Source of the DNA: Romeriopsis navalis LEGE 11480
GTDB lineage: Bacteria > Cyanobacteriota > Cyanobacteriia > Leptolyngbyales > Leptolyngbyaceae
DNA length: 39,173 nt
Direction of reading: 5' to 3'
NCBI RefSeq assembly: GCF_015207035.1
Contig: NZ_JADEXQ010000059.1
Location: 1 to 39,173 of the forward strand
How positions within the stretch are numbered: the stretch's first letter is position 1; each line of letters opens with the position of its first letter. This document shows, piece after piece, positions 1-39,173 of this stretch. The translations under genes were made by a program, and so were the position numbers. The notes beneath the pieces were generated by a model. It was not told the DNA's origin. It did no database searches and saw only the letters and a program-made list of their open reading frames with translations.

Positions 1-102
1 GGACAGTTAGCTCCTACTCGATCGATAAAGTTTAGCTGGATTCTTTGCGCTTACTTATCCGTTGCAATGAGACTTCGCCGCAAGTTCCAGCCCCCCGCTT
101 CG

Positions 103-951
103 TTAATAAGCGTTACGTTCTGTATCAATCGCTGGATCATGCACATCTTTGAACAGGCCTAATAGTGGACCTAATATGGCCCCAAACACAAAGCCCCCGG
201 CATGTGCCCAGTAGGCAATACCGCCACTTTGCATGCCGACATTTGAGGTGGTTGGCAGGGAGGCAAAACTATAAAATGCCTGCTGCACAAACCAGATGCC
301 GAGGTACATCAAAGCCGGTACATCAAACACGAAGAACGGTGGAAATAGAGTCTTAATCGGCACTTTGGGAAAGCGGATAATATATGCGCCCATGACGCCG
401 GCGATCGCCCCACTGGCCCCCAAAGACGGCACATAGGAACCTTGGGAAAACCACCATTGAGTCAAACCCGCTAAAATGCCGCAGCCCAGGTAAAATCCGA
501 GAAATTTCACCCGTCCCAGCTTATCCTCGACGTTATTGCCGAAGATCCACAGAAACAGCATATTTCCCAGCAGATGTGACCATCCACCGTGTAGAAATTG
601 GGAAGAGATCAAGGTCAGGGATTCGGGTGGCTGTCCCCCCAGATTTGGGAGCTGGGACTGAATCGGTTGCCCAGTCAAACTGGCCGTGAGCTGCGCTGGG
701 ACCACTGCCCATTGATCAAAGAAATAGTCGAGGCCGGTGATCGCCCGTTGCACGACTTCACCCGTCAGACTATTGATGGCGCGGCGGCCGGTACCGGGTT
801 CAACATAGGGTACGGTGCCGAGCACCTGGTTTTGCAGCACAACCTCGTACAGAAAAATCGCAAGATTAATCGCGATCAGACCATAGGTGACATAGGGTGT
901 GCGTTTCGTCGGATTATCATCACCAATCGGAAACACGAGTCCATTCCTCAA
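103..951 (-). CDS. Rhomboid family intramembrane serine protease
   Basis: Integral-membrane serine protease that cleaves transmembrane substrates within the bilayer. The 282-residue protein shows the family pattern. A cytoplasmic N-terminus leads into a first hydrophobic segment (about 22-40), followed by a long soluble insert (about 45-110). Next come the HGGWSHLLGNM motif (121-131), which marks TM2, and the catalytic GASG loop with nucleophile Ser180 (GASGAIAG). The partner His250 lies in the last helix (AHAGGFVFG). Both catalytic residues are present, so it should be active. The hydrophilic C-terminus after about residue 265 is short. It is the last minus-strand gene at this edge, and DUF4079 lies upstream with a terminator-like hairpin between them, so it probably has its own promoter. 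Substrate unknown. Confidence 0.93.
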   Translation of the reverse strand: MRNGLVFPIGDDNPTKRTPYVTYGLIAINLAIFLYEVVLQNQVLGTVPYVEPGTGRRAINSLTGEVVQRAITGLDYFFDQWAVVPAQLTASLTGQPIQSQLPNLGGQPPESLTLISSQFLHGGWSHLLGNMLFLWIFGNNVEDKLGRVKFLGFYLGCGILAGLTQWWFSQGSYVPSLGASGAIAGVMGAYIIRFPKVPIKTLFPPFFVFDVPALMYLGIWFVQQAFYSFASLPTTSNVGMQSGGIAYWAHAGGFVFGAILGPLLGLFKDVHDPAIDTERNAY

Positions 952-1056
952 AATGCCAGATGTCTGAACAGTAGCGAATTTCCTGGAAGAATGCCTCGGT
1001 TCATCGTCAGAAAAACCAGGGCTGGGGGAAAAACTGAGTCTTAGATCAAACTTAAA

Positions 1057-1089
1057 TGAGGGGGTATCCGACGATCGGATACCCCCTCA
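1057..1089 (-). terminator. Rho-independent terminator-like hairpin after the DUF4079 gene
   Basis: A perfect 15-bp inverted repeat (1057-1071 with 1075-1089) encloses a 3-nt loop and has a very GC-rich stem. On the minus strand it is followed by TTTAAGTTT. It lies 47 nt after the stop of the DUF4079 gene and before the rhomboid gene, so it most likely ends the upstream transcript. Confidence 0.75.
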
Positions 1090-1135
1090 ACGGTCAACTC
1101 ATGGGCCAAGACAATTTTCGTGAATTACAGTCGGG

Positions 1136-1603
1136 CTAGCCCATCCGACCAATAATTCGCTGCAAGATATCAATGCCGGAAACGGCTTGCCACCCAAATA
1201 AGCCAACGATCACGGTATTCAAAGCGATATGAGCGATGCGAGCCCATTCGACGCCTTTTTGCATCAGCGGTGTGAGTGATGCGGCCATGGCAATTAAACC
1301 GGTCATGCCGAGTCCCGCAATCAAATGTGGGCCGACGAATAGCTTTTGATTATTCACATAGGTGACGGCCATCCCTGCGATGCAACCGACCACCATCAAG
1401 GAGAGCACTGCCGCCCCAATATCATGGTGCTTCAGCTTAAACTTGCCTTTGAGCAGAGTCTTCTTGAGGTCCCCGCTGGCGCTGCGCGTGCGTCGCCACT
1501 GCAAACCTGTATACATGGCATAAATGCACATCGCCAGAAGTAGCCACATCAGCGCCGGATGGACAAACTGGCTGTAGACCTTAATTGACTCTGGCCAATC
1601 CAT
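1136..1603 (-). CDS. DUF4079 family membrane protein
   Basis: Small integral-membrane protein of 155 residues, recognised as the cyanobacterial DUF4079 family from its N-terminus (VHPALMWLLLAMCIYAMYTG). Four hydrophobic helices are visible at about 12-30, 60-82, 90-110 and 122-142. The loop between helices 1 and 2 is basic (RRTRSASGDLKK...KFKLKHHD). No catalytic motif is visible and the biochemical role is unknown. The layout resembles heme-binding or cytochrome-like four-helix membrane proteins (His16 lies in helix 1, His59 just before helix 2), but that is only a resemblance. It is monocistronic, with a strong hairpin downstream. Confidence 0.85.
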   Translation of the reverse strand: MDWPESIKVYSQFVHPALMWLLLAMCIYAMYTGLQWRRTRSASGDLKKTLLKGKFKLKHHDIGAAVLSLMVVGCIAGMAVTYVNNQKLFVGPHLIAGLGMTGLIAMAASLTPLMQKGVEWARIAHIALNTVIVGLFGWQAVSGIDILQRIIGRMG

Positions 1604-1700
1604 ACTCAGTTTTTCTCATGTAAAGTGTTCGTAATAAAACTTAGCATGATTATCCCGAAGTTGTGATTTGTGCCGTGATGGCCGCGAGCCATGTCGGTAT

Positions 1701-2972
1701 TTAGGGTGTTTGGGGTGGGCTGGATGGTTCGATTTCCGGCAGGTCGTCGACCCAATCCATCACTTTGACTTGGCGGAGGAGTTTTTGGCGGGCTTGGCCT
1801 AAGCCGAGGGAGTTGCCAATTAAAATTCCGAGCGGCACCATGGCGAATTGGTAAACAATGATGTTATCGGTCAGCATCATAATTAGCGTCGCGATCATTG
1901 CCAGAATGCAGGCTTGATGTACATGTTGGGTCACGGGATCGCGCTTGACGGACCAAATCCAGTAACGCGTACATTGGATCAGCAGCATGGTATAGCTGGT
2001 CATCCATATTCCGAGGCCGACCCAGCCAAAATCATGCCGGATGCGCAGGTAATCGTTGTGGGGATGGCCGGCCGCTTCGCTATTGACGGCTTGTACCGGA
2101 ATGCTCACGGATCCCGGCCCTTTACCAAAAATTGGGGCTTCATCCGCGGAAGCAGTGGCACTTTCCCACAAAGTTGATCGCCCTGAAGTATTTACCTTAA
2201 TGCCGCCGATGCTGCTCCCGTCGCCAACGCTCGTGAAGCGATCGCGAATCGGAGTGACATAGGTAAAGGTTAAATAGGCAATCAGGGTAATCAACCCAAT
2301 CCAGAGGCTCATGCGAAACCAACTGCGGCCGCTATTGGGTTTGATCTGACTCAGTGGGTAAAGTAATAAGCCGATGATGGTGGCGGTACGCGAAAAGCTA
2401 AAGGCAATCATGATTAATAAGCCGATCGCATACAGTTGCGCCTTGGGGAGACTGTGATTCCGGGCATTCGCCAGCAACCAAGACATGGCAATAATGCCGA
2501 AAATTGCGAACGATCGGGCAGACATGACAGCGCTGCCCCCGGGCCCTTCTTGGATCAAGCTCAGGCCGTAGAGCCCCATCGCGATCTGGGTGGCCCAGAG
2601 AAATCCTTTGGTTAAGTAGGCGGGTGGATTAACGGGGTCGCGATAGGCTTCGCCGGCACTCAGAAAAATACTGCCGGCGAAAGCCGCATAGACGAGCAGG
2701 TTCTGAGCTTGTTCGCGCAGGCCCATCGTGGAAGTGCTGGAGTTGATCTGAACCGAAATTACGCCAATGCCTAAAAACAGTACAAAGCCAATGGCCATCA
2801 TGCTCATACTGGGAATTCGGTGGCGGACAATCACCAGGATAAAGGTTGAAATTCCTAGCAGGATGGTCCAAACCCCTTGTAGCGTTAGGGACCCGACCCC
2901 GACCTGGCGAATCACATCGGTCATGCCGCAGACAATTAAAATACCGCTCAGAATATAGGGATAGATATTCAT
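1701..2972 (-). CDS. O-antigen ligase / Wzy-type polysaccharide polymerase family protein
   Basis: Polytopic membrane protein of 423 residues with about ten to eleven hydrophobic segments. The large periplasmic loop (about 240-320) carries the family signature FGKGPGS followed by HPHNDYLRI. This pattern is typical of the Wzy_C/O-antigen-ligase superfamily, which joins or polymerises lipid-linked glycans at the periplasmic face. The C-terminal 40 residues are hydrophilic and end in a Pro-rich tail. A glycosyltransferase lies upstream on the same strand, which fits exopolysaccharide or glycan assembly. Ligase and polymerase cannot be separated by sequence alone. Confidence 0.87.
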   Translation of the reverse strand: MNIYPYILSGILIVCGMTDVIRQVGVGSLTLQGVWTILLGISTFILVIVRHRIPSMSMMAIGFVLFLGIGVISVQINSSTSTMGLREQAQNLLVYAAFAGSIFLSAGEAYRDPVNPPAYLTKGFLWATQIAMGLYGLSLIQEGPGGSAVMSARSFAIFGIIAMSWLLANARNHSLPKAQLYAIGLLIMIAFSFSRTATIIGLLLYPLSQIKPNSGRSWFRMSLWIGLITLIAYLTFTYVTPIRDRFTSVGDGSSIGGIKVNTSGRSTLWESATASADEAPIFGKGPGSVSIPVQAVNSEAAGHPHNDYLRIRHDFGWVGLGIWMTSYTMLLIQCTRYWIWSVKRDPVTQHVHQACILAMIATLIMMLTDNIIVYQFAMVPLGILIGNSLGLGQARQKLLRQVKVMDWVDDLPEIEPSSPPQTP

Positions 2973-3116
2973 TAACTTAGGTGCAAATAATACTGGTTAG
3001 TTTACCCGACCCACAGAGAAACGGCGGTGGTGATGGGGTGTACTGACGCAGTCTTTACTAAACCAATAAGTCTGACTTCAAACGCGGCGAAATTTTAAGC
3101 GCGGCGGAATTGCAAT

Positions 3117-3158
3117 TTGATTGATGGTTCCGCTTGGTTGATTGATGGCTTGGCTGCG
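3117..3158. repeat. 21-bp-period direct repeat downstream of the gamma-glutamylcyclotransferase gene
   Basis: TTGATTGATGG occurs at 3117-3127 and again at 3138-3148, a period of 21 bp, with the rest of the unit diverged. It lies just past the 3' end of the minus-strand gene that stops at 3173. It is one of several short tandem duplications near gene ends in this window. Confidence 0.6.
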
Positions 3159-3172
3159 CTACCCATGCGACT

Positions 3173-3706
3173 TTACCGATCGTCCCAGTTGCCACTGACG
3201 ATTGGCTTACCCTTGAGGCGCTGTGCTTGATCCGAAGTCATGATGTAGGCCCAAGCAGCCATCAGGGGTCGGCGATCGGGTTGATAGGTGGGAACTTTGA
3301 CCCGGCGATAGTTCACGGTTGCCAGCGGAATGTCGGGATAGAACTGGGCCATTTCTGCTGGATCGTGCTGCTCATAATCATCGAGGTGAGACAGAACATC
3401 AGGGTGGTCGAACTGAATGACGTAGCCCTGGACAATTGCTTGGTGCCGCGCTGCAAGGGGCTGATCTGGTGCCGCTGGGGTGAGCTGGTTCTGACCATCG
3501 AGCACCATGACCGGGTAGCCGATCGCTAAGTCATATAGTGTGCCCGCGACAATCGCCGCGTGACATTTATGGGGCCACGGTTTGCAGAAGGTATCATAGG
3601 CCGCATGGCCCGGTTTGAGTGTGCCGTAGACAAAGACTTGAGTCGTCATTGGGACGTCATTGGGGCCAGATGCCAAGGGTGCAAAGGATGGGTTTAATTC
3701 TGCCAT
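3173..3706 (-). CDS. Gamma-glutamylcyclotransferase-like (AIG2/GGCT fold) protein
   Basis: Protein of 177 residues with the GGCT/AIG2 signature FVYGTLKPGH at about 25-34 and the family acidic segment LDDYEQHDP at about 111-119, which supplies the catalytic Glu. Members act on gamma-glutamyl peptides or related amides, releasing 5-oxoproline; the exact substrate is not predictable. The start at 3706 leaves only 3 nt after the stop of the upstream glycosyltransferase gene, so the two are probably co-transcribed and translationally coupled. An alternative ATG at 3649, right before the conserved TTQVFVYG, would remove 19 poorly conserved residues. A short repeat (GTCATTGGG twice) lies around that internal start. 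Confidence 0.85.
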   Translation of the reverse strand: MAELNPSFAPLASGPNDVPMTTQVFVYGTLKPGHAAYDTFCKPWPHKCHAAIVAGTLYDLAIGYPVMVLDGQNQLTPAAPDQPLAARHQAIVQGYVIQFDHPDVLSHLDDYEQHDPAEMAQFYPDIPLATVNYRRVKVPTYQPDRRPLMAAWAYIMTSDQAQRLKGKPIVSGNWDDR

Positions 3707-3709
3707 TGC

Positions 3710-4522
3710 CTAGACGGTTGTGCCGTTGGCGGATAACGTCCAATCCTGGTGCCAGAGGTAGCGATCGCGGCGATTGGCGTGCCAGAGTCCCCAAGTGATG
3801 GCCATAATCATCGGGCCGAGTACAACGTTCTGGGCGCAGGTGACGAGTTTGGTTTTGCGCTGTTTGGATGGAGTGGGGGTGCTAACGCTGTCATTCCGGA
3901 CCCGATATTTGAGTAGCATTTTCGGGCAGCGAGTTTTGCGCACAAATTTGGCGGTGCGTTGCCACCATTCTCCATCGGAACCCGTTTGGAGATGCTCGTC
4001 AAAGGGGTATTCCTGCATAACGCTCGTGCGGACAATCCAACTGGAGGGCATCGGAATATAGCAGGCTAGGGCAAAGGCACAAATTTCGCCGATTTCGTTG
4101 GTCAGGTAATGATCCGAGCCAATCAAATCCCATTGGCTGCAGTCAATATCGGTGAGTTGTTGGGTGGTTTTATCCTCACACCAGACATCATCGCCATCGC
4201 AGTAAGCCACCCAGGGTTGCTTGACATAGGCCAGTGCTTGGTTGCGAATTTTGCCAGGATAAGCCAATGGCAGGCGCACGACTTCTAAGCGAGGATTATC
4301 GAGGATGGGGCCGAGGAGATGTTGGAGCCACTGATTGTCCTGTTCAATGCAGAGAATGACTTGCCCCACCTTGGGGTCACCGAGGACCGACATGAGCGAT
4401 TGGCTGAGAAAGGGACGCTCACCATCCGTCATCGCAGTGACGATCGCCGCAATACTGTTTGGGGCCGGCTCATTTTGGGGCGGTGCGTTGGGCGTTGTGG
4501 GTTGAGGATGCAAGTAGGACAT
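3710..4522 (-). CDS. Family 2 glycosyltransferase (GT-A fold)
   Basis: Nucleotide-sugar-dependent transferase of about 270 residues from the ATG at 4522. The N-terminal core has AIVTAMTDGERPFLSQSL (strand and helix of the GT-A fold), then the acidic metal/nucleotide motif CDGDDVW, and later FDEHLQTGSDGEWWQR, typical of GT2 acceptor-site regions. A hydrophobic stretch near the C-terminus may contact the membrane. The frame stays open to an ATG at 4714, but the extra 64 residues are not GT-like, so I prefer 4522. It forms a tight pair with the downstream cyclotransferase gene and lies near the O-antigen-ligase-like gene, suggesting surface glycan synthesis. Donor and acceptor are unknown. Confidence 0.85.
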   Translation of the reverse strand: MSYLHPQPTTPNAPPQNEPAPNSIAAIVTAMTDGERPFLSQSLMSVLGDPKVGQVILCIEQDNQWLQHLLGPILDNPRLEVVRLPLAYPGKIRNQALAYVKQPWVAYCDGDDVWCEDKTTQQLTDIDCSQWDLIGSDHYLTNEIGEICAFALACYIPMPSSWIVRTSVMQEYPFDEHLQTGSDGEWWQRTAKFVRKTRCPKMLLKYRVRNDSVSTPTPSKQRKTKLVTCAQNVVLGPMIMAITWGLWHANRRDRYLWHQDWTLSANGTTV

Positions 4523-4904
4523 GACAAATATTTCAGGAATATGAAGAGATAACCTATCGGCTAGTGTTGACAGGGTTCCCAAAAAATCAACGATCCAACG
4601 AAAAATTATCTCTATAGGGAAATATGCGAGAACTGGCTTTTTAGTTTGCTTCCGAGAAAAATTCGTTATGAAAGGTTGCGTCCGGCCACCGAGAACCATA
4701 TTTAAATAGTACAAATATGCTATTCTTTCGGAGCCGCAATTAGGTTGGCTGAGTTAATCGGCGGCGCTGCATCGCGATCGTCCTGAGCGATAGATGAAAT
4801 TGGCGCGATCGCTACTTGTAGCCAAAAAGTTTTCCGGTGCCACTAGATGTGGCGCATATAATCAGCTATCCTGATGCCCACCCTCACTAACTCACGCGAT
4901 CGTT
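4523..4904. other. Divergent intergenic region between the glycosyltransferase gene and dnaE
   Basis: 382 bp between two outward-reading genes. It holds one HIP1 octamer at 4805-4812 and several CGATCG-like sites, and should contain both promoters. The minus-strand frame remains open to 4714. I saw no convincing promoter boxes, riboswitch or RNA gene. Confidence 0.5.
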
Positions 4905-7900
4905 ATGTCTTTTGTTGGCCTACATATCCACAGCGATTACAGCTTGCTTGATGGCGCGAGTCAGCTGCCGAATTTGATCAGCCGCGCGATGGAATTAGAT
5001 ATGCCGGCGATCGCCCTGACGGATCATGGGGTGATGTATGGCGCGGTGGAATTGATCAAAGTTTGTAAGGGCACACCGGTGAAGCCAATCATCGGCAACG
5101 AAATGTACGTGATCAACGGCGACATCAGTAAGCAGGAACGCCGTCCCCGCTATCACCAGATCGTGCTGGCCAAAAATGACATTGGCTATAAGAATTTGGT
5201 CAAGATGACCACGGTGTCGAACTTGGAAGGGGTACAGGGACGCGGCATTTTCTCGCGGCCTTGTATTAATAAAGCGGTGCTGGAGCAGTACCACGAGGGT
5301 TTGATCGTCACCAGTGCTTGCTTGGGTGGGGAAGTGCCCCAGGCGATTTTGCAGGGGAAACCGGAAGCGGCGCGGAAGATTGCGCGCTGGTATAAGGAAC
5401 TGTTTGGCGATGACTATTATTTAGAGATTCAGGATCACGGTTTGAAAGAAGAGCGGGTCGTGAACCCGGAGATCCTGAAGATTTCGCGGGAACTGGACAT
5501 CAAGATCGTCGCGACAAATGACTCCCACTTTGTCGGCTGTAATGACGTGGAAGCCCATGATGCCTTGCTCTGTATTCAGACTGGCAAACTGATTACGGAG
5601 GAGAAGCGGCTGCGCTACACCGGGACGGAGTATCTCAAGTCAGCCGACGAAATGCGGGTGTTGTTCCAGGATCACTTGGAGCAGGATGTCGTGGATGCTG
5701 CGATCGCCACCACCCTAGAAGTCGCCGACAAAATTGAGGAATATCACGTCTTGAGTGACCCCCGGATTCCGGACTACCCGGTGCCGGAAGGGCATACGAT
5801 GTATAGCTACTTTGTCGAGCAGACAAGGTTGGGATTGCTCGATCGGTTCAAGCTCAATAGCTACGAACAAGTCACACCGGAATACCGCGAACGCCTGGAA
5901 TACGAGATCGAGCTGATGCATGAGATGGGCTTTGATGCCTATTTCTTGGTGGTGTGGGACTACATCAAATACGCGCGAGATAACGATATTCCCGTTGGAC
6001 CGGGCCGGGGTTCGGCGGCGGGTTCACTGGTGGCCTACGCGCTGGGCATTACCAATATCGATCCGGTCCACCACGGCTTGCTGTTCGAGCGCTTCTTGAA
6101 CCCGGAACGCAAGTCAATGCCGGATATTGATACGGACTTCTGCATCGATCGCCGCAGTGACGTGATCGATTACGTGACGGAGAAGTACGGCAAAGAACGG
6201 GTGGCTCAGATTATTACTTACAACCGCATGGCCTCGAAGGCGGTGCTGAAGGATGTGGCCCGGGTGCTGGATGTGCCCTACGGCGAATCGGACAAGATGA
6301 CCAAGATGATTCCGATCGTCCGGGGTAAACCGGCGAAGCTGAAGGTAATGATCTCGGATAAGACGCCGAGTAAAGACTTTAAGCAGAAGTATGACAGCGG
6401 TGATCGGGTGCCGGGCTGCGACAGCATTACCTACCGCGACTGGATCGATACGGCGATGCGAATTGAAGGCACCAACAAATCCGTGGGCATTCACGCGGCG
6501 GGGGTGGTGATCGCGGCGGATCCCTTGGATGAGATCGTGCCGTTGCAGCGCAACGCCGATGGGGCGGTGTTTACGCAGTACTACATGGAAGATATTGAGT
6601 CCTTGGGCTTGCTGAAAATGGACTTCCTGGGCCTGAAGAACCTGACAATGATTCAGAACACCTTGAAGATGGTGCAGGAATCACGCGGTGACGAGATTGA
6701 CCTGGATCATCTGGATATGGATGACCCGGATACCTATAAGCTGCTGGCGCGGGGTGAGCTGGAGGGGATTTTCCAGTTGGAGTCCTCGGGGATGCGTCAG
6801 ATTGTGCGGGATCTCAAACCCTCGGGAATTGAGGATATTTCATCAGTATTGGCCCTGTATCGACCGGGACCACTTGATGCGGGCCTGATTCCCAAGTTTA
6901 TTAACCGCAAACACGGACGGGAACGGATTGAATACGACCACGAGATTCTCAAACCCATCCTGAATGAGACCTACGGCATCATGGTCTACCAGGAACAGAT
7001 TATGAAAATTGCCCAGGATATGGGCGGTTATTCCTTAGGGGAAGCCGATTTGCTACGGCGGGCCATGGGTAAGAAAAAGAAAGCCGAGATGGAGAAGCAT
7101 CAGAGCATCTTCGTTGAGGGCTCGGAGAAAAATGGCATCCCGAAGAAGGTGGCGTCCGATCTATTTGACCAGATGGTGCTGTTTGCGGAGTATTGCTTCA
7201 ATAAATCCCACTCCACGGCTTACGGCTATGTCACCTACCAGACGGCCTATCTGAAAGCGCATTACCCCGTGGAATATATGGCGGCGTTGATCACCGCTAA
7301 CAGTGGCAACCAAGAGAAAGTCCAGCAGTATATGGCGGCTTGTCAGTCGATGGGGATTGAGGTGCTGCCGCCGGATGTGAATAAGTCGGGACTGGACTTT
7401 ACGCCAGTGGGTCAGAAGATTCTGTTTGGCTTGACGGCAGTGCGAAACGTCGGTTCAGGGCCGATCGAAGCAATTATTGCCACCCGCAATGAAGATGGGC
7501 CGTTTCAGTCATTGGCGGATCTGTGCGATCGGGTCGATACGCGTGTCTTAAATAAACGAGCTTTAGAAGCTTTGATTCACTGCGGGGCACTGGATAGCTT
7601 TACCAATGCCAATCGCCAGCAAGCCATGCATGATATGGAAATGGTGGTGGAATGGGCCCAGGGTCGCGCCCGCGATCGCGCCAGTGGTCAGGGGAATCTG
7701 TTTGATTTGTTGGGTGGGACCAGTGATAGTCCTGTCCCGGCGGGCTTAGAGACGGCCCCGAAAGCGCCGACGACGGATGATTATTTGCCCCAAGAGCGGT
7801 TGCGGTTGGAGAAGGAGCTGCTGGGTTTCTATATTTCGGATCATCCGCTGAAGCCGATTACGAAACCGGCGCGGGTGCTCGCCCCGATTAGCCTGAGTGA

Positions 7901-8429
7901 TGTGAAGGAGTATGCCGATCGTAGTGTCAGCGCGATCGTCATGTTGTCGGCGGTGAAGAATGTGACGACGAAGAAGGGCGATGCGATGGCGATCGTCCAG
8001 ATGGAGGATCTAACGGGACATACTGAGGCGGTGGTGTTTCCGAAGACCTATGCGCGGATTGGGGAATACATCAATGAAGATGCGCGGCTGATGGTTTGGG
8101 GCAAAGTCGATAAGCGGGATGAAGATCAGTTCCAGTTCATTTTGGATGATGCGGAACCGATCGAGCAGGTGCGGATGGTGATGGTGGAGCTAGAGCCGAC
8201 GATCGCGGCGGATGTGACCCAGCAGCATCGGTTGCGGAATATCATCCGGAATCAAAAAGGCGACGATCGCAATGGCAAGATTCCGGTGGTGGCCGTGATC
8301 AACGGTGGTCCCCACAAGCAGATTGTGCGGTTTGGGAATCAGTTCCGGGTGAAGGATGATGCCGCGACGGTGCAGGCGTTGAAGGATGCCGGTTATCAGG
8401 CCCATGCGGAGGCGTTGGTGGTGGCTTAG
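4905..8429 (+). CDS. dnaE: DNA polymerase III alpha subunit, contiguous (no split intein)
   Basis: Catalytic subunit of the replicative polymerase, 1174 residues, the usual size for DnaE. The N-terminal PHP domain begins at [17 protein letters not shown] (about 4-20) and includes [10 protein letters not shown]. The polymerase core has [17 protein letters not shown], then PDIDTDF at 406-412 with metal-binding Asp407/Asp409, and the third acidic residue Asp573 in [10 protein letters not shown]. Helix-hairpin-helix and OB-fold regions follow (the latter around 990-1060). In many cyanobacteria this gene is split by an intein between Tyr and Cys of AEY/CFN. Here Tyr763-Cys764 are encoded without interruption at 7191-7196. 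Upstream is a divergent promoter region. The last ~170 bp and an internal ~90-bp piece are duplicated as a remnant at 9769-10023. Confidence 0.98.
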
Positions 8430-8454
8430 CCGCACTACTGTAAGTCAGAGCCAT

Positions 8455-8494
8455 AAAAAAGGGTAGATCGTTGATATTTCGAACGATCTACCCT
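8455..8494 (-). terminator. Rho-independent terminator of the first PTPA-CTERM gene
   Basis: A perfect 13-bp stem (8460-8472 with 8482-8494) with a 9-nt loop. On the minus strand it is followed directly by six T residues (A-run at 8455-8460). It sits between the convergent dnaE and PTPA-CTERM genes. The T-tract serves the minus-strand gene, though the hairpin may also slow transcription from dnaE. Confidence 0.9.
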
Positions 8495-8532
8495 CTGATC
8501 TGAGGTTTTCGGGTAATGCAACTGACTACGCA

Positions 8533-9309
8533 CTATGCTTCAGATGATGCCGCTTGTTTGCGCTTACGCAAAGCGGCGATGCCCATCCCAATCAAACCGG
8601 GCAGCATTGCCGGAGTCGGGACGGCATCGTTAACAGCTTGAATCTGAATCGGTGCACTGGAGCTTAATCCGACGTTGATTTCGAGTGCTTGTAAGAAGAC
8701 ATCGTCTTGTTCATCATTGAAAGAGAAATTTCCTCTCCCTCTGTCTGAATTGCCTTCTAGATCGAAACGATAAAATGGCTCAGTCTCAAGAGGTTTTGCA
8801 CTAAAGTCCTCTGCTAGGATATTGCCTAAATTTAAGAAATAAGATTCGCCCTTACGGTTAAAAGAGAAAAATCCTAAATCTTTTTTCTTCGCAATAAAGT
8901 TGGTTCGGTCTTCCTTTGGCTTAACTGTGATCGCTTGGCTAGACAACCTTTGGTTGACTGATGCTTCTGGTTCCTGGTCGAGTAGTGTGAATTTATAGCG
9001 GAATGACGTTAATTCTTTGAGCGTTACTTGATTATCGTCCCAAGCTGCTTCGTCAAACTCAAATGAGCCAGAAACGCTTCCAGGAAATTTGGATTTTCGC
9101 TCCGCTGCTGTGAGTCTTGGACCACCGGAGAAGTTGTAGTCATAACCCGTCTGCGAAAAGGTAAACCGAGCGGCGGGGGCGGCGGGGGCAAATATTGCCC
9201 CCATTGTCATCAGCCCGAGAGACACCAGTGTTACAGGCAATGATTTACGTAAAGCGGGATGTTCTGTTACTAAACGGTGTAAAGGCATCTTGAGGAACTC
9301 CATGAACAC
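8533..9309 (-). CDS. PTPA-CTERM sorting-domain protein, copy 1
   Basis: Exported protein of 258 residues. The N-terminus has a basic segment and a hydrophobic core (LPVTLVSLGLMTMGAIFAP), ending in an Ala-rich cleavage region before RFTFSQTGY. The C-terminus (about 231-258) has the tripartite sorting signal: VPTPAMLPG, a hydrophobic helix (LIGMGIAAL) and a basic cluster RKRK. This is the PTPA variant of the PEP-CTERM system, in which an exosortase-type enzyme processes the tail. The central domain is a beta-rich region with no recognised function. It is a tandem paralogue of the gene at 10129-10953: the first ~55 residues and the tail are nearly identical, while the middle has diverged strongly. 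Likely a surface or extracellular-matrix protein. Confidence 0.85.
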   Translation of the reverse strand: MFMEFLKMPLHRLVTEHPALRKSLPVTLVSLGLMTMGAIFAPAAPAARFTFSQTGYDYNFSGGPRLTAAERKSKFPGSVSGSFEFDEAAWDDNQVTLKELTSFRYKFTLLDQEPEASVNQRLSSQAITVKPKEDRTNFIAKKKDLGFFSFNRKGESYFLNLGNILAEDFSAKPLETEPFYRFDLEGNSDRGRGNFSFNDEQDDVFLQALEINVGLSSSAPIQIQAVNDAVPTPAMLPGLIGMGIAALRKRKQAASSEA

Positions 9310-9768
9310 TGTGGTGAATTGAATTAAATGTACTATTGGCTGAATGAAGTGGTTACTTCATGGGGTAGAGCGCCGTGCGTGCAAAACACTTTCAGAATAT
9401 ATTTCTCTGAAATAATATACGTTTAATCAAATTGTCTCGCTGGCGTACTCAGATAGATTTCATAAAAAGAATAAATTCTCGAAAACCCGCAAATTCCACG
9501 ATTTAACAGCATGCATTGCGACGGGTATGCATGATTTTGGGCTTGATATCCATCAGATAAGGCGCTTGATCTTGCCGCGCAGTCCCAAGTTGCGATCGCT
9601 CATTCTGTAATCCCGGTATAAATTCGCCTAAATCCGCATCAAGTCTGCATAAAATTAGCCAAATCTTCCGGATTCTGCGACAGTTCGATCTGCTCGGGGT
9701 GCGATGCCTTTGGATGCTTCGCAGGCTTTGGATGCTTCGCAGCGATCGGCCCGATGCTGCTTTTATGC
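9310..9768. repeat. Duplicated upstream leader, copy 1
   Basis: Non-coding DNA upstream of PTPA-CTERM gene 1. Almost all of it matches 10954-11420 upstream of gene 2, with long identical blocks such as the segment around 9451-9520 versus 11071-11140. It must contain the promoter of the minus-strand gene. The AT-rich block 9395-9430 is the most promoter-like part, but I cannot assign boxes. It ends where the dnaE remnant starts, near 9769. Confidence 0.8.
9708..9743. repeat. 18-bp direct tandem repeat
   Basis: Two consecutive copies of an 18-bp unit beginning CTTTGGATGCTTCGCAG (9708-9725 and 9726-9743) at the distal end of leader copy 1. The matching place in leader copy 2 (about 11350-11390) has diverged versions. 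Confidence 0.75.
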
Positions 9769-10023
9769 AAGGGGCGGTTGGGTTTCTATATTTCGAATCA
9801 TCTGCTGAAGCTGATTACGCAACCAGCGCGGGTGTTGGCCTCGATCAGTCTGAGTGACGATCGCAACGGCAAGATTCCGGTGGTGGCCGTGATCAACGGT
9901 GGTCCCCACAAGCAGATTGTGCGGTTTGGCAATCAGTTCCGGGTGAGGGATGATGCGGCGACGGTGCAGGCCTTAAAAGAAGCGGGTTATGACGCCCACG
10001 CTGAGGTGCTGGTGAGCTCATAG
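9769..10023 (+). pseudogene. dnaE 3'-end remnant from segmental duplication
   Basis: Partial copy of the end of dnaE. The first part matches DnaE codons around 7812-7900 (LGFYISNHLLKLITQPARVL). The second part matches 8260-8429 ([19 protein letters not shown] to the end). About 360 bp between them is deleted, joined at a shared GTGA/GCGA-CGATCGC sequence. An 89-codon frame is still open from an ATG at 9754, but that ATG belongs to the leader repeat, and no promoter or ribosome site is evident. The first segment has several non-conservative changes relative to DnaE, while the second differs mainly at third positions. Best read as a non-functional by-product of the duplication. Confidence 0.9.
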
Positions 10024-10128
10024 GTGGGCTTGAGGGAATTGCCTGTTCAACGAAATCGCCGGATTGCACTCACGATGGGCAACCAGGCGATTAACGATGA
10101 TCAATTTACAACACCAATAGCGGCTAGT

Positions 10129-10953
10129 CTATACTTGCTCATCAGATTGCTGGGTTGATGCAGAACGACGCTTACGCCATGCTGCGACCCCCATACCAAA
10201 CAAACCAGGTAGCATCGCGGGAGTCGGTACCGGGTCAGCCGCAGGCTGAATGTTAACGGGTGATCTGGAGCTCCAAGCTGTGCTGAATGCTGCAGCTCTG
10301 AACGGAGGATTCCCCCCGAAGTCATCATTATTAAAAAAGATCCGACCGTCCCCCCTAAAAAATCCACTACCAGACAGCTCAAAGTCATAGCTCCCATTAT
10401 CGAAAGGAGCCTGAGCAGACCCTTCGAGATTTAGAAAGTAATTTGTCTCTTGTGCGATCGCCGATGGACCATCAGCACGCAGACCAATATTGGCAATATT
10501 CCCAAAAGAGAACCCGTCCAAATTCCCAAAAGAGAACCCGTCCAAATCATTCAGGGTCGCCGTGAAAAATGTCGAGTCCGTGTCGTCTACCAAACGTAAA
10601 ACCCGTGGCACCTCTTCCTCTTCCTCTTCCTCTTCCTCAAGCCGCCCCTTAAACGCATAGTTAAAAAACGTTAATTCATTCCGCGTAACCTGCCCATCAT
10701 CAAACGCAGCATCGTCAAATCCAAAGCTACCAGTCACCTCAAAGACTTGTCTCGATCCGCTACTGAAGTCAATAGGGCCGTCGGAATAACCCGTCTGCGA
10801 AAAGGTAAACCGAGCGGCTTGGGCGGCGGGTGCAAATATTGCCCCCATTGTCATCAGACCTAGGGATACCAGTGTTACAGGCAATGATTTACGTAAAGCG
10901 GGATGTTCTGTTACTAAACGATGTAACGGCATCTTGAGGAACTCCATGAACAC
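10129..10953 (-). CDS. PTPA-CTERM sorting-domain protein, copy 2
   Basis: Paralogue of the gene at 8533-9309, 274 residues. The signal region is the same to within one residue. The C-terminal signal is VPTPAMLPG plus a hydrophobic helix and a basic tail (RKRR). The shared start of the mature part reads GSFxFDxAAxDDxQVT; beyond it the two proteins differ greatly. This copy has a run of nine Glu residues from a CCTCTT-type hexanucleotide repeat (10611-10638) and an exact in-frame 24-bp duplication (10499-10546) giving LDGFSFGN twice. Both can change length by slippage. Expected role: exported, sorted to the envelope or matrix by an exosortase-like system. Function unknown. Confidence 0.85.
   Translation of the reverse strand: MFMEFLKMPLHRLVTEHPALRKSLPVTLVSLGLMTMGAIFAPAAQAARFTFSQTGYSDGPIDFSSGSRQVFEVTGSFGFDDAAFDDGQVTRNELTFFNYAFKGRLEEEEEEEEEVPRVLRLVDDTDSTFFTATLNDLDGFSFGNLDGFSFGNIANIGLRADGPSAIAQETNYFLNLEGSAQAPFDNGSYDFELSGSGFFRGDGRIFFNNDDFGGNPPFRAAAFSTAWSSRSPVNIQPAADPVPTPAMLPGLFGMGVAAWRKRRSASTQQSDEQV
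10499..10546 (-). repeat. Exact 24-bp in-frame tandem duplication inside PTPA-CTERM gene 2
   Basis: Two identical 24-bp units (10499-10522, 10523-10546) encode LDGFSFGN twice. The length is a multiple of three, so gain or loss keeps the reading frame. Confidence 0.9.
10611..10638 (-). repeat. Hexanucleotide microsatellite encoding poly-Glu
   Basis: About 4.7 copies of CCTCTT (plus strand), read on the minus strand as GAG/GAA codons, giving nine consecutive Glu. It is absent from the paralogous gene copy 1. Confidence 0.9.
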
Positions 10954-11434
10954 TGTGGTGAATTGGCTTAAATGTACTGCTGAGTTGGTGAGGCAACTGC
11001 CTCATGGGGTAGAGCGCCGTGTAAAACGCTTTCAGAATATATTTCTCTGGAATAATATACGTTTAATCAAATTGCCTCGCTGGCGTACTCAGATAGATTT
11101 CATAAAAAGAATAAATTCTCGAAAACCCGCAAATTCCATGATTTAACGCCATGCATTGCGACGGGTATGCATAATTTTGGGCTTAATATCCGTCAGATAA
11201 GCTGTTTGATCGTTCCGCGCCGTCCCAAGTCGTGATGACTCACTGCGTAATCCCGGTATAAATTTGCCGCAATCCGTATCAAGTCTGTATAAAATCAGCC
11301 AAATCTTCCGGATTCTGCGACAGTTCGATCTGATCGGGGTGCGATGCATTCTTTGGATGATTCGCCGCCTTTGGATAACTCGAAGCGATACGCCCGATCG
11401 CTGCTTTTGTGGGCTGTTTACGTTTGTACATTGT
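10954..11434. repeat. Duplicated upstream leader, copy 2
   Basis: Non-coding DNA upstream of PTPA-CTERM gene 2, matching leader copy 1 (9310-9768) to about 11418. Long blocks are identical or nearly so (e.g. 11020-11140). It should contain the gene's promoter. Short frames here, such as 11264-11446, are not supported. Confidence 0.8.
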
Positions 11435-11488
11435 TTAAACACTTAGCGCCCCGAATCAGACTTATGATTCGGGGCGCTAAGTGTTTAA
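11435..11488 (-). terminator. Long perfect palindrome, probable terminator of the sigma/anti-sigma operon
   Basis: A 24-bp perfect inverted repeat (11435-11458 with 11465-11488) encloses a 6-nt loop. The GC-rich core AGCGCCCCGAATCA is flanked by AAGTGTTTAA. It lies 40 nt past the stop of the anti-sigma gene. The distal stem acts as the T-rich side of a terminator, though no separate long T-tract follows. The perfect match over 24 bp is longer than most simple terminators. Confidence 0.7.
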
Positions 11489-11529
11489 TATCGTAAATTT
11501 TGGCGCGAATTGGTTGCGGCCTGCGGTTG

Positions 11530-12105
11530 CTATTGGCCTTCAGACCAGGCACCCTTCGCCGACTTTCCACCGGAGGCCGTCTTAGAAACCACCACTACCG
11601 GCTCATCCAAAGATACCAGCAAACCCGCCGTCATATTTTCTTCCGCTGGCAGCGGTGCTACCCGCTCCAGGCTATCGCCAGAATTGCGAGCCATCTGGGG
11701 CACTGGACCATTGTTGATCGCCGTAACGCCTACAACCGTGGCGACTACTGCCGCTGCTGCGGCCGCTGCACCGCCCATAATCACCCGGAAGCGGGAGCGC
11801 CGTTCGACCTTCTCAAATACCTTATCGATCGTCATCTCAACCGGCTGTACCGGCTCTGGTGTTGGCATGGCTCCGAAGCCATGCTTGAGCGCCAACAAGC
11901 GTTGATGCATTTGTTGCACCTTCGGCTCGTCCGCTAGCCATGATTCAACCAGGCGACGCTCATCGGCTGTCACCTCGCCATCCATATAAGCACTGAGCAA
12001 CTCGAAGCGTTCGTTGCTGCTGCGACGCTCATCCGGTCCTGGACTGAAATTCGGCTGATTAGTGGGGTTCATGGCTGAATCCGAAGAATCAAATGGAGCA
12101 TTCAT
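11530..12105 (-). CDS. Membrane-anchored anti-sigma factor, partner of the upstream ECF sigma factor
   Basis: Protein of 191 residues that should hold the co-encoded ECF sigma factor inactive at the membrane. The N-terminal part (about 30-80) has the anti-sigma fold pattern (ELLSAYMDGEVTADERRLVE) seen in RseA/ChrR-like factors, without the HxxxCxxC zinc motif. One transmembrane helix, Ala/Val-rich, lies around 118-140. About 50 residues follow outside, with no enzymatic motif. The gene is 81 nt downstream of the sigma gene on the same strand, the usual sigma/anti-sigma operon. By order and partner type it corresponds to the SigG/SapG pair of Synechocystis, although this factor is poorly conserved. 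Confidence 0.85.
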   Translation of the reverse strand: MNAPFDSSDSAMNPTNQPNFSPGPDERRSSNERFELLSAYMDGEVTADERRLVESWLADEPKVQQMHQRLLALKHGFGAMPTPEPVQPVEMTIDKVFEKVERRSRFRVIMGGAAAAAAAVVATVVGVTAINNGPVPQMARNSGDSLERVAPLPAEENMTAGLLVSLDEPVVVVSKTASGGKSAKGAWSEGQ

Positions 12106-12174
12106 AAAATTTGGCAGATGTCCTTAAAACATAAGATACCCAAACCGTGAAATCAAGCGCATCCGTCAAATCTC

Positions 12175-12191
12175 CCTAACAAATTGTTAGG
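12175..12191. repeat. Small inverted repeat at the stop codon of the sigma gene
   Basis: CCTAACAA and TTGTTAGG flank a single A and overlap the sigma-factor stop codon (12187-12189). With an 81-nt spacer before the anti-sigma gene, it could tune relative expression or transcript stability (inference). Confidence 0.45.
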
Positions 12192-12858
12192 AAGCACCAC
12201 CATTTAGATAGCCCTGAAGCTGATCTTGCAACCGGCTTCTGGCTCTGGCAATGCGGGATTTGACTGTGCCGAGGTTGACCCCGGTAATTTCGGCAATCTC
12301 CTCGTAAGGCAAACCTTCAATTTCACGCAATACGATCGTCGTCCGAAACACCTCAGGTAGATCGGCGATCGCCGCTTGTAACTGGTCGTAAAACTCGCGG
12401 GTGGCCATCTCTTCATCTGGCCCCGGTGTGTCAGTCGGAAGTTCCCAACTCACTTCACCATCATCAAACGTCAACTTGGCATCGAGCGAAAGTGGTGGCG
12501 CATGACGCTTGCGCTTCCGCAACTCATCGTAGAACAAGTTGGTGGCAATCCGACTGAGCCAACCCCGAAATTTTTCCGGCTCTTGCAACTTAACAATGTT
12601 GCGATAAACCCGAATCCAAACTTCCTGGGTCAAATCGGAGCGGTCTTGCCAGTCGGGAGCCAAGTGATAAAGCACTCTCTCCACATGCGATTGGTACCGT
12701 TTCATGAGCTCTGAGAAAGGTTCACGATCGGGGCGTGAACCCACCTGGCATCGCAGGATAAGGTCAGAGTTAGAAAGCTGGTTAACTTGCACGGGCGCTG
12801 CTGGGACAGGTTTTGCAACCGTTGGCCATAAGGCAGAGAGAGAGTAACTCATTGGCAA
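12187..12858 (-). CDS. sigG: ECF RNA polymerase sigma factor (SigG type)
   Basis: Group 4 sigma factor of 223 residues. Region 2 runs from about 48 to 120 (FSELMKRYQSHVERVLYHL, DLTQEVWIRVYRNI, FRGWLSRIATNLFYDELRKRK). Region 4 is about 165-212 (LPEVFRTTIVLREIEG, YEEIAEITGVNLGTVKSRIARARSRL), with a clear helix-turn-helix. The acidic linker WELPTDTPGPDEEMATREFY matches the widespread cyanobacterial SigG/RpoE-like factor, which controls an envelope or redox stress response in characterised species. The start at 12858 has an alternative Met two codons in. The anti-sigma gene follows directly. The upstream region shared with the L,D-transpeptidase gene holds two GTTGC/GCAAC inverted repeats, possibly part of autoregulation. 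Confidence 0.92.
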   Translation of the reverse strand: MPMSYSLSALWPTVAKPVPAAPVQVNQLSNSDLILRCQVGSRPDREPFSELMKRYQSHVERVLYHLAPDWQDRSDLTQEVWIRVYRNIVKLQEPEKFRGWLSRIATNLFYDELRKRKRHAPPLSLDAKLTFDDGEVSWELPTDTPGPDEEMATREFYDQLQAAIADLPEVFRTTIVLREIEGLPYEEIAEITGVNLGTVKSRIARARSRLQDQLQGYLNGGAS

Positions 12859-13160
12859 AGTCTCAAGTGTCTCGAAGCGTTTTGTTTCAAGACGCCACGC
12901 GATTCACCAAAGTTCCCTGGTCTGACTAAAGAAATACCGACAGTTGCGCTTACCCACAATAGCGCAACCATTGCCGCAATTACCTGTAGAGTTCGCTAGT
13001 TGCAATTGTGCGGCCATCAACTGCAACTAATCCTCAGCATTGGGAACAATGGGGTGAATTTTGGCGACAGGCAGGCTAAATTTAGATAAGTGCCTGATCC
13101 ACATCATGTTTCTGCTGTTGGCTGACCGTTGAGGTTGATCTTGAGTTGGTTTGAACGACT
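12859..13160. promoter_or_regulatory. Divergent regulatory region between sigG and the L,D-transpeptidase gene
   Basis: 302 bp without a gene. It holds two perfect 8-bp inverted repeats with related arms: GTTGCGCT/AGCGCAAC (12943-12950 with 12961-12968, 10-nt spacer) and TAGTTGCA/TGCAACTA (12997-13004 with 13022-13029, 17-nt spacer). The shared GTTGC/GCAAC core suggests paired operator sites or leader stem-loops. Their roles are inferred. Confidence 0.45.
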
Positions 13161-13724
13161 ATGGCTGTGACCCTCCAAAAACCACGAATGGCACGGCATC
13201 TCATGTTGTTGAGTATGTCGGTGGGGCTGTTGTTGCTCGTTACCGGCCCGCTGCATCATTTGCGGCAGGCTTGGGGCAAAGCGATCGTTGTGGCCACGCC
13301 AACAGCGTCGCCGGTGCTGACCTCACCGCGGGCGCACGATACAAAATTACAAGTTGACCTGAGCGATCGGCAGGTGCGGGTCTACCGGAACGGCAAAGAA
13401 ACGGCGCGTTATCCCGTGGCTGTCGGTCAAGCGGGCTGGGAAACCCCGAGTGGCCAATTCAAAATTCATCAAATGCGCCACAACCCGATATGGCAGCACC
13501 CGATTACCAAAAAAGTCATTGCTAGTGGCCCCGATAATCCGTTGGGCAGGCGATGGATTGGGTTTTATCAAGGTGAGCATATGGCGATCGGGTTTCATGG
13601 CACTCCCCAGGAATCCCTCGTAGGGCAGGCGGTTTCCCATGGTTGTTTGCGCATGCGAAATCGCGATATTGCCGCGATGTATCAGCAGGTGGGCTTAGGC
13701 ACCGTGGTCGAAGTCCAGAACTAG
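13161..13724 (+). CDS. L,D-transpeptidase (YkuD domain)
   Basis: Periplasmic enzyme that forms 3-3 peptidoglycan cross-links or attaches proteins to peptidoglycan, 187 residues. An N-terminal signal/anchor segment spans about 13-29 (LMLLSMSVGLLLLVTG). The YkuD domain starts near 62 (KLQVDLSDRQVRVYRNG). It carries GFHGTP with His146 and the catalytic motif SHGCLRMRN with His160 and Cys162, all present. It is transcribed away from the ECF sigma gene across a 302-bp shared region. ECF control of an envelope enzyme is plausible but inferred. Short tandem repeats begin 5 nt after the stop codon. Confidence 0.92.
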   Translation: MAVTLQKPRMARHLMLLSMSVGLLLLVTGPLHHLRQAWGKAIVVATPTASPVLTSPRAHDTKLQVDLSDRQVRVYRNGKETARYPVAVGQAGWETPSGQFKIHQMRHNPIWQHPITKKVIASGPDNPLGRRWIGFYQGEHMAIGFHGTPQESLVGQAVSHGCLRMRNRDIAAMYQQVGLGTVVEVQN

Positions 13725-13728
13725 GAAC

Positions 13729-13760
13729 GATGCCGGGCTAATTTGATGCCGGACTAATTT
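13729..13760. repeat. 16-bp tandem repeat just after the L,D-transpeptidase stop codon
   Basis: GATGCCGGGCTAATTT (13729-13744) is followed directly by GATGCCGGACTAATTT (13745-13760). A second, 13-bp repeat (GCTGGACATTGGG then GCTGGACATTAGG) lies at 13783-13808. Confidence 0.85.
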
Positions 13761-13962
13761 AAGTTCATGGCTAAATAAACGTGCTGGACATTGGGGCTGG
13801 ACATTAGGCAATGTCGCATGGCGATTTCGCCGCGAAGTTCGGGTGCAAGGCTTGATCGGTGAAGCGTCTGCCTGGAAAGCCTGATAGTCATTGTTGGTTC
13901 TAGATCGCGAGCATGCATTCAGGCATGGGCTCAACGCTCAGCTTGCTGCACGATCCATCGGA

Positions 13963-14826
13963 TTAACGACGTAGGGGACGCCCTGATGTCGCGAGTTCTT
14001 TTGTAATTATGTCAACGCCGGACTCGGGAGCCGTGAAAATTGGCCGTTGGGGCACCGGACGCTGCAATAGCTGCTTGGTGGCCAACCAGATAAACGGTGG
14101 GATGGTCTTGCTGTAGCGTTTCCACAAACGGCGCGGCTCCTGGACTAGGCGATACAACCATTCAAGTCCTGACGATCGAATGAATTCCGGTGCCCGCTGC
14201 TGTAATCCGGCATAGAGCGGAAAGACGCCCCCGACTCCGAGCATCACCGCCTGAATCTGATTGTGGTAGGCCGCCATCCATTTTTCTTGCTTCGGACAAC
14301 CGAGGGCAACAAACACGATGCTGGCACCACTCTGATTTACTTTCTCGACTACCTCTGTATCGACCGTAAGCGGGAACGACAACATCGGTAGTGGGTCCAT
14401 CCCTGCGACTTGCAGTTGGGGGAACTCCCGCTGGAGCCGGTAGCGCATTTGATCCAGCACGCGCTGCTCAGAACCGAGGAAATAAACGCTCAGCCCCTGC
14501 TCACTGGCTTGCTGACAAACGGCTTGCATCAAGTCCATGCCCGCGACCCGCTCTTGCTGGGTTTTGCGGAGCAAGCGCACCATCCAAACTAGCGGCATTC
14601 CGTCCGGCGTAACCAAATCTGCGCCGTGCAAGATATTCGCTAGGCTTTGATCCCAAGACGCTTCTACCAGCATGTGGACATTCGCCACACAAACGACTTT
14701 ACTCAGTCCACCTTGCGCCCAACGAATCACCTGTTGTACCTGAGCCTCAAACGGGACAGCGGTGACGGGGAAGCCGATGACGTTTTGCGATGGTAGAGAA
14801 GAAGTAACGGTCATAGAAACCAACAC
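13963..14826 (-). CDS. WecB/TagA/CpsF family glycosyltransferase (GT26)
   Basis: Transferase that adds N-acetylmannosamine or a related sugar to a lipid-linked precursor in surface polysaccharide synthesis. The 287-residue protein has the family landmarks in order: NVHMLVEA, GADLVTPDGMPLVW (catalytic Asp region), VYFLGSEQRVL, VFVALGCPKQEKWM, and GVGGVFPLYAG followed by RAPEFIRSSGLEWLYRL. The C-terminal ~50 residues (LWKRYSKTIPPFIWLATKQLL) look amphipathic and membrane-associated, as in TagA. Other polysaccharide genes lie at 1.7-4.5 kb, but this one stands alone with long non-coding flanks. Exact donor and acceptor are not predictable. Confidence 0.93.
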   Translation of the reverse strand: MLVSMTVTSSLPSQNVIGFPVTAVPFEAQVQQVIRWAQGGLSKVVCVANVHMLVEASWDQSLANILHGADLVTPDGMPLVWMVRLLRKTQQERVAGMDLMQAVCQQASEQGLSVYFLGSEQRVLDQMRYRLQREFPQLQVAGMDPLPMLSFPLTVDTEVVEKVNQSGASIVFVALGCPKQEKWMAAYHNQIQAVMLGVGGVFPLYAGLQQRAPEFIRSSGLEWLYRLVQEPRRLWKRYSKTIPPFIWLATKQLLQRPVPQRPIFTAPESGVDIITKELATSGRPLRR

Positions 14827-15479
14827 TTAAAATTTGATAGAAATTTGCCTAGTCTGCGGTGGGTCTAACTTTGGGTTGAGTTAGCGTCGCGGGCACGATC
14901 GCCACATGGGAATTCAGTGGTAATTCGGAAAATAATTTTAGGAATTTTGAGTGAATCGATTTTAGTGGCTGGTTCTCGGACATAGCCTCGTACACCGATA
15001 GCTTATGCAAAATTACGTAGAGTCAGTAATTTTCAATGAAATCGACTTCAGGTGTTTCAAAAAGCACATTGTGCTTGATTGTTTGTGCGGATTAGCTCCG
15101 TGTATGTATCGAGCATATCGTATCTATACCCAGGTGTCTTTAAAGGTTGAGTAAAGTACTGCGTAGCAATCTCTACAAATTGTGTGAACCAGTGAATCGG
15201 TGTGGTGCCGTAAAACTTTCCGGAAAATGGCTAGTGTGCCATCGGCACAGCCCTTTTGCCGTATGGCTTGAAGCAAAGTGCTGGCGTTGTCTGAGCCGTG
15301 CCCCAATGTCGATGTAAAAGTTCGCATCCGCCCCAATGCCGATTGTCAAAAGGCACAAGTGATCGCACACAGTTTTCTGCGTATATTCCTCATTTATGTG
15401 TGCTTATAAGCACTAAAGACTTGAGGTGTACCACCGTACTTTTACTGCCGATGTGGCGCTGGAATGCCGGGATCGCGAT
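14827..15479. other. 653-bp region without a recognised gene
   Basis: Contains small palindromes (AAGCACA-T-TGTGCTT at 15062-15076; TGTGCC/GGCACA around 15235-15247) and a direct repeat CCCCAATG(T/C)CGAT near 15301 and 15332. Two overlapping minus-strand frames (15124-15336, 15173-15370) resemble nothing I know. The 5' region of the glycosyltransferase gene is at the left end. It could be a decayed gene or mobile-element scar, but nothing proves it. Confidence 0.4.
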
Positions 15480-16220
15480 TTACATCAGTGCTTGTGTCTC
15501 TGCCAGTGGTGCTAGATCAATCTGCATCAGTTTGTTATACGCGTCGTCGATCGTGCTGGCACCGCGCAAGAAGCCAATACTGGCGCCGGGGCAGATATGG
15601 TGCAGTGTTTCTGGCATGAAGCGTTCCTGGAGTGCGGCGATCGCCTTCAATTGGCGCGGCCAATGGAACGTTTTAGCGGTTCTTAAGGGCAGAGGCTGGG
15701 CTTGGCGATCGGGCAATAAATGCCGCCCAGAAAACAGAATGCCGCCATGTACATGGCTATACAGGCAGCTACTGCCTGGCGAATGCCCGGGGGTCCAAAT
15801 TGCGGTTGTGTGCTCGTTTAAGCTGTGGCTGTGATGAAATGTTGTGGTCTCGACCTCGGGGATCAAGTAGGCTTCTTGCTCTTGAATCAGGACCTGGCAC
15901 TGCAATGTTTGTTGGAGTTTGATCAACTGCTTCCCAATGCCACCCCGATGTGTAATCAATAGCCATTTCACGGTTTGATCACGTAAAAAAATCTGATTCT
16001 CTTCGGTCCAAGCGGGGGTATCAATCAAGATATTGCCTGTCGGATCAGTGAGCAGATAGGCCGTGCCGCCAAGGGTTTCGCGGTTGGGTGGAAAAGCGTA
16101 GATCGCCGGCTCTGCCGGATCAAATATGAGGCGTGGCAGTTTGGGTGCGGCAGAGGATGAGGTCACAGGCAGTATTTTTGAGAAAAAAGCGAGACAATAG
16201 GGGGAGAACGAACCCATCAA
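15480..16220 (-). CDS. Metallo-beta-lactamase-fold protein lacking the usual metal ligands
   Basis: Protein of 246 residues (228 from a possible GTG start at 16166). The fold is visible: GGTAYLLTDPTGNILIDTPAW, then TVKWLLITHRGGIG, then AIWTPGHSPGSSCLY, then GILFSGRHLLPDR. In active family members the second motif is HxHxDH; here it reads HRGGIG, so only the first His remains. The PGHSPGS His is kept, but the Asp normally in the SGD motif is Arg (SGRH). At least two metal ligand sites are therefore lost, and hydrolase activity of the usual type is unlikely. It is divergent from the gene at 16321, whose metal site is also lost. Role unknown. Confidence 0.8.
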   Translation of the reverse strand: MMGSFSPYCLAFFSKILPVTSSSAAPKLPRLIFDPAEPAIYAFPPNRETLGGTAYLLTDPTGNILIDTPAWTEENQIFLRDQTVKWLLITHRGGIGKQLIKLQQTLQCQVLIQEQEAYLIPEVETTTFHHSHSLNEHTTAIWTPGHSPGSSCLYSHVHGGILFSGRHLLPDRQAQPLPLRTAKTFHWPRQLKAIAALQERFMPETLHHICPGASIGFLRGASTIDDAYNKLMQIDLAPLAETQALM

Positions 16221-16320
16221 TCATCATGCCAGATCTTGAATCCTCGATCTTGAAATCGAGGGATTTCATGGGTGTGAAGTCGGGTTGCCGCCCTTACTTG
16301 TCCGTTGTCGCCCAGGTTCC

Positions 16321-17922
16321 ATGTCGCTTATTTGGTTTTCTCTAATTCTTATTTTGACCGCCGCACTCATGTATATCGTGATTGCGCGTCAAGTCAAAAA
16401 GCTGACACGGACGCCAGTATGGCAGCTGTGGTTGGTACTGATGGCCCCAATTGTTTGCTTGGTGCTATGGCGGATCCTGAGCGGTGGCCGGATGTTGCCG
16501 CCCTTTGTTTTTCTGTTCCTCCTGATCGTCAGTTTCTTTTTCTATGCCAGTTTGATTGAGCGGGGCCGGATTCAACGATCGATTGATCCCGACACCAAAC
16601 CCGACTCGACCGATGAGCCATTAGCGCCCCGTGCTCCAGATACCGATGCCGATCCGGCGGCAGCACTGAAAAAGGATGCATCATCGGCGCAATCGATCCC
16701 CGAACCCACGACTTCTGAGCCGGTGCAAGTGCCATCGAAGGAAGTTGTGCGCCCCCTGACGGATGAAGAGGAGAAACGACTGCGGGACTGTTTTCCTTGG
16801 TCAACCTATTACGTCCAGAATTTTGAATATCGCCCCCAAGCGGTGATTTGTTGGGGGCAATTACGTGCCCCCGCGGAGATGGCCTATAAGAAAATCACGG
16901 CGAATGTGCGGGCCGAATTTGGCGATCGGTTTTTAGTGCTCCTCCAAGAAGGTCAAAAGCGCAAACCGATTTTTGCGATCGTCACGAATCCCCAGGTAAC
17001 CCCTGAAGGCCAAATTCTCCAGAAAACCCTGGATAAACCAAGTTGGGGGATTGCCCTGGCGCTCTTGAGCTTTGTGACGACAACTTGGGCGGGCTATGAA
17101 ATTGTCAAAGTCTTGCCGGACGCACTGAAATCCGGCAGTCCGAATATTTGGGATGGGTTGCCCTATGCCTGTGCTTGGATGGGCTTTTTTGGCGTACGGG
17201 AGTTGGGCTACTACTTAACTGCGCGGCGCTATCGTGTACCGGTGACGTTGCCTTACTTTATTCCGTTGCCACCGTTGCCATCGCTGCCGATCGGGACGTT
17301 GGGTGCGTTTATTCAGCTGCGATCGCCTGTACCGAACCGGCAAGTGCTGTTTGATATTCGAGCCGTGGGATCGCTATTTGGGTTGTTTGTGGCGATCATT
17401 CTGTTGGCGGTGGGTTTAACTCAGTCAACGGTGGTGGATGTGGTCAAAGATGCGACCCCGAGTATTTTTGATTTTGAAGGTTTAAGGCCGCAGTTTTCGT
17501 TGATGTTGGCTTGCTTGAGTAAGTGGGCTTTAGGCGGTCAGCTGACGGCTGATAAATTAATTGCCTTGCATCCGATTGCCTTTGCCGGTTGGCTCGGGGT
17601 GTTATTTTCTGCCTTTAACTTAATGCCGATCGGGTCCCTCGATGGCGGGCGGATTGTCCATGCCGTCTATGGTCAACGGGTGGGCGCAATTATTGGCAAT
17701 GTTGCCCGGTGGTTGTTGCTGGCGTTGGCCATGACCCAGAGTCATCTGTTGCTCTGGGCGTTGCTGCTGTTTCTGTTGCCAACCATGGATGAACCGGCAC
17801 TGAATGATGTGACCGAGTTGAACGGTTGGCGTGACTTTACAGGGCTTGTCATGCTGGCGGTACTGCTATTGATCATCATGCCTGCCCCTGCCTCGCTCAT
17901 GGCTTGGTTAGGCTTGGCTTAA
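16321..17922 (+). CDS. Site-2 protease (M50) family membrane protein, predicted catalytically inactive
   Basis: Polytopic protein of 533 residues from the ATG at 16321; a TTG at 16285 would add 12 residues. Two N-terminal helices are followed by a Pro/Asp/Glu-rich linker (about 90-155). A soluble domain (DCFPWSTYYV to FAIVTNPQVTP) resembles the N-domain of cyanobacterial/plant EGY-type S2P proteins. The membrane core contains PYFIPLPPLPSLPIGTLGAF and NLMPIGSLDGGRI, with Asp441 kept. The zinc motif HExxH is replaced by Arg293-Glu-Leu-Gly-Tyr297, so both histidines are missing, as in the plant pseudo-protease EGY3. It is probably a regulatory or chaperone-like pseudo-protease (inference). The 3' end overlaps a 20-bp tandem repeat. 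Confidence 0.9.
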   Translation: MSLIWFSLILILTAALMYIVIARQVKKLTRTPVWQLWLVLMAPIVCLVLWRILSGGRMLPPFVFLFLLIVSFFFYASLIERGRIQRSIDPDTKPDSTDEPLAPRAPDTDADPAAALKKDASSAQSIPEPTTSEPVQVPSKEVVRPLTDEEEKRLRDCFPWSTYYVQNFEYRPQAVICWGQLRAPAEMAYKKITANVRAEFGDRFLVLLQEGQKRKPIFAIVTNPQVTPEGQILQKTLDKPSWGIALALLSFVTTTWAGYEIVKVLPDALKSGSPNIWDGLPYACAWMGFFGVRELGYYLTARRYRVPVTLPYFIPLPPLPSLPIGTLGAFIQLRSPVPNRQVLFDIRAVGSLFGLFVAIILLAVGLTQSTVVDVVKDATPSIFDFEGLRPQFSLMLACLSKWALGGQLTADKLIALHPIAFAGWLGVLFSAFNLMPIGSLDGGRIVHAVYGQRVGAIIGNVARWLLLALAMTQSHLLLWALLLFLLPTMDEPALNDVTELNGWRDFTGLVMLAVLLLIIMPAPASLMAWLGLA

Positions 17923-17970
17923 TTTGATACGGCTTCGCTTGATTAGATGCGGTCTAGCTTGAGGCGATTG
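17911..17970. repeat. Three imperfect 20-bp tandem units spanning the stop codon of the S2P-like gene
   Basis: Units at 17911-17930, 17931-17950 and 17951-17970 share GG(C/T)(T)TxGCTTxA-type sequence. The stop codon TAA (17920-17922) lies inside the first unit. Units two and three are progressively diverged. Confidence 0.75.
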
Positions 17971-18060
17971 GGCCTGATAATGTTGAGCTGGCTGCTGCTT
18001 TAGCGGGGGAGGTTTAGCTCGAAACAATACTGTGAATTATCGAATTTGGCTGAGAAACGA

Positions 18061-19473
18061 ATGGATACCAGAGTTTTGCGTCAGACCGTGGGATCGTTGC
18101 TGCTCTACAGCAATGTTTTAGAACAGCCCCCCATGCAGCATTGGGTGCAGTTATTGGAGCATCTGAGCCGATTGAACCAGGCGATGCCCCCCGCTACGTC
18201 CCCAGCCGATCATCCCCCAACTCATACGCCAATCGCCGATGTGTGCCAGACGGGCATTCTCCAGACCTATGGCCAGTGGTTTCAAGCCTTAGCCGCGGCC
18301 CCCCAAGGCTGGCAGGATTATTTATTTACAGCTTTAATCACCACCGCTACGCCATTTTCGGAGCAGGTTCAGACTAAGAATTGGGATGATTTACCGGCGG
18401 CAATGCAGTTAGCTGTCCGCCACGATCTGCATATCTTGCAGCAAATTTACCAATGGAATTGCGAAGCGATCTTTCAGGCTGTGCATCAGGCCGTGCCCGA
18501 TGTCCCGATCGTCAGTTGGGTCGATCGCTTAGACCCGGCACTGCTCCCAACGGCTCAGGGTCATGCGGCATCACATTTACGCTCGCAGTTGGAACATTTC
18601 AATGATTGGGCCGATGCGATCCCACAGCTCGTGGATTATTACCGGCAGTTTGGCACAGGCATCTTTGCACAGTACCAGGCGTTGCGCTGGAGCGATGGTG
18701 ATCTACAGGGCATTGAACAACCGGATCCCATTTGCCTCGAAAATTTGGTGGGTTATGACTGGCAGCAACAATCCTTAGTGCAAAATACCCAAGCCTTATT
18801 AGCCGGGTATCCCGCCCTCAATGTGTTGCTCTACGGCAGCCGGGGCAGCGGCAAATCGTCGTTGATCAAGGCCCTAGTTAATCAATTTGGGGATGCCGGA
18901 CTGCGCTTAATTGAAGTATCAAAGGCAAGTTTGGGGGATTTGCCCAATATCGTGGAACAGCTGCGATCGTGCCCCCAGAAATTCATCATTTTTGTCGATG
19001 ATTTGTCCTTTGAAGAAGATGACGACGCCTTTAAATCCTTAAAAGTCGTACTGGAAGGCGGGGTGACGGCCCGGCCTGACAATGTTGTGGTTTATGCCAC
19101 GTCCAATCGCCGCCATCTGATCCGGGAATTCTATGGCGATCGGCCCCAGCCGAAAGATGCCGATGAGATTCATCAGTGGGACACATTGCAGGAGAAGATG
19201 TCCTTTAGCGATCGGTTTGGCCTCACACTGACCTTTGAACCAGCGGCGCAACCCACTTATCTCCAAATCGTGCAGCATTTGGCCCAAGCCGCACGCTTAG
19301 TGATTAGCGATGCCGATCTAGAGTTTCGGGCGTTGCAATGGGCCACACAACATAACGGTCGCTCCGGGCGATCGGCACGGCAGTTTATTGATTATTTGAC
19401 CGCGGACTTGGCCTTAAACCCAGACTCAGAGTTAAACGCAGATTCAGGGTTAAACCAAGTGACGCAGCAATAA
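18061..19473 (+). CDS. DUF815 AAA+ ATPase
   Basis: Cytoplasmic ATPase of about 470 residues from the ATG at 18061; a TTG at 18046 would add five. The N-terminal ~235 residues are helical and Gln/His-rich with no known motif. The C-terminal AAA+ module has Walker A YGSRGSGKSS, Walker B IIFVDDLSFE and sensor-1 YATSNRRHLI, followed by the lid region with SGRSARQFIDYL. This arrangement is DUF815, an AAA+ family common in bacteria with no settled function. The last residues (LNPDSE LNADSG LNQVTQQ) come from an in-frame 18-bp tandem repeat. The DHNA-CoA hydrolase gene follows closely on the same strand and may be co-transcribed. Confidence 0.9.
   Translation: MDTRVLRQTVGSLLLYSNVLEQPPMQHWVQLLEHLSRLNQAMPPATSPADHPPTHTPIADVCQTGILQTYGQWFQALAAAPQGWQDYLFTALITTATPFSEQVQTKNWDDLPAAMQLAVRHDLHILQQIYQWNCEAIFQAVHQAVPDVPIVSWVDRLDPALLPTAQGHAASHLRSQLEHFNDWADAIPQLVDYYRQFGTGIFAQYQALRWSDGDLQGIEQPDPICLENLVGYDWQQQSLVQNTQALLAGYPALNVLLYGSRGSGKSSLIKALVNQFGDAGLRLIEVSKASLGDLPNIVEQLRSCPQKFIIFVDDLSFEEDDDAFKSLKVVLEGGVTARPDNVVVYATSNRRHLIREFYGDRPQPKDADEIHQWDTLQEKMSFSDRFGLTLTFEPAAQPTYLQIVQHLAQAARLVISDADLEFRALQWATQHNGRSGRSARQFIDYLTADLALNPDSELNADSGLNQVTQQ
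19414..19467 (+). repeat. 18-bp in-frame tandem repeat at the 3' end of the DUF815 gene
   Basis: Three units beginning TTAAAC (19414, 19432, 19450) encode LNPDSE, LNADSG and LNQVTQ. The repeat forms the C-terminal tail right before the stop codon. Confidence 0.85.
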
Positions 19474-19481
19474 AGCGATAC

Positions 19482-19532
19482 AGCTATGACATTCATCGAG
19501 CTATGACATTCATCAAGCCATGACATTTATTT
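19482..19532 (+). promoter_or_regulatory. Three 17-bp tandem repeats forming two stop-start-coupled mini-ORFs before the thioesterase gene
   Basis: Units at 19482-19498, 19499-19515 and 19516-19532 each contain AGC(T/C)ATGACATT. The ATG at 19486 opens MTFIEL and ends at TGA 19504-19506, overlapping the next ATG (19503) as ATGA. The ATG at 19503 opens MTFIKP and ends at TGA 19521-19523, overlapping the ATG at 19520, which is the start of the thioesterase (MTFIYQ). Because 17 is one less than six codons, the overlap arises in every unit. The third unit is the true gene start. Confidence 0.85.
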
Positions 19533-19933
19533 ATCAGCGCACCGTGCGATTTGGCGATACAGATGCGGCGGGGGTCGTGTACTTCGCAAATGTTCTATCC
19601 ATCTGCCATGAAGCCTACGAGGCGGCCTTGATCAATCTTGGGGTGGATGCCCGATCGTTTTTCCGGGGTGAGGAACTCGCGGTGCCGATCGTCCATGGGG
19701 AAGTGGATTTTCATCGCCCGATGCGCTGCGGCGATCAATTGCACATCCGCGTTTTACCCGTGATGACCACAGCGAGTGAATTTGAAATCCGGTATGAGGT
19801 GTTAATTGAAGGGTTCGATCGGCCAGTTAGTCGGGCCTTAACGCGGCATGTTTGTATTGATGTACAGACCCGCAAACGCATTTTGATTCCGGCAATGCTG
19901 AAGCAGTGGATTGAGGCTGAAGCAGTGGATTAA
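19520..19933 (+). CDS. 1,4-dihydroxy-2-naphthoyl-CoA hydrolase (hotdog thioesterase)
   Basis: Releases 1,4-dihydroxy-2-naphthoate from its CoA ester, a late step in the naphthoquinone ring of phylloquinone (vitamin K1), the photosystem I cofactor. The 137-residue single hotdog domain shows VRFGDTDAAGVVYFANV at 9-25, with the catalytic Asp at about 15, as in the Synechocystis enzyme of similar length. It continues with HEAYEAALINLGVD. The start at 19520 is the third of three near-identical ATG contexts. The C-terminus ends inside a 19-bp tandem duplication that shifts frame and supplies the stop codon, so the last residues (EAEAVD) are probably recent. Other 4-hydroxybenzoyl-CoA-type thioesterases are similar, but the cyanobacterial pattern favours DHNA-CoA. 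Confidence 0.88.
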   Translation: MTFIYQRTVRFGDTDAAGVVYFANVLSICHEAYEAALINLGVDARSFFRGEELAVPIVHGEVDFHRPMRCGDQLHIRVLPVMTTASEFEIRYEVLIEGFDRPVSRALTRHVCIDVQTRKRILIPAMLKQWIEAEAVD

Positions 19934-19934
19934 T
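19897..19934. repeat. 19-bp tandem duplication across the thioesterase stop codon
   Basis: GCTGAAGCAGTGGATTGAG (19897-19915) and GCTGAAGCAGTGGATTAAT (19916-19934). The period is not a multiple of three, so the second copy is read in another frame and gives the TAA stop at 19931-19933. Confidence 0.9.
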
Positions 19935-20049
19935 CACAAAAATTTGAGCATCCACCGCAGCCCCAAGGCATCAAGCCCAATAAACAAAGCACAGTAAAAC
20001 TTAAACCCGCCAATTCAGCTCAAAAATCTGACTTTCATCTTATGAGTCA

Positions 20050-20085
20050 GTGAGCGCTTTTGAACAGGTGAGCGCTTTCGAAATT
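20050..20085. repeat. 18-bp direct repeat between convergent genes
   Basis: GTGAGCGCTTTTGAACAG (20050-20067) and GTGAGCGCTTTCGAAATT (20068-20085). It lies in the 187-bp spacer between the thioesterase and the minus-strand lipoprotein gene. No clear terminator was seen in this spacer. Confidence 0.75.
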
Positions 20086-20120
20086 TCTAAGCAGGCGACA
20101 GCCATAGCAAAGATATCGCC

Positions 20121-21044
20121 TTACAGACCAAGCTCACGCCCCAGAATGGCCAGTGCGGACTGCGCACTGCTCAGGTGATCGCCGGGAAACTCATGGGTCT
20201 TCGCCCCTTTTTGCTTCAGAAAGTCGCGTTCGGCGGGGGAAAGTTGCCCCACCTGCTCGTCTTGCAAACTATAGGCATAGTGCACATTGGCCAGATCAAC
20301 ATCTCGGAGTAACGTTGTATAACGCTTATAGGCAAGGCCAGCCGCGAGGCGCATCATGTTCCGATCGGCAATGTCATTACCGCCGCCCATCCCGGCCGCG
20401 TCCAAAGACACTTCGACCACTTTCGTGCCATCCACAAAGCCCACGGGATTGCCGTTGGCAAATTTGCGCCACACGATCGCTGGCATATCTAGCCGTCCCA
20501 CCAACATCACATAGGCATCGGCAGTATTGCCATATTCGGCTAATAGATCCGCCGTCACAAATGCACCATAGGATAGGCCCAATACGATGACACGCCGATC
20601 CATCGCTTTAAAGGCTTTAACCGTTGCAGCCAGGTTCTGAGTCGATTGACTCGCATACTGCTTCGCCTGCTCAAACGTCACATCTTGCGTATCGAAGATG
20701 GCAGGATTTTGGGTCTGGACCTGATGCGGCACCACATAAAAATGCTTGTTTCCGTAGGTCTGAGCGAGATGCGCCAGCACAACGGTATCAGGCTGGTTTA
20801 ATGGCCCACCTTGGGCATATACCACAACCGTTTTGGCCTTTGGATCACCGGCAGTCGCGGCCAGTATCGCATTGATATCCGTTTTAGCCGCAGGCTCAAC
20901 GGTCGTGACTGCAGGCTTTGGGGTTGTGTCGGGAAGCGGATCCCGGACCTTGGCCGGACAGCCGCTCAACAGCATTAAGGCACTCAAAGCCATGCCACCC
21001 AGACAGATGGGAAAAAACAATGTGGAGAAGTTTCGATCTTGCAT
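20121..21044 (-). CDS. Lipoprotein with alpha/beta-hydrolase fold
   Basis: Predicted membrane-anchored lipoprotein of 307 residues from the ATG at 21044; an upstream ATG at 21107 would add 21 residues ahead of the signal and is less likely. The signal has a hydrophobic core ending in lipobox LLSGC, with Cys29 as the lipidated residue. A Pro/Thr-rich linker follows. The hydrolase domain has GLSYG with nucleophile Ser158, a strand KTVVVYAQGGPLN before it that may form the oxyanion loop, and a late GDHLSS that supplies the likely catalytic His. Substrate unknown. The upstream phosphohexomutase gene is separated from it by a strong hairpin. Confidence 0.78.
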   Translation of the reverse strand: MQDRNFSTLFFPICLGGMALSALMLLSGCPAKVRDPLPDTTPKPAVTTVEPAAKTDINAILAATAGDPKAKTVVVYAQGGPLNQPDTVVLAHLAQTYGNKHFYVVPHQVQTQNPAIFDTQDVTFEQAKQYASQSTQNLAATVKAFKAMDRRVIVLGLSYGAFVTADLLAEYGNTADAYVMLVGRLDMPAIVWRKFANGNPVGFVDGTKVVEVSLDAAGMGGGNDIADRNMMRLAAGLAYKRYTTLLRDVDLANVHYAYSLQDEQVGQLSPAERDFLKQKGAKTHEFPGDHLSSAQSALAILGRELGL

Positions 21045-21107
21045 GATTGATTTCAGTTGAACGAACCAGACATTGCACCAAGATAATGATTGAGCATTGG
21101 GTGGCAT

Positions 21108-21150
21108 TGAAAACGGGGTGGCTTCCCATCACCAAGCCACCCCGTTTTCA
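21108..21150 (-). terminator. Terminator hairpin after the phosphohexomutase gene
   Basis: A perfect 17-bp stem (21108-21124 with 21134-21150) with a 9-nt loop, a GC-rich core and terminal AAAA/TTTT arms. On the minus strand the end of the stem provides the TTTTC stretch. It lies 41 nt past the stop of the upstream minus-strand gene. Confidence 0.85.
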
Positions 21151-21190
21151 TAAGACGATGCCATAGTGTTCCAAGCTGGACCGCATGCCG

Positions 21191-22651
21191 TTAGTTCACG
21201 GCGTTGGCCCAATCCCTGGCCCAATCTAGCGTTTTGTGGACGATCGCTAAATCTGCCGCCTCACAGTAGAGCCGCAACACTGGTTCAGTCCCGCTAAAGC
21301 GAATCAATAGCCAGCTGCCATCATTCAAGCGGAACTTATAGCCATCATCGGTTTGGCAGCTATCCACGGACTGTCCGGCAACTTCCGTCGGGGTTTGATT
21401 GTCTAAGATTTCAACCAGCTTTGCCCGCACATCCATGCTGGCAAGGGGCAAGTCAATTCGATCGTAGGCCGCATCAAAGCCGGTCTTCTCCTGCAATTGC
21501 TTGTGCATTACCCCGAGGTCGGTGTTGTGCTTCACAACGGTTTCGAGCACATACAGGGCCGCGAGCAAGGCATCCCGTTCGGGAATATGGTGGCCGTAGC
21601 CGATACCACCGGATTCCTCTCCACCCAGCAAAACCTTGGCTTCCAGCATCCGATCGGCAATGTACTTGTAGCCGATCGGCGTTTCATGCACCGTTAAGCC
21701 ATTGTGCTCCGCCACTTTGGCAATCAGTTCCGAACCGCTGACCGTTTTAACGACTTCACCTTCGTAGCCACGGGAAACTAAGTGCTCAATCAAAATCGGA
21801 ATCAAGATTTGCGAACTGAGGAAGTTACCGGCACCATCAACCGCTGCAATTCGATCGCAGTCACCATCAAACACCAGACCGACTTTCAGCCCATCGGTTT
21901 CATAGTTCTTCATCGTCGGCAGCATGTCTGGCAGGTACTTCGGCAATGGCTCCGGTGCGCCACCCGCAAAGAGTGGGTCACGATCGCTATTTAACTCTTT
22001 GACTTCCACGCCGAGCATCTGGCTCAAGCCCGTCGAAGCGGCACCATGCATTACATCCGCCATAATCGTCAGCTTGCCGCTGTTGACGGCATCCTGGATC
22101 GACTGAATATCGACCAACTGCTGTAAACCCGCACAGTAGGAAGTCCAGGGATTAAATGTTTCAAAGCTGCCCGGTTTCTCCGGCTGCGGGAGCGGTGACT
22201 TCGCGGCGATTAAGGCTTCAATTTGCTGCGTCACTTCGCCGGGAACAGAGCCACCGAACGCGCTCTTCACCTTCAAGCCCGAGTAAGCGCCGGGATTGTG
22301 GCTGGCGGTAATGACGATCGCCCCTAAGGCTCGCATCTGCTTGGCCGCCCAGCTAAAAGCCGGTGTGGGGGCAAAGGATTCAGCAAACACAATATCAAAT
22401 CCCTGGGCCCGGATCGCTTCAGCGGCACTGCGGGCAAATTCTTCGGAGAGGAAGCGGCGATCGTAGCCCACCACAATGGTGTTGCTTCCATCGGTTTCCG
22501 GACCATAAACCCGACGCAACACCTCGGCAGCCAGCGGTGCGACGAGCATGACACGCTCAAACGTAAAGTCGCCAGCGATAATCCCTCGCCAACCGTCCGT
22601 ACCAAATTTAATTGGGTTAATCCGCGTTAAAACCGAAGGAGAACCTGCCAT
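21191..22651 (-). CDS. Phosphoglucomutase/phosphomannomutase family protein
   Basis: Alpha-D-phosphohexomutase of 486 residues interconverting 1- and 6-phosphates of hexoses. Motifs in order: KFGTDGWRG near the start (15-23), active-site TASHNP with phosphorylated Ser117, the metal loop FDGDCDR, the sugar-specificity loop GGEESGG, and the C-terminal phosphate-binding RFSGTEPVLRLY. All key residues are present. Family members use glucose, mannose or glucosamine phosphates; the GEESGG loop fits glucose/mannose types. It links glycogen and nucleotide-sugar supply to glycolysis, and the pyruvate kinase gene lies just upstream on the same strand. A small hairpin at 22680-22700 sits in its leader. 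Confidence 0.92.
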   Translation of the reverse strand: MAGSPSVLTRINPIKFGTDGWRGIIAGDFTFERVMLVAPLAAEVLRRVYGPETDGSNTIVVGYDRRFLSEEFARSAAEAIRAQGFDIVFAESFAPTPAFSWAAKQMRALGAIVITASHNPGAYSGLKVKSAFGGSVPGEVTQQIEALIAAKSPLPQPEKPGSFETFNPWTSYCAGLQQLVDIQSIQDAVNSGKLTIMADVMHGAASTGLSQMLGVEVKELNSDRDPLFAGGAPEPLPKYLPDMLPTMKNYETDGLKVGLVFDGDCDRIAAVDGAGNFLSSQILIPILIEHLVSRGYEGEVVKTVSGSELIAKVAEHNGLTVHETPIGYKYIADRMLEAKVLLGGEESGGIGYGHHIPERDALLAALYVLETVVKHNTDLGVMHKQLQEKTGFDAAYDRIDLPLASMDVRAKLVEILDNQTPTEVAGQSVDSCQTDDGYKFRLNDGSWLLIRFSGTEPVLRLYCEAADLAIVHKTLDWARDWANAVN

Positions 22652-22679
22652 GACCGTTTAAACCTCAGGAAAAAGTAGC

Positions 22680-22700
22680 GGTTTTAGTGTACCTAAAACC
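22680..22700 (-). terminator. Small hairpin between pyruvate kinase and phosphohexomutase genes
   Basis: GGTTTTAG (22680-22687) and CTAAAACC (22693-22700) form an 8-bp stem with a 5-nt loop. On the minus strand, TTTTT follows after a short gap. Could be a weak terminator of pyk or a leader structure of the phosphohexomutase gene. Confidence 0.4.
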
Positions 22701-22783
22701 TTACGTAATGTAACGGAGAATGGCGGTTTGGGCATCCCCTAATTTGGCTGCGTCCCCGAGTTTCTAGATCGTCGCCTTCAGCG

Positions 22784-24550
22784 CTAAGGTGCTGGCGTAC
22801 TGCCTTTACCGGAATAGACCACACCGCGCTGCAAATCGAGGGTGACGATTTCGCCTTCCCGAATCACCGATGTCGCTTTCTCCACCCCCACTAAAACGGG
22901 GACGCCGAGACGCAAACCGATCGTGGCCGCATGACTGGTGAGACTGGTGTCTTCAACCACCAATCCGGCGGCTTTGCGAATCGCTTCGACATGCTGAACA
23001 GTGGTGGAATTCGCGACTAAAATTTCGCCGGTGCTGAAATGATTTGGTTCACCACCACCCGTAATCACGCGGGCTTTACCACTGACGGTGGTGCCTTGAC
23101 CGATCGCAATGCCCTTGCCGCGAACTGCCGTGACCACTTCTACTTTGATCAGGTCGGTTGATCCAGAAACCCCCTGCAGGGTACCAGCGGTTTGGATAAT
23201 TACATCGCCTTCGGCCACTAGCCCCCGCTCTTGGGCGACGTTGACTGCGGCTTGGAAAGTTTGCCAGGCGTTATTTAGATCAAGCATCAAGATTGGCTTG
23301 ACGCCCCAAACGAGCTGCAACTGGCGGGCGACATCCATATGTGGTGTGACCGCCAGAATTGGTGTGCGAGGGCGGAACTTCGAGACGTTACGCGCGGTCG
23401 AACCGGTTTTCGTCAGGGTCATGATGGCGCTGGCATCAAGCTGTTCGGCAATTTGCCCCACACCTTGACTAATCGCATTGGTGATGGATTTACTATCGGT
23501 TTTGACGTCTTGGCCAAGAGGCTCTTGCTCAATCCGCATGGCAATCTTGGCCATGGTTTCGACCGCTTGAATCGGGTAGCTACCGACGGCGGTTTCATTC
23601 GACAACATGATTGCGTCTGTGCCATCGAGGATCGCATTGGCGATGTCCGACACCTCCGCCCGCGTTGGCCGCGCATTACTCACCATGCTGTCCAGCATTT
23701 GGGTGGCCGTAATGATAGGGATGCCCAAACGGTTTGCGGTGTTGATCAAGCGCTTCTGCAATAGCGGGACTTCCTCGGCGGGCAGTTCGACGCCTAGGTC
23801 ACCGCGGGCGACCATAACCCCATCGGAGAGTGAGAGGATCTCCTCCATCTGCTCGATCGCTTCATGCTTTTCAATTTTGACAATTACCGGGGTCGATTTG
23901 CCTGCCCCAGCAATGAGTTCCTTAATCTCAATCACGTCTTGGGGATTGCGTACAAAGCTCAATGCCACCCAGTCAACGCCTTGATCGAGGCCAAACATCA
24001 AGTCAGTCCGGTCTTTATCCGTCAGCGCTTTGACCGATAGATAGACGCCGGGAAAGTTAACGCCTTTGCTATTGGAGAGCGGGCCACCGACAACAACGGT
24101 GCAGTAAAGCTCACCGGCGGTTTTATCGACCCGATCGACCTGCATTTCCACCTTGCCATCGTCGAGCAAAATAGTGGACCCTTCCGGTACTTCGTCGGCC
24201 AGGGTGGGGTACGTGATGGAACTAATGGTTTGGGTGCCGGGAATATCTCGGCTAGTTAGGGTGAATGGATCACCTTTCTTGACAACGATTTTGCCAGTTT
24301 CGAATTTTCCCAGGCGGATCTTCGGTCCCTGTAAGTCTTGCAAAATTGCAATGGGGCGATTCAGGTCATAGGCCACCTGCCGGATCGAGCGAATGTTTTT
24401 GAGATGGTCCTCGTGTGTACCGTGGGAGAAGTTCAGGCGCAGCGTTGTCGCCCCCGCCAGCACCAATTCCCGTAAAACTTCTGGTTCGCTAGTCGCGGGA
24501 CCAATCGTCGCAACAATTTTGGTTTTACGTCGAGAATACAAAGATTGCAT
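22784..24550 (-). CDS. pyk: Pyruvate kinase with C-terminal PEP-utilising mobile domain
   Basis: Converts phosphoenolpyruvate and ADP to pyruvate and ATP, 588 residues. The barrel core starts at RRKTKIVATIGPAT (7-20). It contains LRLNFSHGTHEDH, the metal/substrate segment MVARGDLGVELPAEEVP, and DGTDAIMLSNETAVGSYP. The allosteric C-domain follows (about 350-470). An extra ~110-residue domain at the C-terminus carries TSHAATIGLRLGVPVLVG, the phosphohistidine-type PEP-utilising swivelling domain seen in Bacillus and many cyanobacterial enzymes. Here the equivalent His is in SHAA. The gene precedes the phosphohexomutase gene on the same strand, 132 nt apart. Cyanobacteria often have two pyruvate kinases; which one this is cannot be told. 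Confidence 0.97.
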   Translation of the reverse strand: MQSLYSRRKTKIVATIGPATSEPEVLRELVLAGATTLRLNFSHGTHEDHLKNIRSIRQVAYDLNRPIAILQDLQGPKIRLGKFETGKIVVKKGDPFTLTSRDIPGTQTISSITYPTLADEVPEGSTILLDDGKVEMQVDRVDKTAGELYCTVVVGGPLSNSKGVNFPGVYLSVKALTDKDRTDLMFGLDQGVDWVALSFVRNPQDVIEIKELIAGAGKSTPVIVKIEKHEAIEQMEEILSLSDGVMVARGDLGVELPAEEVPLLQKRLINTANRLGIPIITATQMLDSMVSNARPTRAEVSDIANAILDGTDAIMLSNETAVGSYPIQAVETMAKIAMRIEQEPLGQDVKTDSKSITNAISQGVGQIAEQLDASAIMTLTKTGSTARNVSKFRPRTPILAVTPHMDVARQLQLVWGVKPILMLDLNNAWQTFQAAVNVAQERGLVAEGDVIIQTAGTLQGVSGSTDLIKVEVVTAVRGKGIAIGQGTTVSGKARVITGGGEPNHFSTGEILVANSTTVQHVEAIRKAAGLVVEDTSLTSHAATIGLRLGVPVLVGVEKATSVIREGEIVTLDLQRGVVYSGKGSTPAP

Positions 24551-24961
24551 GAACGGGACTGCCTATGCCGAATTGAACTGTTTACAAATCGAAGCAAAAG
24601 GGATAGTACCACGTTTAGGAGGCCCATTGCGCTTGAATCCTAGTAGGTGGCGGTGGTGTTTGTCGGTGGAACTTCGGTATAGCCGGGGATGAGGATTATC
24701 CACTCAAATTAGCGGGTGCGGATGCGATCCGAGAGACTTTGGGGCGAGCAAATACATGCGCATTTACTGCCGAATTTGTCCAGCCTGAAGCGGGTTTTGT
24801 TTGTTTGATTTCGTCAGGCTAGGGATTAGATATGGCAGTTTTTAGTGGGATTGAGCGCGGGGACAGAATTAAAACTTCTGTAACAGATCGACGTTTCTTG
24901 ACGGGGTGAGTCGCTACTAATGGAGGTAAGTAATTCCACATAGATTGCCTGAGAAAGTCTT
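24551..24961. other. Divergent intergenic region between pyk and the phospholipase-like gene
   Basis: 411 bp that must hold both promoters. The right half (24830-24960) is more AT-rich. No repeats, RNA genes or supported small genes were recognised. Confidence 0.5.
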
Positions 24962-26626
24962 ATGATGCAAATTGATAAAACGGTGAATGTCCCCTCACGT
25001 CCCATCAAATATTGTTTAACCGCAGCGCTTTGTGCGGCTTTGCCGGTGTGTACACTGGGGCTGACGGCTACCCCAGCTCAAGCCTGGAAACCCACGAGCC
25101 ATGTTGGTTTGGCTGAGTTGGCTTTGCGCGATGCCCTCGCTGATGGTCGGGTGACGATCGATATTCTGAATCCTCGGACTGGCAAACTGAAGCAGCGCCG
25201 GTCTTATAAAGTCGATCCGACAATATTGCGAGTTCTACGTAGTAACCGGAGCCAATATCGCGCTGGGATCTTAGGTCCGGATGCTTACCCGGATATTCTG
25301 ACGGGTCAGCAGGTGATTCACCCTGAAGCCAATGGGAGCGGTGGTTCTAATGCTTGGATGCAGCATGTTTGGAGTCAAGGACAACGTTCTTCCTCGTCGG
25401 CGATCAAAGCCTTTTCGTTGGGCTATCTGACCCATGCAGCGGGAGATATGTTTGCCCATACCTTTGTGAATCATTTCACGGGTGGTGATTTTACCGTGAC
25501 ACCTCCGACGAATGCCGCCAAGCATATGCTACTCGAAGGTTATATGGATCAGCATGCACCGAAGCCGTTCTATAGTGCGAGTATTCGCGGTGTTGAGCGA
25601 TTTATTTATACGACGTTTATTGACGCGAAACCCGGTAGTCACCTTGATCGAGTGTTATTGCGCCGGGGTGGAGCTGGCACTAAGGCCTCGATTCCCCGGA
25701 TTTATTCAACGCTGAAAACGAGTCTCCAAAAGGATATCAAGGGCTACTACGCCAAGAAGCGGCGCTATGATCAACGTTACCGCGCCAAGATGAAGCAAGC
25801 GCGGGCTTGTAAAACTTTTGACTTCAGCTGTAGTCGGGTGGCACTCACAGCACAAGCCGGCAAAATTAAGGCTGCGAAGGGTGTCTATATGGTCAAAAAT
25901 GGGCCGGTTGTCACCTACAAGGAAGCCTGGGTCAAAGATATCGATCGAGGTCTCAAAATTCTCCCAAGCGTCAGCCATAAGGTGGCAAAAGCCCTATTCT
26001 TCAATCCCCAGAAGAAAGCTGATGTGGATCTGGCAGAACGTCTGGTCAAGAACTATGCCCGTGATCATCTGCTCTCCATGTCTGGTTCGCCAGATGCGTT
26101 GGGTAAAGTGATTAAGTTCACTGGGAAAGCCAGCGATATCATTAGCCGGGCTATTCCCTCGGCGATTAAACAGCCGATTCGTCAGATTAAGGCCAATGCC
26201 TATAATGCTGTGATCAAAGCCGCCACCGGGATGAGTAAGGCTCAGCTCAAGGCTTATATGACCAACCCGAAGCAAAACTTTGATCGGCTGATGCCTCGTG
26301 GCCCCGGGAAACGCGTCAATCGTAAAACCTTCGATCGGGTCTATATGAAACTCGATCGGTCCAATACGAACTACGATCCGAAGAAATTTGCGGCGGCTCA
26401 CAACACAGTCACGATGACCAAATTGATGATGCTCAATCGCACCGAAGTGAATCGCCTCATGCGTGATTTAGGCGGTAAGCGTCGCCTGCGTTCATCGAAT
26501 ATCATGCTGGGCTATATTCGCTCCCTTGACGGGGGTAACGAGCAAAAGCGGATGGTTCTAGGTGAAAACTGTACGATTTATCGCTCGGTATTTAAGCGCC
26601 AAGCCGGTGAAAACTTCTGTCGTTAG
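24962..26626 (+). CDS. Secreted zinc-dependent phospholipase C-like protein
   Basis: Exported protein of 554 residues. Signal peptide 1-41, with hydrophobic core LTAALCAALPVCTLGLTA and cleavage site AQA|W. The mature protein would begin with Trp42, which matters because zinc-dependent phospholipases C bind zinc through an N-terminal Trp. His47 follows closely. GPDAYPDILTG and the helix GYLTHAAGDMFAHTFVNHF supply further His/Asp ligands with the His-x3-Asp spacing of the family. The C-terminal ~350 residues are basic (Lys/Arg-rich) and unlike classical phospholipase, so the substrate may differ. It is convergent with the COP23 gene, with a shared terminator. Hydrolysis of phospholipids or another phosphoester is inferred from fold only. 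Confidence 0.75.
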   Translation: MMQIDKTVNVPSRPIKYCLTAALCAALPVCTLGLTATPAQAWKPTSHVGLAELALRDALADGRVTIDILNPRTGKLKQRRSYKVDPTILRVLRSNRSQYRAGILGPDAYPDILTGQQVIHPEANGSGGSNAWMQHVWSQGQRSSSSAIKAFSLGYLTHAAGDMFAHTFVNHFTGGDFTVTPPTNAAKHMLLEGYMDQHAPKPFYSASIRGVERFIYTTFIDAKPGSHLDRVLLRRGGAGTKASIPRIYSTLKTSLQKDIKGYYAKKRRYDQRYRAKMKQARACKTFDFSCSRVALTAQAGKIKAAKGVYMVKNGPVVTYKEAWVKDIDRGLKILPSVSHKVAKALFFNPQKKADVDLAERLVKNYARDHLLSMSGSPDALGKVIKFTGKASDIISRAIPSAIKQPIRQIKANAYNAVIKAATGMSKAQLKAYMTNPKQNFDRLMPRGPGKRVNRKTFDRVYMKLDRSNTNYDPKKFAAAHNTVTMTKLMMLNRTEVNRLMRDLGGKRRLRSSNIMLGYIRSLDGGNEQKRMVLGENCTIYRSVFKRQAGENFCR

Positions 26627-26699
26627 ACTTCGAACTAATGGCCGGTTGGTGGTTGATCATGTTTGTGTGAGGTGCCCTCGCGAATCACTAACACCAGGA

Positions 26700-26733
26700 T
26701 CAATTCACCATAGTCGTCAATTCACCATAAACT
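26700..26733. repeat. 17-bp direct repeat downstream of the phospholipase-like gene
   Basis: TCAATTCACCATA at 26700-26712 recurs at 26717-26729, period 17. The second copy runs into the terminator stem. Confidence 0.75.
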
Positions 26734-26776
26734 AGCCGCGTTCGAGGCAGATACCCAGAACGCGGCTAGTTTATGG
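26725..26776. terminator. Bidirectional terminator between the phospholipase-like and COP23 genes
   Basis: A perfect 19-bp inverted repeat (26725-26743 with 26758-26776) and a 14-nt loop. The stem has a GC-rich middle and AT-rich base (CCATAAA/TTTATGG). It lies between the ends of two convergent genes. Confidence 0.8.
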
Positions 26777-26833
26777 CTTGTCCAGCACAATGGCTGTGAC
26801 TACGGGTGGTATTTAGGTTTGTCGCGTGGCAGT

Positions 26834-27727
26834 TTAACGAAACACATCGCGGAGACGCAGTCCTTTGCGAGGTTGGACCCGGCTAGAACGACGTGGCCGC
26901 TGATTTAATTGTGTGCCGGTCCCACCATCGGCCCGATCGAGGAATGGCTTCAGATAAATTCCCTGACGCGTTGGTGCTGCTTGAACTGGTTGGGGCTGGC
27001 CAAACAATCCACCTAGATCAATATTTAATGCTTTGCCTAACTGGCCGAGAACTTGATCGCCTTGCCCATCCCGGAAGGTGGCAATTCCCGAGGTGCGTTG
27101 GCCACTATCCGCGATCGCCAGATTTTCGAACACACTGTTACGCGTAGCAACTGGATCCTGACCACGCGGAACTGTGAATACAATGCGACAGCTGGGAACA
27201 TTGTCAGTGGTGACGCAAACCGTGTTGTAACCGTTTTCCACTGCCGTTTGCATTTCGACTAGACCTTCTGGTCGGTAGGATTCCAGTCGGCGACTGATTT
27301 CGTTGCAGCGGCGTTCTGGCGTCCAGCCCCCGCCCATTTGCTGGGGGACGGCCCAGGCGTAATACTGGCCTGGTTGACTTTCTGGCTGATACATCACCGT
27401 ATGTTGGCCATTTTCGAGGCGACAGCTAAAACGCACGGCATTCAAGGGCACATCCCCAGTCGTTGGAATTGTGCCAGTTGGGACGGTGCTATCACCGTTT
27501 GTGGGCACTGTCCCTGTATTTGTGGGGACAGTGCCAGTATCAATGGGCGCATTCGCTGTGCTGCCACCTGCCCCAGTTGGCACAACGACATCGGTGGTTG
27601 GGACGGTTGTGCCTGAGACGGTTTGGGCCGTGACGCCACTGGCAGCGATCAGATTGGCAGTGGCGATCACGCCGATCGCACTAATCAAATGGGCCGCAAT
27701 GCTGAATCGAGTCTGGGGAAGCGACAT
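26834..27727 (-). CDS. COP23 domain protein, secreted
   Basis: Protein of 297 residues with an N-terminal signal peptide (hydrophobic core about 8-30, cleavage near VTAQ). A low-complexity Thr/Pro/Gly linker (35-90) has repeated TVPTNTG-like units. A COP23 domain follows (about 95-220): VRFSCRLENGQHTVMYQ, YYAWAVPQQMGGGWTPERRC, EISRRLESYRP, NTVCVTTDNVPSCRIVF. Conserved cysteines probably form disulfides. COP23 was named after a circadian-oscillating membrane-associated protein of Cyanothece; its biochemical role is unknown. The C-terminal ~60 residues are basic and Pro/Arg-rich. It is divergent from crtR. Confidence 0.88.
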   Translation of the reverse strand: MSLPQTRFSIAAHLISAIGVIATANLIAASGVTAQTVSGTTVPTTDVVVPTGAGGSTANAPIDTGTVPTNTGTVPTNGDSTVPTGTIPTTGDVPLNAVRFSCRLENGQHTVMYQPESQPGQYYAWAVPQQMGGGWTPERRCNEISRRLESYRPEGLVEMQTAVENGYNTVCVTTDNVPSCRIVFTVPRGQDPVATRNSVFENLAIADSGQRTSGIATFRDGQGDQVLGQLGKALNIDLGGLFGQPQPVQAAPTRQGIYLKPFLDRADGGTGTQLNQRPRRSSRVQPRKGLRLRDVFR

Positions 27728-28301
27728 GGTGTAATCCTCGAAAGCTGAAACGCGAATGGCTGGAAATCAAACTGATCGAAAGTCGGTAGGAGATTGGGCA
27801 GCAAGTGCCATTTCCTGTGGCTTGAATGACTATGGTGATACCCCGAAAGTTCCCATTGTCCCGGAGGCGGATCAAACTTTAATATGTCCCAAATTTCGGC
27901 CGTCGGTGCGAAATTTACGCATTGGTTAATCGCCGCTCCCTATCACTATAACGTCTGCTCTGAAACGAATTGCGCTGTTCTAATCGGATCGTCAACAGAG
28001 AAAAATCGATGCCGATCGACTAGAATCTCGTTTGACCAGCCAAAAATTTTCTTCGTGAAACACTCGCTTTCCGGGGGAAAGGCGTGATTCAATAGATAAA
28101 ACTCACAAAACTTTACGCATCTTAATGACAGTGAGCCCTGCTACTATTTCATCGAAATCGGCTGAAACAGCGGCAACTGCCGTAGGCATAAATGCTGGTG
28201 GCGGTGGCGATCCTGTTATGATGCGTGAGGCGAGTGCTGACCACACTGGTAGTGTTGGTCCAGCACAAAGCCAAACTTTTAAACAAGGGGAGTGTGGTGT
28301 G
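27728..28301. other. Divergent upstream region of the COP23 gene and crtR
   Basis: 574 bp if crtR starts at 28302. The frame of crtR is open from an ATG at 28125, so 28125-28301 may be coding. A 67-codon frame at 27884-28087 has no recognisable product. No terminator, riboswitch or repeat was recognised. Confidence 0.45.
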
Positions 28302-29285
28302 ATGTCGGAGGCAAAACTGCCCCTGATGGTGCCGAGAGATTTGCTTGGCCCGCCAAAGGAATTTTGGAATCCGAACCTGTTGATGTTCTGTGCCTCAGTG
28401 GCGATGGCAGTGGTTTCAACAGCGGGCTATTTCATTATTCATTGGGCTGGCTGGATTAGTTTCTTACTGAATATGGTGGCCCTACATATGGTGGGCACCG
28501 TAATCCATGATGCCTGTCATGGTGCAGCACATCAGGACCGTCGAATGAACGCATTTTTGGGGCATGGCAGTGCCTTTATGCTGTTTTTCTCGTTCCCGGT
28601 GTTTACGCGGGTTCACCAGCAGCATCATGCGAATGTGAATGATCCCAAGAACGACCCTGACCATATTGTGTCCACCTTCGGCCCACTGTGGTTTATCAAC
28701 GCCCGCTTCCTCTACCATGAGGTATTCTTCTTCCAGCGCAAATTGTGGCGCAAGAATGAATTGTGGGAATGGGTGATTGCCAGAGCTTCAGCGGTTGCCA
28801 TCTTGGCGGTGGCATGGCACTTTGGCTTTATCCACTATATTTTCAACTACTGGTTCTCGCCGTTGGCGATCGTCGGCCTCGTCCTTGGCTTGTTCTTCGA
28901 CTATCTGCCCCATCGCCCATTTACGGAGCGCGATCGGTGGCTGAATGCGCGGGTTTACCCGAGCCGCTTGCTCAACCTGCTGATTGGCGGTCAGAACTAT
29001 CACTTGGTGCATCATCTCTGGCCTTCGGTGCCCTGGTATAAGTACGAAGCGGCCTACTATGAAATGAAGCCATTGCTGGATGCCAAGGGATCGCCCCAAA
29101 GCCTCGGGATTTTGGAATCGAAGAAGGACTTCTGGGGGGTGGTGTACGACACCTTTATTGGTATTCACTGGAATCACGGTAAATCGGAGCCAGAGAAAGC
29201 CGCTCAGAAACCGGAACGTCTGGAATCGAAAGAGCCGATCGTCATGCCGATGATTCAGAAGTCTATCGATCGCAAGGCAAGCTAA
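28302..29285 (+). CDS. crtR: Beta-carotene hydroxylase
   Basis: Membrane di-iron hydroxylase making zeaxanthin from beta-carotene (and myxol-type products). It is related to fatty-acid desaturases rather than to plant-type CrtZ. Three His boxes are present: HDACHG (codons at 28506-28523), HQQHH (28614-28628) and HLVHH (29001-29015). They are separated by hydrophobic segments as in the family. I chose the ATG at 28302 (327 residues) for two reasons: it is preceded by AAGGGGAG about 9 nt upstream, and it gives a length close to known CrtR. The frame is open to an ATG at 28125, which would add 59 low-complexity Ala/Gly/Ser residues and has no ribosome site. A strong terminator follows. Confidence 0.93.
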   Translation: MSEAKLPLMVPRDLLGPPKEFWNPNLLMFCASVAMAVVSTAGYFIIHWAGWISFLLNMVALHMVGTVIHDACHGAAHQDRRMNAFLGHGSAFMLFFSFPVFTRVHQQHHANVNDPKNDPDHIVSTFGPLWFINARFLYHEVFFFQRKLWRKNELWEWVIARASAVAILAVAWHFGFIHYIFNYWFSPLAIVGLVLGLFFDYLPHRPFTERDRWLNARVYPSRLLNLLIGGQNYHLVHHLWPSVPWYKYEAAYYEMKPLLDAKGSPQSLGILESKKDFWGVVYDTFIGIHWNHGKSEPEKAAQKPERLESKEPIVMPMIQKSIDRKAS

Positions 29286-29320
29286 ATCGCGATTGCCACC
29301 GGAATTAGAATATTGGATTG

Positions 29321-29357
29321 ATACGTCGATTGCCTTGGAGTAATCGACGTATTTTTT
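29321..29357 (+). terminator. Rho-independent terminator of crtR
   Basis: A perfect 11-bp stem (29321-29331 with 29342-29352) with a 10-nt loop, followed by a run of six T (29352-29357). It lies 36 nt after the crtR stop codon. Confidence 0.92.
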
Positions 29358-29455
29358 GGGGAATCATGGTGATAAGCCATTAAGCCGTCACCTTCTGAGC
29401 TGATCAAAGTGATCAGGCTGCGACACATCTGGCTCCATTCCGCAATATTTTCCGT

Positions 29456-30103
29456 ATGAACCACCGACCGCATTTGAATTCAATTTCTCCCGCGCTGTTT
29501 GGCTTGGTGATTATTTGCTTTTTCCTGCCGTTTACCACCGTCTCCTGTCAAAACATCAACTTTGTCACGCTATCTGGCTTTCAACTGGCCACTGGCACCC
29601 AAATCGAACAGACCTCCGGCTTGCTCAGCAGCGCTGTCACGAATAATCAGCTCCTAGCTCAAGCCGCAAGCCGCAAGTCGCAGCGGAAAACGGCTAAACA
29701 AACGCCCAATCAGAAGCCAAAAAGTCTGCCCCCAAAAACCAGTCTGACCCCGAAAGAACGTCAGCAAATTGCCCAGGCGGAGAAATTCTATAAACAGGCA
29801 CAGGCCTATCGGCTGCAACCCAATCCGATCTCCGCGCTGCTTTTGGGCGTCGCTTGTGGTGGTGTCGCCATGATCGGTGTAACCATTCGCCAGAAGGCTT
29901 TAGTCGAAGCAATCCTCGCTGGCGTTGGCCTCTTGCTGCTGTTTTGCTTGAAAGTCATGGTCGATAGGCAAACCAGCAAAGCTGGGTTTGGCATCTTCCG
30001 GGCGGATTATACGACGGGCTACTGGACCACCCTGTGGTTATTGGTCGGAAACGCTGGCTGGAATGGCTATCGGTGTTGGCGAGACATGACCGATAGCGGT
30101 TAG
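29456..30103 (+). CDS. Small membrane protein of unknown function, paralogue A
   Basis: Protein of 215 residues, not recognised. An N-terminal hydrophobic helix (ALFGLVIICFFLPFTTVSC) carries the motif FLPFTTVSCQN, then a conserved LSGFQLATGTQIEQTSGL. A Lys/Gln/Pro-rich soluble middle follows (about 75-125). Three more helices lie at about 127-142, 145-163 and 183-198, the last followed by WNGYRCWRDM. The neighbouring gene at 30349-30900 shares the motif and the same helix layout, so the pair arose by tandem duplication. The Cys after the first helix resembles a lipobox only loosely. The longer middle of this copy is the main difference. Function unknown. Confidence 0.7.
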   Translation: MNHRPHLNSISPALFGLVIICFFLPFTTVSCQNINFVTLSGFQLATGTQIEQTSGLLSSAVTNNQLLAQAASRKSQRKTAKQTPNQKPKSLPPKTSLTPKERQQIAQAEKFYKQAQAYRLQPNPISALLLGVACGGVAMIGVTIRQKALVEAILAGVGLLLLFCLKVMVDRQTSKAGFGIFRADYTTGYWTTLWLLVGNAGWNGYRCWRDMTDSG

Positions 30104-30119
30104 CCGCTTGGGTCACCTG

Positions 30120-30153
30120 ATTACGGGCGATTAAGAATTACAGGCGATTAAGC
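30120..30153. repeat. 17-bp tandem repeat after paralogue A
   Basis: ATTACGGGCGATTAAGA (30120-30136) and ATTACAGGCGATTAAGC (30137-30153), 17 nt past the stop codon. Confidence 0.85.
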
Positions 30154-30348
30154 CCAGCCCTGCGATCGACTAACGGCTAAATGTATCAGCAGCGCAAATA
30201 TGACGTATTTCTCGGGAATTATGACGATAACCACTCAGGAGAACCGTCGCATAACTGCGATTGCTGCTTGCCTCAATCACCTGGCCAGGAGCCACAATCC
30301 CGCCTCACGCTAAATCCGATATCCGACCATACCATTAGAATCCGTGCC

Positions 30349-30900
30349 ATGCACCTTAAAGACATCCTCAGTAAAGTCTCCCCATCGATCTTCGCGTTAA
30401 TTATTATTTGTTTCTTTCTCCCGTTTACGACCGTTTCTTGCCAAAATGCCAAGATTGCTACACTCTCTGGGTTCCAGGTTGCGACCGGCGCGGATGTTGA
30501 GCAGACATCGGGCTTGGCTAGTAGCTTAGGGAATATGAAAGAGTTGCAAGATCTTTCCAAAGAAGTTTCTAAGGCCGCTAATGTTGAGGTGCCGAAGCCG
30601 AAGGCTCAGAAAATCAAGGGTAACCCGATCGCCGGTGTGGTGCTAGCGATGGCCTTTGCTGGAATTGCCATGAGCTTCGTTGCTATCCGTCAGAAGGCGA
30701 TGATCGAAGCGGCGATCGCTGGGGTCGGTGCTGTCATGATGTTCATCTTGAAACTGACGATCGACGGCGAAATCACCAAGCAAGGCGGGGGGATGTTCCA
30801 AGTCGATTATGAAATCGGTTATTGGCTGACGATGATCTTATTTATTGGAGCGATCGGGGTGAACGGCTATCGTTACTGGCTGGGTATGCAAGACAGCTAA
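30349..30900 (+). CDS. Small membrane protein of unknown function, paralogue B
   Basis: Protein of 183 residues from the ATG at 30349. The frame is open from 30181, but the extra 56 residues are Cys/His/Pro-rich, unlike the paralogue, and the conserved part begins at SPSIFALIIICFFLPFTTVSC. It shares with paralogue A the FLPFTTVSCQN motif, SGFQVATGADVEQTSGL, AIRQKAMIEAAIAGVGAVMM and VDYEIGYWLT with a closing NGYRYW. There are four hydrophobic segments. The soluble middle is shorter than in paralogue A. The conserved acidic/Gln-rich loop after the first helix may be the functional surface. Unknown function. A tandem repeat spans the stop codon. Confidence 0.7.
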   Translation: MHLKDILSKVSPSIFALIIICFFLPFTTVSCQNAKIATLSGFQVATGADVEQTSGLASSLGNMKELQDLSKEVSKAANVEVPKPKAQKIKGNPIAGVVLAMAFAGIAMSFVAIRQKAMIEAAIAGVGAVMMFILKLTIDGEITKQGGGMFQVDYEIGYWLTMILFIGAIGVNGYRYWLGMQDS

Positions 30901-30935
30901 AGCGCGCCTCGACAAAGCTAAAGCGCGACTCGACC
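30895..30935. repeat. 21-bp tandem repeat across the stop codon of paralogue B
   Basis: AGCTAAAGCGCG(C/A)CTCGAC occurs at 30895 and 30916. The first copy contains the TAA stop (30898-30900). Confidence 0.85.
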
Positions 30936-31227
30936 AAATAGTGCTGGATCAAACACCACGGTCCCGTGGGTGCACAAAACACCCCCAGACCGTGGGGTAA
31001 ATGTGCCGATTCCAAGCCTCGTAGTGATCATCGCTGCGAGGCTTTTGAATCAGTTTTAGCAAGGGTCTTGATTGCCATTTGTAACTATATATAAACCTGC
31101 TTGTGGGGATATGAATTTTTGCAATTTCCAAGGCTGAAATCCCACGTCACAGACGGATTTCAGCGACATTAAGAAAAGGTGGACGTGCAGCAAATTACTT
31201 GTTGTCGGTAGCGAAGGTAGACGGGTT
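30901..31227. other. 327-bp spacer before the GH13 gene, with two hairpins
   Basis: Holds an imperfect long hairpin: CCACGGTC (30956-30963) pairs with GACCGTGG (30988-30995), with an inner GGGTG/CACCC pairing. A terminator lies at 31014-31046. The rest is the probable promoter region of the GH13 gene, with an AT-rich stretch at 31078-31130. No small gene is supported. Confidence 0.5.
31014..31046 (+). terminator. Terminator hairpin downstream of paralogue B
   Basis: AAGCCTCG (31014-31021) pairs with CGAGGCTT (31037-31044), with additional inner pairing around TGATCA and a TTTT end at 31043-31046. It lies 114 nt past the stop codon. Confidence 0.65.
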
Positions 31228-32970
31228 ATGACGAATTCAGTTCAGCGACCGGTGGCACAGGAGCCAGATATGGCCGCCGCCGATGCCCGCGATCGGGCCT
31301 GGTGGGAAACGGCAGTCCTGTATCAAATTTATCCCCTGACGTTTGCCGATGGCGATGGCAATGGCGTCGGTGATATTCCAGGCATTATCGAGCGGTTGGA
31401 CTATCTGAATAACCCCGAGGATGACAGCGCTTGCCTGGGGGTCGATGCCCTGTGGCTATCGCCGGTGAACAAATCACCGATGAAGGACAATGGCTACGAC
31501 GTCAGCGATTACTGTGATGTTGATCCGACCTTTGGCACGTTGGATGACTTTAAGGCGTTGGTTCAGGCATCCCACGATCGCAATATCAAAGTGATCATGG
31601 ACTTAGTGATCAATCACACTTCAAGTGAGCATGATTGGTTTCTCGAATCATCATCTAGCCGCAAGAATCCGAAGAGTGACTGGTATATCTGGCGTGATCC
31701 TGGCTATACCGGCAAAGAACCGAATAACTGGCTGTCCTATTTTGGCGGTACGGCTTGGACGTTTTGTGAAACGCGGCAGCAGTATTACTATCATGCATTT
31801 AATAAAAACCAACCGGATCTAAACTGGCGCAACCCGAAGGTGCGAAAGGCGATTCATGATGTGGTGCGGTTTTGGCTGGATATCGGGGTCGATGGCTTCC
31901 GATTAGATGCGTCGAGTGTCTATGCCAAGGACAAGTATTGCCGCGATAACCCGATGAAGTTTGGGGCGAATCATACCAACCCCTATAACAATCAGCATCA
32001 TCTCTACGACAAGGACCTACCGGAGAACCATGCGATTATTCGGGATATTCGCAAGATCTTGGATAAGTATGGCGATCGGCTATTAATTGGTGAAACTTTC
32101 ATTGACAGTCGGCTATACGATTCCGCCTCGTTTTATGGCATTGATAACGACGAGTTGCATTTGCCGTTTACCTTTGAGTTTCCCTTTAGTCCTTGGTATC
32201 CGGGGTATTTGCAGCGGGAGATTCAAAAAAAAGAGATCTTGACGCCGCCGGGGTGTTGGCCAGCGTATTTCTTAGATAACCACGATATTCCTCGGCATTT
32301 GGTGCGGTGGAATGAATGCAGTTTGTGTAATGACTCGCAGCAGATTGCGCGGGCGGCAGCGACGTTATTATTAACGCTGCGGGGCACGCCGGTGCTGTAC
32401 TACGGCCAAGAGTTGGGTATGATTGATCACGATAGCATTCCGCCGGAGCGCTTACGGGATGCGGTATTCGAGCCGACTAAAGATGAGAATGATCTAGAAA
32501 CCCGTGATGGGGTAAGGACGCCGATGCAGTGGGATAGCGGTTTGCACGCGGGCTTTTGTCATAATCCCGATGCGGAGCTATGGCTGCCGATTAATCCGAA
32601 TTACACCGAGGTGAATGTCGCGTCGGAGTTGGCTGATCCGAAATCGGTATTGAGCTTTTATCGATCGCTGCTCCGTATCCGCAAATATCAAAGTAAAGCC
32701 CTGCGGTTTGGGGAATGGCGCACGTTGATCGACTACCCCTATGAGCATTTAGCCTATGTGCGACAGTGGGAAGATGAGACGGTCTTGGTGATGGTCAATT
32801 TTGCCAATGCCGAGCAATCCTGCCATTTGGATGTGAACATCGATCGGCAGAATTGGACGGTTTTATTGACCAATAAAAATGATTTGAAATCCGGGGAAGT
32901 GATTGATGTCCCCGCATCATTCAAGCCATTCGACATTTTGATTTTGCAAAAGTTTGGTCATGCGATGTAG
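31228..32970 (+). CDS. GH13 alpha-glucosidase-type enzyme
   Basis: Glycoside hydrolase family 13 protein of 580 residues, of the oligo-1,6-glucosidase/alpha-glucosidase/trehalose-synthase kind. Conserved regions: WWETAVLYQIYPLTFADGDG (30-49) and DLVINHTSSEHDW. The nucleophile Asp227 is in DGFRLDASS, the acid/base Glu289 in LIGETF, and the third acidic residue Asp353 in LDNHDIPRHL. The barrel is followed by a beta-sandwich C-domain (about 500-575). All catalytic residues are present, so it should be active. No signal peptide, so probably cytosolic. Nearby glpK, glpD and a sugar-binding protein suggest a role in turnover of an alpha-glucoside, but the substrate cannot be fixed. Confidence 0.92.
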   Translation: MTNSVQRPVAQEPDMAAADARDRAWWETAVLYQIYPLTFADGDGNGVGDIPGIIERLDYLNNPEDDSACLGVDALWLSPVNKSPMKDNGYDVSDYCDVDPTFGTLDDFKALVQASHDRNIKVIMDLVINHTSSEHDWFLESSSSRKNPKSDWYIWRDPGYTGKEPNNWLSYFGGTAWTFCETRQQYYYHAFNKNQPDLNWRNPKVRKAIHDVVRFWLDIGVDGFRLDASSVYAKDKYCRDNPMKFGANHTNPYNNQHHLYDKDLPENHAIIRDIRKILDKYGDRLLIGETFIDSRLYDSASFYGIDNDELHLPFTFEFPFSPWYPGYLQREIQKKEILTPPGCWPAYFLDNHDIPRHLVRWNECSLCNDSQQIARAAATLLLTLRGTPVLYYGQELGMIDHDSIPPERLRDAVFEPTKDENDLETRDGVRTPMQWDSGLHAGFCHNPDAELWLPINPNYTEVNVASELADPKSVLSFYRSLLRIRKYQSKALRFGEWRTLIDYPYEHLAYVRQWEDETVLVMVNFANAEQSCHLDVNIDRQNWTVLLTNKNDLKSGEVIDVPASFKPFDILILQKFGHAM

Positions 32971-33035
32971 CAGCAATCTCAGAAGCAAGGATTCCACGCA
33001 GGGCAGTACAGATTTCAACCGCAATTTTTGAGCGT

Positions 33036-33935
33036 TTAAAAAAGCAATTTTGCTTCTGTAAAGAAGAGTGGATTATCCCTTATCCCAGCACCACCAGCTT
33101 CCACAACTTGATATTCCAAAAAAATATCTTCATATCCTTGAACATCAAGGACAACAGATGCAATCTGGCGCTCAACATATTTCACTTGTCCTGACCACAA
33201 CAGTTTTCCATCCGCAGAAATTTTTACGAGATAAGTCAAGGTGTTGGTACCTGAAGACCAATCGCCTAATCCAAATTGAAGAAAAACACCTTTAGCTGGT
33301 TTAGTGTTCTTTAAGCTAAATGCAACTCGCGTCGAATTTGTGCTATTTGCTCTTAGTTGGAAAGTGGATTTGTACTTCTTCTTTTGAATGAAGACGTCTC
33401 TGGTTTGAGACTTAAAGTATCTACTACCAAAGCTCACATCAGATATTAGGATCGCATCATCAAATTTTCCGATACTAGGGGGTTTCGATGTATATTCCTT
33501 TCCAGCATTAAAACCAGCTAGTTCACTATTATCTTTATAGATGTTAAGCGTTACATTGCCGCCAGCCGTTATGTTACTCCCCACAGACTGACTAGAGTCT
33601 TCTTGCTTAATCTGACTTTTTTCATTGGCAATAACAGGGTTAGTATCACCGTTATCCTCACCTTTGACAGAGATTGTGTTGTCTTTTTGGGGCGCTGTTG
33701 TCTGATTAACAGTAGTTTGAGTTGTCTCAGTTTTGGGCGAATTCACATCTCCGCCGACACGACTAGCAGTCAAATTCACTGGGTCAAATCGAAATACATT
33801 AACAACTACATGCCAGAGACCAGCTCCAGCAAGTGCAGCCACGATGATCCCAGAAACAAATCCGAGCTTGAAAGTATTGAAACGATTCCGAGGTTTTTGG
33901 GGCGGAAATTCCTTCTCTTTCGGGGGGGCTTGCAT
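33036..33935 (-). CDS. Membrane-anchored protein with NPCBM-like carbohydrate-binding domain, AT-rich
   Basis: Protein of 299 residues, not firmly recognised. A short Pro/Lys-rich cytoplasmic N-terminus is followed by one transmembrane helix (about 26-49, FVSGIIVAALAGAGLWHVVV). A Thr/Gln/Asn-rich linker spans about 60-125. The C-terminal beta-rich domain (about 150-299) has the pattern of NPCBM modules: TYLVKISADGKLLWSGQV, then VVLDVQGYEDIFLEY, then FFTEAKLLF. In that family the domain binds glycans. The gene is clearly more AT-rich than its neighbours (hand-counted lines 35-42% GC against about 52%) and its surroundings lack CGATCG, suggesting recent acquisition. A small palindrome plus T-run overlaps its stop. 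Confidence 0.55.
   Translation of the reverse strand: MQAPPKEKEFPPQKPRNRFNTFKLGFVSGIIVAALAGAGLWHVVVNVFRFDPVNLTASRVGGDVNSPKTETTQTTVNQTTAPQKDNTISVKGEDNGDTNPVIANEKSQIKQEDSSQSVGSNITAGGNVTLNIYKDNSELAGFNAGKEYTSKPPSIGKFDDAILISDVSFGSRYFKSQTRDVFIQKKKYKSTFQLRANSTNSTRVAFSLKNTKPAKGVFLQFGLGDWSSGTNTLTYLVKISADGKLLWSGQVKYVERQIASVVLDVQGYEDIFLEYQVVEAGGAGIRDNPLFFTEAKLLF
33038..33055 (-). terminator. Weak terminator overlapping the stop of the AT-rich gene
   Basis: AAGCAA (33042-33047) and TTGCTT (33050-33055) are inverted, with an A-run at 33038-33043 that reads as T on the minus strand and merges with the TAA stop (33036-33038). The stem is short. Confidence 0.4.
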
Positions 33936-34278
33936 AAATCAATATCCAAAATTACGTAGTGCAGACTTTCAAGGAGCACGCATCTTTACTCTAGCATTTT
34001 GAAACTAAGTATATGTGCTCAAAGCAAAATTTCTGAACGAACGTGAATATAAATCAGACAGTTCTATTTCTAGCTGTTTAACCACTTGCCCTATGACAAT
34101 ACCCAATGTTAAAGCGATTGATTTTTGTATAAAAAAAGACATCAAAATCCGGCATAAAATACAGCTAGAGATTGATGTCTGTTCAAGTTAATTACCTAAT
34201 CAATGCTATTTCCAGCTTGAAATAGACGTTGAAAGCAATTATTTCTAAAAACAAGCCTCGTATCATTTTTTACTTGTT
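33936..34278. other. AT-rich spacer between glpK and the orphan membrane protein gene
   Basis: 343 bp of AT-rich DNA without CGATCG sites. It contains the glpK terminator and, near 33940-34080, the presumed promoter of the minus-strand orphan gene. No gene was recognised. Confidence 0.5.
34131..34180 (-). terminator. Rho-independent terminator of the glpD-glpK operon
   Basis: A 9-bp stem (34137-34145 with 34172-34180) with a 26-nt loop, followed on the minus strand by seven T (A-run 34131-34137). It lies about 100 nt past the glpK stop codon. Confidence 0.75.
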
Positions 34279-35775
34279 CTATTCCCAGTTTTTGGTGCGT
34301 TCAACCGCTTTTAACCATGTTTGGAAATTGGCTTGGGCGGTGGCGGCATTTTCGCTGGGTTCAAATACCTTGTCGATCTTCCGGCTATTGATCAACGTAT
34401 GGTAATCATCCCAAAATCCACTGGCCAGACCCGCACCGAAGGCCGCACCTTGGGCGGTTGCATCAAGAACGACAGGCCGCTCGACGGGAATACCTAAAAC
34501 ATCGGCTTGGAACTGCATCAGGAAATTGTTCTGGCAGGCCCCACCATCAACTTTCAGGGTCTTAATCGGACTACCACAATCCTCATTCACCGCTTGCACC
34601 ACATCGCGCACTTGGAAGGCGATCGCCTCTAACACGGCCCGAATCAAATGCGCTTTACCGCTCCCACGAGTCATGCCAAAGAATGCCCCCCGCGCATCCA
34701 TATCCCAATGGGGCGCACCCAAACCACTCAAGGCTGGGACAAAGTAAACACCGGCATTGTCTTCCACCGATAACGCCAGATCTTCCGTCTCCGCCGCATT
34801 TTCGACAAACTTCAGCTCATCCCGCAACCACTGAATACAAGCCCCTGCTGTGAACATACTGCCTTCGAGCGCATGGAGGACAGTGCCTTTGCTCGATTCG
34901 GTCCAGGCGATCGTCGATAACAGTCGATGTTTCGATGTGGCAATGCCTTTACCCGTTTGTGCCACGAGAAATGCTCCAGTGCCGTAGGTACACTTGAGCA
35001 ATCCCGGCCGATCGCAGCCGTGGGCAAACAATGCCGCCTGCTGATCTCCAAAGATCGTCCGCACGGGAATTTCTGCCCCACAAACGGCAGCATCAGTTTT
35101 GCCAAAGTCGCCCAGGCTCGATCGAATCTCCCCCATAAAGTGATGCGGCAGATTGAACAGGTCGAGTAATGTCGTATCCCATTGACGCTCTTTCAGGTTG
35201 TAGAGCATGGTGCGGCAGGCATTGCTATCATCAGTCGCATGGACTTTGCCGCCCGTAAGATTCCAGAGCACCCAGGTATCAACCGTGCCCGCAATCACAT
35301 TATTCAAATCAACATCGGGCTTGTTCTGCTTCACCCAGTCCAGCATCCAGGAGAGCTTACTCGCAGAGAAATAGGCATCCAGCACTAAGCCGGTGCGTTC
35401 TTGAATCTCCGGCGCTTTGCCCTGTTCGCGCAATTTATTACAGAGGTCTGCCGTGCGACGGTCCTGCCAGACGATCGCGTTATGCAGTGGCTGGCCCGTG
35501 GTTTTATCCCAGAGGACGCAGGTTTCGCGCTGCACCGTCAGGCCCATCGCCGCAATTTGGCTCGGCTCAATCTTGGCATCGGCGATCGCCTGTTTCATCA
35601 CCGTTTGGGTATCGGCCCAGATCTCACTGGCATCATGCTCCACCCAAGCTGGCTGAGGATAATGCTGCGTCAGTTCTTGATATGCCTGGGCGATCACCGC
35701 ACCACTATGGTCAAACACCAGCGCCCGGTTGCCCGTGGTGCCCAAGTCCAATGCCAAAATATATTGCGTACTCAT
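34279..35775 (-). CDS. glpK: Glycerol kinase
   Basis: FGGY-family kinase making glycerol-3-phosphate from glycerol and ATP, 498 residues from the ATG at 35775. That Met begins STQYILALDLGTTGNRALVFD, the standard N-terminal phosphate-binding strand. An upstream ATG at 35856 would add 27 unrelated residues. The family segments WVEHDASEIW, IVWQDRRTAD and DGGACQNNFLMQFQADVLG, with ATAQGAAFGAGLASGFW, are all present. The first loop reads DLGTTGNR rather than the common DQGTTSSR, a mild difference. It lies 137 nt downstream of glpD on the same strand, and the two probably form one operon ended by the hairpin at 34131-34180. Confidence 0.95.
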   Translation of the reverse strand: MSTQYILALDLGTTGNRALVFDHSGAVIAQAYQELTQHYPQPAWVEHDASEIWADTQTVMKQAIADAKIEPSQIAAMGLTVQRETCVLWDKTTGQPLHNAIVWQDRRTADLCNKLREQGKAPEIQERTGLVLDAYFSASKLSWMLDWVKQNKPDVDLNNVIAGTVDTWVLWNLTGGKVHATDDSNACRTMLYNLKERQWDTTLLDLFNLPHHFMGEIRSSLGDFGKTDAAVCGAEIPVRTIFGDQQAALFAHGCDRPGLLKCTYGTGAFLVAQTGKGIATSKHRLLSTIAWTESSKGTVLHALEGSMFTAGACIQWLRDELKFVENAAETEDLALSVEDNAGVYFVPALSGLGAPHWDMDARGAFFGMTRGSGKAHLIRAVLEAIAFQVRDVVQAVNEDCGSPIKTLKVDGGACQNNFLMQFQADVLGIPVERPVVLDATAQGAAFGAGLASGFWDDYHTLINSRKIDKVFEPSENAATAQANFQTWLKAVERTKNWE

Positions 35776-35892
35776 AAACCCTATGCCTAATAGCTGAAGC
35801 GCTTTCACTGCTCTGAGCTTAGGCGTTCCAGCCCCCAGGCTGGGATTATTTAGCAAAGATTTAAGTTCTCTATGAACCTTTCCGGCGATGCC

Positions 35893-35930
35893 TTACGCAT
35901 TGACCATCAGCGTTACGCATTCGCCATCAG
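35893..35930. repeat. 20-bp-period tandem repeat across the glpD stop codon
   Basis: TTACGCATT(G/C)(A/G)CCATCAG occurs at 35893-35910 and 35913-35930. The unit at 35913-35930 encodes the last residues LMANA and the TAA stop of glpD. The other unit lies just past the stop. Confidence 0.9.
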
Positions 35931-37619
35931 ATTGCGATCGCGGCTCTGGTAATCATCCAGCGCAAAGTCGGGAATGCAGTTTTCCCGCATAAATTGCTGG
36001 TATTGCTCGGCGGCCCGATCGCAGCGCGCCTGATCCCAACCGCAATACCGATTTAGCGTCTGCTTCAGCAGTGGCAAAATCGGGTAGCCGTAATCCGTCG
36101 ACATCGCGAGCATCGTCCGGCGATGAATAATATCGAGAATCGTTTCGGCATATTCCGACTGCACCGCAAAGACGATCTGCGCCCGGATGCTGGGCTGATT
36201 CGGGTCAATCCGTTCCGCCAGTTCCGGCGACTGATCAACCAATTGCAGAATTTCCGTCGCCCTGGCACCGTAGAGGCCAAAGAGGTGATCGATCGATTCT
36301 AGAGAAATGCGGTTTTGGTATTGACCGATCGCCGCCTGAATCCGTACATCATTCGGATGCACTGCACCCGGTAGAGGCCGATGCTTAGTGGGACATTCCG
36401 GGGCTTTCTGTTCCCGCCGCGCATAGACTTGATCAACCACTTCTTCGCCGACTTGCCGATACGTGGTGATCTTGCCGCCAATCAGGGAAATCAGGTTGCC
36501 CGCACCATCTTCGGCATGGTCGTACAGCACATGACTGCGGGTAATGCTGCTGGTCTTTTGGCCGGGTTGGGCGGCGGGCAAGGGCCGCACACCCGAATAG
36601 GTAAATTTGATCGAAGCCCGCGAAAGCTGCGCGGTCGGGATAATCAGATTGGTTTCCTTAATCAGATAATCAATCTCGTTATCATTGGCTTTGATGCGGC
36701 TCAAGCTATCGCTGTAACGTAAATCTGTCGTGCCGATCAGCACTTTACCCAGCCACGGCACAATGAAGAAGGGACGACCATCCGACTTCGCTTCAACATA
36801 GAGCGCCGAATCCATCGGCATACCGGGAAACGGCTCCACCACGATATGGCTACCCTTCGTCGGGCCAATCTTGGGCGCATCACTGATCGCGTAGTTTTCT
36901 TTGCCTTTGCGGCCGCGTTGCAAAACCGCATCTACCCAAGGACCAGCGGTATTCACCACGAGGCTTTGGGGACCACACTTGACGATGAACTGTTCACCCG
37001 AGACTTGATCGCGGCAGGTGAGGTGCGTGACTTGCTGATTTTCGAGATGGAGTTCGATCGCTTCTGCATAGTTCAGCACCGCCGCGCCCGCTGCTTCGGC
37101 ATCCAGCACGTTCTCCAGGGAGAGCCGCTCCGCATGGGCCACCTGGGCATCGTAGTATTGCGCCGCTCCCGCTAAGTTCTCCGGCTCAATTTCGCGGAAT
37201 AGCTGCTGGCAAGTTGCCGAGGGCAACATCCGATGATTCGGCAAAGTTTTGTCATAGCTTAGAACATCGTAGAGCGTCATGCCCGCTTGGACTTTCCAGT
37301 AGGGGCGGGAGCGATCGCGGTAAATCGGAATTGTCAGCAGCAGTGGCTTCACCAAATGCGGAGCCGTGTGGAGCAAGATCTCCCGTTCCCGCAGGGATTC
37401 GCGCACCAAATTGACTTCAAAATATTCTAAGTAGCGCAGACCGCCGTGGACTAAGCGCGTCGACCAGCTGGTTGCTCCACCGCAGAAATCGCCTTTGTCA
37501 ATTAGTAACGCTTTGAGGCCGCGCAGTGCCGCATCTCGCACCACCCCCGCACCATTAATCCCGCCACCAATCACGATGAGGTCGTAGGTTTGATTCGCGA
37601 TCGCTCGGAGATCTCTCAT
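35913..37619 (-). CDS. glpD: FAD-dependent glycerol-3-phosphate dehydrogenase
   Basis: Membrane-associated flavoenzyme oxidising glycerol-3-phosphate to dihydroxyacetone phosphate, passing electrons to quinone; 568 residues. The dinucleotide-binding motif DLIVIGGGINGAG is at 13-25. It is followed by LLIDKGDFCGGATSWSTRLVHGGLRYLE, the typical FAD/substrate region. GVRPLPAAQPG and LISLIGGKITTYR mark the C-terminal part of the oxidase fold, and a helical C-domain (about 390-560) follows. It is the first gene of the glpD-glpK operon. The promoter should be in the 603-bp divergent region shared with the sugar-binding protein gene. G3P made or used here could also feed lipid or glucosylglycerol synthesis (inference). 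Confidence 0.95.
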   Translation of the reverse strand: MRDLRAIANQTYDLIVIGGGINGAGVVRDAALRGLKALLIDKGDFCGGATSWSTRLVHGGLRYLEYFEVNLVRESLREREILLHTAPHLVKPLLLTIPIYRDRSRPYWKVQAGMTLYDVLSYDKTLPNHRMLPSATCQQLFREIEPENLAGAAQYYDAQVAHAERLSLENVLDAEAAGAAVLNYAEAIELHLENQQVTHLTCRDQVSGEQFIVKCGPQSLVVNTAGPWVDAVLQRGRKGKENYAISDAPKIGPTKGSHIVVEPFPGMPMDSALYVEAKSDGRPFFIVPWLGKVLIGTTDLRYSDSLSRIKANDNEIDYLIKETNLIIPTAQLSRASIKFTYSGVRPLPAAQPGQKTSSITRSHVLYDHAEDGAGNLISLIGGKITTYRQVGEEVVDQVYARREQKAPECPTKHRPLPGAVHPNDVRIQAAIGQYQNRISLESIDHLFGLYGARATEILQLVDQSPELAERIDPNQPSIRAQIVFAVQSEYAETILDIIHRRTMLAMSTDYGYPILPLLKQTLNRYCGWDQARCDRAAEQYQQFMRENCIPDFALDDYQSRDRNLMANA

Positions 37620-38222
37620 GCGGGCTTACCTTTAGTTCAATGATGTTCGGGATTTTCACATAGCCTAATCAGCCAGACCGTAATTGTCGCGACTCTTTTG
37701 GGAGATATTGCAACTACTGACGCCGATTGAACTCCTGCTCAACTCAATTATGCCCAGTGGATTTGGGCGGTTTTACCATTCGATACGAACTTCTTAAGGA
37801 ACGATTCCATGTTTGGGAGAAATTCCCGTGAATGCCCCATTAAGCAATTGATCGAGTGGGTTTTGACATTAGGCATAGCCAACTACATAGCGATCGTTAT
37901 GTCCGGCTGTTGTGGGGGACCGATAAGCTAGAAGCATTCGCGGTTGGGCATATGCGACTTGGGTGACGATTGAGACTCCATCGCTCACATCGGGGATCGT
38001 CGCCTATCCTTGAATGATAAGGCTTCACCTTAGTTACATTTCTTTGTCAAAGGTTGCCTTCATTTACTTAAAAGTAGTGCAATTGAAACGAACGAATTTT
38101 CAGTGTGCGATGGTTTAAGAAATTTGGTTGGCGATCGGCATTGTCACCCGTGGCAGTCGTGGCTCCAGATCGTGCTTTGACAAGACCACGTTTTGATCTA
38201 AATGTTAGTTCCGTAGATATTC
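37620..38222. promoter_or_regulatory. Divergent regulatory region between glpD and the sugar-binding protein gene
   Basis: 603 bp with no recognised gene. TTGACA occurs near 37864, with weak TACATA/CATAGC-like sequence downstream, a possible promoter toward the binding-protein gene but far from its start. A 39-codon frame (37809-37928) is open but unlike anything I know. A regulator of both transcription units could bind here; no operator is evident. Confidence 0.4.
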
Positions 38223-39173
38223 ATGAATCAATTTAAACGATATCCCACATGGCTAACGCGATCGTTGCCAGCCGCCTTGATGGGTTTGCTGTTGGTCGTC
38301 GTCATTACCCTTGTTTCTGGAGTGTTCCCAGGGTTTGCCCAAGCGAAGATTCCTGTGACGATGATGCTGGCCTCCCAGGAATTACCCAGTTGGAAGCCTG
38401 TAATTGCTGAATTTGAGCAGCAAAATCCCGACATTAAGATTAATGCGATCGAAGGTCCTAGTGCCACGAATTTAGTCGAAGACCTCTACACTTCGGCCTT
38501 TTTGCTGGGGGATTCGCCCTACGATCTGGTCTATATGGATATCGTGTGGGTGCCGAAATTTGCGGCTGCAGGGTGGCTAATGCCGCTGAACGATAAAGTC
38601 CCAGAAGACGAACTAAAGGATTTCCTCAAGGCCGATCTAGCTGGTGGCAGCTATAACGGCAATCTCTATCGTTTGCCTGCGCGCTCCGATGCGGGAATGC
38701 TTTACTACCGCAAGGATTTACTCGACGAAGCAGGCCTGCAGCCACCGAATACGGTGCCGGAACTGCTAGCCGCCGCTCGTAAAGTCCAAGGCGCCGATAA
38801 GGTGAAGTGGGGCTACGTTTGGCAGGGCCGTCAATACGAAGGCTTACCGGCCATGTTTGTGGAAGTACTCAAAGGCTTTGGAGGGTCTTGGGTTGACTCC
38901 GAAACCCTCAAGGTGGGTCTGGATACCCCCGAATCGATTGCCGCTTTACAATTCCTGCTTGACACCGTCAAAGATGGGATTGCCCCTCCTGGTGTGACCA
39001 CCTATCAGGAAGAAGAGACCCGTCGTCTGTTCCAAAGTGGTGAATCACTCTTCCTACGTAATTGGCCCTATGTTTGGCCGTTGGCCAATGCCGAAGATTC
39101 GCCGGTGGCGGGCAAGATTGGGTTGAAGCCGATGATTGCGGCCCCGGGATTTGAGAGTGGAGCTTGCCAAGGG
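38223..39173 (+). CDS. Sugar ABC transporter substrate-binding protein (5' part, runs off window)
   Basis: Extracellular solute-binding protein family 1. 317 codons are visible from the ATG at 38223 with no stop before the window end, so the gene is incomplete. Signal peptide about 1-41, with hydrophobic core AALMGLLLVVVITLVSGVF and cleavage at AQA|KIP; there is no lipobox Cys. The mature part shows the fold landmarks SQELPSWKPVIAEFEQQNP, YDLVYMDIVWVPKFAAAGWL, YRLPARSDAGMLYYRKDLL, GGSWVDSE and FQSGESLFLRNWPYVWP. Relatives bind maltose, trehalose or, in cyanobacteria, glucosylglycerol (GgtB type). It is divergent from glpD. Permease genes are expected just beyond the window. Confidence 0.92.
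   Translation, partial: MNQFKRYPTWLTRSLPAALMGLLLVVVITLVSGVFPGFAQAKIPVTMMLASQELPSWKPVIAEFEQQNPDIKINAIEGPSATNLVEDLYTSAFLLGDSPYDLVYMDIVWVPKFAAAGWLMPLNDKVPEDELKDFLKADLAGGSYNGNLYRLPARSDAGMLYYRKDLLDEAGLQPPNTVPELLAAARKVQGADKVKWGYVWQGRQYEGLPAMFVEVLKGFGGSWVDSETLKVGLDTPESIAALQFLLDTVKDGIAPPGVTTYQEEETRRLFQSGESLFLRNWPYVWPLANAEDSPVAGKIGLKPMIAAPGFESGACQG

Follow-up and report, generated by a model that had tools for sequence, protein, structure and literature searches.

We found that the gene for a probable 1,4-dihydroxy-2-naphthoyl-CoA (DHNA-CoA) hydrolase, an enzyme of the vitamin K pathway, of Romeriopsis navalis LEGE 11480 is preceded by two tandem copies of its own start-codon region, each of which forms a six-codon mini-ORF whose TGA stop overlaps the next ATG in a 4-nt ATGA. 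The array lies in the window analysed here, i.e., the whole 39,173-nucleotide stretch of DNA whose numbering is used throughout. It is no chance resemblance, and tandem duplications of its class are numerous in the genome. Most likely, it arose by stepwise, neutral 17-bp duplication of the gene's own start in this lineage, where it was tolerated and perhaps kept part of the translational coupling to the gene upstream.

Anatomy of the array and its neighboring genes

The features of the locus, with the evidence for each, are:

18046–19473, + strand: DUF815 AAA-type ATPase gene, TAA stop at 19471–19473 (Pfam PF05673, E = 2.7e-96; directly before the hydrolase gene in nine relatives); the coordinates follow the longest ORF listed, which has a TTG start
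19414–19456, + strand: 18-bp degenerate tandem array within the DUF815 3′ end, LNPDSE-LNADSG-LN..., frame kept (TRF)
19482–19532, + strand: 17-bp tandem array of three units, two near-identical ones plus the gene's own start (sequence, TRF, unit comparison, motif count)
19486–19506, + strand: mini-ORF 1, MTFIEL*, TGA at 19504–19506 overlapping the ATG at 19503 (sequence read directly)
19503–19523, + strand: mini-ORF 2, MTFIKP*, TGA at 19521–19523 overlapping the ATG at 19520 (sequence read directly)
19520–19933, + strand: hotdog-fold thioesterase gene, probable DHNA-CoA hydrolase (ORF, Pfam, structure match, homologous N-termini)

Read directly from the sequence, the units at 19482, 19499, and 19516 are AGCT-ATGACATTCATCG, AGCT-ATGACATTCATCA, and AGCC-ATGACATTTATTT, and the full 17-bp units 1, 2, and 3 are AGCTATGACATTCATCG, AGCTATGACATTCATCA, and AGCCATGACATTTATTT (19482–19532). 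The array thus contains three ATGs, at 19486, 19503, and 19520, the third of which opens the hydrolase gene (MTFIYQ...), and two ATGA stop/start overlaps, at 19503–19506 and 19520–19523. Mini-ORF 1 begins 12 nt past the DUF815 stop and lies in the same frame as DUF815. TRF recovered the array at 19482–19527 with a period of 17, 2.7 copies, and a score of 78, and its motif matched three times in the window as compared to 0.21 expected, a count of three that was reached in 0 of 100 shuffles. Strong matches to the unit were absent elsewhere in the genome, where we found only single-copy, one-mismatch matches away from the locus.

The original prediction had described three 17-bp units, the peptides MTFIEL and MTFIKP, and the ATGA overlaps, all of which proved correct to the base on re-reading. 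Its arithmetic, whereby each extra 17-bp unit adds a new stop-start-coupled ORF, is right as well: Each copy is a six-codon ORF with its TGA over the next ATG because the gene starts with ATGA and 17 equals 2 modulo 3. More generally, when an ATGA start is duplicated at a distance of 2 modulo 3 and no earlier stop intervenes, the copy must end on the TGA of the next start.

The hydrolase gene ends at 19933 and encodes a protein of 137 amino acids (MTFIYQRTVRFGDTD...), whose start at 19520 is backed by the homologous N-termini of relatives, for example MTFIYQRTVRFE in L004. The protein matched Pfam 4HBT_2 (E = 2e-20) and the solved structure of the Synechocystis DHNA-CoA hydrolase (4k00, E = 5.7e-24), and it reached none of the NCBIfam equivalog cut-offs (the best being TIGR02799, with 48.8 of 141.35 bits; MenI_Staph gave 25.5 of 225). 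By homology, then, this 4HBT thioesterase is probably a DHNA-CoA hydrolase, the label that had been proposed for it and that we consider reasonable. The DUF815 gene upstream has a repeat of its own, as the 18-bp array lengthens the DUF815 C-terminus directly before the 17-bp array, and the proteins of the relatives have no such tail.

The junction in relatives and a likely duplication history

In nine distinct relatives that share this gene order, counted after two pairs of rows that each duplicate one junction (L004/L032 and L022/L041) had been merged, the gap between DUF815 and the hydrolase gene measured −4, −1, 0, or +4 nt. In this genome, the gap is 46 nt, of which 34 nt are the tandem duplications themselves, and the mini-ORFs split it into steps of +12, −4, and −4 nt. 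The start repeat occurred in 0 of 97 other distinct orthologue starts, a set that contains no congeneric genome. In Escherichia coli reporters, coupling drops by 80 to 90% or entirely at a gap of 38 nt (PMC10666635), and direct coupling of the hydrolase gene to DUF815 over 46 nt is therefore unlikely.

The units themselves carry traces of the order in which they may have arisen. Units 1 and 2 are identical at 16 of 17 positions, whereas either of them matches unit 3 at 13 of 17. Such a pattern, with one difference within the pair and four between each member and unit 3, suggests two successive duplications, albeit from very few sites: the gene start would have been duplicated first, and that copy would have been duplicated later. 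We propose that the same process that generated the many short tandem duplications of the genome copied the start-codon region of the hydrolase gene in this stepwise manner. An ancestral overlap or abutment of the DUF815 stop and the hydrolase start would have widened to the present 46 nt in this lineage. The duplication may have been tolerated since the coupled mini-ORFs stop on the next start, without reading into the gene. If the two genes are cotranscribed, as we presume, ribosomes that finish DUF815 could cover the 12 nt to the first mini-ATG and from there arrive at the hydrolase start by two hops of −4 nt. Judged from the sequence, a hand-over of ribosomes via the mini-ORFs is plausible, because the relatives have a stop/start overlap at this junction and coupling would otherwise be lost over the 46 nt.

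Tandem duplications across the genome and at its gene starts

We surveyed about 2.9 Mb of the 6.47-Mb genome, with ~25 kb of this sample masked, for comparable events. TRF arrays scoring at least 78, as the present one does, numbered 51 in 1.7 Mb of real genome and 0 in 60 shuffled windows. At scores of at least 40, we counted 297 arrays in 1.7 Mb, which corresponds to 6.8 per 39 kb versus 0.75 in shuffles. Short two-copy tandem duplications in the 1.7 Mb sampled were ~9 times commoner than in shuffled sequence, and the periods of tandem repeats in this sample were centred on 11 to 21 bp outside ORFs and on multiples of 3 inside them. Among the periods in noncoding DNA that are not divisible by 3, 17 was the commonest.

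Gene starts were taken from a simple codon model, which failed to call one or more real starts, including that of L146. At 1870 predicted starts, we observed 4 start-codon duplications, as compared to 5.5 expected from the noncoding rate. An ATGA was present at 591 of the 1597 ATG starts of this genome; the bias toward A at the fourth site is known across bacteria and has been explained as frameshift proofing (PMC5850271). When tandem duplications were simulated at the predicted ATG starts of the genome, an ATGA-coupled mini-ORF resulted in 31% of cases at a period of 17 and in 10% of cases pooled over periods of 10 to 21.

Two further loci share the layout with a 17-bp duplication and a coupled mini-ORF of six codons, in genes unrelated to the hydrolase. 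One, L146 (14328–14350; G000:C11, about 34328), is the start of a gene for a NarL/LuxR-type response regulator, with ATGs at 14328 and 14345 and the mini-ORF MTQTQI* ATGA-coupled to the gene. The other, L209 (11770–11792; G000:C14, about 51770), belongs to an AraC-family regulator gene, with ATGs at 11770 and 11787 and the mini-ORF MSKQPS* ATGA-coupled to MSKQQI.... Out-of-frame start duplications without coupling were found at L121, L132, L147, and L217. Five out-of-frame start duplications share the period of 17, but noncoding DNA favors it likewise, and we accordingly rejected 17 bp as a period special to gene starts. Coupled cases made up four of about nine listed out-of-frame start duplications versus 15.6% expected, a post hoc count with P of about 0.04 that becomes P = 0.12 without the window's own case. 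This excess is suggestive at most, and it leaves room for selection favoring or tolerating coupled products.

A smaller example of the same geometry is seen elsewhere in the window, on the − strand, at a gene whose true start is uncertain given an in-frame upstream ATG at 3706 in addition to that at 3649. Here, an 11-bp tandem copy around the ATG at 3649 (window 3644–3664) creates the mini-ORF MTSQ*, ATGA-coupled to MTTQVFVYGTLK....

A general enrichment of ATGA-coupled mini-ORFs at gene starts was considered and rejected, as we counted 62 of them versus 91.5 ± 9.0 in shuffled upstream DNA. Depletion was stronger for upstream ATGs whose frames extend far into the gene (263 versus 464 in shuffles). 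With coupled mini-ORFs rarer than in shuffles and far-reading ATGs depleted further, a coupled mini-ORF thus looks tolerated rather than favored.

Alternative readings and known systems

The same observations bear on whether the array does anything for the hydrolase gene. The duplicated units may have been retained by selection for passing ribosomes over the 46-nt gap after the ancestral overlap was lost, as the overlap-type junction of the nine relatives, the +12, −4, −4 division of the gap, and the published distance dependence of coupling (PMC10666635) would suggest. The published idea of short uORFs delivering ribosomes (PMC12548453) also fits, and none of the three ATGs is preceded, as judged by eye, by a Shine-Dalgarno-like sequence. 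We nonetheless consider such selection unlikely, because 34 nt of the gap were made by the tandem duplications themselves, coupled mini-ORFs are not enriched at the gene starts of this genome, and start duplications occur at the background rate. A broader version would make ATGA-start duplication a repeatable route that rebuilds coupling over widened operon gaps, with 2-modulo-3 copies surviving by virtue of their coupling and several of them present here (this locus, L146, and L209), each relaying ribosomes; this we regard as slightly more doubtful still. At the other extreme, the mini-ORFs may never be translated, with the hydrolase expressed from its own transcript or by independent initiation and the array inert. 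The long gap and the chance coupled mini-ORFs at many starts in the genome are in line with such inertness, whereas the co-orientation of the genes and the short gaps in relatives argue against it, as does, with little weight, the finding of no sigma-70-like promoter in positions 17900–20130 of the + strand. An inert array is possible, if on the whole doubtful, and it would keep the duplication origin and deny only the relay, such that its probability overlaps with that of neutral stepwise duplication.

A role in regulation fares worse. The original prediction had envisaged that repeat number tunes expression, and one may imagine attenuation or phase variation of the coupling, given that the coupling survives the addition of any further unit and that units 1 and 2, with 16 identical bases, could recombine. 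However, whole-unit gain or loss preserves the coupling and hence provides no on/off switch, unit 3 is divergent, and the repeat is missing from all 97 other distinct orthologue starts. By eye, MTFIEL and MTFIKP contain no run of repeated regulatory codons, and the RNA at the array showed no unusual structure (fold z = +1.27, with 181 of 200 shuffles folding at least as well). Taken with the counts of coupled mini-ORFs and the background rate of start duplications described above, these results leave the proposed tuning unsupported, and we judge a regulatory leader of either kind very improbable. We give even less credence to a thrice-repeated DNA- or RNA-binding site, i.e., an operator or a translational repressor site as proposed for the TAACTGA repeats (PMC4679880). 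While direct repeats just upstream of a start codon would suit such a site, the unit consists of the coding start of the gene itself, it recurs in the genome only as single one-mismatch matches, and a 17-bp spacing would be out of helical phase. Neutral stepwise duplication, with its neutrality judged from the rates, stays our preferred reading.

If the relay works, an operon junction can lengthen by tandem duplication with its translational coupling kept, and natural arrays of one, two, and three starts would be at hand for measuring the efficiency of reinitiation per hop. If there is no relay, the locus calls for caution, since an ATGA start together with the repeat period modulo 3 can yield a striking stop-start cascade.

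The 4-nt TGA/ATG overlap ATGA is the commonest prokaryotic overlap and supports termination-reinitiation coupling (Huber et al. 2019, PMC6728339; 2023, PMC10666635). The TGA overlaps the next ATG by 4 nt here too, but unlike in the ATGA pairs of Huber et al., the upstream ORFs have six codons, stand two in series, and originated as copies of the downstream start. The closest precedent is provided by the mycobacterial interspersed repetitive units (MIRUs), which, in the account of Supply et al. (1997) relayed in PMC12548453, place a small ORF at a gene start with −4-nt coupling and little disturbance of expression, and which are apparently mobile and found in many mycobacteria. As in a MIRU, the repeat ORF has −4-nt coupling to the gene that follows; in contrast to it, the 17-bp unit is a copy of the start of that very gene and is not dispersed, and it forms no MIRU-like family. 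The fourth-site A enrichment accounts for the many ATGA starts, which allow a duplicated start to overlap readily, although the proposal made for it (PMC5850271) concerns frameshift proofing, not coupling. Attenuation and other regulatory leader peptides differ from the present mini-ORFs, in which we found no alternative-structure signal or stall-prone codons. Last, the TAACTGA direct repeats, a fixed heptamer at the start codons of many genes in Beggiatoaceae and Cyanobacteria (PMC4679880), resemble the array in that some cyanobacteria carry them as short direct repeats immediately ahead of start codons, but the repeat described here is confined to a single locus and carries the start codon itself inside its unit.
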